NCBI RefSeq assembly: GCF_018598225.1
Contig: NZ_JAHESF010000029.1
Coordinates: 1-64,000 of the forward strand
From: Chryseosolibacter histidinae
GTDB lineage: Bacteria > Bacteroidota > Bacteroidia > Cytophagales > Cyclobacteriaceae
Length of the DNA: 64,000 nt
Direction of reading: 5' to 3'
In this document: in pieces, positions 1 to 64,000 of the stretch
Position numbering within the stretch: position 1 is the stretch's first letter
Layout: each line of letters starts with the position of its first letter
Program-made: the position numbers and the translations under genes
Notes under the pieces: generated by a model
Seen by the model: the letters and a program-made list of their open reading frames with translations, nothing else
Databases searched by the model: none
What the model was told of the DNA's origin: nothing

Positions 1-185
1 ATGTATACGCCGCCACTCACCACAATGATGTTGCAGAGCAGGGCTGTTGGTCTGATCGTTTCGTAATGTACGCCCATCACGGCCAGCAGGGCCAGGTAGC
101 TTGAGCCGCCGCCAAAACCTACGGAAGCGTAAATGAGTGCGATGGAAAAAAAGCTGACGATGAGAATGAGAAGGTCTGAGTTCAT
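1..185 (-). CDS. TauE/SafE family permease, N-terminal fragment
   Basis: This is the first 61 codons of a membrane protein that runs off the left edge. The start is the ATG whose complement lies at 183-185, and it lies 3 bp after the moaA stop, so the two genes almost certainly share a transcript. The visible protein starts MNSDLLILIVSFFSIALIYA, a first membrane helix, followed by a glycine-rich turn (VGFGGGSSYLALLAV). That turn is characteristic of the TauE/SafE (DUF81) family of sulfite, sulfoacetate or other anion exporters. A second hydrophobic stretch (ALLCNIIVVSGGVY) follows. Substrate cannot be inferred. Co-transcription with moaA might hint at oxyanion (molybdate or sulfate) handling, but that is inference only. 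Confidence 0.75.
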   Translation of the reverse strand, partial: MNSDLLILIVSFFSIALIYASVGFGGGSSYLALLAVMGVHYETIRPTALLCNIIVVSGGVY

Positions 186-188
186 TGA

Positions 189-1208
189 TTATCCGCCGAT
201 GGTAGACATGGATTCGTGTACCTGCTGATGGTCCGTTCTTCTCTGCTCAGCCTCGAATCCGTTTGCCGCGCGTTGATGGAAGGCGGCGATCAATTTTGAT
301 CTCACTTCTTCATCTGTGGCGCCTGAACGCATCAGGTCCCTGATGTTCATCACGCCGTTATCGTACAGGCACGTTTTCAGGATGCCTTGTGCCGTTACCC
401 TGACCCGGTTGCAGGTGCCGCAGAAAGTACGGCTGAAGGCTGCAATGACGCCTACATCGCCGGCGTATCCGGGAATTTTATAATTGTAAGAAGTGGAGTG
501 CGCATCGTCCCTGATCTTTTCGATGTTGGGATGTTGTGACCGGATGTGCTCCAGGATTCTGTTGTAGGTCCAGGTGAGCTTCGGGTAGTGGCTGCCTTCG
601 CCGTTGAAGGGCATCTCTTCGATGAACCTGACAGAGACAGGATGTTCTTTTGTCAGCTCCAGCATGGGCAGGATGTCTTCGGTGTTCTTGCCTTCCATCA
701 CCACGGCGTTGATCTTCACGGGGATGTTTTGCTCGAGCAGGAGGTTCAGTGTTTTGAAGGTGTTATCAAATTCATCCCGTAAGGTGATCTGTTTGAATCG
801 TTCCCGGTTCAGCGTATCGAGGCTCAGGTTCACCGAGGCGACGCCGAGCCGTTTTAGTTCCGGAATATGGGGCGCGGTAAGAATGCCGTTGGTGGTGATG
901 TGGAGATCGCGTATACCGGGGATCTCTACGATCCTCCTGATCAGCTGCATCAGGTCATTTCTTACAAACGGTTCTCCTCCTGTTAACCTGACCTTTGACA
1001 CACCCATGGCCGCCATCGTTGTTACCAGTCGTTCGATCTCTTCGAAGGTGAGCAGCTCTTTTTTCGGAAGGTATTTTATACCCTCCGCAGGCATGCAATA
1101 GAAACACCGCAGGTTACACCGGTCCGTAACCGCCAGCCTCAAATAGTTTAATGGCCTCCCGTGATTGTCGTAGATCGTATTCACTGCGTTATTTCCTTCC
1201 GTATACAT
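189..1208 (-). CDS. moaA: GTP 3',8-cyclase MoaA (radical SAM, Moco step 1)
   Basis: MoaA converts GTP to 3',8-cyclo-GTP, which MoaC then turns into cyclic pyranopterin monophosphate in the cytoplasm. The 339-residue length is normal for the family. The N-terminal SAM-binding 4Fe-4S site is the CX3CX2C motif C31-C35-C38 (CNLRCFYC). The SAM-contacting GGEP follows at 77-80. The C-terminal GTP-binding cluster is C263-X2-C266-X13-C280. The protein ends in the conserved Gly-Gly tail (STIGG) required for activity in this family. The start at 1208 places the radical SAM motif at the usual distance. It is the first gene of a minus-strand unit with the TauE-like permease. The 5' side is a divergent intergenic region with an inverted repeat. 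Identification is secure. Confidence 0.97.
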   Translation of the reverse strand: MYTEGNNAVNTIYDNHGRPLNYLRLAVTDRCNLRCFYCMPAEGIKYLPKKELLTFEEIERLVTTMAAMGVSKVRLTGGEPFVRNDLMQLIRRIVEIPGIRDLHITTNGILTAPHIPELKRLGVASVNLSLDTLNRERFKQITLRDEFDNTFKTLNLLLEQNIPVKINAVVMEGKNTEDILPMLELTKEHPVSVRFIEEMPFNGEGSHYPKLTWTYNRILEHIRSQHPNIEKIRDDAHSTSYNYKIPGYAGDVGVIAAFSRTFCGTCNRVRVTAQGILKTCLYDNGVMNIRDLMRSGATDEEVRSKLIAAFHQRAANGFEAEQRRTDHQQVHESMSTIGG

Positions 1209-1210
1209 CG

Positions 1211-1362
1211 AACAGGATTAACAGGATTTGCTGGATGAATGCCTATCCGTAGTCCCTTCAATCCTGTCTAAAGATAAAAGGTTTAATTTAGTTATCCTGC
1301 AATCCTGAAAATCCATTATCCATTTAATCCTGTTAATCTAGTCAATCCTTTAATCCTGGTTA
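1211..1362. repeat. ACAGGATTA-type inverted simple-repeat pair between moaA and moaD
   Basis: The words AACAGGATTAACAGGATT (1211-1228) and AATCCTGTTAATC (1326-1338) are reverse complements over 13 bp (1216-1228 with 1326-1338). Weaker copies of AATCCTG occur at 1258-1264, 1303-1309 and 1351-1357. The pair brackets about 100 bp of unique DNA in the divergent moaA/moaD spacer, so any promoters of both genes lie inside or at its edge. It has the same architecture as the other word families in the window. No transposase or target duplication is visible. Confidence 0.6.
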
Positions 1363-1392
1363 TATTTGGCCCTGGAACGCAATGTTTTAATT

Positions 1393-1644
1393 ATGGAAGT
1401 CACGTCAAGATACAAGGTAAGAGCTTTCGGTATTACGAAAGACATCATTGGGGGGAAGGAAACGGTGGTTGAGATGGAGGGGAGCACAGTAGGTGAATTG
1501 AGGCGGTACCTTGTCTCAAGGTATCCGTCGCTCACGGGACTGCGGTCGCTTTTTATCGCGGTGAATCACACCTATGCTGAAGATGCCCAGGGTTTGAGCG
1601 AAGCCGATGAGATCGCCCTCATACCCCCGGTTAGTGGGGGGTAA
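1393..1644 (+). CDS. moaD: Molybdopterin synthase small subunit MoaD
   Basis: This is a ubiquitin-fold sulfur carrier of 83 residues. Its C-terminal Gly-Gly is thiocarboxylated and donates sulfur to MoaE for molybdopterin synthesis. The sequence shows the family's ALIPPVSGG ending and a central ITKDIIGGKE...TVGELRRYL beta-grasp region. An in-frame TTG at 1366 would extend it by nine residues, but the ATG at 1393 fits the family's usual length and N-terminal beta-strand (MEVTSRYKVRAFG). It precedes moaE by 144 bp on the same strand. The activating adenylyltransferase MoeB is not in the window, so it must be encoded elsewhere. Confidence 0.9.
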   Translation: MEVTSRYKVRAFGITKDIIGGKETVVEMEGSTVGELRRYLVSRYPSLTGLRSLFIAVNHTYAEDAQGLSEADEIALIPPVSGG

Positions 1645-1788
1645 GGCCGGTTCAAAAAGCGTATGTGTAGAGCGATCGCCTGGCGCAACCGGCAAGCGTT
1701 CCTCATTTATGAAGTTAATCCTTGATATTTGGTGGTGATATGCCTACATTGACATAACACCGTTTAATGTAAATCAACCTATCTGCTT

Positions 1789-2223
1789 ATGATCAAAATC
1801 ACAGAAAAAGCAATTGATGTACAGAAGGTCATCGATACTGCCTGCAGCCTGGGAGCTGGGGCAGTAAATGTTTTTATAGGTACCGTTCGCAATACAGCGC
1901 ATGCCAAGAATGTGCTGTGGCTGGAATATGAAGCATATGAATCCATGGCTGTGGCGGAGATCAAAAAGATCGTCGACGAGGCGTCTCACCGATGGCCATT
2001 GCTGGGTTCGGGCGTTAGCCACCGCATCGGAACATTGAAGCCGGGAGAGGTATCTGTAGTGGTAGCGGTTTCAACACCGCACAGGCGTGATTCTTTTGAG
2101 GCGTGTCAGTTTATTATCGATAACCTGAAGGAGAAGGCACCCATCTGGAAAAAAGAAGTATTCGAAGATGGTGAAGAATGGATCTCAGCTCAACCGGTTC
2201 GCGCCGTTGAAGCTCAGAGCTGA
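1789..2223 (+). CDS. moaE: Molybdopterin synthase catalytic subunit MoaE
   Basis: MoaE forms a heterotetramer with MoaD and inserts two sulfurs into cyclic pyranopterin monophosphate. The 144-residue sequence has the family landmarks in order: GAVNVFIGTVR (24-34), LEYEAYESMA (45-54), HRIG (78-81), STPHRR (95-100) and DNLKEKAPIWKKE (111-123). Lys114 and Lys121 have the same seven-residue spacing as the two catalytic lysines of the E. coli enzyme (K119 and K126). The gene directly follows moaD on the plus strand. A hairpin with a T-run downstream (2385-2419) could terminate the moaD-moaE transcript. Confidence 0.95.
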   Translation: MIKITEKAIDVQKVIDTACSLGAGAVNVFIGTVRNTAHAKNVLWLEYEAYESMAVAEIKKIVDEASHRWPLLGSGVSHRIGTLKPGEVSVVVAVSTPHRRDSFEACQFIIDNLKEKAPIWKKEVFEDGEEWISAQPVRAVEAQS

Positions 2224-2354
2224 TAATAGATAATGATGCTCGTAGTGACCACAACGATGGATACCACCAGCGCTGTGACCAAAATGAGAATGAGATTTCT
2301 ATTAATGGGATTCGATAAGATGTCGGAATTTGAATTTTTGCTCACGGTTTTCAT
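2214..2354 (-). CDS. Possible small single-pass membrane protein
   Basis: This is an open frame of 46 codons starting MKTVSKNSNSDILSNPINRN and then one strongly hydrophobic helix rich in Leu, Ile and Val, ending IIIYYQL. It has the positive-inside pattern of a short membrane protein (Lys and Arg before the helix, tyrosines after it). A longer start at 2399 is possible but would run into the terminator-like hairpin. The last 10 bases overlap the end of moaE in antisense. No family is recognised. It could equally be a chance frame, although the compositional split between a polar head and a clean transmembrane stretch is more orderly than the overlapping plus-strand frame. Confidence 0.3.
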   Translation of the reverse strand: MKTVSKNSNSDILSNPINRNLILILVTALVVSIVVVTTSIIIYYQL

Positions 2355-2384
2355 AAAGCCAAGGGGATTAGACACTATCAGAAC

Positions 2385-2419
2385 AAAGGGGAACAACAAT
2401 CGTTCCCTTTTTCATTTTT
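2385..2419 (+). terminator. Candidate intrinsic terminator after moaE
   Basis: An imperfect stem AAAGGGGAAC (2385-2394) pairs with GTTCCCTTT (2402-2410) around a 7-base loop, with one G-T pair. It is followed by a T-rich tract TTTTTCATTTTT on the plus strand. It lies 162 bases after the moaE stop and fits a rho-independent terminator for moaD-moaE. Confidence 0.5.
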
Positions 2420-2423
2420 ATAA

Positions 2424-2861
2424 ACACGTCACTTCCGTGGCCACGATCATCAGGCCCCGATCGTTTTGCCTGAAAAAAGAACGATTTGCTTGAAGCTGCA
2501 CCTTGAAGAGATCCTTCAACTGCTTATGAAAGAAGAAGTTACTTTCCAACCTTCAACCTGCTCTCAAGCCACGAGCCTTTTCGGGGTTCAGCTGTCTATA
2601 AATCCGGTGAAATACGCGTGATGATTTCAGATAAAAGCGGGTCAACATGTCGAACTGTCCCATTATAACGCAGTGGTTATCCGCAGATGGGAATCAGTAG
2701 GCGGTAGGCAATCCCGATAGCTATCGGGACCGATCGCAGGCGATCGGGACAGTAGGCAAAGGACGAGTTACAGCCAATTCCGGTAAGCTTCGTATGGAAA
2801 CGCAGCACAGTCTTGTACCTCAACGCCCGCCCATTGCCTATTGATCATTGCCTACTGCCTA
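2424..2861. repeat. Gene-free spacer with GTAGGCAAT inverted arms and an 18 bp palindrome
   Basis: No gene was found here. The left arm CAGTAGGCGGTAGGCAAT (2695-2712) and right arm ATTGCCTACTGCCTACTA (2847-2864) are inverted and match at 16 of 18 positions. The TAG stop codon of the potassium channel (complement at 2862-2864) is the first base triplet of the right arm read on its own strand. Just inside the left arm is a perfect 18 bp palindrome, TCCCGATAGCTATCGGGA (2712-2729), followed by a related inverted pair CGATCGCAGGCGATCG (2731-2746). A sister palindrome with one mismatch recurs at 27999-28016. Confidence 0.6.
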
Positions 2862-3668
2862 CTATTCATGTAGTTCTCCCCCGCAGTGAGGGCAGCGTTT
2901 GTACTTCTTCTTGTTGCCGTGAAGGTGGTCGGTGAGTCCTGACGACAAGATACCTGCAGGCAATGCAAACAGGCCGATCCCGAGTATGGCGATGGCGCCG
3001 CCGAGGATCCTTCCTAAGGTGGTGCTGGGGATCATGTCGCCATAACCTACGGTGGTAAGCGTTTCAATGCCCCACCACATGGTGGCCGGGATGCTCGAGA
3101 ATTTTTCGGGTTGCGCGTCGTGCTCCACATAATACATGATCGTGGACACCATCACCAGCAGGAACACGATGAACATCACGCTTAACACGATCTGCTCCTT
3201 GCGCTCGCGCAGCACCGCCTGGATCAGGTTCAGCGCTTTCAGGTAACGGGCGATCTTCAGCACCCTGATGAGCCTGAACAGCCTGATCACCCGGATGAAC
3301 CGGAGGTCAACGGGTACAAGGTTGAGCGCAATGCTGACGTAGTAGGGAAGGATCGAAAAAAGATCGATGATGGACATAGTGGAAATTCCGTACTGCAACC
3401 TTTTCAGCCTGAACTTTGCAAACTTCGGATTCTCCGGGGCTGTCCATATGCGTAATGCGTATTCTATGGTGAAGATCACCACCGAGAAGTATTCGATCTC
3501 GTGAAAGAAATCGGCATACACCTCGTTGATCTCCTTCACTGACTCGAGGATGATGGCTACGATGTTGAGAAAAATGAGCGTGATCAGAAGAAGCTCGATG
3601 GCTTTGGAGGCACGGCTTCCGGAAGCAGACGGTTCGAGCAGGTTAAAAACCCATTTTCTTAATCTCAT
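2862..3668 (-). CDS. Voltage-gated-type potassium channel (6TM, Kv-like)
   Basis: This 268-residue inner-membrane protein has the layout of a bacterial Kv/KvAP-type subunit. A hydrophobic S1 (about 25-43), S2 (about 60-75) and S3 (about 98-118) are followed by an S4 voltage-sensor helix with positive residues every third position (R123, R126, R129, R132, R135). Then come S5 (158-181), a pore loop with MWWGIETLTTVGYGDMIP containing the selectivity filter TVGYG (206-210), and S6 (219-243). The C-terminus ends KRCPHCGGELHE, a short zinc-ribbon-like pair of cysteines rather than an RCK domain. It sits between moaE and moaC on the minus strand, 29 bp after moaC, so it may be transcribed with moaC. 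Ion selectivity for potassium follows from the filter. Confidence 0.9.
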   Translation of the reverse strand: MRLRKWVFNLLEPSASGSRASKAIELLLITLIFLNIVAIILESVKEINEVYADFFHEIEYFSVVIFTIEYALRIWTAPENPKFAKFRLKRLQYGISTMSIIDLFSILPYYVSIALNLVPVDLRFIRVIRLFRLIRVLKIARYLKALNLIQAVLRERKEQIVLSVMFIVFLLVMVSTIMYYVEHDAQPEKFSSIPATMWWGIETLTTVGYGDMIPSTTLGRILGGAIAILGIGLFALPAGILSSGLTDHLHGNKKKYKRCPHCGGELHE

Positions 3669-3697
3669 GTGGCTCAGGTAAGGGGGTTATTCGTTGT

Positions 3698-4174
3698 TTA
3701 AAATTTAAAATCTTTTTTTCCTCCGGTCTTTTCCAACAGCCTCACTTCCCTGATCACGATGTGATGAGACATCGCCTTGCACATATCGTAAACCGTGAGC
3801 GCGGCAACCGTAGCTGCCGTGAGCGCCTCCATCTCCACACCCGTTTTGGCCGACAGGGTGGCGGTGCTGGTGATCACAATGTTCTCGCCTTCAGCTTTGA
3901 TCTCTACGCTGCAATCTTCCAGCCCCAGCGGATGGCAGAGGGGGATCAGGTCTGATGTTTTCTTGGCCCCCATAATGCCCGCCAGGATCGCGGTTTGGAA
4001 CACGGGGCCTTTTTTGGTTTGCAGCTCCTGCTGATCGATCTGTGCCATGATCTCGCTGCCAACGTGCACAATAGCCTGCGCCCGGGCTGTACGCCGTGTG
4101 ATCGCCTTTTCCGATACGTCCACCATGGCAGGATTACCGGTGGTATCAATGTGCGTAAGTTTCCTGTTTTTCAT
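3698..4174 (-). CDS. moaC: Cyclic pyranopterin monophosphate synthase MoaC
   Basis: MoaC rearranges 3',8-cyclo-GTP into cyclic pyranopterin monophosphate, the second half of Moco step 1. The 158-residue protein carries the family signatures MVDVSEK (17-23), [20 protein letters not shown] (56-75, the oligomer core), LCHPL (79-83), KTGVEMEAL (110-118) and YDMCKA (129-134). Asp130 and Lys133 correspond to the catalytic pair D128 and K131 of the E. coli enzyme by identical spacing. It is divergent from moeA with only 73 bp between the two starts, which must hold both promoters. I could not pick a clear promoter there. Confidence 0.96.
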
Positions 4175-4247
4175 CCTAAATTGGGCCCTCCGGGGGGCAC
4201 TGGATCGCCCGGAACAGGCTAAAATCCAAAATTAACAATATTTTAAA

Positions 4248-5441
4248 ATGATCAGTGTTCAGGAGGCTTCCGCCAGCATTTTATCTCATTTATACAAACC
4301 CGATACAAGAAGGGTACCCCTGCAGGAAGCGGTAGGCTCGGTGCTTGCTGAACCCGTTACCGCTGACCGCGATTTTCCTCCGTTCCACCGCGTTACCATG
4401 GATGGCATTGCCATCGCCTTCGATGCCTGGGAGAAGGGCAAAAGAACATTCCTCATCGAGGGTACCCAGGCTGCGGGAGAGCCAAAGAAAACACTGACGA
4501 GTGCGGAGAACGCCCTTGAAGTAATGACCGGCGCCATGCTGCCAGCAGGCACAGATACCGTTGTGCGGTATGAAGACCTTGCGATCGAGTCACCCAATGC
4601 CACGATCACCGTTGATAACATCACCCGCGGACAAAGCGTGCACCGCCAGGGCCAGGACGCCGCCAGCGGTGAGGTATTATTATCGCCGAACATGATCCTT
4701 TCCCCCGCCGAGATAGCCGTGCTGGCATCCGTGGGAAAAACGGTGGTGAAAATAAAGAACTATCCGCGTACGGCTGTGATCGCCAGCGGCGACGAGCTGG
4801 TGGAGGTGGGGCAGACACCCTTGCCGCACCAGATCAGGCGCTCCAACACATACGCCATCGAAGCAGCCATGAAGACCCTGGGCTGGAAAGGCGACCAGTT
4901 TCATCTGCCTGACGACAAAGACACGCTTCGCCGGTCATTGGAAAAGATCCTGAAGCAATACGATAGCGTGATCCTGTCAGGCGGCGTATCGCAGGGCAAG
5001 TTCGATTTTATTCCAGGTGTGCTGGAGTCGCTCGGGGTGAAAAAGGTCTTTCACCAGGTGAGCCAGCGGCCGGGGAAGCCGCTCTGGTTCGGAGCATCGC
5101 CGGAAGGAAAAACTGCTTTTGCCCTGCCGGGGAACCCCGTGTCAACGTTCATGTGTTTCTACCGGTATATCCTTCCCTGGTTATGGACGAGTCTCGGAAT
5201 AGAGCCGCGGCAGGAATACGCCGTGCTGGCAGAAGATTTTACGTTTAAACCCCAGCTAACCTATTTTCTGCAGGTAAGTGTTAAAAATGACGGCGGCATG
5301 CTGATGGCGTATCCTGATGCTGGGGGCGGATCGGGCGATTTTGCCAACCTGAAGAAGATCGATGGCTTCCTGGAGTTGCCAATGGAACGGTCGGAATTCA
5401 AGGCCGGAGAGTCATTACCTTTTATCCCTTTCCGGGCATAG
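4248..5441 (+). CDS. moeA: Molybdopterin molybdotransferase MoeA
   Basis: MoeA inserts molybdate into adenylated molybdopterin, the last common step of Moco synthesis. The 397-residue length is typical. Family landmarks in order are FPPFHRVTMDGIAI (43-56), MTGAMLPAGTDTVVRYED (93-110), SGDELV (180-185), SGGVSQGKFDF (244-254, the MoCF-like nucleotide/pterin-binding loop), RPGKP (274-278) and LPGNPVS (293-299). The C-terminal domain IV is present. MogA/MoaB-type adenylyltransferase is not in the window. The gene is divergent from moaC. Confidence 0.95.
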   Translation: MISVQEASASILSHLYKPDTRRVPLQEAVGSVLAEPVTADRDFPPFHRVTMDGIAIAFDAWEKGKRTFLIEGTQAAGEPKKTLTSAENALEVMTGAMLPAGTDTVVRYEDLAIESPNATITVDNITRGQSVHRQGQDAASGEVLLSPNMILSPAEIAVLASVGKTVVKIKNYPRTAVIASGDELVEVGQTPLPHQIRRSNTYAIEAAMKTLGWKGDQFHLPDDKDTLRRSLEKILKQYDSVILSGGVSQGKFDFIPGVLESLGVKKVFHQVSQRPGKPLWFGASPEGKTAFALPGNPVSTFMCFYRYILPWLWTSLGIEPRQEYAVLAEDFTFKPQLTYFLQVSVKNDGGMLMAYPDAGGGSGDFANLKKIDGFLELPMERSEFKAGESLPFIPFRA

Positions 5442-5463
5442 AAAATAGATTAAATTTGCAATT

Positions 5464-5557
5464 CTTTGGCCACAAAGGCACTAAGAACACCAAGCAATCA
5501 CAAAGGAATTTCACCTTCGTGTCTTATAAGTGATCTTTGTGTCTTCGTGGCGAACAT
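5464..5557. repeat. Inverted CACAAAGGCAC / CTTTGTGTCTTCGTGGC repeat upstream of ffh
   Basis: The left word TTTGGCCACAAAGGCACTAAG (from 5465) and the right words CTTCGTGTCTTA (5515-5526) and CTTTGTGTCTTCGTGGCGAA (5535-5554) are imperfect reverse complements in the moeA-ffh spacer. This word is one I associate with intergenic repeats in many environmental bacterial genomes (recollection, not checked). It sits within 40 bases of the ffh start, so it probably contributes to the ffh leader RNA. Confidence 0.5.
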
Positions 5558-5593
5558 TCGAAGCAAGGCTTAATACAAGAATTCAGAAAGAAC

Positions 5594-6925
5594 ATGTTTG
5601 ATAATTTAAGTTTAAAACTCGAAAAAGCTTTTCAGACACTGAAGGGCCAGGGCAGCATCACCGAGATCAACGTGGCATCAACCGTGAAGGAGATCCGCAA
5701 GGCGCTGATCGATGCCGACGTTAACTTTAAGGTTGCCAAGGAAGTTACTGACGAAATAAAGGAAAAAGCCCTGGGACAGGATGTGCTCACCGCCATCTCG
5801 CCGGGACAGTTGCTGATCAAGATCACCAACGACGAGCTCACCACCCTCATGGGCGGGCAGAGCGAAGATATCCGCATCGAGGGCAGTCCGGCCATTATCC
5901 TCATTGCCGGTTTGCAGGGTTCGGGTAAAACAACCTTCTCGGGCAAGCTTGCCAACTACCTGAAGAAGCAGGGACGCCAGGTGCTTTTAACAGCGTGTGA
6001 TATCTACCGCCCGGCGGCGATCGACCAGTTGAAAGTGCTGGGCGAGCAGGTCGGTGTTGAAGTATACGCAGAGCCCGAGAACAAAGACGCGGTGAAGATC
6101 GCGAAGGCGGCCATCGAGCACGCGAAGAAAAACAATCACCGCGTAGTGATCGTCGACACAGCCGGACGTCTTGCTGTAGATGAGGAAATGATGAATGAGA
6201 TCGCGCGGCTGAAGGATGCCCTCAAACCCTCGGAGACACTGTTCGTGGTCGATTCCATGACAGGTCAGGATGCGGTGAACACGGCGAAGGCCTTCAACGA
6301 CCGTCTCGACTTCAACGGTGTGGTGCTCACCAAGCTCGACGGTGATTCACGTGGTGGAGCAGCGTTGTCTATCAGAAGGGTAGTGGAGAAGCCCATCAAG
6401 TTCATCAGCACAGGTGAGAAGATGGAAGCCATTGACCGCTTCTATCCTGATCGTATGGCGAGCCGGATCCTCGGCATGGGTGACGTGATCTCGCTGGTGG
6501 AGAAAGCGCAGATGGCTTATGACGAGGAAGAGGCCAAACGACTCAGCAAAAAGATCCGCAAGAACCAGTTCGATTTTAACGACTTCCTTCAGCAGCTGGA
6601 GCAGGTGAAGAAAATGGGTAACATGAAAGACCTGCTGAGCATGATCCCCGGTATGGGCAAAGCCATGAAAGGTGTCGACATCGACGATAATTCTTTCAAA
6701 CCCATCGAGGCGATCATACGGTCGATGACCATGGCCGAACGCGAGAACCCTGACATTATCAACGGAAGCCGCAAGAACAGGATCTCGAAGGGAAGTGGCA
6801 GATCGGTACAGGAGGTGAACAACCTGCTCAAACAATTCAATGACATGCGCAAGCTGATGAAGACCATGAACAAAATGGGTGGAGGCAAACGTGCGCTGTC
6901 GGCCCTGAATCCGTTTGGACGTTAG
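5594..6925 (+). CDS. ffh: Signal recognition particle protein Ffh (SRP54)
   Basis: Ffh binds 4.5S RNA and signal sequences and delivers ribosomes to FtsY at the membrane. The 443-residue protein has an N domain (1-95), a GTPase G domain with P-loop GLQGSGKTT (106-114), DTAGR (188-192) and TKLDGDSRGGAALS (246-259), and a methionine-rich M domain (about 320-435). The M domain contains MIPGMGKAMKG and a KNRISKGSGRSVQEVN RNA-contact segment. The open frame extends 19 codons further upstream, but the ATG at 5594 gives the canonical start MFDNLSLKLEKAF. A strong terminator follows 96 bp after the stop. Confidence 0.97.
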   Translation: MFDNLSLKLEKAFQTLKGQGSITEINVASTVKEIRKALIDADVNFKVAKEVTDEIKEKALGQDVLTAISPGQLLIKITNDELTTLMGGQSEDIRIEGSPAIILIAGLQGSGKTTFSGKLANYLKKQGRQVLLTACDIYRPAAIDQLKVLGEQVGVEVYAEPENKDAVKIAKAAIEHAKKNNHRVVIVDTAGRLAVDEEMMNEIARLKDALKPSETLFVVDSMTGQDAVNTAKAFNDRLDFNGVVLTKLDGDSRGGAALSIRRVVEKPIKFISTGEKMEAIDRFYPDRMASRILGMGDVISLVEKAQMAYDEEEAKRLSKKIRKNQFDFNDFLQQLEQVKKMGNMKDLLSMIPGMGKAMKGVDIDDNSFKPIEAIIRSMTMAERENPDIINGSRKNRISKGSGRSVQEVNNLLKQFNDMRKLMKTMNKMGGGKRALSALNPFGR

Positions 6926-7017
6926 TTGTGCGGTTCAATTTTCGTCTGTCCGGTAAAACCTTTCTTTTGATTTATGCGTTTTACCTATAGTTTACAGGTA
7001 ATTCTTTTTTATACATA

Positions 7018-7055
7018 AAATGCCCTTCCCGGGATTTCCCGGGAGGGGCTTTTTA
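7018..7055 (+). terminator. Strong intrinsic terminator after ffh
   Basis: A 13 bp stem (7022-7034 GCCCTTCCCGGGA with 7037-7049 TCCCGGGAGGGGC, one G-T pair) with a 2-base apex is followed directly by TTTTT. A matching A-rich stretch before the stem makes it potentially bidirectional, but the next gene is also on the plus strand. Confidence 0.85.
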
Positions 7056-7081
7056 CATTAAAACCTCTAAATCTGTCCACC

Positions 7082-7600
7082 ATGAGAATTCTGAGGGCTT
7101 TTTTTCTGCCGACGGTTGCCGCCAGCATCTTGTTTCTGCCTGTATTCGCACAGGAAAAACCATTGAGCCCTAAAGAAACCGTGAAGGGTGTGGTCGGCGG
7201 TGTTGTCACCGAAGTGGTGTACTGCCGGCCTTCAGCGCGTGGGCGGAAGATGGTGGGCGGAAAAGATCCCTATGGTCAGGTGTGGAGAACAGGTGCCAAC
7301 GAAGCCACTACCATCGAATTTGATAAAGATGTGCTGATAGAGGGGAAGCGGCTTGAAGAAGGTAAGTACGCGCTCTTCACCATTCCCGGAGAAACCTCGT
7401 GGACCATTATTTTCAACAAGGGCTGGAAAGATGCCTGGGGCGCATACGACTATAAACAAAGCGACGATGTTCTGCGTGTTACCGTGAAGTCGCAGAAGCC
7501 AAAACAATTCGTGGAAACTTTTACCATCACACCTGAGACCGACCGGGTCAGCCTCACCTGGGAAAATTTTTATGTCGCTTTCCGGGTAAAGGCGCAATAA
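7082..7600 (+). CDS. Secreted DUF2911 family protein
   Basis: This 172-residue protein has a signal peptide (MRILRAFFLPTVAASILFLPVFA, likely cut before QEKPLSP). The mature part has the DUF2911 pattern: VEVVYCRPSARGRKM near the start (about 45-57), then VWRTGANEATTIEF (about 68-81), GKYALFTIPG (about 96-105) and WTIIFNKGWKDAWGAYDY (about 108-125). The family is common in Bacteroidota and Acidobacteria, is predicted to be periplasmic, and has no assigned biochemical role. It lies alone between the ffh terminator and the rimB-rimK pair. Confidence 0.85.
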   Translation: MRILRAFFLPTVAASILFLPVFAQEKPLSPKETVKGVVGGVVTEVVYCRPSARGRKMVGGKDPYGQVWRTGANEATTIEFDKDVLIEGKRLEEGKYALFTIPGETSWTIIFNKGWKDAWGAYDYKQSDDVLRVTVKSQKPKQFVETFTITPETDRVSLTWENFYVAFRVKAQ

Positions 7601-7678
7601 CCAACGGTCAAAAAAAATTAACACGAAGGTCATCATGCAAGGGGCTTTTTTTTAGCATATTGGAATAAAAAAAAGGCA

Positions 7679-8128
7679 ATGCACGTCCTGGGGAGATACG
7701 ACCGGGTAGACTTACCGGAACTCGGGCTTTACAATATCCACGCCAAGGTAGACACCGGTGCATATACCTGCTGCCTGCACTGCCAGAAGGCTGAAGTTAT
7801 AGATGGCAGGCTTGAATTTATCCTGCTGGACGAAGAACATCCTGAATTTACCGGAATGAAGTTCGTTTTCAGGGACTTCGAAAAAAAAGACATCAAAAAT
7901 TCTTTCGGCGAAGTTGAAAAAAGGTTTGTCATTGTAACAACCATCAAGATCTTCGAAGAAGAGATCACCGCTGAATTTTCATTGAGCAACAGGGGATCGC
8001 TTAAATTCCCGATACTGATCGGGCGCAAGATTTTAAGGGACAGGTTCCTGATCGATGTCAAGAAAAAAAATTTATCTTACAAAGAGAAGCGCAGATTAAA
8101 GCGCATGCAGAAGCGCAAAACGCTCTAA
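7679..8128 (+). CDS. rimB: RimB-like retropepsin-type protease (former ATP-dependent zinc protease family)
   Basis: This 149-residue cytoplasmic protein belongs to the Zn_protease/RimB family, now understood as retropepsin-like aspartic proteases. The active-site segment is [15 protein letters not shown] (21-35), with catalytic Asp25 in the DTG triplet where homologues read KIDTGARTSALHA. The second family motif is PILIGRKIL (111-119). The C-terminus is strongly basic ([20 protein letters not shown]), suggesting RNA or ribosome contact. In Pseudomonas, RimB removes glutamates from ribosomal protein S6 after RimK adds them. The gene is 19 bp upstream of rimK, which supports the same partnership here. 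The cysteine-rich active-site flank (CCLHC) is unusual. Confidence 0.82.
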
Positions 8129-8147
8129 ACCACTTTCGACTCCTTTT

Positions 8148-9056
8148 ATGAATATTGCTATACTTTCACGCGACGCAAAACTGTATTCTACCAAACGTCT
8201 GAAGCAGGCAGGTGAAGATCGCGGTCACAAAGTAGAGGTCATCGACCATATGAAATGTGTGCTCTTTATCGAGAAGAAGAACCCCATGGTATTGTACAAT
8301 GGAAAACGTCTCGACTATTTCGATGCCATCATTCCGCGCATTGGTGCCTCTGTCACTTTCTATGGTGCGGCCGTAGTGCGCCAGTTCGAGATGATGAAGG
8401 TCTTTACAGCCGTGGAATCGCAGGCACTGATCCGTTCACGTGATAAGCTCAGGAGTCTGCAGATCCTGTCGCGTGCCGGGCTGGGTTTGCCAAAGACGAT
8501 CTTCATGGATTATTCGCGCGATACCGAAGGGGTGATCGAAGCCGTGGGTGGAGCGCCCGTGGTCATCAAGCTGCTTGAAGGCACGCAAGGCCTTGGTGTT
8601 GTGCTGGCGGAGAGCAAGAAAGTGGCTAAATCGGTGATCGAAGCTTTTCACGGCATTCATGCCCGCATCATTGTACAGGAATTTATCAAGGAGGCTAAAG
8701 GTGCGGACATCCGTGCATTTGTTGTCAACGGCGAAGTAGTGGGTGCCATGCGCAGGCAGGCAAAAGAAGGCGAGTTCCGCTCCAACCTGCACCGCGGTGG
8801 AAGCGCCAAAGTAGTGAAGCTCGACCGTCACGAAAAACATGCCGCCATCATCGCGGCCAAAAAAATGGGACTGGGTGTAGCCGGCGTTGACATGCTTCCG
8901 TCTGCCCGGGGCCCGCTGATCCTGGAAGTAAATTCCTCACCCGGCCTCGAAGGCATCGAAGGCGCCACCAAGATCGATATCGCCGGTAAGATCTACCAGT
9001 TCATTGAGAAGAACGCCAAAAAGAACAAGATCCAGAAGGATAAGGTGAACGCCTGA
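8148..9056 (+). CDS. rimK: RimK-like ATP-grasp ligase (ribosomal protein S6 glutamate ligase)
   Basis: RimK adds L-glutamate to the C-terminus of ribosomal protein S6 (or makes poly-alpha-glutamate) using ATP. The 302-residue protein has the N-terminal pre-ATP-grasp domain with [13 protein letters not shown] (6-18) and an ATP-grasp domain. Lys141 and the glycine-rich loop EGTQGLGV (144-151), the QEF motif (177-179), DIRAFV (187-192), RSNLHRGG (211-218), Asp248, Glu260 and Asn262 supply nucleotide, metal and substrate contacts. The close family alternative is LysX/ArgX or MptN, but RSNLHRGG and the rimB neighbour favour RimK. Its stop is followed by a repeat element containing a hairpin. Confidence 0.93.
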
Positions 9057-9089
9057 AACCCTCCTTCGCCAAGGCTACGGCGGGTAACA

Positions 9090-9297
9090 AGGAGTCAGAA
9101 GCCAGGAGCCAGTAGTCAGGAGTCTGGCTACAATGTTGAGGAGCAGAGATTTTAGAGTTTATATCGTATGGCAAACGCTTTACTGAAAGGTAAAGCGTTT
9201 TTTATTTCCTGCATTCATTCGAGATCAGCCTGTGAAAGCGAAACCTAACCTCCAACGAAGGGCCTTCTGGCTCCTGACTCCTGGCTCCTGGCTTCTT
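9090..9297 (-). repeat. Composite inverted-repeat element, copy 1 (GGAGTCAG arms, AAACGCTT hairpin core)
   Basis: The left arm (9090-9126, words AGGAGTCAGAAGCCAGGAG) and right arm (9263-9297, words CTTCTGGCTCCTGACTCC) are reverse complements in composition and bracket a unique interior. Read on the minus strand, the interior matches the cores at 54147-54233 and 55814-55903. Shared parts are an AAACGCTTTACC...GTAAAGCGTTT hairpin, then ATATAA, then AATCTCTGCTCCTC, then GTAGCCAGACTCCT at 9118-9131. On the minus strand a further shared word CTCGAATGA lies upstream of the hairpin. Copy 1 lies between rimK and the deacylase gene. Confidence 0.7.
9173..9206 (+). terminator. Hairpin with T-run inside composite element copy 1
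   Basis: The stem AACGCTTTAC (9174-9183) pairs perfectly with GTAAAGCGTT (9190-9199) around a 6-base loop and runs into TTTT on the plus strand. It has the form of a rho-independent terminator for rimB-rimK. Because the same hairpin recurs twice at 54-56 kb with an A-run on the other side, it could also act bidirectionally as part of the element. Confidence 0.65.
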
Positions 9298-9309
9298 TTT
9301 AATTTTTTG

Positions 9310-9317
9310 TACCTTTA
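9310..9317 (+). promoter_or_regulatory. Possible -7 box for the deacylase gene
   Basis: TACCTTTA matches the Bacteroidota -7 consensus TAnnTTTG at seven of eight positions and lies 28 bp before the TTG start, right after the right arm of the repeat element. No convincing TTTG -33 box is present at the usual distance. Confidence 0.3.
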
Positions 9318-9344
9318 ACCTTTAAAACCTATACCAGACTCATC

Positions 9345-10319
9345 TTGAAAGAAGTTAACATCGCGGGTCAGGAGATTCGCCCTGGCGAATTCAGGGAAAT
9401 CAATATTAACATCGCCCGCCTGCCATCCCATACGCAGATCGATACACCCATCTATGTTTCCAGGGCTATGGAAGACGGGCCCGTGCTTGCCCTGATGGCC
9501 GGTATGCATGGCGACGAAATCAACGGGATGGAAGTGGTGCGAAGGATCCTCGACCGTGGCCTGCACCAGGTAAAACGCGGGGCTGTGGTATGCATGCCCA
9601 TCATCAACGTCTACGGTTTTCTCAACTACTCACGCGATGTACCGGATGGAAAAGATGTGAACCGTTCCTTTCCGGGATCGAAGAGCGGCTCCCTTGCCAG
9701 CCGGGTAGCCTATCACCTGATGCATGACGTGATCCCCTTCATCGACTACGGAATTGATTTTCATACGGGAGGTGCCATGCGCGCCAACTATCCCCAGGTG
9801 CGTGCCGTGCTGCGCGATGCCCTGAACGTAGACCTCGCCAATGCTTTCAGCGCACCGTTCACCATCGATGCCCCGTTCAGGCCCAACTCCCTTCGCCGCG
9901 AAGCTTCGCGCAAAGGCAAGAACATCATCGTTTATGAAGGAGGGGAATCGCTACGCTTCGACACACAGGCCATCGAAGAAGGTGTCTCCGGCACGCTGCG
10001 ACTCATGAAGCACCTCAACATGATCGACTGGGCCCCTGAGCCGAAAGAACAGAACCGTGTGATCTGGACAACCTCGTGGGTACGCGCTAAACACGCAGGA
10101 CTTTTTCAACCCAATGTGCAATGTGGCCAGCTGGTACACAAAGGCGAGTGGGTTGGCACCATCACCGATCCCTTCGGTGAATTCAAGGAGCAGGTGAAAG
10201 CCCATGAGACGGCCTACGTGATCGGCATGAACAACAGTCCCGTGATCAATGCCGGCGATGCGCTGATGCATTTGGGCATGGACAATTATTGCAAGCTTGA
10301 GCAGGCGAACGAGGACTGA
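9345..10319 (+). CDS. Succinylglutamate desuccinylase/aspartoacylase family metallo-deacylase (M14)
   Basis: This 324-residue zinc enzyme belongs to the AstE/AspA branch of the M14 carboxypeptidase fold. Zinc ligands are visible as His55 and Glu58 in GMHGDEINGMEVVRR (53-67) and His140 in DFHTGG (138-143). The substrate-site segment DGKDVNRSFPG (101-111) and catalytic Glu198 in VYEGG (196-200) are also present. The start is TTG at 9345, with no in-frame ATG nearby that keeps the N-terminal strand. Its position after rimB-rimK suggests a role on glutamylated or N-acylated substrates, but this is inference. In many genomes this family, RimK-like ligases and RimB-like proteases are neighbours (recollection). 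Not true AstE, since no arginine-catabolism genes are nearby. Confidence 0.88.
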   Translation: MKEVNIAGQEIRPGEFREININIARLPSHTQIDTPIYVSRAMEDGPVLALMAGMHGDEINGMEVVRRILDRGLHQVKRGAVVCMPIINVYGFLNYSRDVPDGKDVNRSFPGSKSGSLASRVAYHLMHDVIPFIDYGIDFHTGGAMRANYPQVRAVLRDALNVDLANAFSAPFTIDAPFRPNSLRREASRKGKNIIVYEGGESLRFDTQAIEEGVSGTLRLMKHLNMIDWAPEPKEQNRVIWTTSWVRAKHAGLFQPNVQCGQLVHKGEWVGTITDPFGEFKEQVKAHETAYVIGMNNSPVINAGDALMHLGMDNYCKLEQANED

Positions 10320-10654
10320 AAGGCAACAGCCCGTTTAACTCAAATTCATGTCCAAAAGTAGTAACGCTGAAACAACGCCCTGGTTATTCTGCGGTACAGA
10401 AACTCATAATAAACTGTTTTCGGCACCTAACCGCGTGTGTAAAAAAAAGCGACTTTGATTTGCATGCCGCAAAATTGATCTATTTTCATATAGGATGAGC
10501 GCGCAATAGATTTCCCGAGTTGTTCAAGCGCGTGCACGTTACGCTTCATGGCAGAGCGACCTCAAATGCCATCATCCGTTTTTGATCTCTGTTGGCCGTT
10601 GTCTCTGTTTCTGACGAAACTGATCGGATCTCTTATTCATTATCCAAAAGCAAT
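10320..10654. other. Gene-free spacer before the RHS genes
   Basis: No reading frame or repeat is convincing here. A weak promoter candidate is TTTG (10459-10462), an 18 bp spacer and TATTTTCA (10481-10488), which matches the TAnnTTTG -7 consensus at six of eight positions. It would leave a leader of about 165 bases before the ATG at 10655. Confidence 0.3.
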
Positions 10655-13600
10655 ATGATGCTATTGAAAGACCCCTTGCGAAGTTCCGGCGCACTCATTG
10701 CCGGCATCCTTCTCTCATTCAGTGTTGATGCGCAGTCCATCGTTTCGAGCGCATCTGCGGGCTGTTTAAATGCGACGGTCTCTTATTCGTTATCGAGCAC
10801 ATCAGGGATCGTCAGCACGCCGAGCTGGTCCATTGTCTCCGGCGCAGGCAGCATGAGCTCCGTGCAGGGAAGCGCCACAACAGTTTCGTGGCGAAGTTCC
10901 GGCACGGTGCAGGTGTCTTTCCCGATCCTCGTAAATGGCACAGTAGTGGCACAGACCAGAACAGCATCCTTTACACTTTACAGTGGGGGCACCGTGTCTG
11001 GTCCTTCCAGTGTTTGTGCGGGTGAGTCGGGAACATTGACCGTTTCCGGCGCTCCATCCGGTACACAGGTATGGCAATCGTGCACCAGCGGGTGCGCTTC
11101 GATCACCGACACGGGCTGGTCAACAATGTCAGGCGGGTCATTTACAAACCTTACAACGAGCACATCCTTTCGGGTAAAAGTTACGGTGCCTTCCTGCGGT
11201 GTTGTTTATTCCGATGTAAAAACCGTTACCGTTAAACCTTACCCGGCGGCAACTATTTCACCCACCGGTACATTGAAGATCTGTTCCACCTGTTCGCAGC
11301 AATGTCCCTGTTCGCGGTCTATACAAGCTTCAGGCGGCACCAGTTATCAATGGAAGAAAGATGGTGTTGATATTACAGGAGCGCTGTCAGCTACTTATTC
11401 AGCGAACCAGCCCGGAAGTTACACCGCGGCAGTTACCCTTGATGGCTGCACAAAAATTTCGCCGGCGTTGGTACTCGTCAAAAATGTGCTCCCGGTAGCG
11501 AATGCTGGTCCCGATAAAACAATCGTGCTGCCTGAGAACACGGTGACCCTGATTGGCTCAGGTACGGATAGCGACGGCACCATTGTTTCCTATACGTGGA
11601 CGAAAGTCTCAGGCCCGCCCGCGGTCTTGAGCGGGACACCTCCCGCTACCATCACGTTATCGGATCTTGTTTATGGAACGTATGTTTTTGCATTGGTAGT
11701 GAAAGACGATTCGGGAGAATCATCTTTGCCCGATCAGGTAACGATCACCGTGGCCTACCCGCCCAACAACTATAACTGGATCAAAGAAACCACGGTGCAG
11801 GTGGAAGGTAAAAAAACAGATGCGGATGTCTCGGCCCTGCAAATAGCCACAGGGCAAAAGAGTCTGACCTGGAATTATTTCGACGGCCTTGGCAGAAAAA
11901 TGCAGTCGTTGAATGTGCAGGGCTCGCCGCTGGCCAAAGATGTGGTTCAGGCTGTTGTTTACGATGCATTCAACAGAGAAAAGGTCAAATATCTTCCTTA
12001 TGTTTCTTCAGACGTAAATGGCTACTATAAGGTGAACCCCGTCGGAACCCCTGACAATAATTCAATTCCTTCAAACTATTCAAGCTCACCTCACGGCAAG
12101 TTCTACAACAACGCAACAACGGACGGGGTAGTTAACGACCCGAGTCCATACGCGGTAACGATATTTGAGCCTTCTCCGCTGAATCGGGTGATCGAGCAGG
12201 GAGCGCCCGGATCCGCCTGGCAACCCGATGGCGCGGACTCGTATGGTTCTGCCGACCGGACCATCAAGCAGGGTTACGAGACCAACGCTGCCAATGAGGT
12301 GCTGTTATGGAGCTGCACATACCCTACGGGTTCCGCTTCGCTGGCGCGGGTGAATGCTGGAACAGCGGCATCGCCGATCTATTATGCTGCCGGAGATCTC
12401 TACCTGAACCGGAGCCGTGACGAAGAATATCATGAAACGATCGAATACAAAGACAAGCACGGGCAGGTGATATTGAAAAAAGTTGAAGCTGCCCCGGGAG
12501 TCTGGGCAGAGACTTATCACATCTATGATATTTTCGGAAACCTGGTCTGTGTCATTCCTCCCCAGGCTGTATCAAAACTGGCAACCGATTATCACCATGC
12601 TACCGCCACCGCGGCCACGAAAGAAAATTTTCTCAGGCGCTGGACTTTTAGGTATAAATATGACGCGCGCCGGAGGATGATCCAGAAACAAGTACCCGGT
12701 GCGGGGCAGGTGCTCATGGTGTACGATGACCGCGACCGTTTGGTGCTGACCCAGGACAGTGTACAACGATTTGCATCTCCCAGGCAATGGGAGTTCACCA
12801 AATATGACGAGTTGAACCAGCCCATCGCCACCGGCATAAAAGATACGGCGGCTACGCTTACCCAGGCTCAGATGCAGGGTGTGGTTAATAATTTTTACGC
12901 CACGAAAACCTGGGCGCGGTTCGGCGAAAGATACACGGGAACAGACTTGCATGGATATACGAATGTTAGCTACCCCGTTGTTACTTCCGGCGCCACCATC
13001 AACCCCAATAGTTATCACTCGGTAAGCTACTATGATAACTATGCGCACCGGGAGAATTTATACAATAGCGCTGCTTACCAGTTTAAAGCAGATGACCTTC
13101 CTGGCGAACAGAAGACAAATTACAACGAGCGCCTCAAAAATCAGGTTACAGGAACCAGGGTAAGAGTGCTCGACGGAGGCGGTTATACGTGGCTTAATTC
13201 CGTGCTTTATTATGACGACGAGTACCGTGTTATTCAGAGCATTGCCGACAACTACAAAGGAGGCATCGACCGCACTACCAATGTGCTGGACTTTACCGGC
13301 AAAATACGCAAGACAAAAGTTGTGCACACCACGTACGATGTATGCTGGAAAGAACACGATGGCGCGATCCAGACCGGCAACCGCCTGGTGAGAACAAATA
13401 GTACCAATGGGTGGGGACAAAGCGGCGCAGCTTCGGTGCAGCAGCTCGCTGCGGGGCAGAACGGATGGATGGAAGCGATTGTCTCGGAGACGAACACCAA
13501 CCGCATGATTGGACTTTCGGATGCCAACGTCAACACTGATTTTAACACCATCGATTATGCGCTGTACCTCAACGCCAGTACCCTGTCCGTTCGGGAAAAT

Positions 13601-16600
13601 GGTGTTGCCAAAACAACTTTCACAGGCACATTAAGCCCGGGCGATGTGGTGCGCATCGAACGCACTGGCACTACCATTACCTATCGATGGAAAAATAACG
13701 TTTACACTTCTCTGGTGCCGTCAACCACCCTTCTGATGGCAGATGCGTCTATTTATACAACCGGTGGATCGCTGGCTGGCGTTCGTGCATCGTTTGCTGC
13801 CACCAGCAACAGCGTTACCCGCGCGTATATTTATGATCATGCAAACCGGTTAAAAGAAGTCTGGCATGCCATTGATGGCGCCACCGCTGTGAAGATCATT
13901 CACAACCAGTATAACGAGCTGGGTCAATTGATGGATAAAAAACTGCACAGCACGCTGGCCAACGCCAGTGACGCAAAACAAAGTGTTGATTACCGGTACA
14001 ACATCCGTGGCTGGCTCACGTCAGTGAACAACGCAACGCTGACTGATGATGACGATGTAACCAATGATGACACCGGAGATTACTTCGGAATGAACCTTGC
14101 CTACAATGTGTCGGATCCTGCACTGGGTAATACCGCACGCTACAACGGCAACATCAGCGGCATGACCTGGAGCAAGTACCTCGGCCTGGGTGACGTGAAG
14201 CAGCATGGGTATGTGTATGCGTACGATGCTATGAACCGGCTCAGCACCGCCACACACAAAGCGCTCACTGCGCCCGGTACATGGACGGCGGGGCAATATG
14301 ACGAAAGCGGACTAACCTATGACCTGAACGGAAATATCACCCACCTCGATCGCAAAGGCGATGGCGGTGTGCAGATCGATAACCTCACTTACAATTACGG
14401 CACCGGGATCACCACCGGCAATAAATTGCTTTATGTGCAGGACAACACCACGGACGCCACCCATAAAGCGCAGGGGTTCAGAGATGGCAACACCGGTACG
14501 GCTACTGATTATACTTATGACCTGAACGGCAACCTGACCCGGGACCTCAACAAAGGTGTCGGCACCAGCCTCACCGATGCCAGCAACCTGATCAAATACA
14601 ATTTCCTCAACCTTCCTGAAACGATCACCAAAGATGGAAGCTCCATTCGTTACATCTATGATGCTGTCGGGCGCAAGCTTGCCCAGGTTGTTACCTCCGG
14701 CACCTCGGTAAAGCAGACCGACTATGCTGGTGAGTTTATTTATGAGAACGACGTGCTTCAGTTCATCAATCACGACGAGGGAAGGGTAGTGGTGGCAAAG
14801 AGTAAGCTCCTGTACATCAACGGTTGTGATACACTGAATGCGGCGATGACGGCTGTTAATGCGACGTTGTCTGTGAGCACAGCCAATGGAGAAAAATACG
14901 TTACAGCAACCGCCACCGGTACCGCTGCAGGCACAGGCATTTTTCCGTTCGCCGGAACGATCGCTGTTACGCCAGGTGCACGTTATCGTATCAGGGCGAA
15001 AGGCTACCGTGGAACCAGTGTGGCCTACCTACAGGTAAAGGCGGGGGCTGTGTTGCTGAATTCAACCGGAGCGGCGTTGCCGGCCAGCGCCACGGCAGAA
15101 ACATGGGTGGAGCAGATCGTGACCATACCTGCGGGACAAACCACCCTGCAGGCTGGTGTGACCTGGACCAGTGTAACGGTAGGAGAGACCCTCTACCTCA
15201 ATGACTTTGAGATCACCAGGCTGGAGAGCACGACACCGGAGTATCAGTATCACCTGAAAGATCACCTGGGCAACGTACACCTTACATTCACAACAAAAGA
15301 TGAAACTGATCTTGGCCTGGCTACCCTGGAGACCGTCAATGCTGGCGGTGAGGAAGGCAAGTTTCTGTATTACAACGAGGCGGTGAAGATAAATCACCAG
15401 ATCTGGGATCACACCAACCTGGGAGGCACCAGCTATGCCACACGTTTAACAGGAGGCAATACAGACGAAATATATGGGCTGACCAAAACGCTGAGCGTGA
15501 TGCCCGGCGATAAGGTGAACCTGGAAGTGTACGCCAAATACCTCGACCCTGTGAGCGGTCATCGGAGCACAGCACTCAATAATTTCATCATCTCCATTCT
15601 CAACGGCACCGCACCGCAGGGAACTTTTGTTGATGGCGGCGCCGCAGGCAGCATCGGGGACGCAACCTTCCCGATAGACGGCATCGATCATAGCAGCGAG
15701 ACGGGTGAGCCTCCCAAGGCTTACCTTAACTACATTTTGTTTGACAGGGCTATGAACACGGTGCTGGACCTGGGTTTCCAACGCATCACCACCAACAGCA
15801 GGGAATACGGCCAGGACGCCAGCCATGATCGTTTGGCATTCGACGGACCCAACCAGATCCTGATCAAAGAACCAGGGTACATGTACATCTATCTCAGCAA
15901 CGAGAATGAAACAAATGTGGAGGTCTACTTTGATGACTTCAGGGTTGAGCATATTAAATCGCCCGTGGTGCAGGTGGACGATTATTATCCGTATGGGTTG
16001 CCTTACAACTCATCGCGAAGAGAAAACAGTAGCGAAAATTCATATTTGTATAACGATGGATCGGAGAGACAAGATGAGTTGGCTATAGACGTGGACGCTA
16101 CAGAATTCAGGATGTACGATCCGGCGCTTGGAAGGTGGTGGCAGGTTGATCCGTTGTCTGATGAGGATGATCTGATTGATCTCTCCCCTTATAATTATAG
16201 TTACAATAACCCCGTTCGGTACAATGACCCTAAAGGTGATAAAGGAAGGCCCGGCAGGCCTGCAGCTGCTATGCGATACCAGGCTACCCCGGCTTATCGC
16301 ACGGTCGTGCATAGTCAGATGATAAGAACATCTTATAAATATCAGAACAGGTGGCAGAAACAGCCGGGAGGAAAAGTTGAAGTTGGTAATGCGGAAAACC
16401 CTCAAACAAAGACAGGAAAATGGGTTAAGATCATGATGGACCTATACGGTGATTTCAAAGGGTATAATGACTTTGTGGTCGAGCGGCATGAGCTTATTCA
16501 GACTTATGAGGGAGGATCCTCCTCTCGTGAAAATAAATTTTTCCTGGTGGGTCCTGGCGCTGCTAAATTGGAGGCCCTGGAAATGGCGTACGAGAAAGAT

Positions 16601-16867
16601 GCCAATAAAGCTTTCGATCAGAAATTCGCAGCTTTTGCCAGTCAAAAATTAGGAAAGGATTTTAATTCCTTAAGCGCCGAGGATCAGGCAAAGTTCAAAA
16701 ATGAAAATTCATCCGTGGCGGCGTTGCTCAGTTCAATGGTTCGGGTTGAGTTAGGCCCTTCGCCCAAGGAGCAGGTGGTTCAAAAGATATTGGAATTGCT
16801 AAAACAAGGAGTTGTTGTGCCTAAGAGGGAGGTAAGAGATCTGCCTGGGGTAGGACCCGGCAGATAA
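10655..16867 (+). CDS. Giant secreted RHS protein with PKD domain, DUF6443 and RHS core
   Basis: This 2070-residue protein is of the Bacteroidota DUF6443/RHS type. The ATG at 10655 gives a signal peptide (MMLLKDPLRSSGALIAGILLSFSVDA, cut before QSIVSS). An upstream TTG would bury it and is not preferred. Next come Ig/PKD-like repeats, with a clear PKD domain around 277-369 (NAGPDKTIVLPENTVTLIGSG, in part). DUF6443 begins near 375 (NYNWIKETTVQVEGKK), followed by many YD-type beta-wrap repeats (YDANNR-, YDLNGN-like). The RHS-associated core near the C-terminus includes DDYYPYGLPY, FRMYDPALGRWWQVDPLSD and YNYSYNNPVRYNDPKGD. After the core is a non-conserved tail of about 208 residues, the usual place for a toxin or effector domain. 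I recognise no toxin motif in that tail. No immunity-like gene follows. Confidence 0.88.
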   Translation: MMLLKDPLRSSGALIAGILLSFSVDAQSIVSSASAGCLNATVSYSLSSTSGIVSTPSWSIVSGAGSMSSVQGSATTVSWRSSGTVQVSFPILVNGTVVAQTRTASFTLYSGGTVSGPSSVCAGESGTLTVSGAPSGTQVWQSCTSGCASITDTGWSTMSGGSFTNLTTSTSFRVKVTVPSCGVVYSDVKTVTVKPYPAATISPTGTLKICSTCSQQCPCSRSIQASGGTSYQWKKDGVDITGALSATYSANQPGSYTAAVTLDGCTKISPALVLVKNVLPVANAGPDKTIVLPENTVTLIGSGTDSDGTIVSYTWTKVSGPPAVLSGTPPATITLSDLVYGTYVFALVVKDDSGESSLPDQVTITVAYPPNNYNWIKETTVQVEGKKTDADVSALQIATGQKSLTWNYFDGLGRKMQSLNVQGSPLAKDVVQAVVYDAFNREKVKYLPYVSSDVNGYYKVNPVGTPDNNSIPSNYSSSPHGKFYNNATTDGVVNDPSPYAVTIFEPSPLNRVIEQGAPGSAWQPDGADSYGSADRTIKQGYETNAANEVLLWSCTYPTGSASLARVNAGTAASPIYYAAGDLYLNRSRDEEYHETIEYKDKHGQVILKKVEAAPGVWAETYHIYDIFGNLVCVIPPQAVSKLATDYHHATATAATKENFLRRWTFRYKYDARRRMIQKQVPGAGQVLMVYDDRDRLVLTQDSVQRFASPRQWEFTKYDELNQPIATGIKDTAATLTQAQMQGVVNNFYATKTWARFGERYTGTDLHGYTNVSYPVVTSGATINPNSYHSVSYYDNYAHRENLYNSAAYQFKADDLPGEQKTNYNERLKNQVTGTRVRVLDGGGYTWLNSVLYYDDEYRVIQSIADNYKGGIDRTTNVLDFTGKIRKTKVVHTTYDVCWKEHDGAIQTGNRLVRTNSTNGWGQSGAASVQQLAAGQNGWMEAIVSETNTNRMIGLSDANVNTDFNTIDYALYLNASTLSVRENGVAKTTFTGTLSPGDVVRIERTGTTITYRWKNNVYTSLVPSTTLLMADASIYTTGGSLAGVRASFAATSNSVTRAYIYDHANRLKEVWHAIDGATAVKIIHNQYNELGQLMDKKLHSTLANASDAKQSVDYRYNIRGWLTSVNNATLTDDDDVTNDDTGDYFGMNLAYNVSDPALGNTARYNGNISGMTWSKYLGLGDVKQHGYVYAYDAMNRLSTATHKALTAPGTWTAGQYDESGLTYDLNGNITHLDRKGDGGVQIDNLTYNYGTGITTGNKLLYVQDNTTDATHKAQGFRDGNTGTATDYTYDLNGNLTRDLNKGVGTSLTDASNLIKYNFLNLPETITKDGSSIRYIYDAVGRKLAQVVTSGTSVKQTDYAGEFIYENDVLQFINHDEGRVVVAKSKLLYINGCDTLNAAMTAVNATLSVSTANGEKYVTATATGTAAGTGIFPFAGTIAVTPGARYRIRAKGYRGTSVAYLQVKAGAVLLNSTGAALPASATAETWVEQIVTIPAGQTTLQAGVTWTSVTVGETLYLNDFEITRLESTTPEYQYHLKDHLGNVHLTFTTKDETDLGLATLETVNAGGEEGKFLYYNEAVKINHQIWDHTNLGGTSYATRLTGGNTDEIYGLTKTLSVMPGDKVNLEVYAKYLDPVSGHRSTALNNFIISILNGTAPQGTFVDGGAAGSIGDATFPIDGIDHSSETGEPPKAYLNYILFDRAMNTVLDLGFQRITTNSREYGQDASHDRLAFDGPNQILIKEPGYMYIYLSNENETNVEVYFDDFRVEHIKSPVVQVDDYYPYGLPYNSSRRENSSENSYLYNDGSERQDELAIDVDATEFRMYDPALGRWWQVDPLSDEDDLIDLSPYNYSYNNPVRYNDPKGDKGRPGRPAAAMRYQATPAYRTVVHSQMIRTSYKYQNRWQKQPGGKVEVGNAENPQTKTGKWVKIMMDLYGDFKGYNDFVVERHELIQTYEGGSSSRENKFFLVGPGAAKLEALEMAYEKDANKAFDQKFAAFASQKLGKDFNSLSAEDQAKFKNENSSVAALLSSMVRVELGPSPKEQVVQKILELLKQGVVVPKREVRDLPGVGPGR
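16241..16864 (+). other. Variable C-terminal tail of the RHS protein
   Basis: This is the roughly 208-residue segment after the conserved NDPKGD end of the RHS core. It starts with a Pro/Arg/Gly linker (KGRPGRPAAAMRYQ), contains a WVKIMMDLYGDFKGYNDFVV segment and a charged helical region (LEALEMAYEKDANKAFDQKF), and ends DLPGVGPGR. In RHS systems this segment is exchangeable and often toxic. No HNH, AHH, ADP-ribosyltransferase or deaminase signature is recognisable, so no activity is assigned. Confidence 0.5.
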
Positions 16868-16910
16868 CAGGCACAGCGTACACTACAAGAATTAAATAAA
16901 CATCGACCCT

Positions 16911-19900
16911 ATGAAGACCCTTTTACGCATCAGCATGATCTCATCATTGATCATGTACTTTTCTTTCCCGCGTTGTGCAGCGCAGGACCTTGAACGCCTC
17001 ATCCCAAAAACAACACCTCCGGCACCGGAGGCTGCTTCGTTGGGGAAGTATGGTGAGATACCGGTAAGCCATTATACCGGAGTGCCCAATATTTCCATTC
17101 CCATCTATGAGATCAGGTCCAGGGATATCACCTTACCTGTTTCTATCAGTTACCATGCTTCCGGTATGCAGGTGAAGGAAGAAGCCAGTTGGGTGGGATT
17201 GGGATGGACCCTGAATGCGGGAGGTGCTGTGACCAGGAGTATCCGCGGTGGCGATGATTTCGGTGGCGCCTTCTGCTACTGGTCAAACCGATCCAACATG
17301 CCCCCGGCTCCGGCAAAGAATCCCCATGAAGATCCTTTTCAGATCCTTTATTTCAACCAGAATACCCCGACATTGACAGTGTACTTTCCGGGCGATACCA
17401 GAAATTACTATGGCGATCTCATCGATGCGTCGCGTGACTGGGCCTCTGACATTTACTACTTCAGCTGCGGCGAACTGAACGGCAAATTCGTCATCGACAG
17501 GAACGGCGACTTTGTGCCCGTGGACCATCAGGATATAAAGATCGAGATGTTCAACAGAAAATATCCCAATGCCAACTGTGCGGGATCAGGTGAATTTGGA
17601 GGATGGAAAATAACGGCCGCAGATGGAACACAATATTTCTTCGGAGAACCGGATTGTTCACCCGCGAATAATACCTATAGTCCATATTATCAATGCAGCA
17701 ATACGAATACGGTTGCCAAAAACGTGAACGGATTTACCCAGGCTGTCAATATGCTGAATTTGGGTGGCAGCCCCATCACTTCCTGGTTTGTAAAAAAGAT
17801 CGTTTCTCCCATGGGAGAGGAAATAACCTTCGAGTATGACAAAGCTGCGAGCTCGCTTGATTTTATTGCTCCCATACCCGATTACTCACAGTACTTTATT
17901 CATGGCGAGGGCACTTACTGTAATGAGCAAGGCTATTCACCTACGGAAGGCAGGGTCAGCGTATCGTACACGGTCCATCAACCGCATTATCTGCGACAGA
18001 TCAATTTTAAAAACGGGTATATCAAATTGAATCGGGACCCGGTTAAAAGACAGGATCTTTCCGGTGCCGAAAGATTGTCTGACATCCAGGTATTCCAGCG
18101 GTCATCTGTTACCGGAGAAGAAAAGATCATCCGCACTTTCCAGTTCAAGAACAATGCGTACTTCACTTCTGCAAACGATGTGTCACCTAACTACAATGGT
18201 CTTTTGCCAGGCGCAGGTGACGGGCTCGGGGGTTTTATCAATGATTTCGCATCTGCTAACGGAAAACGGCTGAAGCTGACAGGGCTGATAGAGTCCAACG
18301 GCACGCTGAAGAAACTTCATCAGTTCGAGTATACAACAACAGACCTTCCCAGGAAAACTTCTCACAGCGTTGACCACTGGGGACATTTCAACGCGATAGA
18401 CAACGCCAACCTTGTTCCAGAGGTCTACTGGCCATCGCATACCTTCTATGTTCAAAGGCCTAACGACCCCGCGCCTGTGGCATTCATTGTGGCGGGACAA
18501 CATATCAGCGGTGCCGTGCGTACAGCAAACGGTGTCTCAGCCCAGGCCGCGCTGCTGAAGAAAGTGATCTATCCAACAGGAGGGTGGACTGAATTCTTCT
18601 TCGAGGCGAACCAGTTTACAGAAGATAACACCCTCAAAAGCGGCGGCGGGCTTCGTGTGGCGAAAGTTCAGGATACGGATCCTGTCACAAACAAAACGAT
18701 CACCAGGGCGTATCGCTATCAGAACGGTAAACAGATCACGCCGGTGCGGAACTTCATGGTCAAGTATTGCGGGTACAGCTCGGCGAGCACTACAGGCTGC
18801 GGAGGTCTCGTGTGTGACGGTCCCAATGGGGGATGGTATACATCCCTGTCTCCAGCCCTGTACCGGTACAGCTCTCCCATCTATCCCATGAGCAACGCCG
18901 CGGCTGGAAGTCCGGTGGGTTACGATCGTGTTGAACTCTGGAACGGTGAAAATGCGGAGAACGGAAAAACGGCCTATGAATTTCACAATGAGCCGGATCA
19001 GGTGCTGCCCGTTGATAAGCATGGATTTGCTTACTGGCCTGGCATACCCGGCCTGTCAGACCCTCAGAATGGGAACCTTCTTTGGCAAACAGAATATGCG
19101 AAGGATGCAACCCAGTCAACAGGCTTCCGCGCTATAAAATCCGTCAAAAATAATTATGTCGATTTTTCGGCATCGTGGGCCAATAAGACAAAATACCTGT
19201 GGAATATTTTTGTGCACATACAGCCTTCCTCCGGAGGCACTACTTCAGCAAGCGTTGGCGCGTGGACCTATCCCGTAGCCACAACGTGGAATCATTTGAC
19301 CAGTACGGAAGAACGTCTTTTTACACCCGGCCAGCCCGACGTCGTGACAAACACCCGCTACGGGTATCACAATGCAACCCCATCCACAACCAAACATCAC
19401 CAGCTTCTCTCCAAATCAACTACCAACAGCGACGGATTGATCAAGACCTCCCTGTACTATTACCCGCCGGATTACAACGCCGGGACCATGAGCGGCGTTA
19501 TCGGCACTTTGAATTCCAGGAACTTTAGGAGCAGGGTGATCGAAGAGAGGATCATCGACGGAGAAACGAGTGGCAATGCCCTGGGAGGATCAGTTACCCG
19601 TTACAACGCACTGGGACAACCTACGCAGATCCACATGGCTGAGACAACACTACCGGTATCAGGTATCGTGCAGGATCCGAATAGCATTATTCCAGGCACC
19701 GGCCTTTACAAGCAGCGGGCTGATATTTCTTATGATGCCAACAACAACATCAGCACGCAGAAGAAGCTCAACGATGTACCGGTTACCTATCTGTGGGCAT
19801 ATGGCAATACCCTGCCCGTTGCAGAGGTAAAAAATGCCGTCCAAAAAACGATTACGGAGATCATTACACCTGCGCCAGTTCCTTTAAGTACGGTTACCAA

Positions 19901-20648
19901 CGGGCAGATGTCAGATTTTGAGCTGATGGGATACTTTGACGTGACCGAAGCACAAACATTATACTTCGACCGTACTACCCAGGTGATCGCCGGATCATCG
20001 CCAAACGCCATTATTGAATTCCAGATCAAGGATGAAAATGGAAATTTTGAATATGGACCTTCTACAACACCCTATTTTCCCCTTGCATTACCGGTGGGAA
20101 GACATTTTTTGTATCACAAAAGCAACATTACGTGGGCAGAAGGTCCAGGCGGCGGAGATCTTCAGATCACTCTTACAGTGAGCTACACGGTGACACATAC
20201 GAGAAACATGCAGGATATCTTTTATACGAGCTTCGAAGAGAGCATAGAGCATGTTTCATCTGAAGCCAGAACTGGTACCCGAAGTTATAACGGTACTTAC
20301 ATCATACCCAAACCTGTAACAAACGGAGCCTATATTCTTTCGTATTGGCGGAAGCCTTCAACTTCCGGAGGTGCCTGGACCCTGTTCGAGAGCACAGTGA
20401 ATATTGTTGCAGCTTCGAACGATATTGTTGTGGGAGGCACCGGATACCTTGTGGATGAGGTGCGGTTTTACCCTGCCGGAGCGCAGATGACCACGTACAC
20501 CTATGACCCCCTGACCGGCATGACCAGCGCCACCGATGCCAACAACAGGTCGAAATATTTCGACTATGATGACCTTGGGAGATTGATCCGCATCAGGAAT
20601 GATGAAGGTGATATCGAAAAACACTATACCTATAATTATAAGCAGTAA
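16911..20648 (+). CDS. Secreted SpvB/YD-repeat protein, partner of the RHS gene
   Basis: This 1245-residue protein has a signal peptide (MKTLLRISMISSLIMYFSFPRCAA, cut before QDLERL) and starts 43 bp after the first RHS gene, so the two are one unit. The N-terminal part (SLGKYGEIPVSHYTGVPNIS, then SYHASGMQVKEEASWVGLGW) is the opening seen in Bacteroidota RHS-type proteins with an SpvB-like first domain. The middle is beta-rich with no catalytic signature. The end has clear YD repeats (TTYTYDPLTGMTSATDANNR, then FDYDDLGRLIRIRNDEGDI), ending HYTYNYKQ without an RHS core or toxin tail. It is probably a cell-surface or secreted shell component. A beta-propeller or cocoon function is inferred from the family. 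Confidence 0.82.
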   Translation: MKTLLRISMISSLIMYFSFPRCAAQDLERLIPKTTPPAPEAASLGKYGEIPVSHYTGVPNISIPIYEIRSRDITLPVSISYHASGMQVKEEASWVGLGWTLNAGGAVTRSIRGGDDFGGAFCYWSNRSNMPPAPAKNPHEDPFQILYFNQNTPTLTVYFPGDTRNYYGDLIDASRDWASDIYYFSCGELNGKFVIDRNGDFVPVDHQDIKIEMFNRKYPNANCAGSGEFGGWKITAADGTQYFFGEPDCSPANNTYSPYYQCSNTNTVAKNVNGFTQAVNMLNLGGSPITSWFVKKIVSPMGEEITFEYDKAASSLDFIAPIPDYSQYFIHGEGTYCNEQGYSPTEGRVSVSYTVHQPHYLRQINFKNGYIKLNRDPVKRQDLSGAERLSDIQVFQRSSVTGEEKIIRTFQFKNNAYFTSANDVSPNYNGLLPGAGDGLGGFINDFASANGKRLKLTGLIESNGTLKKLHQFEYTTTDLPRKTSHSVDHWGHFNAIDNANLVPEVYWPSHTFYVQRPNDPAPVAFIVAGQHISGAVRTANGVSAQAALLKKVIYPTGGWTEFFFEANQFTEDNTLKSGGGLRVAKVQDTDPVTNKTITRAYRYQNGKQITPVRNFMVKYCGYSSASTTGCGGLVCDGPNGGWYTSLSPALYRYSSPIYPMSNAAAGSPVGYDRVELWNGENAENGKTAYEFHNEPDQVLPVDKHGFAYWPGIPGLSDPQNGNLLWQTEYAKDATQSTGFRAIKSVKNNYVDFSASWANKTKYLWNIFVHIQPSSGGTTSASVGAWTYPVATTWNHLTSTEERLFTPGQPDVVTNTRYGYHNATPSTTKHHQLLSKSTTNSDGLIKTSLYYYPPDYNAGTMSGVIGTLNSRNFRSRVIEERIIDGETSGNALGGSVTRYNALGQPTQIHMAETTLPVSGIVQDPNSIIPGTGLYKQRADISYDANNNISTQKKLNDVPVTYLWAYGNTLPVAEVKNAVQKTITEIITPAPVPLSTVTNGQMSDFELMGYFDVTEAQTLYFDRTTQVIAGSSPNAIIEFQIKDENGNFEYGPSTTPYFPLALPVGRHFLYHKSNITWAEGPGGGDLQITLTVSYTVTHTRNMQDIFYTSFEESIEHVSSEARTGTRSYNGTYIIPKPVTNGAYILSYWRKPSTSGGAWTLFESTVNIVAASNDIVVGGTGYLVDEVRFYPAGAQMTTYTYDPLTGMTSATDANNRSKYFDYDDLGRLIRIRNDEGDIEKHYTYNYKQ

Positions 20649-20848
20649 GGGTTTTCTACGCTTTACTGCTTATGCTACACTACCGGGGAGGCAGCAATGA
20701 CACGGACAACTAGATTGTAATCGTATCTTGCGCCTCGTATCCGATAGCTACCGAGATGTTCTTCTACCTTCTAAATTGTTTTTTCGTCTTTGGATAACCT
20801 GCCGGAACCTGAATTTCTGCCTACTTTCGTGTTACTAACCTGTATCCG

Positions 20849-22876
20849 ATGAAGGCACTGAAATGGATCCTGATCTTTGGCTTCCTGGGCGCGGTTGCCT
20901 GGGTAACGTATCAATGGTATGTGAACACAGCGGATGTCTCGGCAGACGCGCTGAGCTTTGTGCCTTCCGATGCCATCTATTATGTGACAACAGACGATCC
21001 GATCGGCACCTGGAAAGAGATCGCACGCTCAGATGCCTGGGCGCACCTGCAGAAGAACACTTACTTCGCATCCCTCACAGCGTCTGCCAACAGCCTTGAT
21101 TCGATGATCCATGACAATGACCTGCTGTTCGACCTGATCGGCTCGCGGGCATTGCTGGCGTCAGCCCACATGACCGGCCCGAAAGAATATGATTTTTTAT
21201 TTCTCGTAGACCTGAAAGAAGTTTCCGGCATAAAATTCCTCAATGACTATCTGACCACATTCTCTACGGAAGGTTTTACCGTGCGCAAGGAGAAACATGG
21301 CACCGAAGACCTCGTGATCCTGCATCATCCCGCAGACAAAACCAACCTGTACCTAAGTTTGCCCGGAGGTTTTCTGCTTGCCTCTTACAATCGTAAGATC
21401 ATCACCTCGGCCCTTGATGCGCACGCGGGTACCGATAATCTTGCCGCGCATGCCCTGGTGAACAATGCAGACCAGGTTGCCGGCAATGGCCTGCTGAAAT
21501 TCTACCTGAACTACGCCATGCTTCCGCAGTTCATGACGGCCTATTCCAGCGGCACCAATGAGTATGTGAACCGGCTCTCCAAAGCCCTGCAGACCTCGGG
21601 CCTGAGTGTGACCGTTGAGAACGAGCTCATCAAGGCTACGGGCAATACCTACGTCAACGACTCGGTGGAGTCTTATCTGAAAACGCTGGCGATCTCCGGA
21701 CGCGGCGCCACGGAGTTCACAGAGATCGCACCACAACGAACCGCCTTCTGCCTTGGGCTGGGATTCAGCAGCTTCAGTGAGTTCTTTACCAATTTCGAGA
21801 AGAATGTTCAGGAAGATGTGACCGAATACGGCAACTACCGCGAGAACCTGAAGCAGGTGGAGAATTACCTCAATATAGACCTGCAGGAAAATTTTATCAA
21901 CTGGATCGGCGATGAAGTGGCCCTGCTCGAGCTGCAGTCTCATGGAAAAGGTGTGGATAACGAGACCGCGCTGGTGCTGAAGGCAGGCAATATTGAAAAG
22001 GCGCGGAAAGACCTTGAGCATATCGAAAAAATGGTGCGCAAGAAAACACCGGTGAAATTTAAATCGGTGGATCACCGTGGCTACAAGATCAGCTACCTGA
22101 GCATGAAAGGATTGTTCAAAGCGCTGCTCGGAAAATTCTTCGCGCGTTACGATAAGCCTTATTATACCATCGTGAACAACTTTGTCATCTTCAGCAACCA
22201 CCCGCAAACACTGAAGAGCATCATTGACGACTATCTCGACAAGAACACGCTTGTTAAGTCAGACGAGTTCAGGGCTTTCAGAAAAGAATTCGATGACGAA
22301 GGCTCTGTATTTATTTATCTCAATACCCCCGTGCTCTTCAACACTGTGAAGAAGCTGGTGGATAGCCCCACGCGCAGTGATATGGACCGCAACAAGGAGT
22401 ATATTGTGTGCTTCCGCCAGGTGGGATTTCAGCTGGTGCCCGACAACGGTAATTTTAAAACAACACTGGCCGAGCAGTTCGTAGCGCCGGAGCCTGCGCC
22501 AGTGCTGGTGGCTACCGCAGATACGGCCGCTGACTCGCTTACCGAACAGGAGGAACCCGCACCACTCCAGGCGATGGTCACCACGGAAGCATCGGACCCC
22601 ATGGAGCTTCCGTACATCTATGCGCAGGACCTCAATAAGACTTCTTATACTGCTTATTTTCCCGACAGCACCGTGCAGTTGCGTGTTGAGCTGAGGAATG
22701 GCTTCAAGGATGGATCATACACCGAGTACCATGCTAACGGTGAGGTGAAAATGCGCGGCCACTTCAAACGCGACCAACGCGACGGCCTCTGGCGCCTCTA
22801 TGATGAAGACGGAAAACAGGTGCTGAAGCGCAGTTACCATGAAGGGGAGATCGTCAGGGAGAAGAGCAGGGACTGA
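20849..22876 (+). CDS. DUF3352 protein with C-terminal MORN-like (YwqK-type) repeats
   Basis: This is a 675-residue membrane-anchored protein. A single N-terminal helix (WILIFGFLGAVAWVTYQWYV, 6-25) is followed by a long periplasmic or extracellular region resembling DUF3352: FVPSDAIYYVTTDDPIGTWK near 37-56, and NYLNIDLQENFINWIGDEVALLE near 332-354. A Pro/Ala/Thr linker (about 545-590) leads to a C-terminal module with LRNGFKDGSYTEYHANGEVKMRGHFKRDQRDGLWRLYDEDGKQV (split over positions 617-660). That is two MORN-type repeats of the kind annotated as YwqK family antitoxin. No toxin partner is adjacent, so the antitoxin name is unlikely to describe its role. It stands alone between RHS and SusC. 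Confidence 0.7.
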   Translation: MKALKWILIFGFLGAVAWVTYQWYVNTADVSADALSFVPSDAIYYVTTDDPIGTWKEIARSDAWAHLQKNTYFASLTASANSLDSMIHDNDLLFDLIGSRALLASAHMTGPKEYDFLFLVDLKEVSGIKFLNDYLTTFSTEGFTVRKEKHGTEDLVILHHPADKTNLYLSLPGGFLLASYNRKIITSALDAHAGTDNLAAHALVNNADQVAGNGLLKFYLNYAMLPQFMTAYSSGTNEYVNRLSKALQTSGLSVTVENELIKATGNTYVNDSVESYLKTLAISGRGATEFTEIAPQRTAFCLGLGFSSFSEFFTNFEKNVQEDVTEYGNYRENLKQVENYLNIDLQENFINWIGDEVALLELQSHGKGVDNETALVLKAGNIEKARKDLEHIEKMVRKKTPVKFKSVDHRGYKISYLSMKGLFKALLGKFFARYDKPYYTIVNNFVIFSNHPQTLKSIIDDYLDKNTLVKSDEFRAFRKEFDDEGSVFIYLNTPVLFNTVKKLVDSPTRSDMDRNKEYIVCFRQVGFQLVPDNGNFKTTLAEQFVAPEPAPVLVATADTAADSLTEQEEPAPLQAMVTTEASDPMELPYIYAQDLNKTSYTAYFPDSTVQLRVELRNGFKDGSYTEYHANGEVKMRGHFKRDQRDGLWRLYDEDGKQVLKRSYHEGEIVREKSRD

Positions 22877-23233
22877 ACGTCAATGCTACACAAAAGATGT
22901 TTACATAAACATGAAATTTCAATGCGAAGACTGAATGTTTAAACAATTTAACATTCTGATATCGCTGTCCTTTTTCAATTGAATTTCGCGCCTCATCATT
23001 ATAAACTGCGTGCATCCGGTGTGTGTACGTTGCGTGTATCAAGCATCAAAAAATACACGCAACTTACAGTCAGCATGTTGAGTATACCTGCATTCGATTT
23101 CGGGTTCCTCCTCTTTATACTTTCAGTGACTCACTTTAAATTTAATTTTATTAACAATTTGGTAATTGAGTTTACCGATTTCATGTAACAGAGTCACACT
23201 ACGTTTGTCATCTACCACTTAACCATAATTTGA
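22877..23233 (+). promoter_or_regulatory. Leader region of the susC-susD unit with an 11 bp perfect inverted repeat
   Basis: No gene is visible. GTTGCGTGTAT (23029-23039) and ATACACGCAAC (23053-23063) form a perfect 11 bp inverted repeat with a 13-base spacer and no T-run after it, more like an operator or an RNA structure than a terminator. A -7 candidate TACGTTTG (23200-23207) matches TAnnTTTG fully and lies 26 bp before the susC ATG, with no clear -33 TTTG. The region is A/T-rich from 23130 to 23190. Confidence 0.45.
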
Positions 23234-26200
23234 ATGCTAAAAAATCTACCAACCTCCCAAAAAATTTTCGCGTGTATTGTTCTTCTGGTCTTGTGTTGCG
23301 GCGGCAATGCATGGTCACAGACAGTCAGCGGAGTGGTTTCCGACAGCCTTAAGAGTCCGCTGCCGGGAACAAGTATACTGATCAAGGGCACTACCATTGG
23401 AACCACTACCGATGCCAATGGAGCCTACACGCTGACGAGCCCCGAGCTTGTATCATCCCAGAGCGTTCTCGTCTTCAGCTTCATCGGATTTAAAACGCGG
23501 GAAATCACCTATAAAGGTGGCTCAACGCTGAACGTGAGCTTGCAGGAAGACGGCGCAACGCTGAACGAAGTAGTGGTAACGGCGCTGGGTATCAAGCGTG
23601 AAGAGAAAGCGTTGGGTTATTCCACGCAAACGCTGAATGAGAACCAGATGACCGACGCCCGCTCGAATAACTGGTCGGCAGCGCTCTCGGGCAAAGTGGC
23701 CGGTCTTAGTTTGCTCTCTTCAGGTGCCGGTCCTTTGAACTCATCGCGCATCAAGCTGCGGGGTGACAACTCTTTTGTGACCAACACCAATTCCGCCCTC
23801 ATTGTGCTTGACGGTGTACCGATGAATACGAACATGGCGAGCTCCGGTGTGAGCAGTGCCTACGGAGCAGGCTCTGGCAACGATGTGCCGATCGACTTCG
23901 GTAACGGCATCGCCGATATCAATCCCGATGATATCGAAAGCATCACGGTATTGAAGGGGCCGAGCGCCGCAGCACTTTACGGTAGCCGTGGTGGTCATGG
24001 TGCCATCATCATTACCACGAAATCAGGCGCGCGCAAGAACAAAGGCCTGGGTGTTACCATCAACTCCAACATCAGCTTCAATGATGTGTTGAAGTGGCCG
24101 GATTACCAGTATGAATATGGCCAGGGCACAGGCAAGGCCTTCAATACAAATGGCGAGATGTATTATTCTTATGGTGCCACGGCTGACGGCGCCAGCACAG
24201 GTGGTACCAGCAGCGCTTTCGGCCCGAAGTTCAACGGCCAGGAGTACTACCAGTATGATCCTGCCACCGAGGGAACATCTGCCGAGCGTCTTCCCTGGAA
24301 GCCTTATAAAGATAATGTGAAAGGGTTCTGGCGCACCGGGTCAACCGTGGCCAACAGCATCTCTATCGAAGGTGGTAATGATAAAGGCTCTGCGAGGGCT
24401 TCTATCACCCATACGAAGAATGAGTGGATCATGCCCAACACTGGCTATGAGCGCATCAACGCCGCATTCAGCGCCAACTATAAAGTGTCAGACAAGATCA
24501 GGATCGCCAGCAAGATCAATTATACCAATAAGAAAAGCGACAACCTTCCGGCAACGGGATACAATAACCAGTCGATCTCTTATTTTATGATCTTCCAGAA
24601 TCCGAACGTTGACCTGAAATGGTATGAGCCCCGCTGGAAAAAGGATAAGTACCAGGTAGACCAGATCCACCCTTTCAGCTCGTTCATCGACAACCCGTAT
24701 GTGATCGCTTATGACATGACCAATTCTGTGGTTAACAATGGTATTGTCGGCAACATATCGGCCACCTACGAGATCTCCAAAAAGTTCGAAGTGTTGGTGC
24801 GTACTTCCTTAACCATGAACCAGGAAGAGCGCGAGCAACGCCGCCCCTACAGCACGGCCAATTTTCAGAAAGGCTATTACAAAGTGCAGAACATAGGTTA
24901 TTCTGAGATGAACTCCGACTTCCTGCTTACCTATAAAGACAAGTTATCGGACCGTTTTGATATCCGGATCTCGGCAGGGGGCAATACCATGAAAAGGAAC
25001 CTCGATCAGATGAATGCCTATGTTGAAGGCCTGGTGATCCCCGCGCTTTACAAATTGTCGAACGGTGTTACCACGCCCATGGTGTCTACCATCGATAACG
25101 ATAAAATGATCAACAGCTTTTATGGATTGGCGGCTTTGTCTTTTGACGATAAGATCTTCGTTGACCTGACCGCCCGCAACGACTGGTCAAGCACATTGCC
25201 AAGCCAGTACAATTCATACTTTTATCCTTCCATCAGCTCGAGCTTTATTTTGAGCGAGATCTTCACGTTGCCTTCCATCATCTCTTATGCCAAGCTCAGG
25301 CTGGCCGTTGCCTCTGTCGGTTCTGATGGCGACCCTTATCAGACCAGTAAGTATTATGATGTGAGCGAGTTTCCCGGGTCAGGATCTGCTCCCACTACCT
25401 TGTATAATGCGAAGATCAAACCCGAGCTCAATACCAACTATGAAGCAGGTCTCGAGTACATGATGTTCGAAAGAAGAGTAGGATTGAACCTCACGGTGTA
25501 CAGGAATCTTACAACAAACCATATCGTTCCCATTCCGATCGATCCTACCACGGGATTCAGCAGGGCTGTGATCAATGCAGGTGAAGTTCGCAACCAGGGC
25601 GTTGAGGTTGTGTTGAACGGTACCCCCGTGCGCACCCCTGGCTTCAGCTGGAATACTACCATCACCTGGGCGAAGAACTACAATAAAGTGTTGTCGTTAC
25701 CTGCAGAGCTTGGTGAAAGAATGGACCTCGGCACTGGCGGAAATGCTACCATTGCGGCAACCGTGGGCGGTACTACCGGCGACGTTTATGGCTTCGGTTT
25801 CCTGCGCGCACCTGATGGACAGATCATTTACAATTCAAGTGGCCTTCCTGCCCGCCCGGAGACCATCCAGTATATCGGCAATGCTTATGCCGACTGGAAA
25901 GGTGGCGTGCTCAACGAATTCACGTACAAAAACTTCAGGTTCAACTTCCTGATCGACGGCCAGTACGGTGGCATCATCTATTCGCAAACACACCACAAAA
26001 TGTCGGAGCAGGGCAAGCTGAAGAGCACGCTGATGGGCCGCGAAGAAGGGTATATCATCGGAAAAGGTGTTGTGGCTAACGGCGACGGAACGTATTCGCC
26101 CAACACCACGCAGGTGCAGGTGCCGGATTATTATGCCGACTACTATCGCAGGGCGAATGTGGAATCAAACTCATTCGACGCATCTTATGTGAAGTTAAGG

Positions 26201-26425
26201 GAAGTTCGCTTTGAGTACAGTCTTCCGAAGAGCCTGCTGAGCAGAACACCACTGAATGCGGTGAGTGTGGCATTGTACGGTCGTGACCTGGCGATGATTA
26301 CCAAGTTCCCCATGTTCGACCCCGAAACTGCTGCGCTGAATGGAAGCACGCTGCTGCCGGGCGTTGAGATAGGTCAGATGCCTACGCCGCGAACGTATGG
26401 TGTGAACGTTACTTTGAAACTGTAA
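23234..26425 (+). CDS. SusC/RagA family TonB-linked outer-membrane transporter
   Basis: This 1063-residue outer-membrane receptor takes up oligosaccharides or peptides with energy from TonB. It has a signal peptide (KIFACIVLLVLCCGGNAWS, cut before QTVSG). A carboxypeptidase-D-like regulatory domain follows (30-115; VVSDSLKSPLPGTSILIKGT, TTDANGAYTL). Then come the SusC signature segment NEVVVTALGIKREEKALGYS (114-133, TonB-box region) and the plug domain with VLDGVPMN and the DIESITVLKGPSAAALYGSRG motif (235-255). A long beta barrel ends RTYGVNVTLKL with a terminal aromatic/hydrophobic strand. The SusD partner begins 68 bp downstream. Substrate is not predictable because no hydrolase genes flank the pair. 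Confidence 0.96.
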   Translation: MLKNLPTSQKIFACIVLLVLCCGGNAWSQTVSGVVSDSLKSPLPGTSILIKGTTIGTTTDANGAYTLTSPELVSSQSVLVFSFIGFKTREITYKGGSTLNVSLQEDGATLNEVVVTALGIKREEKALGYSTQTLNENQMTDARSNNWSAALSGKVAGLSLLSSGAGPLNSSRIKLRGDNSFVTNTNSALIVLDGVPMNTNMASSGVSSAYGAGSGNDVPIDFGNGIADINPDDIESITVLKGPSAAALYGSRGGHGAIIITTKSGARKNKGLGVTINSNISFNDVLKWPDYQYEYGQGTGKAFNTNGEMYYSYGATADGASTGGTSSAFGPKFNGQEYYQYDPATEGTSAERLPWKPYKDNVKGFWRTGSTVANSISIEGGNDKGSARASITHTKNEWIMPNTGYERINAAFSANYKVSDKIRIASKINYTNKKSDNLPATGYNNQSISYFMIFQNPNVDLKWYEPRWKKDKYQVDQIHPFSSFIDNPYVIAYDMTNSVVNNGIVGNISATYEISKKFEVLVRTSLTMNQEEREQRRPYSTANFQKGYYKVQNIGYSEMNSDFLLTYKDKLSDRFDIRISAGGNTMKRNLDQMNAYVEGLVIPALYKLSNGVTTPMVSTIDNDKMINSFYGLAALSFDDKIFVDLTARNDWSSTLPSQYNSYFYPSISSSFILSEIFTLPSIISYAKLRLAVASVGSDGDPYQTSKYYDVSEFPGSGSAPTTLYNAKIKPELNTNYEAGLEYMMFERRVGLNLTVYRNLTTNHIVPIPIDPTTGFSRAVINAGEVRNQGVEVVLNGTPVRTPGFSWNTTITWAKNYNKVLSLPAELGERMDLGTGGNATIAATVGGTTGDVYGFGFLRAPDGQIIYNSSGLPARPETIQYIGNAYADWKGGVLNEFTYKNFRFNFLIDGQYGGIIYSQTHHKMSEQGKLKSTLMGREEGYIIGKGVVANGDGTYSPNTTQVQVPDYYADYYRRANVESNSFDASYVKLREVRFEYSLPKSLLSRTPLNAVSVALYGRDLAMITKFPMFDPETAALNGSTLLPGVEIGQMPTPRTYGVNVTLKL

Positions 26426-26492
26426 TTTCCTAAAATTGATCATGCTGAGAGCGCTTGTGTTTGATGACGCTCTCATAAACAGAAAAATATTT

Positions 26493-27980
26493 ATGATAAA
26501 AAATATCAAGAAAATATCGATCATGTTGCTGTTGGTTGCAGGGGTCAACTTTTCCTGCACCGAGGGCTTCGAAGAACTGAATACCGACCCGAACAGAACT
26601 GAAAAGATCAGCCCGGGAACGTTGCTCAATCCCATCCTGTATTCGATGGCAACTTTCAACACGCTGCGTGCCGACGACTTCACCTTCCACATTATGCAGG
26701 TGACACTACCTTATCCCAGCAATTCAGGTGGTGTGCACCGGTACGATATCGGCGAAAGTGCCGGTAACTCAACCTGGAACACTTACTATCGCTGGCTTAA
26801 CAACGTGCGTGAGCTGAAGGAAGCTGCCATTGCTGCACCGGATGCGAACTACGAAGCCGTTGCGCTCACACTGAATGCCTGGATCTACTCCCAGCTCACC
26901 GATTGCTTCGGCGATGTGCCCATGGATGAGGCGCTTCGTGGTGAGGAAAGAATTTTCCAGCCTAAGTTCAACACACAGCAGGAGGTTTACACAAAAATAC
27001 TGGAAGACCTGGAGTACGCCAATACACTGTTCGATCCGAAAAAGCCTATGATCTATGGTTCGGATCTCCTGTACAGCAATTCGGCTGACGATCAGAAAGA
27101 CGGCAAGAACATTCTGCGTTGGAAAATGTTCTGCAACTCGCTGCGCCTGCGTTTGCTGCTGCGCGTATCCAAACGTCCGGAGATGAATTCTTATGCCCGC
27201 ATGGCGGAGATCATCAACAATCCTGCGGCAAATCCGGTGTTCACGAGCAACAGCGAAGCCGCCATCCTGAAAGTTTCAGGCGTTGGCGCCAATGTTTCAC
27301 CCTGGGGCCGTGCGATCGACTTTACAACGTTCAGGGCCGGCGCTGAATTCTTCATCGATAACCTGAACGCCTTCAACGATCCGAGAAGGGCGGTGTTCAA
27401 TACACAGGCCAAGTCAAAAGATGGCAAAACCAATATCGGCTACAAAGGTATTCCGAGTGCCTACACAGGAAGCGACTCGCAATTTGCTTTTCAACCCTCC
27501 GGCCTTAACGTAGCATTGGCCACGGCGCCTATGGTGTGCGTGATCATGACCTATGCCGAAGTGGAGTTCATCAAGGCCGAGCTGGCTCAGAAAGGCGTAC
27601 TTCCAACGGCCAACGCAGAAGGATATTATCAGAAGGGCGTAAAGGCTGCCATTGAACAATGGGGCGCCGTGATGCCGGCAGATTACTTTACCAATGCCAC
27701 TACCAAAGCTGCTACCGAATATAACGGAACCCTTGAGCGTATCATGCTGCAGAAATACTATGCGTTGTACTTCAACGATTATCAGCAATGGTTCGAGTAC
27801 CGCAGAACGGGATTGCCTGTACTGCCCAAGACCGATGCCATGCTCAACAACAAGATGGTTCCGGTGAGGTTCGAGTATCCCGTAGTAGTGGAAACCAACA
27901 ACCCTGTAAACTACGCTGCCGCCGTTGCCAACATGGGTGGCAGTGACGACATCAACGCAAAAGTATGGTGGGAAAAGTAG
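26493..27980 (+). CDS. SusD/RagB family lipoprotein (SusD_like-2 type)
   Basis: This 495-residue surface lipoprotein forms the lid of the SusC transporter and captures substrate. The open frame starts earlier (26436), but the ATG at 26493 gives a clean lipoprotein signal MIKNIKKISIMLLLVAGVNF followed by SC, with the acylated Cys after a short hydrophobic core. The mature N-terminus CTEGFEELNTDPN is the classical opening of the SusD_like-2 family. Typical downstream segments are WNTYYRWLNNVRELKEAA, DCFGDVPMDEA (gate region), ILEDLEYANTLFDPKKP and YNGTLERIMLQKYYALYFND near the C-terminus. It forms a two-gene operon with susC. Its stop abuts an inverted-repeat spacer shared with the convergent kinase. 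Confidence 0.94.
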   Translation: MIKNIKKISIMLLLVAGVNFSCTEGFEELNTDPNRTEKISPGTLLNPILYSMATFNTLRADDFTFHIMQVTLPYPSNSGGVHRYDIGESAGNSTWNTYYRWLNNVRELKEAAIAAPDANYEAVALTLNAWIYSQLTDCFGDVPMDEALRGEERIFQPKFNTQQEVYTKILEDLEYANTLFDPKKPMIYGSDLLYSNSADDQKDGKNILRWKMFCNSLRLRLLLRVSKRPEMNSYARMAEIINNPAANPVFTSNSEAAILKVSGVGANVSPWGRAIDFTTFRAGAEFFIDNLNAFNDPRRAVFNTQAKSKDGKTNIGYKGIPSAYTGSDSQFAFQPSGLNVALATAPMVCVIMTYAEVEFIKAELAQKGVLPTANAEGYYQKGVKAAIEQWGAVMPADYFTNATTKAATEYNGTLERIMLQKYYALYFNDYQQWFEYRRTGLPVLPKTDAMLNNKMVPVRFEYPVVVETNNPVNYAAAVANMGGSDDINAKVWWEK

Positions 27981-28092
27981 TTTAGATTTGAGATTAAGTC
28001 CCGATCGCTATCGGGATGAGACCCTGTACCAACGCTTCGGTACCGGGTCTCATGTCTCAAATCTCACATCTCATCACATCACATCACATCTA
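27981..28092. repeat. Convergent spacer: palindrome, 14 bp hairpin and GATGTGATGTG arms
   Basis: After the susD stop comes TTTAGATTTGAGATTAAG (27981-27998). Next is the near-palindrome TCCCGATCGCTATCGGGA (27999-28016) and a hairpin in which 28017-28030 pairs with 28039-28052 at 13 of 14 positions (TGAGACCCTGTACC with GGTACCGGGTCTCA, 8-base loop). The right arm (28053-28092) reads, on the kinase strand, as repeated GATGTGATGTGATGAG words starting exactly at the kinase TAG stop. The hairpin can terminate both converging genes. Arms and palindrome belong to the window-wide repeat theme. Confidence 0.65.
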
Positions 28093-31000
28093 CTTCTTCC
28101 GTATATAAACCCTTTCATCCGGGATGGCCACCGTGAACCGCGTCCATTGGCCGTATTCTGAGTCGACGTATATTTCACCATAGAGACGCTCAACGGTTTC
28201 TTTAACGATGTACAACCCCAGGCCGGAGCCTTGCGATCGCTCGGTGGCGCGGTAGAACATCTCGAAGATACGACTGAGGTATTGTTTGGGGATGCCGATG
28301 CCGTTATCCTCCACGTTCAGCTTCCAGACAGACTTTCCCTTTTCAGCGGTGATCTTGATACGGCAGATCTCCTTGTTTACATCCCGGTATTTGACGGCGT
28401 TGTTGATGAGGTTGTTCAAAATGATCCTGATACGTTTTTGATCACCGTTCACCAGGAATCCCTTCTCTATTTCTACCTGGAATACCATGGCTTCCATGCC
28501 GGGGAAAAATTTCAGATCCGATAAACATTCGTGAACCAGTTGGTGCAGATCGATCTCTTCATAGGTGACAACCAGGCTTGAGTTCTGCGAATACTGGATC
28601 ATGTTCTTGATCACGTCTTCCAGTTTTTTGATGCTTAGCTCCGTTCGGTCGATGTAGGCGTTCAGCTCGTCTTGTTGGTTTTGCCTGCGCATCAGGTCGA
28701 TGAGTCCCATCACCGATTTCAGCGGCGCGATCAGGTCATGGGAGGCGCTGTAGACAAAGGCATCGAGTTCCTTTATTGTTTTATTAAGCTGGTGAATGGT
28801 CTCGTTCAGTTTTTCGGTACGCTGATGCACGGTTTGTTCCAGCGATTCGTTGATCGTCTGAAGACTTTCTCTCGCTTCCAGCAACATCAGGTTCTGCTTC
28901 GTGATCGTCTCCTGCTGTGCGCTCATCTCCTCGTTTTGCGCTTTCAGCTCTTCGTTCTGTGCGGCCAGGTCTTCGTTTTGCCTCTTTATCTCGCGGCTTT
29001 GCTGAGCGACCAGACGTTCAAGCTCTTTTTTTCTTTTTCCAAGCTTGTAAACACGGTAGCGGTAATAGCTGAATCCCATCGCACAAAAAAGGAGAAATGC
29101 GATAAGCCTGAAATACCAGGTCTTCCACCATACATTCTGAATGGTGATGCGCAGCATTTTTTGCGGACCCCATGTCTGGCCGTTCAGCGATGTCCTGACC
29201 AGTAACCGGTACGTTGATGGGTCAAGATTGGTAAAAGTCACACTGTGGTCTTTTCCCGCAACCTGCCAGTCGTTTTCAAAACCTTCGAGCTTATATTGGT
29301 AGATCAGGTTGTCTTGTGAGAGAAAGTTGAAGGCTGAAAATTGCAGGGTGATCAATCTCGAGTCGGCATGCGACAGATCAATTTCCGTTGTCTCCGTGAT
29401 GCTTCTTGCCAGCAGATCGCTTCCGGGTTTAACCTGTTCGTTGAAGATGCGGAAGCCCGTAAAAACAACGGCGAGCGTGTTCATGTCATGCGCGAACTCC
29501 CGGGGCGTGAAAATGTTAAAACCATTGGTGCCTCCGAACAGCATACGTCCGTCGCGTGTTTTCAGGGCAGCGTTCCGGTTGAAGATCATGCCCTGAACGC
29601 CATAGCTCTCGTTGAAAACCGTGAAGGTTGTATCGGATTCTTCAAAATGGGTCAGTCCGCCGTTTGTGCTCAGCCATAAGCTTCCTGACGTCTCCTGGCA
29701 GATGCCGAGTACGGTGTTGTCGGGAAGACCGTCACGCTCGTCAATAATATGGAAACGGCCGGAGGTGGTACGATATTGACAAAGCCCGTCACCATACGTG
29801 CCGATCCAGATCCCTTCGTTGTCTTCCAGCAAGGCTTTTACCCGCAGGTCGGGAATGGAGCGGCCCTGCTCATCCACCCGGCTGATCTCGATCACAGAAT
29901 CTTTTGAAGGGATATATGCTGCCAGCAAACCGTTCGATCCAATCCAGAGGGTGTTGTTTGAAGAGACCAGGATGGTTTGCGCCTGGATGTCGGTAAAAAG
30001 CCTGTTGATGTTCCCTTCCAGCGGATGATCGAGGTGATTGAAGATACCTGTTTTCGGCGTAAGCCTGTTCACGCCACGATCAGTGCCTGCCCACAAATAA
30101 CCCAGGGAGTCTTTCTTCAGTGCCCATACAGTATTGCTGGCGATCGAGGTCTTGTCGCGGCTATCGTACAGATATTGTTTCCATCCACCACGTCCGTCAA
30201 GGTATACAAGCCCGTGCTGAAATGTTCCAACCCACAAGGCAGTACCCTCCACCAGCAACGATGTGATAACGTTGATATGCCTGAGTTGTGCGGGAAATTC
30301 ATACCGGTAGATGATCCCGTTCTTCAGGTAATGAAGACCGCCGCCATCTGTGCCGACCCAGATCGTTCCATCATCAGCTTCTTCAAATGCCGAAACGGCG
30401 TTGTGCCTTAGAGAATTTTTGTTGAGGAATTCACTTTTATACAACCGGAATCTCACCGGGGGGATCTCGTGGTAATTTACGCCGCCATTGTAAGTGCCCA
30501 GCCATCCGTTTCCACCCGGCTCGATGAAGATAGCGCGGATCGTGTTGCTGCTGAGGCTTCTCTCGTCAAATTCGGAGTGGAGATAATAGTGGGTTCTATC
30601 TCCTGGAGTCAGAATGTTTAATCCGCCTCCGTCGGTGCCGATCCACAAATTGCCGTCTTTATCTTTGGCGAGAGACCAGACGGCATCGTTGTTCGTACCA
30701 CCGTTCTGTCGGTTATAATGGGTGATCTGCCCTGTAGCTCTGTTCAGGCTGCCCAGCCCGTGGCCTTCTGTTCCGAACCATAAATTCTGGTCATCGATCA
30801 GCAGTGAACGGATGGCGGACCTGTTGTCGATCATCGTAACACGTTGGGTGCGGAGGTCCAGGACCTTCAGCCCACCCGTGGTTCCGAGCATCAGGCTATC
30901 ACCGTCCACTTTGATTGTCCATATATTTTCTTTGTCGAGATCATGCTCTTTGACGGCAATTACTTTTTGCAACGACAGGTCCAGGTAGCGCAGGCCTCCC

Positions 31001-31476
31001 ACGGTGCAGGCGAGCCATAAGCGATTCCGTTTCTTATCGAGCGCTGCGTTGGCATAGATGGTACCGGGTGGATGGGTGGTTTTGTAAACTTTGAAACGTT
31101 CCAGCGACCGGTCAAAATAACTGATGCCCGATACGGTGCCAACCCATAGATTTCCCGAGGGACGCTCTTCCTCTATGAAATGAACAACATTATGGCTAAG
31201 CGTTGTTGAGTCATCGGGGGCGTGGCGGAATGTTCTGAACTCCGTGCCATCAAACCGGCACAACCCGTCTTCGGTGGCGATCCACACAAACCCACGCGAA
31301 TCGCGAATGATGCTGTTGATGGTGGGCTGCGGTAACCCGTGTTCTGTGGAAAATCTTTTAAAAAATAATTGCAGCCCGTCCGGCGATGGTGCCTGTGCGG
31401 TGGCAATAATGCTCCCCGTCAGACAAAGCAGGAGCAACGACATGAGCCTTTTTACTGTAGCAAACAGAAATTTCAC
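28090..31476 (-). CDS. Reg_prop / Y_Y_Y sensor histidine kinase without receiver or AraC domain
   Basis: This 1128-residue sensor starts with a signal/anchor (LMSLLLLCLTGSIIATAQA). A periplasmic two-propeller sensor of Reg_prop repeats (about 40-690; repeated FVWIATEDGLCRFDG, LWVGTVSGISYFD, IWIGTYGDGLCQY) and a Y_Y_Y domain (about 715-785; QYKLEGFENDWQVAG, YRLLVRTS) follow. Then come one membrane helix (FRLIAFLLFCAMGFSYY), a Gln/Glu-rich coiled coil, a HisKA domain with phospho-acceptor His913 in SASHDLIAPLK, and a HATPase with N box NLINNAV (about 1019-1025), DNGIGIP (1054-1060) and GSGLGLYI (1080-1087). Reg_prop hybrids near Sus loci usually carry REC and AraC modules and activate the locus; this one stops after the ATPase. 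A separate response regulator is therefore needed and is not in the window. It is convergent with susCD. Confidence 0.9.
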   Translation of the reverse strand: MKFLFATVKRLMSLLLLCLTGSIIATAQAPSPDGLQLFFKRFSTEHGLPQPTINSIIRDSRGFVWIATEDGLCRFDGTEFRTFRHAPDDSTTLSHNVVHFIEEERPSGNLWVGTVSGISYFDRSLERFKVYKTTHPPGTIYANAALDKKRNRLWLACTVGGLRYLDLSLQKVIAVKEHDLDKENIWTIKVDGDSLMLGTTGGLKVLDLRTQRVTMIDNRSAIRSLLIDDQNLWFGTEGHGLGSLNRATGQITHYNRQNGGTNNDAVWSLAKDKDGNLWIGTDGGGLNILTPGDRTHYYLHSEFDERSLSSNTIRAIFIEPGGNGWLGTYNGGVNYHEIPPVRFRLYKSEFLNKNSLRHNAVSAFEEADDGTIWVGTDGGGLHYLKNGIIYRYEFPAQLRHINVITSLLVEGTALWVGTFQHGLVYLDGRGGWKQYLYDSRDKTSIASNTVWALKKDSLGYLWAGTDRGVNRLTPKTGIFNHLDHPLEGNINRLFTDIQAQTILVSSNNTLWIGSNGLLAAYIPSKDSVIEISRVDEQGRSIPDLRVKALLEDNEGIWIGTYGDGLCQYRTTSGRFHIIDERDGLPDNTVLGICQETSGSLWLSTNGGLTHFEESDTTFTVFNESYGVQGMIFNRNAALKTRDGRMLFGGTNGFNIFTPREFAHDMNTLAVVFTGFRIFNEQVKPGSDLLARSITETTEIDLSHADSRLITLQFSAFNFLSQDNLIYQYKLEGFENDWQVAGKDHSVTFTNLDPSTYRLLVRTSLNGQTWGPQKMLRITIQNVWWKTWYFRLIAFLLFCAMGFSYYRYRVYKLGKRKKELERLVAQQSREIKRQNEDLAAQNEELKAQNEEMSAQQETITKQNLMLLEARESLQTINESLEQTVHQRTEKLNETIHQLNKTIKELDAFVYSASHDLIAPLKSVMGLIDLMRRQNQQDELNAYIDRTELSIKKLEDVIKNMIQYSQNSSLVVTYEEIDLHQLVHECLSDLKFFPGMEAMVFQVEIEKGFLVNGDQKRIRIILNNLINNAVKYRDVNKEICRIKITAEKGKSVWKLNVEDNGIGIPKQYLSRIFEMFYRATERSQGSGLGLYIVKETVERLYGEIYVDSEYGQWTRFTVAIPDERVYIRKK

Positions 31477-31532
31477 TTAAATGAGTGGGGCTAGGTAGCA
31501 TATAATTTAATCAAAGATTTTGCAGGACGCAA

Positions 31533-31728
31533 TTAAAGTTTAAGGTTTAAAGTTGAAGGTTCAAGGTTTAAAGTTTTAAAGTTTAGGGTTATGTAATCCA
31601 GGTGGAGTGCGCCAAGGGATCCTGACTGACTGGTTTAAAAAAAGCAACTTTGAATCAAAAGCTCAAACGTGAACGTAGCTAAACTTTAAACTTTAAATTT
31701 TAAACTTCTAACTTCTAACTTCCAACTA
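31533..31728. repeat. GAAGTTTAAAGTTTAAGG inverted arms between the SDR and the kinase
   Basis: The left arm (31533-31590) is built of iterated AAGTTTAAGGTTTAAAG words and the right arm (31681-31728) of AAACTTTAAACTTTAAATT and ACTTCTAACTTC words, reverse complements of each other. They bracket about 90 bp of unique DNA. The SDR stop TAG (complement 31726-31728) is the first triplet of the right arm on its own strand, which continues TTGGAAGTTAGAAGTTAG. There is no coding potential. Confidence 0.65.
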
Positions 31729-32757
31729 CATTTCATTATTCTTCAGCGCAGCCTGATCGGAGAGTACGGTGACGCCGCCCTGCGAAAGATGGGATTCTGC
31801 TTCGTAGCCTTTTTTCTTTTCCAGGCTTCCGTTGTACCCGGGCAGGAATTTGTCGGCCACGGTCAGCAGGGCACCTACCCAGCCGGGGGCGATGCCTTTC
31901 ACTACGGTAGCCAGTTTTCCTGACAGGGAGAGGATGGCTTCACGTTGACCGTATTCCAGCGCCGTGATGATGCTCTGTGCGGCGATCTCAGCATCGTGCG
32001 AAAGCAAGGGTGAAGAAGCTGCGGTTTTGAACCACGCATACTCGGCTTCATGATTGCCCTTTACAGTGATGTTGCGGGGGCTTCCCGTACGCATGAGGTT
32101 GGGCACTACTGTGGTAACATGGATATTTTCTTTTTTCAGCTCGGCGTGCATGCCTTCTGAAAGTCCCACGGCAGCGAACTTGCTCGCGCTGTAGGGCAGG
32201 AGGTGAGGCATGGCCAGCTTTCCGCCGATGGAGGTGATGTTGACGATCCTTCCCTCGCGTTGTCTTCTGAAATGTGGAAGGGCTGCGTGGATGGCATACA
32301 GCGGAGCCCAGAAATTTGTTTTCATAGCTTGTTCGTAGTCATCCACGAGCATGGCTTCCTGCGGGCCTACCTGGATTGTTCCCGCGTTGTTGATGAGCAC
32401 GTCAATTCTTCCGTAGTAATTCACCACATCGTTGACAAGCGTTTTTACCTGTTCCTGGTCGGTGACATCGGCAGTCCGGGCCATCACTTCTGCACCGGAG
32501 CGCTCGAGCTGTTGTCTGGCAAGCTCAATTTTGTCGGCGGACCTGGCACAGATGGCGAGCTTGGCACCACGGGCCGCGATCGCTCTGGCCAGCACAAGGC
32601 CCAATCCACGGGAGCCGCCGGTGATCAAAACCACTTTTCCATCCAGCCTGAACCTTGTAAACTCCCGGTAAAGCGCATTGGCCACCAAAAGAACTCCAAC
32701 GCCAGTGGCCGCCCAGCCCAGCGTTTTCTGAAGCGAATGAACCCGATCATTAGCCAT
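31726..32757 (-). CDS. Short-chain dehydrogenase/reductase with N-terminal membrane anchor
   Basis: This is a 343-residue classical-type SDR. A hydrophobic anchor (LGWAATGVGVLLVANALY, 13-30) precedes the Rossmann fold. Cofactor motif TGGSRGLG (46-53), NNAG (123-126), catalytic Ser176 in NITSIGG, and Tyr189/Lys193 in YSASK are all present, so the enzyme should be active. The ARSADKI segment after beta-strand 3 hints at NADP preference. Domain length and a C-terminal extension (about 60 residues after the SDR fold, ending LKNNEM) resemble membrane-associated SDRs annotated for fatty aldehyde or ketosphinganine-like substrates, but the substrate cannot be deduced. It is monocistronic by context. 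Confidence 0.88.
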   Translation of the reverse strand: MANDRVHSLQKTLGWAATGVGVLLVANALYREFTRFRLDGKVVLITGGSRGLGLVLARAIAARGAKLAICARSADKIELARQQLERSGAEVMARTADVTDQEQVKTLVNDVVNYYGRIDVLINNAGTIQVGPQEAMLVDDYEQAMKTNFWAPLYAIHAALPHFRRQREGRIVNITSIGGKLAMPHLLPYSASKFAAVGLSEGMHAELKKENIHVTTVVPNLMRTGSPRNITVKGNHEAEYAWFKTAASSPLLSHDAEIAAQSIITALEYGQREAILSLSGKLATVVKGIAPGWVGALLTVADKFLPGYNGSLEKKKGYEAESHLSQGGVTVLSDQAALKNNEM

Positions 32758-32891
32758 AGTGATGATTATTCAGTAGTGTGGCGAAAAATGATGACACTGC
32801 CTCAAAAGCTATTAGCCGTATCTTGACTCAACAACTTTCGGGGCAGCATCATCACTTGTACATTTTTATCTCTTGCTCTTTCCCACCGCCA

Positions 32892-33059
32892 TCATCGTTT
32901 GAAGATGCTGGCGCCAAACAGGATCGCGATTATAAAAAGCGCGAGGAAAATGAAGAAGAGAACTTTTGCAATTGAGGCGGCGCCTTCAGCGATGCCACCA
33001 AATCCGAAGATGGCGGCAATGATGGCGATCACAAAGAAAATAACAGACCAGCGTAACAT
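32892..33059 (-). CDS. DUF1328 (YtjA-type) small membrane protein
   Basis: This 55-residue protein starts [20 protein letters not shown], continues with [16 protein letters not shown] and ends with a second helix and FGASIFKR. Two membrane helices with the conserved [11 protein letters not shown] turn define the DUF1328/YtjA family, found in many bacteria and often induced by stress, with no known biochemical role. It is too short for the usual ORF cut-off but the family match is convincing. It lies upstream of the SDR start on the same strand. Confidence 0.85.
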
Positions 33060-33228
33060 AGTTTTACTGTTTATTTGCTACATGCCGGAGAATCCCAGCT
33101 TCTCCACAGCTGCGGAACAGCCTGGGCCATTCCTTTCACTTTTTTCTAAAAAATCTTCATACCAAACCCTGCGCCGTAAAAAGAACAGGCAAGTGTAGAG
33201 GCTTATCTACGGTGAGCCAGTTCAAAGC

Positions 33229-33579
33229 CTATTCTTTTGCCGGCCTGCCGAGCTTGTCAAAGCGATACGTTTTCGTAGTATCTGCTTTGGTGATGTCTAT
33301 GATGTATAAATTGCCGCTTTTATTTTTGTAGATGGTTGCCTTTTCCCAGCCATCATACTCAGTACTCGATTCAAGTGTCTGCCGTACACCAGGTGGCAGC
33401 TGCTTCGCTGTGATGCGCTGGTGATCTTCCGTATAGTTGGAGCTGCGTGGCAATACCTTTCCTTCCGGATCGGTTTGCTTTACAGGGTCACGAAGCGTGT
33501 CGGGCTCAGGAGCGGGTGACTGCGCGTATACTGCCGCCGTTATGAATAACCCCGCAAGGATGGATGCAAGTTTTTTCAT
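33229..33579 (-). CDS. Small secreted hypothetical protein (PepSY-like length)
   Basis: This 116-residue protein has a clear signal peptide (MKKLASILAGLFITAAVYA, cut before QSPAPEP). The mature part has a Pro/Asp-rich spacer (PEPDTLRDPVKQTDPEG), then RITAKQLPPGVRQTLESSTE and a strand-rich end WEKATIYKNKSGNLYIIDI. It resembles short Bacteroidota PepSY-like periplasmic proteins, which share the LP.-.V...L......GW..A.....-.G..Y.. pattern, but I did not confirm the family. The open frame extends to 33651 through the repeat arm, but the ATG at 33579 restores the signal peptide and is preferred. Confidence 0.6.
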   Translation of the reverse strand: MKKLASILAGLFITAAVYAQSPAPEPDTLRDPVKQTDPEGKVLPRSSNYTEDHQRITAKQLPPGVRQTLESSTEYDGWEKATIYKNKSGNLYIIDITKADTTKTYRFDKLGRPAKE

Positions 33580-33622
33580 GGATAATGTCGTTATTTTTTT
33601 GGATGGGAGTAATAATACCGTG

Positions 33623-33739
33623 CCTCGCGAGGTACGAGGTCGCAAATGCAAGGTACGAGGTACGAAATACGAGGTACGTAGACCCCCTTCGATCAGAGCT
33701 CCATTTCGTACCTCGTAAATCGTACCTCGTACTAACCTA
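33623..33739. repeat. TACGAGGTACGAGG inverted arms between FGE and the small secreted gene
   Basis: The left arm (33623-33679) repeats ACGAGGT words (GGTACGAGGTACGAAATACG) and the right arm (33705-33733) repeats CGTACCTCGTA in the opposite sense, around a 25-base unique interior. The FGE stop (complement 33737-33739) is 4 bases from the right arm. The short interior makes this the locus most likely to fold as one long imperfect hairpin. Confidence 0.65.
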
Positions 33740-34783
33740 CTCTTGTTTTACGCAGCGGAATCCTATATTAGAGGTTCCGCTGTCGAAGGCGGTGGCCTGG
33801 CGGGCGCTGGGCCTGTAGTTGGAGCAGTAGTTGCCGGCGCAGAGGAATGATCCGCCCTTGCTCACACGCTTCAAGGCAAAAGGCTCATCGGGATCGTAAG
33901 GTCTGTCAGGGCCATGCGGATTGATGCTGATGGCTGCGGCTGACAACGTTTTATAATAATTGACATCGTACCAGTCGCTGGTCCATTCCCATACATTGCC
34001 GGTGATATCGAAGAGGCCGTAGTCGTTGGCTGGAAACTTTTTAGCGGGTGAGGTTCCTTCGAAGCCATCTTCATTGAGGTTCCGCGAAGGAAAGCTGCCC
34101 TGGAATGTGTTGGCGAGAAATTTTCCTTCGGGGTTCAGTTCGTTTCCCCAGCTGTAACGTTCCTGCGCCCTGCCCCCGCGTGAGGCAAACTCCCATTCCG
34201 CTTCAGTGGGTAAACGTTTGCCGCTCCACGCGCAATAGGCCAGTGCGTCTTCATAGGCGATGTGCACCACCGGATGGTCCCACCTTCCGTTCAGGTCGCT
34301 GCCAGGCCCTTCAGGATGTTTCCAGTCGGCGCCAGGTTGCCACTTCCACCATTGCGAATAGTCGTTCAGCATCACAGGCTCTTGCGGCGCGACAAACACC
34401 AGCGAGCCTGCCACCATCACGCTGTCGGGAGGTTTGGGCGTGCCGGGAGGCAGTTGTTTTTTGAGCTCGTTCCAGTCGGGCTTGCGCTCCGCTACTGTGA
34501 CATACCTGGTTGCTTCTGTAAATTTTTTGTATTGCTCGTTCGTGACTTCTGTGGCATCCATCCAGAACCCGTCAACCCTCACCAAATGCGCAGGACGTTC
34601 ATGCGCATAAGACTCCGGATCGTCTGTTCCCATGATAAATTCTCCTCCCGGAATCCACACCATTCCTTCCGTACCGGTTTGTTTGTCAGCAGCATGTCGA
34701 CCGGACTTGCCTTTGTCACAGGAGCATACCATCACCACAAGCATCAGCCATGCGCCCGCTAACGAAAAAATACTTTTTATCAT
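33737..34783 (-). CDS. Formylglycine-generating-enzyme (FGE/SUMF1) family lipoprotein
   Basis: This 348-residue protein has a lipoprotein signal (MIKSIFSLAGAWLMLVVMVC, SCDKGKSG) from the ATG at 34783; the longer frame to 34831 would hide it. The FGE-sulfatase domain covers about 45-347: GMVWIPGGEFIMGTDDP, TNEQYKKF, PVVHIAYEDALAYCAWSGKR, LPTEAEWEFASRGG and ITGNVWEWTSDW. The end carries GGSFLCAGNYCSNYRPSARQ, with Cys315 and Cys320 in the same CX4C spacing as the copper-binding catalytic pair of human FGE. Most bacterial SUMF1-like lipoproteins lack these cysteines, so this copy may truly oxidise sulfatase cysteines to formylglycine. No sulfatase is encoded in this window. Confidence 0.9.
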   Translation of the reverse strand: MIKSIFSLAGAWLMLVVMVCSCDKGKSGRHAADKQTGTEGMVWIPGGEFIMGTDDPESYAHERPAHLVRVDGFWMDATEVTNEQYKKFTEATRYVTVAERKPDWNELKKQLPPGTPKPPDSVMVAGSLVFVAPQEPVMLNDYSQWWKWQPGADWKHPEGPGSDLNGRWDHPVVHIAYEDALAYCAWSGKRLPTEAEWEFASRGGRAQERYSWGNELNPEGKFLANTFQGSFPSRNLNEDGFEGTSPAKKFPANDYGLFDITGNVWEWTSDWYDVNYYKTLSAAAISINPHGPDRPYDPDEPFALKRVSKGGSFLCAGNYCSNYRPSARQATAFDSGTSNIGFRCVKQE

Positions 34784-34910
34784 CGATAAAAATTTCCCCG
34801 CTGAAGATAGCGCTACGACAATAAAATACAAAATTTGTAAATTGAATGGTCTCAGCTGGGAAGCCCATCATGCTTCATTAAGCTTCCCTTCGTTCGAAGA
34901 CCTCTCCGTC

Positions 34911-34943
34911 CCTGACTCCTTACTCCTGGCTCCTTTTTCTCTA
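34911..34943. repeat. Single GGAGTAAGGAGTCAGG arm after the permease stop
   Basis: On the minus strand, AGAAAAAGGAGCCAGGAGTA begins immediately after the TAG stop of the permease (complement 34941-34943) and continues with AGGAGTCAGGGACGGAGAGG. It is the same word family as the three composite elements, but no matching opposite arm or hairpin core is present between here and the FGE start. Confidence 0.5.
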
Positions 34944-37313
34944 TTCACTCCTCAACGAGTCCACCGGATTGGCCAGCGCTGCTTTCACTGCCTGAAGACT
35001 GACGGTGGCCAGCGCGATCACAAGTGTGCACAAGCCGGCGACCGCAAATACCTGCCAGCCGATGGCGGTATGATAGGCAAATCCTTCCAGCCAGAAGCTT
35101 GCAAAAATATACGCCAGGGGAGAAGCCACGATCAGGGCGATGACGATCAGTTTTACAAATTCTCCCGACAGCAAACCGATGATACCAGTAGCGGTGGCAC
35201 CCAGCACCTTGCGGATGCCGATCTCTTTTGTCCTGGATTCAGCGAGCGCGGTTACCAACCCGAACAATCCGAGGCAGGCGATGATAATAGCCAGTACGGT
35301 GAAGCAGGAGAACAGTTTCTGGAACCTCGCCTCCGTGGCATGGAGCTTCGACATGTATTCATCCTGGAAGGTGTACTCGAATGGTTTTTCAGGATTATGC
35401 TTCGCCCAGATATTTTCGATCTCGCGGAGGGTCTTTCCAAAATTTTGTGCCTGAACTTTCAGGAAAAAAGTGGCGCCGTTGTTTACTTCGAGAATAAATC
35501 CAAAGGGTTTGATCTCTTCATGGAAAGATGTGAAGTGAAAATCTTTCACAACACCCACAATGGTGACATCGCGTGTTGTGCCGTTCTCGTCATCCCACAG
35601 AAGCCGCTGACCGATGAACGGTTCTTCCAGGCCGAATTGCCGGGCCGCTTTTTCATTGATGATGATGGCAGTGGAATCAGAAGGGAACTGGTTTGAAAAA
35701 TTCCGGCCTTCTTTCAGCTCCATCTGCAGCGTGGGGATGAATGCGTAGTCTATCCGCATAAAATTCAACGTGATCCGATTGCCTGCCGTCTTGGGACTCA
35801 CACCGACGGTTGAATTTTGAGATCCGAAAATGCCGTCAGCGCGGGCGATATTGCTGATGCCGCCTATTTTTCTCATGTCTTCCACCATGGCTTCGGGGCT
35901 GCCCGTGCCTCCACGCACATTGGGCAGCATCAGGATATTTTCCTGGTTAAAGCCCAGTTTTTTCTGACGCATAAAATCCAGCTGTGCCGTGATGATCAGT
36001 ACACCGATAACAAGCGTTGTAGAGACCACGAACTGGAATACCACGAGGGCCCGGCGCAGATTGATACCGCTTTGTGAGCCGAAGAATCGTCCCCTCAGCA
36101 CTTTTAAAGGATCGAATGCGGAAAGATAAAATGCCGGGTACAATCCAGCGCATACACCGATGAGCAACGCGGTAGCCGGAAGTATGATGGTAACGTATTT
36201 GCTTTGCGCAGGGAAAGCAGCGAGATCGTGTCCAGTGATTCCCGACGCCACGGGCAGCAGCAACGTAGTGATGATCACAGAAAGCCCGAGCGCTGCCAGC
36301 ACCATCACCATGGATTCGAACAGGAACTGACGAATCAGCAGCGACCGGCGCGCACCAGTCACTTTTCTGACGCCCACCTCTTTTGCCCGCTTCGCCGCGT
36401 GTGCTGTGACCAGGTTCACATAATTGATGCCCGCGATCAAAACGACAAATACTGCGATAGCGATCAGGATGTTTACATAAGTGATGTCACTGTTGGTGGA
36501 GGGCTCCCACCGAAGATTCGACTTCAGGTGAATGTCTGTAAGGCGCTGAATGTAGTACCGGTTGTTGCTTTCAGGCTGATGTTTTTTAAAAAGCGTTTTT
36601 ACATTCTGTTCAAAGTTGCTGGCATCGGTTCCGGGATGCAGGCGCGCATAAGTGTAGAACGTGTACCGGTTCCAGTCTATGTCGGGGTTTCTGCCGCTCT
36701 GAAAAGGTATCAGCACATCGAAGGTAAGGTGTGAATTGTCAGGCACATCTTTCAGCACGCCGGAGACCGTGTAGTCGGTACCGTTGTTGATGTTGATGCG
36801 GATGACTTTGCCGATGGGATCCTCTTCACCAAAATATTTTCTGGCAGTGGTTTCCGTCAGCAATATGGAGTGAACCCCGTTGAAAGGATTTTCACTGCTT
36901 CCGGCTACGAATGGAAAATCGAATACTTTGAAAAAATTGCTGTCCAGGCGCAGCACGTTCAGCTCGTAGAATTTTTTGTCCTTGTACTGAAACAGGTTTA
37001 TCCTGTTCCAGTTCGGAAAGATCCGGGTGACTGCCTTCACTTCCGGCAGTGTTTCGCGAATGGCACGCGCGAGTGCCGGAGGCGTAGTGGCATCCGGGAC
37101 CACCGAACCATCATTGTTGACGAAATCTTTGACGATGCGATACACCTCTCCGGGATGATGGTGGAACCGGTCATAGCTGAACTCTCTTTCCACAAAAAGG
37201 GCGATCACCGTAAAACACGATAAGCCCAGGGCCAGTCCGGCGATGTTGATGAATGAAGAAGTTCTGTTCTTCACAAAACTCCGGAGCACGATCTGAAGAT
37301 AGTTCTTGAGCAT
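34941..37313 (-). CDS. MacB/FtsX-type ABC transporter permease (paralogue 1)
   Basis: This 790-residue inner-membrane permease has two FtsX/MacB halves. A first helix (FINIAGLALGLSCFTVIALF, 21-40) leads to a periplasmic MacB_PCD-like domain (VEREFSYDRFHHHPGEVYRI onwards). Three helices follow (about 280-430), with AKRAKEVGVRKVTGARR after the first. The second half repeats the plan and ends with SRTKEIGIRKVLGA, three helices and ANPVDSLRSE. It is last in a minus-strand operon of three: 12 bp after paralogue 2. Such proteins in Bacteroidota belong to COG0577-like mechanotransmission or export systems, but the ATPase is not encoded here. Confidence 0.9.
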   Translation of the reverse strand: MLKNYLQIVLRSFVKNRTSSFINIAGLALGLSCFTVIALFVEREFSYDRFHHHPGEVYRIVKDFVNNDGSVVPDATTPPALARAIRETLPEVKAVTRIFPNWNRINLFQYKDKKFYELNVLRLDSNFFKVFDFPFVAGSSENPFNGVHSILLTETTARKYFGEEDPIGKVIRININNGTDYTVSGVLKDVPDNSHLTFDVLIPFQSGRNPDIDWNRYTFYTYARLHPGTDASNFEQNVKTLFKKHQPESNNRYYIQRLTDIHLKSNLRWEPSTNSDITYVNILIAIAVFVVLIAGINYVNLVTAHAAKRAKEVGVRKVTGARRSLLIRQFLFESMVMVLAALGLSVIITTLLLPVASGITGHDLAAFPAQSKYVTIILPATALLIGVCAGLYPAFYLSAFDPLKVLRGRFFGSQSGINLRRALVVFQFVVSTTLVIGVLIITAQLDFMRQKKLGFNQENILMLPNVRGGTGSPEAMVEDMRKIGGISNIARADGIFGSQNSTVGVSPKTAGNRITLNFMRIDYAFIPTLQMELKEGRNFSNQFPSDSTAIIINEKAARQFGLEEPFIGQRLLWDDENGTTRDVTIVGVVKDFHFTSFHEEIKPFGFILEVNNGATFFLKVQAQNFGKTLREIENIWAKHNPEKPFEYTFQDEYMSKLHATEARFQKLFSCFTVLAIIIACLGLFGLVTALAESRTKEIGIRKVLGATATGIIGLLSGEFVKLIVIALIVASPLAYIFASFWLEGFAYHTAIGWQVFAVAGLCTLVIALATVSLQAVKAALANPVDSLRSE

Positions 37314-37325
37314 AGGTTTCTTTTT

Positions 37326-39734
37326 TTATTCGTTTCGTAAGGCGTCAACAGGATTGGCCATGGCAGAGGTGATAGACCTGATGCTGACCGTAGCCATGGC
37401 AACGAGCAGGGCAACGATCCCCGCGGTCATGAACACCTCCGCCCCCAGATCGATGCGGTAGGCGAAATCCTGGAGCCATTGCTGCATGAAGTAATAGGCC
37501 ACCGGCACGGCAATGAAACAGGCTACAATGATCAGGGTAAGGAATTCTTTTGAAAGCATGTTCACGATGCTGGGCACCGAAGCACCGAGAACTTTCCGGA
37601 TGCCGATCTCTTTGGTACGGCTCTCTACGGAATATGAAACAAGGGCGAACAATCCCAGGCAGGCGATGGAAAGTGATACGGCCGAAAATACCAGGAAGAT
37701 CGCGGAGAACCGTTGCTCTGCCCGGTACTGGTCTTCAAGACTGTCTTCTGCAAATTCGTAGTCAGGCACGCTGTTGGGGAAATATTTTTTCCATGCCCGC
37801 ATCACCAGCGCCAGGTTTGTGTCCATACTCCCGTTCAGGCGTACGGCGATCCGTGAAAAGCTGCCGTTGAGCAGGTACAGGCACGTAGGTTCTATTTTTT
37901 GCTGGAGGGAGCTGTAATGAAAATCCCTGACCACGCCGATGATCCTGCCCTCGCGGCCGCGGTAGCTGAAGTATTTTCCGATGGCCTGGTTGGGATCGTC
38001 GTAGCCATACGTGCGGGTGGTGGCCTCGTTCACAATAAAACCCATCGCCGAGTCTGCAGCATTCCCTTCAATGAAATTGCGTCCGGCCACGAGCTTCATG
38101 CCATATACATCGAGGTAATGGTGATCCACGCGAACGCTGTAGACAGTGGCGTTGACCTTTTTACCGGCGGCATCTTCTGAGACAGCCACAGCGTTGCCGA
38201 GGCCGCCGGCGATCATGGAGTTCGACCTTGCCATGCCCGTCACCAGTGGACTCGCCTGCAGCCCCGCGGCAAAGGCCTCAAACCCGGACACCACCTGAAT
38301 GTCTCCATTCGTTTTCAGCACCAGCAAATTGTCCTTGTCGAAGCCCAGGTCTTTTTCGTGCATGAAATGGAGCTGAAGCTGCACCACCAGGATGCCGGTG
38401 ATCAGTACAATGGTGATCGCATACTGCACCACAACCAGGCTCTTGCGCAGCCAGACACCCGTTGTGCCGGTGCGGAACTGACCCTTTAAAATGTTGACCG
38501 TCCGGAAAGATGACAGCGCAAGCGAAGGATAGAGACCTGAAAGCAACCCTACACCAGAAGCAATGGCCAGCAATGCACCCATGGTGGAAGCTGTGTAGAG
38601 CGTTGTGATCACCTTGCCCGTCAAATCTTCGAAGAGGGGGCGCGCCAGCTCCATCCACGCGATGGCTACCAGCAATGAGGCTACCGCCAGCAGCCACGAT
38701 TCGATGAGATGCTGGGCGATGAGCTGGGCCCTGAAGGCACCCATTACCTTGCGTACGCCCACTTCCTTGAACCGGTCGGCGGCATAGGCGGTGGAAAGGT
38801 TGATATAATTGATGCAGGCCAGCAGCAACACGATAAGCCCTGTTGTTCCGAAGATCAGCACATAACTCATGCTGCCGGTAGGACTCAGCTCGTAGCGCAG
38901 GCGTGATCTCAGGTGAATGTCTGTAAGCGCCTGCAGAAAATAGGCATAATGAAACTTGTACTGTTTCGTTCGTAAGCCCATATACTTCTCCAGGAAGGCC
39001 GGGAACTTCGCCTCGAGCTGCCGGGCATCAGCGCCAGGCCGGGTGAGCACGTAAGTGTAATAGCTGTTATCGAACCATCCCTCGTTGGTAAACAGTTGCG
39101 GACGAACCGCTGAAAGGGTGCTGAAGGAGAACAGGAAATTATAACTGAAGTGTGCATTGCGGGGCGCATCTTCAACAATTCCGGTGACCTTGTATGGGGC
39201 CCCGCTTCCATTCGGATCGAACAGATAGATCAGCAGTGATTCGCCGAGCGGATCTTTCTGGCCGAAATATTTGGTGGCCATGCTTTCGGTGAGGATGACG
39301 CTGTAAGGTTCCCGTAAGGCGGTGGCTGCATCGCCCCTGAGCAGTTTGAAGCTGAAGATGTTGAAGAAGGAGGGATCCACTCCCAGGATATCGTCTTCCA
39401 CGAACTGTTTGTCGCCCACCCTTACAATGGCATCGTTGATATCGATGCGAAGCACGTCTTCCACTTCGGGCAGATCGTTTTTCATGGCCGGCGCGAGGGG
39501 AACGCAGGTCACAGCCTGGTCGAATTGCCCGGACTCGTCTGTGAACGTGGCGCCCACGCGGAAGATCCGTCCCGCGTTTTTATGGAACCTGTCGTAGCCG
39601 AGCTCATCTTTCACCCACAGTGCTATGAGCGTAAAACAGGCAAGCCCTATCGACAGGCCAAGGATATTAAGAATGGCGTATGACCTGTTCTTGATCAGGT
39701 GCCGTACCGCAGAAATAAAAAAGCTTCTGAGCAT
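37326..39734 (-). CDS. MacB/FtsX-type ABC transporter permease (paralogue 2)
   Basis: This 802-residue permease is the middle gene of the three-gene operon, 20 bp after paralogue 3 and 12 bp before paralogue 1. Motifs match the family: DELGYDRFHKNAGRIFRV after the first helix (about 43-60), DRFKEVGVRKVMGAFRAQL after the first-half helix, SRTKEIGIRKVLGASVPSI in the second half, and the C-terminal ANPVDALRNE. The overall helix pattern is 1 + 3 in each half. The divergence from its neighbours in the periplasmic domains suggests distinct partners rather than recent tandem duplication. Its substrate is unknown. Confidence 0.9.
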   Translation of the reverse strand: MLRSFFISAVRHLIKNRSYAILNILGLSIGLACFTLIALWVKDELGYDRFHKNAGRIFRVGATFTDESGQFDQAVTCVPLAPAMKNDLPEVEDVLRIDINDAIVRVGDKQFVEDDILGVDPSFFNIFSFKLLRGDAATALREPYSVILTESMATKYFGQKDPLGESLLIYLFDPNGSGAPYKVTGIVEDAPRNAHFSYNFLFSFSTLSAVRPQLFTNEGWFDNSYYTYVLTRPGADARQLEAKFPAFLEKYMGLRTKQYKFHYAYFLQALTDIHLRSRLRYELSPTGSMSYVLIFGTTGLIVLLLACINYINLSTAYAADRFKEVGVRKVMGAFRAQLIAQHLIESWLLAVASLLVAIAWMELARPLFEDLTGKVITTLYTASTMGALLAIASGVGLLSGLYPSLALSSFRTVNILKGQFRTGTTGVWLRKSLVVVQYAITIVLITGILVVQLQLHFMHEKDLGFDKDNLLVLKTNGDIQVVSGFEAFAAGLQASPLVTGMARSNSMIAGGLGNAVAVSEDAAGKKVNATVYSVRVDHHYLDVYGMKLVAGRNFIEGNAADSAMGFIVNEATTRTYGYDDPNQAIGKYFSYRGREGRIIGVVRDFHYSSLQQKIEPTCLYLLNGSFSRIAVRLNGSMDTNLALVMRAWKKYFPNSVPDYEFAEDSLEDQYRAEQRFSAIFLVFSAVSLSIACLGLFALVSYSVESRTKEIGIRKVLGASVPSIVNMLSKEFLTLIIVACFIAVPVAYYFMQQWLQDFAYRIDLGAEVFMTAGIVALLVAMATVSIRSITSAMANPVDALRNE

Positions 39735-39754
39735 AGGCCATGGGTTGATGTGTA

Positions 39755-42190
39755 TTATTCATTCCTCAATGATCTCACCGGGTTTTCCCAGGCTGCCTTG
39801 AAGGATTTGTATCCAACCGTCAGAAAAGCGATGAGCAGCGAAAGCCCACAGGCTACAACGATCGTCACCCAGCCGATATCGACCCTGTATGCGAACGTCT
39901 GAAGCCATTGATCCAGCGCAAGGATGGCGAGCGGCGTAGCCAGCAGAAAGCCCAGCAATACCAGGCGCAGGTAGCTCGATGAGATCATGGTCACGATCTG
40001 GCTCACACTCGCGCCAAGGGCTTTACGGATGCCGATCTCTTTCCGGCGCTGCTCCGTCATAAACGATACCAGCGAGAACAGTCCCATACAAGCCAGGCAG
40101 ATAGAGACCACGGTGGCAATGGTGAAGAGCTGCCCGCGTTTGGTATCCTGCCTGTAAAAATTCGCGAGCTTCTCGTCGAGGAAATTATATTCCATGGGCT
40201 CGTCTGGATCGACAAGGTGCAGCGCGCTTTCCATACTTTTCAGTGCAGCCTGCCAGTCGCCGGCTTCCAGTCGTACGCTGAAATAATCGATGCTGTGAAT
40301 GGGATTGTTCCTGTAGGCGATCAGTAGTGGGGCGATCTTCTGGTGCAGCGACTGAAAATGAAAGTCTTTTACTATGCCGATGATCTTGCCTTTGAAGGGC
40401 CGTTCCAGGGGCCGGAAATTGACGGAGTAATTGACTCGCTCAATAGAGACAGGTGCATTCAATGGATCGGCCAGCCCCAACTGCTTTGCCGCGGTTTCAT
40501 TGATCAGGAAGGACAAAGAGTCTACGGAATTATTGCTTGAAAAATTCCGTCCGGCAACAAGGGGTACCTCGTATGTACGAAGGAAATCTTCATCGGCGCC
40601 GATAAAATAAAGATCCTGGATAGCTTGTGACTCCGGCGCAGTAAGGCCCACCTGTGGAAGGTTCTTCCATTCACCGGGTACCCTGGAGGTGACACAAACA
40701 TTTTTAACAAGAGGAATATTGGCAATTTCATTTTTGATCGTCTCAAAGCCTCTTCTTTGCAGGCCACTATTGATATCAAGCACCACCAGCTGGGTTTCCC
40801 TGAAGCCGAGCTCGGCGTTCCTGACAAAGGCCAACTGTCGCTGTGCGATGAGTGTGGCGAAGATCAGCCCGATTGATAATGCGAATTGGAACACGACAAG
40901 CCCCTGCCTGAGCGGACTGTTCTTGCTGCCCGCAACAGACGCACCTTTGATCGCCAATGCCGGCTTGAACTTCGAAAGATAAAATGCCGGATAGCTTCCT
41001 GAGAGCACGCCGGTGAGCAAAATGAATATGATGAGTACCACGAGCACGCGCGGCTCCCACAAGAGCTCAGGGGAGATCTGTTTCCCGACAAATGTGTTGA
41101 AAGAGGGAAGCAGCACGTTGATGACGCCGAGCGCCAGGATCAGTGCGGTAAAGCTGATCAGGTTGGATTCGCAGATGAACTGCCAGATCAGGTTATGCCT
41201 GGCGGCACCGGCCACTTTTTTAACACCTACTTCCTTACCACGGGTGATGGAGAGCGACGTAGATAAGTTGATGTAGTTGATACAGGCGATGAGCAATATA
41301 AAAAGGCCGACGGCGGAAAAAATGTACACGTAGTAGATCTCTCCAGGGGCCGGGTCGAAGCCACCGCGAATTCCGGCAGAATTAAAATGAATGTCCTTCA
41401 GCGACTGCAGGCCGAATGTTGTTTTGTTGGTCTGTGCGTCGCGGTTTTTGTTAACGCCTGCAGTGACGGACTTCGCCAGCGCTTCGGTATTGGTTTCTTC
41501 CTTTACCAGGATATATGTACCAAAAGAGTTAGATGTCCAGTCGGCGGCATAATCCTCACGGAACCAGTCCATGCCAACAATGCTTGCGAACGAGAATATC
41601 ACATTGAAGTTAAGGTGTGAGTTGGAGGGAAAGTCTTCGAGTACCGCGGTGACCCTATAAGGTTGCTTATCTTCTTCAACGTCGATAAGCCTGCCCGCTA
41701 CATCCGTTCTTCCGAACAGTCGCTCCGCTGTTGAACGGGTAAGCACCAGGGTATGTGATTCACGAAGCGCGCCTTCGCTTGTGCCATGCAGTACTTTGAA
41801 ATCGAAAACATCGAAGAAAGACTGATCGCCGGCCGTGAATGCTTCAAGGCTCTTGTTCTGATTCTCCGGGTTTGTAATAATAAGCCTGCCGAACGAGGCC
41901 AGGCGCACTGCGCTTTCGATAGCAGGTAGTTGCTCTTTCAGTGTTGCCACCTCGAAGGGAACACTGGCCATTTGTGTTGTAACTCCCTCAGCAGAAGTTT
42001 CGGTTTCTGTTACGCGATAGATCCTGGAAGCCTTGCTGTGGAACCGGTCGAAGCTCAGCTCGTCATGCGCGTAGAGTCCGATGAAGAGCACACAGACAAG
42101 ACTGAGGGTGAATCCGAATAAGTTGATGCCGGTGTATTGCCTGTGCTTGAGTAAGAACCTTGACGCGATCCTGATGTTTCTGAGAAGCAT
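39755..42190 (-). CDS. MacB/FtsX-type ABC transporter permease (paralogue 3)
   Basis: This is an 811-residue permease, first in the operon of three. The frame continues upstream to 42232, but the ATG at 42190 gives the family start MLLRNIRIASRFLLKHRQYT. The motifs are DELSFDRFHSKASRIYRV (about 43-60), TRGKEVGVKKVAGAARHNL in the first half, QRRKEIGIRKALGASVSQI in the second half, and the tail ENPVRSLRNE. Its promoter should lie in the 609 bp spacer shared with the divergent acidic-protein gene. Confidence 0.9.
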   Translation of the reverse strand: MLLRNIRIASRFLLKHRQYTGINLFGFTLSLVCVLFIGLYAHDELSFDRFHSKASRIYRVTETETSAEGVTTQMASVPFEVATLKEQLPAIESAVRLASFGRLIITNPENQNKSLEAFTAGDQSFFDVFDFKVLHGTSEGALRESHTLVLTRSTAERLFGRTDVAGRLIDVEEDKQPYRVTAVLEDFPSNSHLNFNVIFSFASIVGMDWFREDYAADWTSNSFGTYILVKEETNTEALAKSVTAGVNKNRDAQTNKTTFGLQSLKDIHFNSAGIRGGFDPAPGEIYYVYIFSAVGLFILLIACINYINLSTSLSITRGKEVGVKKVAGAARHNLIWQFICESNLISFTALILALGVINVLLPSFNTFVGKQISPELLWEPRVLVVLIIFILLTGVLSGSYPAFYLSKFKPALAIKGASVAGSKNSPLRQGLVVFQFALSIGLIFATLIAQRQLAFVRNAELGFRETQLVVLDINSGLQRRGFETIKNEIANIPLVKNVCVTSRVPGEWKNLPQVGLTAPESQAIQDLYFIGADEDFLRTYEVPLVAGRNFSSNNSVDSLSFLINETAAKQLGLADPLNAPVSIERVNYSVNFRPLERPFKGKIIGIVKDFHFQSLHQKIAPLLIAYRNNPIHSIDYFSVRLEAGDWQAALKSMESALHLVDPDEPMEYNFLDEKLANFYRQDTKRGQLFTIATVVSICLACMGLFSLVSFMTEQRRKEIGIRKALGASVSQIVTMISSSYLRLVLLGFLLATPLAILALDQWLQTFAYRVDIGWVTIVVACGLSLLIAFLTVGYKSFKAAWENPVRSLRNE

Positions 42191-42799
42191 GAATAGGTTT
42201 GTTTTGAGTGGTAACGGTGAGTGCACAGCCAACTATCAGTCCAAAACAAAAACTGCCTTTCTGCCTTCCATGGCGCATTTTTTTGACCCGGTCCTGTGCG
42301 TTTGTGATCGAAACTGTTCGTCACCGCACGGTGTCAAAATGTGATGATTTCCTTTTTGGCCCGACATGCCAAGCGCTCGCTTCGTGGTTAATGTTTAAAG
42401 CGTACAGGCTCCCAATGACGTGCTTTCAGGAGGCTCCTACGGGGCCCGAACATGAACCAACTTCGATTCTATAAACAGGGAGCTCCATCCGGAGCTGAAA
42501 CGCATCTTGCTCCGCAGGAGCATCCTGTCTATAGGCTTGGTATGTGGGAAGAAATGCGCCACGTTCGATCATGATCAATGCCGCGCATGTTCATGGCGCA
42601 TTCCGCAGAATCCATGATTTATCATTAATCCTGAAACTCAATTAATCCCGGTTAAATCCGGGCGTTTCTTTATGCGTAGGCTAATGGCCAATGAGAATAG
42701 GGCACAGTTTTTTGACATCATGAAGGTAGAATTACAGGATCATCAGCAGGCGGACTGCCTTGACGGTGATCGAAAGCCAGACTTTAAAACATTACTACG
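42191..42799. repeat. Gene-free divergent spacer with three-way-junction-like repeat and other inverted repeats
   Basis: No gene was found. CTATAAACAGG (42469-42479) pairs at 10 of 11 positions with CCTGTCTATAG (42524-42534) and encloses two perfect 6 bp hairpins, AGCTCC-ATCC-GGAGCT (42481-42496) and TGCTCC-GCA-GGAGCA (42508-42522), giving a three-way junction. Next, AATGCGCCA (42553-42561) is perfectly inverted at 42594-42602 (TGGCGCATT) with a GATCATGATC palindrome inside (42567-42576). A short CCCGG-CCGGG hairpin near 42644-42661 precedes TTTCTTT. The promoters of both flanking genes must also be here. Confidence 0.55.
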
Positions 42800-43405
42800 A
42801 TGAAAAAGAAAGATAAACCGGCAGACACCACCCAAGACAGGAAACGCAACGATAAGTTGAACAGCGCTGAGCACGAAAAGGAAAAAAAACTTCCCGGCGA
42901 TTATCCCCCTGAGGAAGACATCATGAACCGCAGGGATACCGAGCGTGTCGGGTTTGATGGGGAGAACTTTTCCCGGGCACTGGGTCCTGAAAATATGAAC
43001 AAGAGAAACGAGCCTGTGGTCACCGGCCGCAATGAGATCTTCGATCCCCCGGCAACCCTGGGAGATGTCGATGACCTCGAGCAGTCACCGGCAGGAGAAA
43101 TGGAGAGACCGGTGCCGAGAGACCTCGGCCTGGATGAAGATGATATGGACCTTGCAACCGGTAACGAGTCTGACGTTACCCGCGAAGATCTTGAAGCCCT
43201 CGGCCCGAAAGACCTGAGCCTCGACATGGGCGACGATGAGGAACTGAAGAACAGGGTCTGGCCCGTAGACATGGCGGGGGAAGATCTCGACGTTCCCGGT
43301 GCCGAGCTCGACGACCGGAACGAAGCCATTGGCTCTGAAGACGAAGAGAACAATTCATACAGCCTCGGTGGCGACCGGAACGAAGACAACCTCGAGGGAA
43401 AATAG
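42800..43405 (+). CDS. Highly acidic, probably disordered hypothetical protein
   Basis: This 201-residue protein is unrecognised by function. It begins with a Lys-rich segment (MKKKDKPADTTQDRKRNDKL), then LPGDYPPEEDIMNRRDTERV, and becomes strongly acidic. Similar DL/ED segments recur: DLGLDEDDMDLATGN, REDLEALGPKDLSLDMGDDE, GEDLDVPGAELDDRNEAIGS. There is no signal peptide, membrane helix or cysteine, and predicted order is low. Similar acidic, soluble proteins in this phylum are often stress-associated (recollection, not established). The stop TAG is followed directly by a repeat arm. Confidence 0.7.
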   Translation: MKKKDKPADTTQDRKRNDKLNSAEHEKEKKLPGDYPPEEDIMNRRDTERVGFDGENFSRALGPENMNKRNEPVVTGRNEIFDPPATLGDVDDLEQSPAGEMERPVPRDLGLDEDDMDLATGNESDVTREDLEALGPKDLSLDMGDDEELKNRVWPVDMAGEDLDVPGAELDDRNEAIGSEDEENNSYSLGGDRNEDNLEGK

Positions 43406-43594
43406 CTGCGAGTAACAAGTTACGAGCCGCGAGAAGTTTCGAGACCTGGATGGGAGGCCGAACCTTCTCGAAACTCATCGCTCGCAACGCGTAGCTCCTT
43501 ACTTCGTTGTTCCTGCGTAGGTCTGACGAATGATCTTTCCCGGCATTGGTTCAGGAGGCTTCTCGCAGCTCATAGCTCACAGCTCGTGACTCTA
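43403..43594. repeat. GAGCTGTGAGCTATGAG inverted arms at both convergent stop codons
   Basis: The plus-strand TAG stop of the acidic protein (43403-43405) runs straight into CTGCGAGTAACAAGTTACGA and GCCGCGAGAAGTTTCGAG. The minus-strand TAG stop of permease 4 (complement 43592-43594) runs straight into AGTCACGAGCTGTGAGCTAT and GAGCTGCGAGAAGCC. The two arms are reverse complements in composition and each starts at base one after its own stop. An extra partial arm (CTCGAAACTCATCGCTCGCA, from 43458) lies between them. Confidence 0.7.
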
Positions 43595-46033
43595 CTCGTA
43601 CCGGAGGGTATTCGACGGGTTGCTCATCGCCGCCCTGATGGTTTGTGTACTTACGGTGACAAGAGCGATCAGGATGGCCGTAAATGCCGCGAGCACATAG
43701 AGCCATACGTTGAGGCCAATGCGATACGCAAAAGTGTCCAGCCACTGATCCATAAAATACCATGCTACCGGCCAGGCTATCAGGTTGGCGATGACTACCA
43801 GCACAATGATCTCGCGCGACAACAGCTGAACGATATTCAGCACCGATGCACCAAGCACTTTGCGGATGCCGATCTCTTTTATGCGCTGCAGTGTGTTGAA
43901 CGTGGCCAGGCCGAATAACCCGAGGCACGCAATAAAAATGGCCAGCCCTGAAAAGACCGTGAAAAGTTGTCCCTGCTTCTGCTCAGCATTATACAACTGC
44001 TGGTATTGCATGCTCAGGAAACTGTATTCAAACGGTCTGTGTGGAATGAATTCTTTCCATACTTTTTCGATGTGCTGAAGCCCACCCTGCATTTTATCAC
44101 CCGCGATCTTTATCGAGAGTCTGCTGCCGGCTTTTTTGGGCAGGGGCTGGAATACCATTGGAACGATCGATTCATGCAACGATTCGAAATGGAAATCCTT
44201 CACAACACCGATCACCCTGCCTTTAATACCGCCGTACTGAAAATCCCTGGTCAGGATCTCTTCGGGAGTCATGCCAATCATTTTAACAGCAGATTCATTG
44301 AGCACAAAGGCAAGCGAATCGTCGGTTTTGATCGTTTTTGAGAAATTCCTTCCTGTTACAAAATCCACCTCATACGTATTGAAGAAGTCGGTGTCAACAC
44401 GAATATTCTTCAATACCACATCGGTGTTGGCCAGCGAATCTCCCTTTTGGACTTGGGCAGTTCCCTGGGAATCCAGTAGCCTTCCCGTAGGTGTTCTGCT
44501 GGAGCGGCTAACGTTCCGGATGGAGGTCTGTTTCAGCAGTTCGTTGTAAAAAGCGTCGTACGAAGATGCGAGCTCGCCGAAGAAGCGCAAGGTCACCACC
44601 TGGTCTTTGTTGTAGCCGAGGTCGCGGTTATTCAAATATTGCAGCTGCTGGTGTGTGATCATGGTGGCGATGATGAGCACGATGGAAATGGAGAACTGGG
44701 CCACCACCAGGAATTTCCGAAGCCCGGCCTTTCCTTTTGCCGAGCCCTGTTGTCCTTTCAGGATCAGCGCAGGTTTGAAACCTGAGATCACAAAAGCCGG
44801 ATAAATGCCGGCAAGCACGCCCACAACAAGGGCAAAGATCAACAGGCCCGCAAAGAGTGCCCAGTGACCGCTGATGTCCAGAGTCAGCGATTTTGACGTG
44901 AAGCTGTTGAGCCATCCGATCGCCAGAAACGCGAGGCCAACGGAGAGTACCAGCGCAAATAACGCAATGAGTACTGACTCGCTCAAGTACTGGCTGATCA
45001 GCTGATTTCTGAAAGCGCCGGCCACTTTCCGCATGCCCACTTCCTTGGCACGTTTGGTGGCCCTGGCAGTAGAGAGGTTGATAAAGTTGAAACAGGCGAT
45101 GAGGATGATGAACAACCCGATCACACCCATCATGTATACATTCTTGATGTCGCCGTTGCTCTCCATTTCGGAGTCGAGATGCGAGTGCAGGTGAATGTCG
45201 GTGAGCTTCTGTAAGTACAGGTGCGTCCAGGTTGACGGGGCCGGTGCGTCGGGACCATCCACGGCGCTCATATGCTTATCCAGGAAGGCGGGAAACTGCC
45301 GCTCGGTCTCCTGCTTGTTGAACGTCTCCTTCACCAGCACATACGTTCCGAACGAATTGTTTCCCCAGTTGCGCTCCAGACCCTGCCGTCCGTAGATCGT
45401 GCTGTCATTTAAAGTGGAGAAAGACAATAGCACGTTCGGATGCCAGTGCGACTGTGCAGGAAAATCTTTGAAGACACCGCTGACCACCACATCGTACTGG
45501 TTACCCAGCTTCAGCGTTTTTCCCACCGCGCTTTCACTGCCAAAATATTTTTGTGCGGTTTTTTCAGACAACATGATATGGAAGGGATCGTTCAGTGCCT
45601 TGTCAGGACTGCCTTCAATTACCGGTATGGTGAACACGTTGAAGATCTCGGGCTCCGCATAAAATGAGTTGTCTTCGTTAAAGGATTTTTTTTCTTCCCC
45701 GTTTTCCTGGTAAGCCAGCAGAAAACGCCCGGGCAGCGTGCGCACTACCTCCTCGAAGTCAGTGAAGTCATTTTTAAGCAGCGGGCCAAAAGGTGGCGCT
45801 ACATGCCCCAGGTGAAGGTTCACCGATCCATCAGGCGAAAGGAAATCGCGGGTGACACGATAGATGCGGTCCGCATTCGTATTGTACCGGTCATAGCCAA
45901 GCTCGTCGGCGATGTACATAAAGATCATCAGGCTGCAGCACATGGCCAGCGCGAGTCCTGAAATGTTGATGAAGGAGCTCAGCTTGTTTCGCAGTATGGA
46001 GCGAAGCGCAACTTTAAAATAGTTTCTGATCAT
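43592..46033 (-). CDS. MacB/FtsX-type ABC transporter permease (paralogue 4)
   Basis: This 813-residue permease is separate from the operon of three. First helix about 21-41 (FINISGLALAMCCSLMIFMY), then DELGYDRYNTNADRIYRV, a large periplasmic domain, first-half KRAKEVGMRKVAGAFRNQL, second-half QRIKEIGIRKVLGASVLNI, and tail SNPSNTLRYE. The last segment departs most from the NPVxSLR consensus. It is convergent with the acidic-protein gene and divergent from the DUF6377 regulator, with its start 254 bp from the latter. Confidence 0.9.
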   Translation of the reverse strand: MIRNYFKVALRSILRNKLSSFINISGLALAMCCSLMIFMYIADELGYDRYNTNADRIYRVTRDFLSPDGSVNLHLGHVAPPFGPLLKNDFTDFEEVVRTLPGRFLLAYQENGEEKKSFNEDNSFYAEPEIFNVFTIPVIEGSPDKALNDPFHIMLSEKTAQKYFGSESAVGKTLKLGNQYDVVVSGVFKDFPAQSHWHPNVLLSFSTLNDSTIYGRQGLERNWGNNSFGTYVLVKETFNKQETERQFPAFLDKHMSAVDGPDAPAPSTWTHLYLQKLTDIHLHSHLDSEMESNGDIKNVYMMGVIGLFIILIACFNFINLSTARATKRAKEVGMRKVAGAFRNQLISQYLSESVLIALFALVLSVGLAFLAIGWLNSFTSKSLTLDISGHWALFAGLLIFALVVGVLAGIYPAFVISGFKPALILKGQQGSAKGKAGLRKFLVVAQFSISIVLIIATMITHQQLQYLNNRDLGYNKDQVVTLRFFGELASSYDAFYNELLKQTSIRNVSRSSRTPTGRLLDSQGTAQVQKGDSLANTDVVLKNIRVDTDFFNTYEVDFVTGRNFSKTIKTDDSLAFVLNESAVKMIGMTPEEILTRDFQYGGIKGRVIGVVKDFHFESLHESIVPMVFQPLPKKAGSRLSIKIAGDKMQGGLQHIEKVWKEFIPHRPFEYSFLSMQYQQLYNAEQKQGQLFTVFSGLAIFIACLGLFGLATFNTLQRIKEIGIRKVLGASVLNIVQLLSREIIVLVVIANLIAWPVAWYFMDQWLDTFAYRIGLNVWLYVLAAFTAILIALVTVSTQTIRAAMSNPSNTLRYE

Positions 46034-46224
46034 GGGTGGTAATTTTTTTTTGCGTGGTACATGGGTCAGGAGATATGCGTCTAGACATGACTCCCTTTTT
46101 TGGCATTGGTTACACGCAAAGACCGTACATTTTGCGGGAGGTTGCTTCCAAACCCGGAGAAGGCACCTTTTTGAAGGATGTCATCCCTCTTGTCGTCCCT
46201 GAATGTCCGGTTATAAAGGTGACA

Positions 46225-46256
46225 TTGTTCAGAAGCGAACTATTTATTTATTTTTG
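46225..46256 (+). promoter_or_regulatory. Promoter candidate for the DUF6377 gene
   Basis: A -7 box TATTTTTG (46249-46256) fully matches TAnnTTTG, with a TTG (46225-46227) 21 bases upstream in the -33 position, giving a 31-base leader to the ATG at 46288. Spacing fits the Bacteroidota sigma-ABfr consensus. Confidence 0.45.
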
Positions 46257-46287
46257 ACCTTGCCATTAAACCGGCTACCCCAAACCT

Positions 46288-47910
46288 ATGATCAGACGCC
46301 TTTTGCTGTTCCAACTTCTTTTTTTCATCGCCACGGAAGGCATCTCCCAGGCAGGCAACGACAGCCTTATTGCCGTGCTGGTGAAAGAGATCGGTCGCAA
46401 GGAGGTTTACGAGAACCGGAAGCAGGAGATGATTGAAAAACTGACGCGCGCATTGACCGACATCAACCAGCTGAGCGACGCAGCACAGTTCGCGCTGTAC
46501 AATGACCTGTATCATGCGTATAAAACTTTCATTTACGATTCGGCTTTCAAATATTCGCAGAAATTAATTGAAACATCTTACAGGCTCAACGACAAGACAA
46601 AGATCGGCTATGCCAGGATCAAGCTCGGGTTTATCCTCATCTCGTCCGGTATGTTCAAGGAGACGTTCGATTCCCTGAAGGTGGTGGAAGTGCGCTACCT
46701 GCCAGACAGCTCTCGCGTGGATTATTACAGGCTTCTCGCACGCGCGTATTCAGACCTGATGGTTTATAACAAGGATGCTTTTTACCGGGAGCATTACAAA
46801 CAGCTCGACAGCAACTACATGGACTCGGCGCTTCAAGGGTGCAAGCCCGGATCTTATTTTCACTATTACCTGCTGGCCGTGAAGAACCTGCACGAGGGAA
46901 AGCACCGGGAAGTTATCCATACCGTGGAAGAGTTGATGCAACGCCACACACTGACTCATCCGCAGCTGGCCATGAACTATTATGACCTGGGCGCTGCATA
47001 CCTTGCCCTGGACGAACCCGATAAGACGATCCGGTATACCGTGCTTTCATCCTTATCGGATATCCGGGCATCGACCAAAGAGACGGCAGCCATGTATACG
47101 CTCGCCAGGCTGCTGTACAAAAAAGGCGATATCGAACATGCTTACATTTTTATCAACCAGGCGCTGGATGACGCTGAATTCTACGGCGCGCGTCAACGTA
47201 AGGTCGAGATCGGTTCTATTCTGCCATTGATCGCCGCGGCACGTCTCAACAGTGTGGAAGGACAGCGGCGGATCTGGCTTACTTATTCAGCAGGACTTAC
47301 GGTGCTGGCCGCGCTCGTGGTGATCTTCTCGGTTATTATCTTCAAGCAGCTCAAGAAACTGAAGGCAGCCGAAGCCGTCATTATCAAAGCCAACGCCAAC
47401 CTCCAGGAGATCAACCAGAGACTGCTGGAGGCCGACAAGATCAAGGAAGAATACATAGGATATTATTTCAGCAACAACTCCGAATACATCAACAAGATCG
47501 AATCGTTCAAGAAAAATATCGACCAGAAGATCCAGTCCAAAAAATTTGAAGATATCAGGTTCCTGGTCAATGGCATCAATCCATCCCACGAACGTGAAGA
47601 ATTGTATGTTAATTTCGATAAGATCTTCCTGAAGCTTTTCCCCGACTTCGTGAGCATTTTTAACTCCTATTTCAAACCTGAAGACCGGATTGTTCCCAAA
47701 GAAACCCAGTTACTGAACACCGAGCTTCGCATCTTTGCGCTGATCAGGCTGGGCATCCACGATCCGGAGAAAATTGCGAGGATCCTCGGTTATTCGCTGA
47801 ACACCATCTACGCTTATAAGAACCGCGTCAAAAGTAAATCTGTGGTACCCAATGACCAGTTTGAGCAAAAGATCATGGGGATCAAAACCGTTTCGTTGCT
47901 CAAAAGCTGA
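46288..47910 (+). CDS. DUF6377-type TPR membrane regulator with HTH
   Basis: This is a 540-residue protein with a signal peptide (RRLLLFQLLFFIATEGIS, before QAGND), a periplasmic TPR-like helical region (about 30-320), one membrane helix (IWLTYSAGLTVLAALVVIFSVIIF, roughly 327-350) and a coiled coil (LKAAEAVIIKANANLQEINQ). The cytoplasmic end contains YYFSNNSEYINKIESFKKNI and a helix-turn-helix, IARILGYSLNTIYAYKNRVK, near the C-terminus (about 497-516). This order is the DUF6377 layout known from Bacteroidota, believed to link a periplasmic signal to DNA binding without phosphotransfer (inferred). Nearby targets are unclear; the divergent permease 4 is a candidate. Confidence 0.82.
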   Translation: MIRRLLLFQLLFFIATEGISQAGNDSLIAVLVKEIGRKEVYENRKQEMIEKLTRALTDINQLSDAAQFALYNDLYHAYKTFIYDSAFKYSQKLIETSYRLNDKTKIGYARIKLGFILISSGMFKETFDSLKVVEVRYLPDSSRVDYYRLLARAYSDLMVYNKDAFYREHYKQLDSNYMDSALQGCKPGSYFHYYLLAVKNLHEGKHREVIHTVEELMQRHTLTHPQLAMNYYDLGAAYLALDEPDKTIRYTVLSSLSDIRASTKETAAMYTLARLLYKKGDIEHAYIFINQALDDAEFYGARQRKVEIGSILPLIAAARLNSVEGQRRIWLTYSAGLTVLAALVVIFSVIIFKQLKKLKAAEAVIIKANANLQEINQRLLEADKIKEEYIGYYFSNNSEYINKIESFKKNIDQKIQSKKFEDIRFLVNGINPSHEREELYVNFDKIFLKLFPDFVSIFNSYFKPEDRIVPKETQLLNTELRIFALIRLGIHDPEKIARILGYSLNTIYAYKNRVKSKSVVPNDQFEQKIMGIKTVSLLKS

Positions 47911-48108
47911 TATTGGTTTTATATTTTTCGCCGCAACGGTGTGAAGTAAAAGTCACACAATCAATATGTTGCATGTTTCCATGCACGAATATTTTTATAT
48001 TTTACGTTTACAAATTGCCTTCGGCATAGCGCTTTTATTGTTTTGTTAGGGTTCGTCAACCTGTTGGCTACTATACTTTTTGTTTACCCTTAATGCCCAC
48101 GGCTTTTT

Positions 48109-48558
48109 ATGATCAAAACGGCAGTCACCGCAACAACACCATCCAGGAAAATTGAATTTATCGGAGCCCACAAAGACGATTCTATTGTCATCGGCAACTA
48201 CGGCGACGTTCAGTTCGTTGCCAAAGGAAATTTTGATCTTTCAGGACTGATCTATTGCGGCAAGAATACCGTGGAGTTCAATGTGGAAGGTGACGGCACC
48301 GTAGCTTTCAAGGGCGTTTGTAAAAAATTAATGATCCGGGGTATTCGCGGCAACTGCACGCTTGACCTCAGCAACCTCTCCAGCCAGGTGGTATGGTGCG
48401 AATCTGTCAAGGGCAACGCCATCGTCACACTGGGGCCTACCAAACTGATCGAGCTGATCAGCCTCGACAATGATGCTGTCGTAAAATACGGCGGCAAACC
48501 CGTGCTGCTGAACTACACGCTGAAGGGCAACTCTCGTATTGAGGGGTGGAAAGGTTAA
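48109..48558 (+). CDS. Hypothetical beta-solenoid-like protein
   Basis: This 149-residue protein has no signal peptide or membrane helix. It is rich in short alternating strands with Gly/Asn/Asp turns (IVIGNYGDVQFVAKGNFDLS, EFNVEGDGTVAFKGVCKKL, VVWCESVKGNAIVTLGPTK, LKGNSRIEGWKG), which suggests a small beta-solenoid of the GIN/DUF2807 kind, though lacking the secretion signal of those proteins. I recognise no family. Its TAA stop is followed at once by a GGAGTAAGG-type repeat arm. Confidence 0.6.
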   Translation: MIKTAVTATTPSRKIEFIGAHKDDSIVIGNYGDVQFVAKGNFDLSGLIYCGKNTVEFNVEGDGTVAFKGVCKKLMIRGIRGNCTLDLSNLSSQVVWCESVKGNAIVTLGPTKLIELISLDNDAVVKYGGKPVLLNYTLKGNSRIEGWKG

Positions 48559-48873
48559 AAGAAGCCAGGAGCCAGGAGTAAGGAGTCAGGAGGGGAGTGT
48601 GCGTCTTTCCGATCTTGCTCTTTGTTTAGAAAGAAACAGGCTCTACTGAAGTAGAAGTCAGGCCGTGGAGTGTTCCGTCATTCAGAGCGCAGCAATTGTG
48701 TGGGTATGCGGGAGCGAAGAATCCCCCTGAAAACAGCGTGCATCAGCAAAGGCATGCGTACGCAGTAAGTTTCCAAAGGATCCATCCCTCGCTCCATTGC
48801 TAAACCATCCGTCTTCCGAATAGAGCATGCTGTGGACCGTGGACTGTGGACCATTTTCTCACTAACTTTAGGC
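48559..48873. repeat. Spacer with a GGAGCCAGG arm and a GTGGACCGTGGACTGTGG arm
   Basis: The arm AAGAAGCCAGGAGCCAGGAG (from 48559) and AAGGAGTCAGGAGG starts at the base after the TAA stop of the upstream gene. About 240 bases later TGTGGACCGTGGACTGTGGA (from 48831) belongs to a different word family, the one used as inverted arms at 59256-59433. Neither arm has its complement here. No gene was seen in the interior. Confidence 0.5.
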
Positions 48874-50619
48874 ATGCGCCTGCTTTTCCTGTTCGTCATT
48901 TTATTTCCATTCGCCGTCAGGGCACAGTATGCCGGGCAGCGAACCTATTGCAATCCGATGGATATCGGCTATCGTTACAATTTCGAGCAGCTGAACGAGC
49001 AGATCTCTTATCGATCTGGTGCAGATCCGGTGATCGTCAACCACAAGGGTGAGTATTTTCTTTTTGTTACTATCTCCGGAGGATGGTGGCATTCCAAAGA
49101 CCTGGTGAACTGGAATTACGTGGTGCCTGACAAGTGGCCCATGGAAGACATGTGTGCCCCGGCGGCGATGTCGGTTCACGATACCTTGTATCTGTTCCAG
49201 TCGACTTTCGACAAGCGACCGATCTTTTACACCACCACGCCTGAAAATGGCAAACTACATTTTTACAATCGCTGGCTTCCCCAGCTGCCGAAGGATGTAG
49301 GGCCCTGGGATCCGGCCTTGTTCTATGATGAGGAGCTGGACAAGTGGTACATGTACTGGGGCTCATCCAATGTTTATCCACTCTACGGAAGCGAGCTCGA
49401 TAAAAGTAAACGCCTGAAATATAAAGGCGATTACAAGGGATTGATCTACCTGCATCCGGAAGAACATGGATGGGAACGGTTTGGGCCGGATCATACGTCA
49501 GGCATCAAACCTTTTACGGAAGGAGCGTGGATGACCAAGCACAACGGAAAATACTACCTGCAATATGGTGCGCCTGGCACAGAATACAACGTTTATGCTA
49601 ATGGCACGTATGTGGGCGACCATCCCCTCGGACCGTTCACTTACGCACCGTACAATCCTGTGTCGTACAAGCCGGGAGGTTTTGTTACCGGGGCTGGCCA
49701 TGGCAATACTTTTCAGGATAACTATGGCAACTACTGGAATACCGGTACCCCCTGGGTTGCAGTGAACTGGAATTTCGAACGACGCATCGCCATGTTCCCG
49801 GCAGGATTCGACCGGGATGGACAGATGTTTGCCAACACAAGGTTTGGCGACCTGCCGCACTACCTGCCCACCCGGAAATGGGAAAGCAAGGACGAGCTAT
49901 TCACAGGATGGATGCTGCTATCGTACAGGAAGCCGGCCACGGCATCATCTGAACGCGATACTTTCAACGTTGCCAGGATCACTGACGAGAACCCGCGCAC
50001 GTTCTGGGTGGCAAAAGAGAACAGGGAAGGGGAGTGGATCACGATCGACCTTCAGAAAGAATCGCAGGTGAATGCGCTGCAGGTGAATTACACTGATTAC
50101 AAGTCTGATATCTACGACGGTACCGATCCGAAGATCTACACCCAGTTCAGGATCTACCATTCGCGCGATGGAAAACAATGGGAGAAGATCGTAGACCTCA
50201 CCGGCGAAAAACGCGACCGGCCCAACGCATACCTCGAACTGAAGAAACCGGTGACAACGCGATACATCAAATATGAGCACGTTTACGTTGCCTCACCCAA
50301 CCTGGCCATCAGCGACATTCGTGTTTTTGGAACAGCGCCCGGAAAAGCGCCCGCAACGCCCTCGAAATTTACCGTCAGGCGGGATACAGATCCACGCAAT
50401 GCTTTCGTAGACTGGCAGAAAGTACCCGGCGCCACCGGCTACAACATCCTCTGGGGAATCGCCCCGGACAAGCTCTATCAAACCTACCAGACCTGGGCCG
50501 ATGCACCTACTACCAAAGAGATCAGGGCGCTCTCAAAAGGCGTGAGCTATTATTTCGTCATCGAAGCGTTTAATGAGAGCGGGGTTTCGAAGACGACTCC
50601 GGTTGTATTTGTAAAGTAG
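48874..50619 (+). CDS. GH43-type glycoside hydrolase with discoidin and fibronectin III domains
   Basis: This is a 581-residue secreted enzyme. The ATG at 48874 gives the signal peptide MRLLFLFVILFPFAVRA before QYAG. The five-bladed propeller has the GH43 triad: base Asp51 (SGADPVI), pKa-modulating Asp146 (GPWDPALF) and acid Glu216 (FTEGAWM). It also shows GWWHSKDLVNW and MCAPAAM, typical for blades 1 and 2. After about 345 comes an F5/8 type C-like domain (YRKPATASSERD, WITIDLQKESQVNALQ, RYIKYEHVYV), then a fibronectin III domain (PATPSKFTVRRDTDP, GVSYYFVIEAFN). The linkage acted on is not predictable. It is convergent with the esterase gene. Confidence 0.9.
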   Translation: MRLLFLFVILFPFAVRAQYAGQRTYCNPMDIGYRYNFEQLNEQISYRSGADPVIVNHKGEYFLFVTISGGWWHSKDLVNWNYVVPDKWPMEDMCAPAAMSVHDTLYLFQSTFDKRPIFYTTTPENGKLHFYNRWLPQLPKDVGPWDPALFYDEELDKWYMYWGSSNVYPLYGSELDKSKRLKYKGDYKGLIYLHPEEHGWERFGPDHTSGIKPFTEGAWMTKHNGKYYLQYGAPGTEYNVYANGTYVGDHPLGPFTYAPYNPVSYKPGGFVTGAGHGNTFQDNYGNYWNTGTPWVAVNWNFERRIAMFPAGFDRDGQMFANTRFGDLPHYLPTRKWESKDELFTGWMLLSYRKPATASSERDTFNVARITDENPRTFWVAKENREGEWITIDLQKESQVNALQVNYTDYKSDIYDGTDPKIYTQFRIYHSRDGKQWEKIVDLTGEKRDRPNAYLELKKPVTTRYIKYEHVYVASPNLAISDIRVFGTAPGKAPATPSKFTVRRDTDPRNAFVDWQKVPGATGYNILWGIAPDKLYQTYQTWADAPTTKEIRALSKGVSYYFVIEAFNESGVSKTTPVVFVK

Positions 50620-50633
50620 GTTTGAAATGCATT

Positions 50634-50706
50634 TCCCGCAGAGTCCGCTGATAAGGCGCAGATAATGTATTTTAAAGATCTGCGTTAATCTGCGAGATCT
50701 GCGGGA
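50634..50706. repeat. TCTGCGAGATCTGCGGG inverted arms between GH43 and esterase
   Basis: The left arm TCCCGCAGAGTCCGCTGATA (from 50634) with GGCGCAGATAATG and the right arm AGATCTGCGTTAATCTGCGA (from 50676) with GATCTGCGGGA (to 50706) are imperfect reverse complements with only a short gap between them. The pair sits between two converging stops, 15 and 13 bases from each, and could fold into one stem that terminates both. Confidence 0.65.
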
Positions 50707-50718
50707 ACCATACCCGCT

Positions 50719-52377
50719 CTACTTCAGCACAACAACCGATGTATCATTGATCTTCTTCGCTTCTGAATCACCGATTTTCCAGTTCTCATCGAAGTAACCC
50801 TCAGCCACCACGTTCTTCAGCGTTCCTTTGAACAGCACATAGTCTTTTAATCCAGGTACCTCTGCGAAGGAAGGAGGGAAGCGATAGTTTTGTTCCTGGG
50901 GGCCGTTCCACCAGGGCAGGCCCGAGCTGACCGTAACATAGTGGCCATCGATGGGAAAGACATAGAACAGTCCGTGGTCGCTGGCCTGGGCTGTATTGAG
51001 ATGCAGCGGAAGACGGTCCTTCAGTTTATCGATCACCAGGTTTGTTTCTTTTGTTCCGAAGAGGATCAGGTTGCAGCTTTCAAGATCGCTGGGCCTCACA
51101 TCTTTGTCGGCAACGATGCGGGGGAAGAACATGATCCTGCCCAGGAATGCATTGCGATAGAACGACCAGTTAGCAGCCTGTGTGGCTACTTCGGCCCTGG
51201 CTTTTTGCTCCGTTTCTGAAGGGCTGCCCGCGGTTCCATAAACATAGATATGGCGGCTGGCGAACGCTTCACGGATAGGTCCTTCTGCGCCGGGTCTCTT
51301 CGCCACAGGTGCCGGCTCGTATTTGGAGGCGTTCCATTTTCCATCTTGCAACACAAATGAAGGCGACTCCCCTGTGGCCTTCACCTTGTTGCCGTTGAGC
51401 GTTATTTGTAAAGGCTGGCCTGCCTTGAACTTCGGGTGACCCTTGAGGCGAAGCGTGAATGCATCCAGCGCAGTGGTTGTAATGTCGAGCTGGTTGGGGG
51501 CGGTGAATTTAGCATCGATGCTGGTCAGTGTGCCCGGAGTTAATTTGTCGAACGTTACCCAGTATGCGCTGTTGTATTTGTATTGTGTTGAGCTGAACCT
51601 CACCCTGTCGGGGAAACGATTCCTCTTGAACTGGCTGAACCAGCCGAAGATGAACTCATCCTTGTAGGCATTTTCCCAGCTGTTGTGATTCACGCCCGGA
51701 TATTCGATGTATTCAACCTTGCTTCCCAGCTCTTTCAGTTTTTTAACCCAGTCGCGTGATACGGCCACCGGCACGGCCGAGTCCTGGTCGCCATGAAAAA
51801 AGTGTGCGGGTACATTCAGTGCATTGCCCGCAAGGTCGTCTGTACCTTTCGGGGGCGCCGGGCAAACCGGGGCGATGGCTGCCCAGATATCGGGGCGGGT
51901 CATGCCGATCCACAGTGTGCCCCCACCACCCATGGAGAGACCTGTGAGATAGGTGCGGTCTTCATCGATGCTGAAGCGCTTCTTTACATCGGCCAGCACA
52001 TCGTAAACATCTTTTTCAGGAATGCCCTGATACCCTGCGGTGCCGCGGGCGTAGGGCGAAGCAACGATGTAGTCAACATCCTTCCATTCTGGGAAATAGC
52101 GTGTAGCCTCCACATCGTTTTCGCCGTTGGCATTGCTCTTGCCGAAGACCCTGCGCAGCGCCAGGCGGTGATTGGAGCCAGCGCCATGCAGCATGATCAC
52201 CAGCGGATATTTTTTCTGCGGATCGTAGTTCTTCGGAAGATACAAACCATAAGGCTGCTCAGTATCGTCAGCATCAGAAAAGAAAGTAAGCACCTGCGGA
52301 CCGGGAGAAAGCTTCTGGCTGAAAGTTTCTGTCACCGCGAGGAGGATAAGGAGGAGAAGAATTTTAGTAGACTTCAT
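50719..52377 (-). CDS. Secreted alpha/beta-hydrolase esterase (PHB-depolymerase/carboxylesterase-like)
   Basis: This 552-residue protein has a signal peptide (LLLLILLAVTETFS, before QKLSPG). The hydrolase domain (about 30-255) has oxyanion motif HGAGSNH (64-70), nucleophile Ser148 in GLSMGGGG, acid Asp197 or Asp199 in FHGDQDSAVPV, and His231 in GVNHNSW. The C-terminal half (about 260-552) is beta-rich with a Rossmann-like stretch (NLILFGTKETNLVIDKLKD) and probably binds carbohydrate or a substrate cap. Polymer esterase or feruloyl/acetyl esterase activity is plausible next to a GH43 enzyme. The pairing is convergent rather than an operon. Confidence 0.85.
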   Translation of the reverse strand: MKSTKILLLLILLAVTETFSQKLSPGPQVLTFFSDADDTEQPYGLYLPKNYDPQKKYPLVIMLHGAGSNHRLALRRVFGKSNANGENDVEATRYFPEWKDVDYIVASPYARGTAGYQGIPEKDVYDVLADVKKRFSIDEDRTYLTGLSMGGGGTLWIGMTRPDIWAAIAPVCPAPPKGTDDLAGNALNVPAHFFHGDQDSAVPVAVSRDWVKKLKELGSKVEYIEYPGVNHNSWENAYKDEFIFGWFSQFKRNRFPDRVRFSSTQYKYNSAYWVTFDKLTPGTLTSIDAKFTAPNQLDITTTALDAFTLRLKGHPKFKAGQPLQITLNGNKVKATGESPSFVLQDGKWNASKYEPAPVAKRPGAEGPIREAFASRHIYVYGTAGSPSETEQKARAEVATQAANWSFYRNAFLGRIMFFPRIVADKDVRPSDLESCNLILFGTKETNLVIDKLKDRLPLHLNTAQASDHGLFYVFPIDGHYVTVSSGLPWWNGPQEQNYRFPPSFAEVPGLKDYVLFKGTLKNVVAEGYFDENWKIGDSEAKKINDTSVVVLK

Positions 52378-52657
52378 AGCGATTCAGGTTATTTCAGGAA
52401 TGTAGTCAATTTTTTTGAAAAGGAGTAAGAAAGGAACGCAAGCCGCCCTTCGCCTGAACGGAAATCCCGCCAGCGAAATGAGGTGATGACATTTGTCAGC
52501 TTTTATAAACAACCCGGTACCATGAATGACCACCGTACATCCAAAAAGGCGTGAAAATACGTCAGTATCCAGTCAATGATAAAATTTTCCTGGAAATGAC
52601 TTTTGTCATGGGCGGAGGCTTTTTGCGTGGATGATATTTGCGTCGTGAAAATGAAAA

Positions 52658-54043
52658 ATGATGAGGGGATTTCCAGTGCTAATTGTAAAGCGATCTACCA
52701 TCCAGGGTTGGATGCATGTAGTGTCGCAATGTGAGGCTCAGCTCGCATCAGCAACCAACATTGTTGAACGAATGGTGAACGGCGAGTGGCAGGTGGGCGA
52801 TCAAGCGTCCGGGGAGAGCGGGAAACTAATACAAGCGTTGTATCGGCTGAGCGATCGATTACAAAAGATTGCCAGTGAGGAAGGCCAACGGGCGTGGGCA
52901 AACGAAGGGTTAGCTAAATTTATGAATGTACTTCGGCAGCGTGGCAGCACGACTCAACTGGCTGACGAAATCATGCGGTTTATTATCAAATACCTTGAGG
53001 TCAACCAGGGTGCGTTGTATTTGTCCGAGGGAGAAGGAGCGGATACTTTTTTGGAAATGAAAGCATGTTATGCGTACGAACGCAAGAGATACATTCAGCA
53101 TCGGGTAAACCCCGGAGAAGGTCTTGTTGGACAGGCGGCGTTGGAGAAAGAGACATTATATCTTAAAGACATTCCCCGCAATTACATCAAGATTACCTCA
53201 GGCCTTGGTGAAGCCTTGCCAGGTAATTTGGCCATTGTCCCATTGATGAACGATGGCTTCGTTGTTGGTGTGCTGGAGATAGCCAGCTTTCAATCGCTCA
53301 CCCGTCATCAACTGACGTTTCTCGAAAAAGCGGGAGAAAGTATTGCGTCGGTGCTTGTCGCCAGGCAGGCAGCTGACAAGCTCCAACATCTCGTTGATGC
53401 AATGCAGCACCAGGCTGCGTTACTCAAAGAGCAGGATGCTACGATGCGACGGAACCTTGAACAATTAGCGGCATCTGAAGAGGAGATGAAGCGCGCTAAG
53501 GTCAATGCTGAGCGCTTGCTGGTGGAGTCGCAGGAACAAACACAACGACTGGTTACACAAGAGGAGGAATTGCGGCAGAATTTGGAGCAGATGGACGCAC
53601 AAAGCGAAGCAATTCAGGAACAAATACGGAATTCGGAGCGAATACGTAAGGAGTTGGCGACACGCGAGGAGGTGTTCGGTTATACCACGATTCTTTCCGA
53701 AACCGATAAATACGGAAACATTATCTATGTAAACGACAAATTCTGCGAGGTGAGCGGTTTCGCGCGTGAAGAGCTTATTGGTAAACCACAAAATATTGTA
53801 CGGCATCCCGATACGCCCAAGGAAGTTTTCAAAGCTATGTGGGCTACGATCAAAGCAGGTAACGTATTTAATGGCATTATCAAAAACCGGTGCAAAGACG
53901 GATCACACTATTGGGTAGACGTAACGATTGTTCCCGTTAAAGACGAAAATGGTGCGATTGTTAAATACATCGGCGCACGCTATCACATTAAAACGGATGC
54001 GCTGGCCCAGCAACTGGTTGATCTCACGACCAAAGCTGCATAA
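52658..54043 (+). CDS. GAF-PAS sensory protein without output domain
   Basis: This 461-residue cytoplasmic protein has a HAMP-like leading stretch (ASATNIVERMVNGEWQVGDQ, 31-50), then a GAF domain (about 75-240; GEGADTFLEMKACYAYERKR, NPGEGLVGQAALEKETLYLK, LAIVPLMNDGFVVGVLEIAS). A Gln/Glu-rich coiled coil (about 245-330) and a PAS domain follow (about 340-445; ILSETDKYGNIIYVNDKFCE, VSGFAREELIGKPQNIVRHP, FNGIIKNRCKDGSHYWVDVT) of the Aer-like type. There is no kinase, GGDEF or HTH domain after it, and no membrane helix before the HAMP-like part, so it looks like a cytoplasmic fragment of a membrane receptor. It may signal by oligomerisation with a separate kinase. The stop is 16 bases from a composite repeat element. 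Confidence 0.85.
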   Translation: MMRGFPVLIVKRSTIQGWMHVVSQCEAQLASATNIVERMVNGEWQVGDQASGESGKLIQALYRLSDRLQKIASEEGQRAWANEGLAKFMNVLRQRGSTTQLADEIMRFIIKYLEVNQGALYLSEGEGADTFLEMKACYAYERKRYIQHRVNPGEGLVGQAALEKETLYLKDIPRNYIKITSGLGEALPGNLAIVPLMNDGFVVGVLEIASFQSLTRHQLTFLEKAGESIASVLVARQAADKLQHLVDAMQHQAALLKEQDATMRRNLEQLAASEEEMKRAKVNAERLLVESQEQTQRLVTQEEELRQNLEQMDAQSEAIQEQIRNSERIRKELATREEVFGYTTILSETDKYGNIIYVNDKFCEVSGFAREELIGKPQNIVRHPDTPKEVFKAMWATIKAGNVFNGIIKNRCKDGSHYWVDVTIVPVKDENGAIVKYIGARYHIKTDALAQQLVDLTTKAA

Positions 54044-54058
54044 AGGCGTTAAGAAAAT

Positions 54059-54300
54059 GGGAAAAGGAGTAAGGAGTAAGTAGGCCTCGATCGGCGCGCG
54101 GGTTTGCCTGCAAGAATTAGCTCGAATGAGGCAGAAGGTGAGCATGAAAAAAACGCTTCACCTTTCGATAAAGCGTTTCGCTATATAACCAACCCACTAA
54201 GATCTCTGCCTCAGTCGTAGTAGCCAGACTCCTGGCTCCTGGCTCCTGACTTCTGGCTCCTATTCTTACTCCTTACTCCTTAATTCTTACTCCTTTTCCC
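54059..54300. repeat. Composite inverted-repeat element, copy 2 (15 bp perfect terminal repeats)
   Basis: GGGAAAAGGAGTAAG (54059-54073) is perfectly inverted at the other end (CTTACTCCTTTTCCC, 54286-54300), giving a 242 bp unit. Inside are iterated GGAGTAAG words, a short AGGCCTCGATCGG, CTCGAATGAGGCAG (54122-54135), a hairpin AAACGCTT...AAAGCGTTT (54151-54178), ATATAA, GATCTCTGCCTCAG and GTAGTAGCCAGACTCCT (54217-54233), then the long right arm. From 54147 to 54178 the core is base-for-base identical to 55815-55846. The right end overlaps the last codons and stop of the next gene. No target-site duplication is obvious. Confidence 0.75.
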
Positions 54301-55602
54301 CTCCGCCCCTTGCTCAATCAACTTCTCCACATCATTGTTCACTGAAAGTATCAACAGGCAGGTCGCGGTACAGAACACAGGGCTGGTGATGCAATGATGG
54401 CCGTTCCAGCTTCCGTCGTTGTTCTGGATGTTCAGGAGGCGGCCGCTGACGTTGTCGTACCATTTTTTCCACGAGTGGTCGTTGCCGATGATGAGGCTTT
54501 CACCGGTCTGCAGGTAGCTCAGGAACTCTTCGCCGCCGTTGTTGCCGAAGCCATCCATCACATCGGCGCGCTGCGATTGCACTTTGGCTGACTCGTATAC
54601 TTCGTAGGCAGTGGAATATTTCAGTGCTTCGTCTTTGGCGTAGCCGAGCTTCTCCAGGTTTTCAGCGGTGGCCGGCGCGCTCTGTGAAAGCCGTCCGTCT
54701 TCTTTGGCACGCGCTAATTCTTCTTTCACCTTGCGGGCTTCCTTGGCGCTGGCCCTGGTGGAGCCTGTAACAGAATACAACATGATACCGGCACCCATGT
54801 CTGTGTTCACATCGCCGGTTTTTGTGTCGTAGTTCTTTTTCTGAAAATCGCGTGCGCGTTCCAGGGCCTGGTCATCCACATTCGCACCCTGGGCTTGTGC
54901 TGCTTCGAGGGCATTGGTAGCAAACGACGACTGCAGCACACCGGCCCATCCTGAGCCTGCGATGCTTCCATTCTTGTCTTGCGCGCGCTGGATCTTGGCC
55001 ACACACAGGTTCAGGCACCGCTGCACCCGCGCCTTCAGGGCTTCGTCGTGGGTGGTGTGATCGAGAATGTTCGACAGGAATTGTGCGGTGAGAATAACGT
55101 CTATGTTGGCACCCAGCTTCACCTGGATCTGCGTGCTGGTGAGGTTTGTGATGTTGTATGAAGAGGCGGGTGATTCTTCGGTGGCCTCCAGCAGGTGGGT
55201 TAGCGCCCTGCGAAGTTGTGGCGCATAGACGCCCTCCGTCAGCGAGGTCCCGCTCCGGAGCATGGCCATGGCTACCATTGCCGTGGTGGCGGGATCGGTG
55301 GGTACGGCGTGTGGATCGCGTACATCCTGCCGGTCGTGACTGCCTGCACCCCAGCCGCCGTTCTTGCTTTGTGCGCGGGCGATCCAGTCGAGTCCGCGGT
55401 CAGCTGCCCGCTGCACTTTCTCGGGTGTCTTGTAAATGAATCCTGAGTCTGACGACTCTTCTCCCATCACGGTCCTGAATACACAACCCTTCGGAGGGAC
55501 AAACGGTTTTTTATTGACCGGCCTCGTCTTCCGGTTCGAAAACGCCAGCAACAACACGGCGCAGATCATGACAATGACCAGCGATACTTTCCAGGTCTTC
55601 AT
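54280..55602 (-). CDS. Membrane-anchored squalene-cyclase-fold (prenyltransferase-lid) protein
   Basis: This 440-residue protein has an N-terminal anchor (KVSLVIVMICAVLLLAF, 5-21) from ATG 55602; the frame to 55716 runs into the repeat arm and is not used. The body is an alpha-alpha barrel of the squalene-oxidase/terpene-cyclase type. There is a first QW-like motif QSKNGGWGAG (78-87), then repeated helices (VPTDPATTAMVAMAMLRSGT, GWAGVLQSSFATNALEAAQA), and a last one QNNDGSWNGHHCITSPVFC (393-411), ending TCLLILSVNNDVEKLIEQGA. The DXDD cyclase acid motif is not visible, so it is more likely structural than a cyclase. The end EGKRSKN includes five codons lying in the composite repeat's right terminus. 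Confidence 0.8.
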   Translation of the reverse strand: MKTWKVSLVIVMICAVLLLAFSNRKTRPVNKKPFVPPKGCVFRTVMGEESSDSGFIYKTPEKVQRAADRGLDWIARAQSKNGGWGAGSHDRQDVRDPHAVPTDPATTAMVAMAMLRSGTSLTEGVYAPQLRRALTHLLEATEESPASSYNITNLTSTQIQVKLGANIDVILTAQFLSNILDHTTHDEALKARVQRCLNLCVAKIQRAQDKNGSIAGSGWAGVLQSSFATNALEAAQAQGANVDDQALERARDFQKKNYDTKTGDVNTDMGAGIMLYSVTGSTRASAKEARKVKEELARAKEDGRLSQSAPATAENLEKLGYAKDEALKYSTAYEVYESAKVQSQRADVMDGFGNNGGEEFLSYLQTGESLIIGNDHSWKKWYDNVSGRLLNIQNNDGSWNGHHCITSPVFCTATCLLILSVNNDVEKLIEQGAEGKRSKN

Positions 55603-55665
55603 GTGTTTGTTTGTTTTGTTATGAAGGGAAGATGCGGGGGAGTGCTGAATTCCATAAACGCTTTT

Positions 55666-55983
55666 GGAAAAGGAGTAAGGAGTAAGAATTAAGGAGTAAG
55701 GAGGCCTTCGTTCCACGGTGCTGTGGACGGAAGAAACTTCCGTATCCGAGTTTATACTTCGAAATAGCTTTCAAAAAAAAGGCGAAAGAAACTTCCGCCT
55801 CAGTGTGTGCAATAAAAAAAACGCTTCACCTTTCGATAAAGCGTTTTTGTGGATATAAACAACTTACTAGAATCTTTGCTTCACTAGCAGTAGCCAGACT
55901 CCTTACTCCTTACTCCTTTAATTCTTACTCCCCTCTTCTGACTCCTGGCTCCTGACTTCTGACTTCTGACTTCTTTTCCCCCT
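55666..55983. repeat. Composite inverted-repeat element, copy 3 (longest)
   Basis: The left arm (55666-55703; AAAGGAGTAAGGAGTAAGAA, TTAAGGAGTAAGGAGG) is followed by GGCCTTCGTTCC, then about 105 unique bases that include GGCGAAAGAAACTTCCGCC. Then comes the shared hairpin core (55814-55846, with an A-run before it), GGATATAA, AATCTTTGCTTCAC, GCAGTAGCCAGACTCCT (55887-55903) and the right arm (55904-55983) of CTTACTCCTTTAATTCTTAC and CTGACTTCTGACTTC words. Same core order and orientation as copy 2, so the two copies bracket the squalene-fold gene as direct repeats. A stretch AAAAAAAACGCTTC...GCGTTTTTG could act as a bidirectional terminator. Confidence 0.75.
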
Positions 55984-56001
55984 CCCTAACGAAGGAGAGT
56001 T

Positions 56002-56739
56002 TCAATCATGATGAATCGCCGTCCTTCCAAACACAAGGCGTTTATTCACATGCGCACCACCATTCACATAGATGCTGGGCTCGCCAAACGCGTCCACACG
56101 CACCTCTTCCGAGGTATTGATCCGTACATTTCCCTCTCCGAAGATGCTGGCCGATGCAAAGGCGCTTCTCATGTCGTGGGTATCGATCCTGTTCTCACCG
56201 TAGAGCTTGTATTTCTGCTCTACAACCCTTCCCTTTCTGATGTTGAGGATGTTCTGGCCGTACAGCGATGCCTTGAAGAAATCTGTCTTCAGCGACGCCA
56301 GGTTGATGGTATTTTCACCGTATGCTTTTAAGCGGAACTCGTCTGCTTCGAGGGCGTCATTGCAGGTGAGCTCCTGATTGCCGCGGATCTCCAGCGATTC
56401 TATGTCTTTATAGGTTACATAGGCCGTAATGGAAACGCCGGCGTACATGCTCCTGCGCCTGCTATAACGGTCTGTGTAGGAGGCCATCTTCTCTACTTTG
56501 CGCGCATCGTCGAGGTAGATATGAAGGGTCTTCTGGTGAACTTCGATGTTGATCTTGCCTTTGCTCACATCGTGGTAAACGAGACGGATATGTTCCTGGT
56601 CGCCTTTGGTGAGGATCAGGTTTACCCGGGGAGAAGCAATGATGCTGGTGAAGGGTTTCAGGTCTTTTACGATCTCATCCTGGGCCTGGGCGGCCAGTGT
56701 CACACACGAAAGGAGGATCAGCAGTGAAAATCTGTTCAT
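56002..56739 (-). CDS. GIN domain (DUF2807) secreted protein
   Basis: This 245-residue protein has a signal peptide MNRFSLLILLSCVTLAAQA (cut before QDEI), starting at ATG 56739; the frame to 56790 is not preferred. The mature part is the head-GIN beta-solenoid: LKPFTSIIASPRVNLILTKG, GKINIEVHQKTLHIYLDDA, then repeats with the pattern SLEIRGNQELTC, FRLKAYGENTINL, FKASLYGQNILNI, YKLYGENRIDTHD and VDAFGEPSIYVNG. Family function is unknown, possibly cell-envelope surface structure. It begins 54 bp after the permease-5 stop on the same strand, so likely shares its transcript. Its TGA stop is about 20 bases from the copy 3 element. Confidence 0.85.
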   Translation of the reverse strand: MNRFSLLILLSCVTLAAQAQDEIVKDLKPFTSIIASPRVNLILTKGDQEHIRLVYHDVSKGKINIEVHQKTLHIYLDDARKVEKMASYTDRYSRRRSMYAGVSITAYVTYKDIESLEIRGNQELTCNDALEADEFRLKAYGENTINLASLKTDFFKASLYGQNILNIRKGRVVEQKYKLYGENRIDTHDMRSAFASASIFGEGNVRINTSEEVRVDAFGEPSIYVNGGAHVNKRLVFGRTAIHHD

Positions 56740-56793
56740 AAGTGGTATTTTAAGTATCAGACTGAAGGATGACAACAAAGGTTGCATCAACCC

Positions 56794-59190
56794 CTATTCA
56801 TTGCGTAAAGAATTTACAGGATTTCCGGAGGCAGCCTTAAGTGCCTGAAAACTAACCGAAAAGAATGCGATAAACAGGGTAATGAAGCCGGCGAGCAGAA
56901 AGATCCACCAGGGCATGGGGCTGTGATAGGCAAATTGCTTGAGCCAGCGATCCATGATCCACCAGGTGAAAGGCCAGGCAAGCAGGTTGGCGATGACCAC
57001 CAGTTTCAGAAAATCACGGTTGAGCATGCCGATGATGTTGGCCACGCTGGCGCCAAGCACTTTGCGGATGCCGATAGCCTTTCGTTGCTGGTCTGCAGTG
57101 AACGTAGCCAGTCCGAACAATCCCAGGCAGGCGATGAAGATGGCCAGCACGGTGAACACCATGAACAGTAACCCAATGCGTTTTTCCGTCTGAAGCTTGC
57201 CTTCGAAGTTCCTGTCCACGAGCGTGTATTCGAACGGCGCTTCCGGTGCATATTTTTGCCAGAGACCGCGGATCAGCTCGATGCTCGGCTCCAGGCTTTC
57301 TGCTTTCACACGGATGGCCATCTCCCAATTGGGTTCGCGCCCCAGGATAATGGCCATGGGTTGGATCGGGTCTTTCAACGACTGAAAGTTGAAGTCGCGC
57401 ACAATACCGATCACCTCGCGCATTCTTCCGCCGGGCTGGTCGTAACCGGAGAACAATGTTTTACCGGCGAAATTCTCAAGCTTCAGCTGGGCCGCGGCCT
57501 TTTCATTCAGGAGCAGCTTGAGGCTGTCGGCCCTGGTTTCGGGCGAGAAGAACCGGCCCTCCGCCAGCGTGTAGCCCATGGTCTTCAGGTGATCGTAGTC
57601 CATTTCGTAGACCGCCAGCAGAAAATCTTTCTCTTCACCTTCATGCCGGAATGCCGACTGCCATTCAACGTTGGGAGGAAGCCTGTTGCAGTAGCTGGCC
57701 GCCACGATCTCAGGATGTTTCAGCAGCTCTTCTTTGAAAGACTTGCCATAACCTCCCAGGTTCCGGGTGTGCAGCAGGTTGATGATATTTTCCTTGTCAA
57801 ACCCCAGGTTGGCCCGCTGTACAAACTCCAGCTGATGATACACCACCATGGTTGAAATAATGAGGCATGAGGAAATGAAGAACTGGAATACCACCAGCAC
57901 ATTGCGGATACCATAGGAGCGTAGCTTAGCCCTGAGGTTGCCTTTCAGCACTTCAACAGGATTGTACCGGGTGAGATAAAAAGCGGGGTAACTTCCAGCC
58001 ACGAGGCCTGTGAGCAAAGCGAAGACGATGAGGCCAAAGGTGAACTGCCAGTGAAACAGGGTGAGGAAGCTCAGTGCTTTGCCCGTGAAATAGTTGAAGG
58101 GAGCCAGGGCCACGAGCACGATGCCCAATGCCACCATCACAGCAACGATCACATAAAAATAAGATTCCACCAGGAACTGGAAGACGAGCCCGTTGTTCTG
58201 GGCGCCGGCAGATTTCCGGACGGCAACCTCCTTGGCGCGACTGGCGGATTGCGCCGTGGTGAGGTTCATAAAATTGATGCAGGCAAGCAGGGTGATAAAG
58301 ATGGCGATGGCGCTGAAGAGGTAAATGTAATCGATGTTGCCGTTGGGTTCGATCTCGTCGCTGAGGTGCGACCTCAAGTGAATGTTATGAAGAGGCTGAA
58401 GAAAGTGACGGAAGCCGTTGCCCGTATCTGCTTGTTGGGTATGCGCGGTGTCGGCCTTAGCTTTGATCAGGTCATTTATTTTCGCTTCAACCTGCCGGGG
58501 TGAGGCTGACGGTTTCAGCTTCAGGTAGGTCAGCGACTGGTTTGCTACAAGGTCCTGCGCCGCATCATCCCAGGAGTCGAGGGAGAGAATGAGCGTATAA
58601 TGGAAATGTGTATTGAGGGGCGCATCTTCGGCGATGCCGCTGATCTTTACGGTATAGCCCTGTGCCAGCACCAGTGTTTTGCCGATGGGTGAGGTGTCTC
58701 CCGGGCCCTGATAATCGAAATAACGGCGGGCAGCAGATTCGCTGATCACCACTTTGCGTTTGCCGGTGAGCACGCTGTCAGGGTTTCCGGCGATGAGGTT
58801 GAAAGCGAAAAAGCTGAAAAAATTCCGGTCAGCCAGCAGCAGGTATTTTTCCGTGAATGCTTTATTCTCGTATCGCGCGGGAAACGTGGCCCAGCTCACC
58901 ACGCGAACGGAAGATTCCACTTCGGGCAATGACTCTCGCAGGGCCGGCGCCAGCAGGAAACCGGTTTTGGCGGAATGGATCTTCTTTCCCTGCACTTTGC
59001 CATCGAAGCCTACGCGGTAAATGCGACTCCCGTCGGGGTGGAGGCGGTCATATAGAAGCTCATCCTGGATGTAGAGTAAAATGAGCAGGCTGCACGCAAT
59101 GCCGATGGTAAGCCCCGCGATGTTGATCACGGAGAATCCCCGCTGTTTTGACATGAAGCGCAGGACGATGAGCAGATAGTTCTTTACCAT
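56794..59190 (-). CDS. MacB/FtsX-type ABC transporter permease (paralogue 5)
   Basis: This 798-residue permease is upstream of the GIN gene in a probable two-gene unit. First helix INIAGLTIGIACSLLILLYI (about 23-42), then DELLYDRLHPDGSRIYRV, first-half SRAKEVAVRKSAGAQNNGL, second-half QQRKAIGIRKVLGASVANI, and tail GNPVNSLRNE. The family's usual KEIGIRK reads KAIGIRK here. It is followed on the minus strand by the secreted GIN protein, which is the only permease-neighbour pair in the window that suggests a partner. Confidence 0.9.
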   Translation of the reverse strand: MVKNYLLIVLRFMSKQRGFSVINIAGLTIGIACSLLILLYIQDELLYDRLHPDGSRIYRVGFDGKVQGKKIHSAKTGFLLAPALRESLPEVESSVRVVSWATFPARYENKAFTEKYLLLADRNFFSFFAFNLIAGNPDSVLTGKRKVVISESAARRYFDYQGPGDTSPIGKTLVLAQGYTVKISGIAEDAPLNTHFHYTLILSLDSWDDAAQDLVANQSLTYLKLKPSASPRQVEAKINDLIKAKADTAHTQQADTGNGFRHFLQPLHNIHLRSHLSDEIEPNGNIDYIYLFSAIAIFITLLACINFMNLTTAQSASRAKEVAVRKSAGAQNNGLVFQFLVESYFYVIVAVMVALGIVLVALAPFNYFTGKALSFLTLFHWQFTFGLIVFALLTGLVAGSYPAFYLTRYNPVEVLKGNLRAKLRSYGIRNVLVVFQFFISSCLIISTMVVYHQLEFVQRANLGFDKENIINLLHTRNLGGYGKSFKEELLKHPEIVAASYCNRLPPNVEWQSAFRHEGEEKDFLLAVYEMDYDHLKTMGYTLAEGRFFSPETRADSLKLLLNEKAAAQLKLENFAGKTLFSGYDQPGGRMREVIGIVRDFNFQSLKDPIQPMAIILGREPNWEMAIRVKAESLEPSIELIRGLWQKYAPEAPFEYTLVDRNFEGKLQTEKRIGLLFMVFTVLAIFIACLGLFGLATFTADQQRKAIGIRKVLGASVANIIGMLNRDFLKLVVIANLLAWPFTWWIMDRWLKQFAYHSPMPWWIFLLAGFITLFIAFFSVSFQALKAASGNPVNSLRNE

Positions 59191-59255
59191 GGGGAATGGG
59201 CGAAGATACCTACCGGAAGTGAATTGTGAGAAGCAGTTTGTGGGTTTTTATTACG

Positions 59256-59433
59256 TCAGTTGTCCACGGTCCACAGTCGACAGTCCACGGTAGGCGTGAG
59301 TAAGTCCATCCGACCATACCTTTATACGAACTGGCAGATGCACAATGTCGTTTAACACGGCATTGCAGTGGACTGTGGACCGTCGACTGTGGACTCTTGT
59401 CAACTGCCTCTTTTGTCAATTGTCAACTCCTGG
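59256..59433. repeat. CAGTCCACGGTCCACAG inverted arms between permeases 5 and 6
   Basis: The left arm CAGTTGTCCACGGTCCACAG (from 59256) with TCGACAGTCCACGG (to 59290) and the right arm TGGACTGTGGACCGTCGACT (from 59369) with GTGGACTCTTGTCAACTG are reverse complements. The right arm continues with TTTTGTCAATTGTCAACTCC and ends directly at the permease-6 TAA stop (complement 59434-59436). About 78 unique bases lie between the arms. Confidence 0.65.
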
Positions 59434-61821
59434 TTACTCACTTCTCAGCGATTCGACAGGGTTCCCCATCGCTGCTTTCAGTGCCTGGAAGCTGATAGTG
59501 ATCATTGCGATGGCGAAGGCTGCGAGCCCTGCAACAATGAAGATGCCGGCGCCGAGCTTGATGCTGTACTGGAAGTCTTCAAGCCAGGCAGACATCACAA
59601 AATAAGCGGCGACACTGGCCATCAGGAAGGCCACAAAGATCAGCCTGATGAACTCCGACGACAGCTTGTAAAGGATTGTGACGTTGCTGGCACCCAGAAC
59701 CTTGCGGATGCCGATCTCCTTGCGCCGTTGCTCCGCCGTGAAGGCAGAGAGTGCAAACAGTCCCAGCCCGGCAATGACCATGGCCAGCAGGGTAAAGTGT
59801 GTGAACATGCTGGCAAACGCCTGCTCATTGCGGTAGAGGTTGGCAAACTGCTCGTCAAGAAAAGCATATTCGAAGGTGCTTCCCGGGTTTACTTTCTTCC
59901 ACGTTTCTTCAATGTAAGCGATGGTCTCCTTCACATTGCCGGCTTTCACCTTTACCGACATGGCAGGATTATTCTGATTGTACAACATGAACATAGGCTC
60001 GAGGCGATGCCTGATGGTGGCAAAATGAAAATCTTTGACCACGCCGATCACGGTGTAGGCAGTGAGGTCTGTAGGGTTAGGGCCACTCTGCAGGCTGATC
60101 TTTTTGCCCACGGGGTCGTTCCATTTCAGCAGCCGTGTCATTTCTTCATTGATGATCATGGAGAGCGAGTCATCGAAGTCGAGCGAGAAGTTTCTGCCCG
60201 CGATCATCTCCATGTTCATGGCCGGGATAAACGATTCATCCGCCGACATAATGCTGGTGATGATGTTGGTTGCTGAGGTAGCGCCTTCCGGTACAATGTT
60301 CGTCCGGCCCAGCTGCTGACCGATGCGCGCAGAGGATGTGCCCACCGCGGCAATATCCTTGTTGCGCAGAAGCTCGTCGCGTAAGGTGGAGGCACGGCCC
60401 ACAGCGGCGCCGCTCTGTTGCACACTGATCACCTGATCGCGACTGTAGCCGAGGTCTGCGGTATAAATGAAGTTCATCTGCTGGTATACGATACCGGTTC
60501 CTACCATCAGCGCAATGGAGATGGTGAACTGCAGCACCACCAGCGCTTTTCTCAGGCGGATGCCGCTCGTTGAGTTTTTGAACGAGCCTTTCAGCACCAG
60601 CACAGGTTTGAAGCCAGAAAGCACAAAGGCAGGATAGAGGCCTGCAAGCGTACCCACGATCAACACCATAGCGGTGACCATCAGCAGGCTCAGCGGCTCC
60701 AGCAGGATGTTGAAATCGGCAAAACGCTGATAGTTGCTGTTCAGGATCGGCACCAGGGCAAACACCACGGCAAATGCAAACACGGCGCCGATGAGGGTAA
60801 CAAGAATGGACTCCGTGAGATGCTGCCCGATGAGTTGGTAACGCACGGCACCGATCACCTTGCGCATGCCCACCTCCTTGGCGCGGCCTGCAGACCGGGC
60901 GGTGACCAGGTTCATGAAGTTGACCGCGGCCAGCACAAGGATCAGGGTTGCAATAATGGAAAGTACATAAACATTAAGCCTGTCTGATTTATTGGCGTTG
61001 GTCTCGAACAGGATCTCTTTCGAGCCCAGGTGAACGTCTTCGAGCTTTTGTACCACGGGTGTGAAAAACTCGTAGGCGTTGTTCTTTTTACTGATGGACT
61101 GAAGTTTTCTGTTCAGGTCAGTGATGTCTGCAGGCTTGTCGAGCAGGAGGTAAGTGAAGCAGAAAATGCCCTGCCACGTTTCAAGCGATTGCCGCAGCCC
61201 GTCTTCACCTTGTCCCGGCACCAGGGTGCGCAGCAGATCGAACTGGAGGTGCGAATTTTTCGGCGGGTCTGCCAGCACAGCAGTGACATGCAGGTCAGTG
61301 GTCTGGTTCAGCTTGACTGTTTTGCCGATAGCGTTCTCATCTCCGAAGATCTTTTTGGCGAGCGATTGTGTAATGGCTATGGAACCGGGTTGATCGAGGA
61401 TCTCCGTGGTGGCGCCATCCACTACTTTAAAGTCGAACACTTCAAACACACTGGGATCGACCCTGAAAGCAGCCTCACACTTCAGCGCATTGTCTCCGTA
61501 GCTGAGGTCGTAACGGCCACCGCCCGTGAAGCGAACACTTTTCAAAACTTCGGGCAGCTCTTCTGTGGCCACGGGCCCAAGCTGTGGCTGGGTAACGCCT
61601 ACCAGCTTGCTGCTCACGCCTTCAGCACTGTCGATGGTGAGCACCCTGACAATATTCCTGTACTGCTTATGAAAAGTATCGTACGAGAGATCTTCTCTTA
61701 CATACAGGTAAATGATCATGCTGGCGGCCAGCCCTAAGGCCAACCCGGCGATCTTGATGAACGAATACCCTTTATGCTTCAGCAGGTTGCGAAGCCCGAT
61801 GGTGAAATAATTTTTGAACAT
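59434..61821 (-). CDS. MacB/FtsX-type ABC transporter permease (paralogue 6)
   Basis: This is a 795-residue permease. The frame extends to 62034, but the ATG at 61821 gives MFKNYFTIGLRNLLKHKGYS, the family start. Motifs are REDLSYDTFHKQYRNIVRV, GRAKEVGMRKVIGAVRYQL in the first half, QRRKEIGIRKVLGASNVTI in the second and GNPVESLRSE at the end. It is separated from paralogue 5 by a repeat-bearing 243 bp spacer. It is divergent from the MFS-like gene. Confidence 0.9.
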   Translation of the reverse strand: MFKNYFTIGLRNLLKHKGYSFIKIAGLALGLAASMIIYLYVREDLSYDTFHKQYRNIVRVLTIDSAEGVSSKLVGVTQPQLGPVATEELPEVLKSVRFTGGGRYDLSYGDNALKCEAAFRVDPSVFEVFDFKVVDGATTEILDQPGSIAITQSLAKKIFGDENAIGKTVKLNQTTDLHVTAVLADPPKNSHLQFDLLRTLVPGQGEDGLRQSLETWQGIFCFTYLLLDKPADITDLNRKLQSISKKNNAYEFFTPVVQKLEDVHLGSKEILFETNANKSDRLNVYVLSIIATLILVLAAVNFMNLVTARSAGRAKEVGMRKVIGAVRYQLIGQHLTESILVTLIGAVFAFAVVFALVPILNSNYQRFADFNILLEPLSLLMVTAMVLIVGTLAGLYPAFVLSGFKPVLVLKGSFKNSTSGIRLRKALVVLQFTISIALMVGTGIVYQQMNFIYTADLGYSRDQVISVQQSGAAVGRASTLRDELLRNKDIAAVGTSSARIGQQLGRTNIVPEGATSATNIITSIMSADESFIPAMNMEMIAGRNFSLDFDDSLSMIINEEMTRLLKWNDPVGKKISLQSGPNPTDLTAYTVIGVVKDFHFATIRHRLEPMFMLYNQNNPAMSVKVKAGNVKETIAYIEETWKKVNPGSTFEYAFLDEQFANLYRNEQAFASMFTHFTLLAMVIAGLGLFALSAFTAEQRRKEIGIRKVLGASNVTILYKLSSEFIRLIFVAFLMASVAAYFVMSAWLEDFQYSIKLGAGIFIVAGLAAFAIAMITISFQALKAAMGNPVESLRSE

Positions 61822-62043
61822 GGCTCTGGTGGTGATTGGTTGTCTGGCGTCAATTGTGATGCCACTAACTAATGATGTGAGCACGAGGCAAAAAGTTGAA
61901 TAGAATATTTTCAAACTGACCGTTTTTGCCCAAATATGTTCGCAGGCGGGCAGTTGGCCCCGATTATTTCTTTCTCTTCGATCGCGAGATCCGGTAAATT
62001 GCATTTTGTCGTACGTTCGGTAACAACAAATCAATTTACCTGC

Positions 62044-63129
62044 ATGGAATCAACCGCAACCCGAAGGATCGACTGGGAGATGATCTTCGCCCTGGCAGCG
62101 CTGGATGCCGGGATCATCATCAGTTGGACGGCCTATCATAACTTTCAACCGAAGCTGCTGGTCCACTTTCATTTTCAGCACCTTGAAAAATTTGTGCTCG
62201 TCGCGCAAAGCATCGTGATGTTGTCAGTGCCCTTGCTCGCAGGATGGCTTACAGACTATTATCGCAGAAAGCAGGGCAGCGGTTTTTCGGTATTTGCCGT
62301 GGGTATCAGTGTGGCTTCGATGATCTTTATGGCGGTGGCCTTCACCATATCAGATCAGGCATTTGTGAATCTTATCTGGCTGTTGCCGGCGTTGATCATT
62401 TTCTGGCTCATCTCCATGAATGTTTTTCACAGTCCTGCCAACGCTATTCTCGAAGCTTTTACCAAAAGTCCGCAGTTGCCGCTGATGATGGCAGTGCTCA
62501 CCATTTCGACGGTGCTCATTCACGGAATGAAACCTGTATTGCTTTCAACATTGGAGAAGGCGGGAGGCGCTTTTACTTTTGTGGCGGGTGGCGTGATCCT
62601 CATCGTAACCGGGATCTGGTTTACGAGAAGCACCCGGAAGCTTTCGCTCGATCACGGTGAAGGAACACATGAAGCAGACCGGTTTCACATCGTTGCACTT
62701 TATGGTTTGCTCGCCGGGTTGTGTAATAGTCTCATCCTGCATTTCTTTCCAGGTATCTTGCAAAGCAAATTCGGGGCGCAGGAAACGATCTTTCACGACC
62801 ACCTCTACATCTCGCTAGTATTGGGTATTGCAGCGGTGGCAGCATTTCCGCTGAGCGGCATTGTGCAGAAGACCGGTATCTACAAGGCGTTGGTAGTATC
62901 GTTGCTCACAACCTTTGTAGCGATGCTGCTCATCCTGGTGTCGGGTATTTATGCGGTGAGCATTGGGGCGTCACTGCTTCTCGCTGCGGCTTACAGCGTT
63001 GTGCTGATCACTGCCTTTCCCCATGCACTGAATAACATCAGCGCCCGTAATGCTACGTTCGGTACTGGTTTGTTTTTTGCATCGTTTGAATTTTTTGAAG
63101 TTTTGTTCTCTCTGTTCTCTACCCACTGA
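62044..63129 (+). CDS. MFS-like multi-pass transporter
   Basis: This 361-residue membrane protein uses the ATG at 62044; the frame from 61936 would add a poor N-terminus. About ten hydrophobic helices are visible, including MIFALAALDAGIIISWTAYH, LVAQSIVMLSVPLLAGWLTD, SVFAVGISVASMIFMAVAFT, LIWLLPALIIFWLISMNVFH and ISLVLGIAAVAAFPLSGIVQ. The loop GWLTDYYRRKQG after the second helix resembles the MFS motif A loop (GxLaDrxGRkxx). The membrane count is slightly below twelve, so it may be a shortened MFS member. Substrate unknown. The SPOR gene starts 14 bp after its stop. Confidence 0.7.
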   Translation: MESTATRRIDWEMIFALAALDAGIIISWTAYHNFQPKLLVHFHFQHLEKFVLVAQSIVMLSVPLLAGWLTDYYRRKQGSGFSVFAVGISVASMIFMAVAFTISDQAFVNLIWLLPALIIFWLISMNVFHSPANAILEAFTKSPQLPLMMAVLTISTVLIHGMKPVLLSTLEKAGGAFTFVAGGVILIVTGIWFTRSTRKLSLDHGEGTHEADRFHIVALYGLLAGLCNSLILHFFPGILQSKFGAQETIFHDHLYISLVLGIAAVAAFPLSGIVQKTGIYKALVVSLLTTFVAMLLILVSGIYAVSIGASLLLAAAYSVVLITAFPHALNNISARNATFGTGLFFASFEFFEVLFSLFSTH

Positions 63130-63143
63130 CAATATCGCTACGA

Positions 63144-63626
63144 ATGACATCTTCAGATAACCCTTTTCTTTGGAACGGCCTCGTGGTGCTCACCGTTTTC
63201 GTCGGTGCATCTGTTACAATACTCACCCTGAATAAGGAACGGTATTTTCCCCACCTTTACGAACGGCACAGCGAAGCGGTACATCATGATACAACGGAGC
63301 ACGTGGCCGATGCAGCAGCGCCGTTGCAGACTCATCACGATACATTGACGGCAGTGACAGATGAGCATCAACCCGAACTCCTGAGCAATGGTAAATATGC
63401 ATTGATCGCAGGAAGCTTCCGCTCAGAAGTATACGCCAGAAGTTATCAGCTCGCGCTGAATGAAAATATACCGGAGCTCCATCCCGAGATCATTCCTTAC
63501 ACATCTGATGAAAACACTTATTACCGTGTGGTGGTAATTCGTTCGCAAGACTGGTCCAACGTGATCGCGTTGAAGAAGCAATTGGCCCAGGCAGGAAAAC
63601 CGTCGTGGGTTGCCGTTTCACCTTAA
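63144..63626 (+). CDS. Membrane-anchored SPOR domain protein
   Basis: This is a 160-residue protein with one anchor helix (GLVVLTVFVGASVTILTL, 12-29), a His-rich linker (ERHSEAVHHDTTEHVADAAA, TDEHQPELLS) and a C-terminal SPOR-type domain (YALIAGSFRSEVYARSYQLA, about 84-103; YYRVVVIRSQDWSNVIALKK, about 126-145; ending WVAVSP). SPOR domains bind denuded peptidoglycan at division sites. It follows the MFS-like gene by 14 bp and is likely co-transcribed. The histidine-rich linker (HHDTTEH, THHDT) is unusual and might bind metal, which is inference only. Confidence 0.8.
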   Translation: MTSSDNPFLWNGLVVLTVFVGASVTILTLNKERYFPHLYERHSEAVHHDTTEHVADAAAPLQTHHDTLTAVTDEHQPELLSNGKYALIAGSFRSEVYARSYQLALNENIPELHPEIIPYTSDENTYYRVVVIRSQDWSNVIALKKQLAQAGKPSWVAVSP

Positions 63627-63649
63627 GTTGTTGAATAACCGGAAGCGAT

Positions 63650-64000
63650 TTACACCAGCGCTTTTTTGGGATTGCGCGAGCGTGAATGATACGTGATGAT
63701 ATCGAAGAGTGTAGTGTCGGCTACGGGGCTTTCACTTTCAACGAGCGGCTTGTCATCGTAGCGCACTAACTGATCATCAGCAGCGCTTGTGTTACGCGGT
63801 GTGTGTACTGCCTCAGGCACCTCATCCTTGATTCGCCGAGCAATGGGCGCAGGAGCGGTAAGTGAGTGCTCATGCTCATCGGCCATGATAGCGGGTGCGT
63901 AGGGAGTATTGTTTATGTTGCTTTGGCGTTTAGTAAAATTGGCTTCGTCGTCGATATAGTCCATCAGCAGGAGGCAGCAGACAACACCTGCAGAAAGCCC
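63650..64000 (-). CDS. C-terminal part of an unidentified protein, truncated at the right edge
   Basis: The frame is open to the window edge and lacks its N-terminus; 116 codons are visible. The first visible residues GLSAGVVCCLLLMDYIDDEA look like the end of a membrane helix, followed by a polar, Ala/Pro/Glu-rich tail (IMADEHEHSLTAPAPIARRI) ending YHSRSRNPKKALV. I do not recognise it. An internal ATG at 63964 (MDYIDDE) is not the true start, since the open frame continues with hydrophobic residues upstream. Confidence 0.55.
   Translation of the reverse strand, partial: GLSAGVVCCLLLMDYIDDEANFTKRQSNINNTPYAPAIMADEHEHSLTAPAPIARRIKDEVPEAVHTPRNTSAADDQLVRYDDKPLVESESPVADTTLFDIITYHSRSRNPKKALV

Follow-up and report, generated by a model that had tools for sequence, protein, structure and literature searches.

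The 64,000-nucleotide stretch of Chryseosolibacter histidinae DNA analysed here, referred to as the window, contains a repeat at positions 54059-54300 that a preliminary description presented as a MITE-like composite element. The locus raises the question of whether this repeat is a mobile element in its own right or one instance of something more widespread. The answer to which we give about half of our confidence is that it belongs to a large group of stop-adjacent, hairpin-forming elements built of heptads, and is not a lone mobile element. The seven-base words of these elements differ even in sister species, so that the repeat would represent a type of genome insert that has received little description.

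The ends of the repeat are exactly inverted over 15 bp, as had been reported, with GGGAAAAGGAGTAAG at 54059-54073 being the reverse complement of 54286-54300. They had been taken for terminal inverted repeats specific to the element and turned out to be the outer edges of heptad arrays with the word GRAGYMA, which are present genome-wide. The left arm (54064..54083, plus strand) consists of GRAGTAA heptads, and its outer edge includes the 15-bp left end. The right arm (54223..54295, minus strand) comprises two blocks, GRAGYCA followed by GRAGTAA/GAATTAA heptads, and holds the stop codon of a minus-strand ORF ending at 54280. The element is mostly non-coding, as described, except that the right array encodes the stop and last codons of this ORF. 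In the translation of the letters, the reading frame runs into the array and gives the C-terminus ...QGAEGKRSKN before the stop; the protein at the same locus of the congener G002 terminates in ...QGAK. When the whole stretch was used as a BLAST query against the genome of the window (G000, 8.04 Mb), at least 49 places were matched, chiefly by the arm part (40 of 226 first-look candidates scored). A pattern of three arm-word units has 553 matches in this genome (279 + 274), none in the reversed-letter control and none in the congeners G001 and G002. Therefore, the ends represent a genome-wide vocabulary rather than ends specific to the element. Among the other 76 genomes searched, 13 contain one to nine matches, and several of these have control matches too.

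Independently of any word, a scan of 1.59 Mb of G000 revealed 268 segments of period 7, with 0-8 for each of the other periods from 4 to 12, while 0.80 Mb of G002 yielded 73 segments of period 7 and 24 of period 8. Period-7 segments were absent from 20 kb each of G012, G014, G028 and G044, from 50 kb of G001 loci (some overlapping) and from 88 kb of model-hit loci, among them a single G001 locus and a single G002 locus. Seven word families emerged in G000 from clustering and manual merging of related sub-words, namely GTCSAYR, AGYMAGR, GTTRCCR, GTTTAAR, GTACGAR, GTAATCR and YWTGAGA, all read inward. Most positions of a word are largely conserved within its family, and the few that vary often alternate between the two bases of a transition pair. 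The consensus words of GTTTAAR, GTACGAR and GTAATCR are without a GGG run. In the congener G002 the architecture is the same and the words are different, as the consensus words of its clusters differ from those of G000.

Several of these families can be seen in the window. Single GRAGYMA arrays are located at 48559..48592 (plus strand), starting 1 bp past the stop of ORF 48109-48558 in a spacer whose G002 orthologue is without an array, and at 34912..34935 (minus strand), 6 bp past the stop of a minus-strand ORF ending at 34941. The window also holds YWTGAGA, GTTTAAR, GTACGAR and GTCSAYR arrays (28046-28074, 31533-31731, 33651-33678, 59261-59395). The GTTTAAR-family pair has its left arm at 31533..31579 (plus) and its right arm at 31677..31731 (minus), and the arms of the GTCSAYR-family pair lie at 59261..59291 (plus) and 59368..59395 (minus).

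For a wider view of the architecture, arrays were called with word models at a 28-bit threshold in 1.59 Mb sampled from G000. A first scan at 22 bits, the only threshold with a reversed control, was too lax (96 real calls against 36 on reversed sequence, two contigs). The contigs were picked for BLAST hits, so array densities may be slightly high; C11, C21 and C31 were included whole, together with most of C27, C44 and C45 and pieces of others. Gene calls relied on ORFs and hexamer scores, which give exact stops but only approximate starts. Of 498 arrays, 493 are intergenic and five lie within predicted genes. They occupy 273 spacers, the sample having 766 that measure 60 bp or more, and many transcript ends in this genome are therefore affected. 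A single array is found in 97 of these spacers and two or more in 176; the latter comprise 125 with exactly the inward order '> <', 20 with one direction only and one with the outward order '< >'. The polarity signs of the word families were derived from the pairs themselves, one family being flipped after the 22-bit scan, so the polarity test is a test of consistency. Where a spacer has a single array, the array is directed inward from the nearer gene in 75 cases and away from that gene in 22. Arms contain about four to five units, with median lengths by family of 29.5-39 bp that are alike in all seven families, and median loop lengths by family range from 18 to 86 bp.

The arrays are anchored at stop codons. 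In tandem '> <' spacers, the median distance from the stop to the beginning of the proximal arm is 1 bp (n=77, quartiles -2 and 5), and that from the end of the distal arm to the next start is 75 bp. Outer arms in tandem spacers lie within 10 bp of the stop in 93 of 132 cases, compared with a mean of 28 and a maximum of 37 in 200 runs of random placement. Between convergent genes, both outer edges are a median of 1 bp from the two stops, and in 26 of 37 spacers both lie within 15 bp. The same anchoring is observed in G002 for 22 inverted pairs picked without reference to words (17 of 26, random mean 11.3, maximum 15). Array-bearing spacers number 74 between convergent, 163 between tandem and 36 between divergent genes, where the sample has 135, 460 and 171 spacers of at least 60 bp, respectively.

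The core between the arms of the flagged repeat is a four-copy module separate from the heptad arms. Copy 2, in the flagged element, is a conserved stretch of about 90 nt (54138..54233, minus strand) that ends in a terminator-like hairpin (54149-54178) and a T run. Copy 1, also with a terminator-like hairpin, lies at 9118..9215 (plus) and copy 3 at 55803..55903 (minus). The reported identity of 54147-54178 with 55815-55846 over 32 bases was confirmed, and the reversed relative at 9118-9206 does contain the same parts in the same order. The count of three copies is correct for the window, but a fourth strong copy occurs elsewhere, at G000:C46:66970-67062 (E 4.3e-10). The element with copy 1 has its left arm at 9089..9122 (plus), after a RimK-like ORF ending at 9056, and its right arm at 9264..9297 (minus). 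In the element with copy 3, the left arm (55670..55703, plus) is matched by a right arm in two blocks (55899-55918 and 55935-55977, together 55899..55977, minus), which face the stop of the minus-strand ORF 56002-56790.

All four core copies fold to a hairpin of 12-14 bp followed by a T run, and each of them follows an ORF of its own strand; these ORFs end at 9056 (+), 54280 (-) and 56002 (-) in the window and at 6940 (+) in locus L142. In its predicted fold, the core thus combines the stable hairpin, the T run and the upstream gene on its own strand that characterise intrinsic terminators. Our interpretation is that a 3' end with a putative intrinsic terminator was duplicated, with one heptad arm attached. 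A covariance model of 97 positions, built from the three window cores and the C46 place, recovers the four seed copies in G000 (E 4e-18 to 4e-10), the next match having E 0.225. The best match in 38 relatives reaches E 6.7e-4, and Rfam 15 families give no match in the window at gathering score. With only its seeds recovered in G000, this best value in the relatives and no Rfam family, the core was rejected as a conserved RNA.

Whether the elements come and go was assessed on orthologous neighbouring gene pairs of G000 and G002. A preceding comparison based on BLAST blocks (60 orthologous gaps, p 0.098) was redone on 147 such pairs. After 54 were dropped because both spacers were shorter than 60 bp or the longer one reached 1500 bp or more, 93 remained (longer spacer 60-1499 bp). 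DNA identity being roughly 70-75%, occupied and empty sites were compared by spacer length. Arrays are found in neither spacer of 59 pairs, in G000 only in 17, in G002 only in 6 and in both in 11. In 22 of the 23 one-sided pairs, the array-bearing spacer is the longer one (median differences 119 and 136 bp, compared with 0 without arrays), with one exception in the wrong direction (232 vs 257 bp). Empty orthologous spacers, which the preliminary description expected of an insert-like element, therefore exist. Two convergent examples measure 217 vs 9 bp and 176 vs 10 bp in the occupied and empty spacer, respectively. In G000, a heptad pair surrounds a terminator-like hairpin at C45:279582, where the G002 spacer has a plain hairpin of this type. 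A core restricted to its three places, or orthologous spacers that are never empty, would by that description have spoken against a mobile element; the four core copies and the array-free spacers depart from both.

Occupation of both spacers is more frequent than the approximately 5 pairs under independence (11 observed, odds ratio 6.4, p 0.0012), which may reflect some spacers being more permissive. These 11 pairs have a median length difference of 2 bp, and the same word is never used in both species (0/11). A heptad array directly at the stop in both species occurs at C45:230833, 301342, 310766 and 329334. At the 10 usable sites, word similarity at the same site is 0.489 compared with 0.461 when permuted, and 222 of 5000 permutations are as high (p ~0.04). 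This gives a weak hint that the words at one site may be related, AT-rich with AT-rich and GTC words with GTC words. In one both-occupied spacer, C45 329334-329942, a heptad pair is placed between the stop codon and what by eye looks like an RNase P RNA gene. An unusually long, perfect array of about 27 TTTAAGA units directly follows a stop at G002:C1 1055294-1055486; the G000 spacer there is 21 bp long.

The interior of the elements is variable. A MITE would be expected to share internal sequence between its copies, but no homologous copies were found among aligned loops of the GTTRCCR (25 elements) and GTCSAYR (41) families, leaving only the four-copy core in common. In tandem spacers, arm mismatches read on the sense strand show no excess of G-U over A-C (131 vs 115), so there is no sign of RNA-strand selection on the arms; mismatches without strand bias fit a DNA-level element. 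The elements fold as RNA with a median of -51.7 kcal/mol (n=136), compared with -32.5 for letter-shuffled controls from the first 60 elements. A loss of intrinsic terminators at array-bearing 3' ends is unsupported (54 of 308 with arrays vs 98 of 422, p 0.065). In GTTTAAR, GTACGAR, GTAATCR and GTTRCCR, arms of the same element are less complementary than shuffled arms, all 200 shuffles being at least as high. The trend is reversed for GTCSAYR (1/200 shuffles) and weakly for AGYMAGR (18/200), both of which mix sub-words. Low arm complementarity may mean that there are two types of arm or that perfect palindromes are avoided, and a check based on one variable unit gave a mixed outcome. In these two families, whose words are unrelated, GTGTT occurs in the first 50 nt inside 22/72 GTTRCCR and 20/132 GTCSAYR arms vs 4.8% of background windows, which is suggestive only; AACAC-like complements are seen on the opposite side of the loop.

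Architecture, polarity, stop anchoring, the different sizes of occupied and empty orthologous spacers and the word differences in the congener are direct observations, from which the preferred reading of stop-adjacent heptad elements can be developed. In each element, two inverted arms that face inward, each with about four to five degenerate heptads, would flank a loop that is for the most part not conserved. Gain and loss would involve the whole unit, some 120-135 bp immediately past a stop codon, and the words would belong to a family within the genome and to the lineage. A candidate machinery may insert the hairpin at gene 3' ends, where copies could persist because the hairpin is tolerated or is useful as a transcript-end structure, and the words may drift together within a genome via conversion or selection. 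In four elements, the flagged one among them, an arm is attached to the duplicated 3'-end module, which carries a terminator-like hairpin of its own and is the conserved core of the preliminary description. That the words stay constant and the loops vary freely implies that the arms are under selection or conversion, and the size difference and empty sites, as read from spacer comparison, favour insertion or loss of whole hairpins next to stops. A mobiliser was not found among Y1_Tnp genes, of which G000, G001 and G002 have 4, 4 and 5. A Y1 (RAYT) link is unsupported, as these counts do not follow the arrays and a period-7 segment lies within 1.5 kb at only 2/9 Y1 loci. Going further, we tentatively consider a new element class of stop-codon-targeted inverted heptads with a private word set, replaced between sister species at the same stops with architecture and length kept, which would imply a dedicated arm-writing system.

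The both-occupied sites make rewriting in place a serious rival. The hairpins would then have a function at transcript ends, for instance as terminators in both directions or as stabilisers of mRNA 3' ends. They would have arisen where they stand, by slippage and copying templated by the hairpin, been kept by selection and had their words rewritten in concert in each genome. Anchoring at stops, the higher frequency in convergent than in tandem or divergent spacers and the stable RNA folds speak for this possibility, which we consider less than probable. The near-equal lengths of both-occupied spacers do so too; their excess and the slight likeness of words at the same site are consistent both with in-place rewriting of old elements and with repeated insertion. 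Against it stand the missing G-U excess, terminator-like signals that are not clearly rarer at array 3' ends, the arrays in divergent spacers, and whole-element size differences that resemble insertion or deletion of units. Ordinary heptameric simple repeats made by polymerase slippage, or G-quadruplex repeats, would dispense with a dedicated element altogether. GRAGYCA arrays do occur in at least 119 stretches of other organisms, with many phyla among the matches listed, and in a 2007 survey cited in PMC4679880, heptamers are reported to outnumber the other classes of long simple repeat in most genomes. This explanation is improbable, as it does not predict inward polarity, paired arms, similar arm length in seven families or stop anchoring. 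Among the matches listed, GRAGYCA arrays elsewhere are longer and mostly unpaired, neighbours show no preferred order (5 inverted, 5 direct in 119 loci), and anchoring at stops is weak (25/146 within 15 bp, control 18). Nor can quadruplexes explain the repeats in general, because families such as GTTTAAR and GTACGAR are without G runs. The classical MITE with 15-bp TIRs, as first proposed, would account for the exact inverted ends, the three core copies in the window plus one elsewhere, and the insertion-sized differences at orthologous spacers. It is very unlikely, given that its ends are common to hundreds of arrays, that no internal sequence is shared outside the four-copy core and that single arms are frequent (97/273 spacers). 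The label MITE-like is therefore only partly right: the inverted ends and the insert-like history stand, yet the repeat class is wider and differently organised, with arms of genome-wide heptads and the core as a separate module.

Bacterial heptamer repeats have been noted before without a settled explanation. Those of G000 obey a strict grammar, with inward pairs, about four to five units per arm, a start at the stop, several words, and different words at the same site in a congener; this makes insertion, rewriting and selection testable against each other. Tandem heptamers in spacers are also known from the STRR heptamers and small dispersed repeats of filamentous cyanobacteria. The GGAGTCA word is found in cyanobacterial records, with arrays that, in the loci seen among the matches listed, are longer and mostly unpaired. 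REP/REPIN elements (treated in PMC3733652), associated with RAYT transposases, are extragenic and present in many copies, and consist of short inverted pairs whose polarity is fixed and whose loops vary. The G000 elements share the inverted pairs, fixed polarity (one outward order in 176), variable loops, extragenic location and high copy number with REP/REPIN. Unlike REP/REPIN, they have arms of tandem heptads in several word families instead of one conserved palindrome, and no Y1 link was found.

Among published repeats, the nearest counterpart is found in Xanthomonas, whose GGGAATC heptamers (Rehm et al. 2015, PMC4692102) are described as degenerate heptads, mostly of four units and mostly intergenic, at an average of 28 nt from the upstream ORF end vs 160 nt to the next ORF, with 70 and 75 cases of convergent pairs in two species. 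Inward pairs of about four units downstream of ORFs are likewise found in G000. By its description, the Xanthomonas repeat has one G-rich word, interpreted as a quadruplex former, whereas G000 has seven families, several without G runs (GTTTAAR, GTACGAR and GTAATCR have no GGG), at a median of 1 bp from the stop and with words replaced in the congener. The TAACTGA repeats (MacGregor 2015, PMC4679880) are portrayed as intergenic heptamers of patchy distribution, including Bacteroidetes, with two cases in which the spacer of a close relative is shorter and without repeats; they differ in having one word in direct, not inverted, orientation, mostly just upstream of starts in the focal genome. A P. 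gingivalis MITE with a minisatellite (PMC4596501) similarly combines tandem repeats with an inverted-repeat element in a Bacteroidetes genome, but its tandem repeats are described inside the element, whereas in G000 they are the inverted arms themselves. No description of stop-codon-anchored inverted heptads was recognised in searches of the open-licence literature.

Traces of the same arrangement are found beyond the genus. Three-unit GTTRCCR matches number 294 in G000; of 394 further genomes in the phylum, 7 have 1-4 matches. Two of eight loci read from those genomes, L391 and L389 from two other genera, have an inverted pair beside an ORF stop, with the ORF ending at 1497 and the array running from 1498 in L391, and at 1478 and from 1485 in L389. 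The word GTTGTYR, present in 29 of 296 genomes, has 53 matches in G077 (control 3) and none in its genus-mate G036. Both belong to the same order as the genome of the window, and this contrast echoes the species-specific word pattern. In L388, from a genome of another family of the phylum (G394), about 1.2 kb contains seven period-7 segments with several different words.
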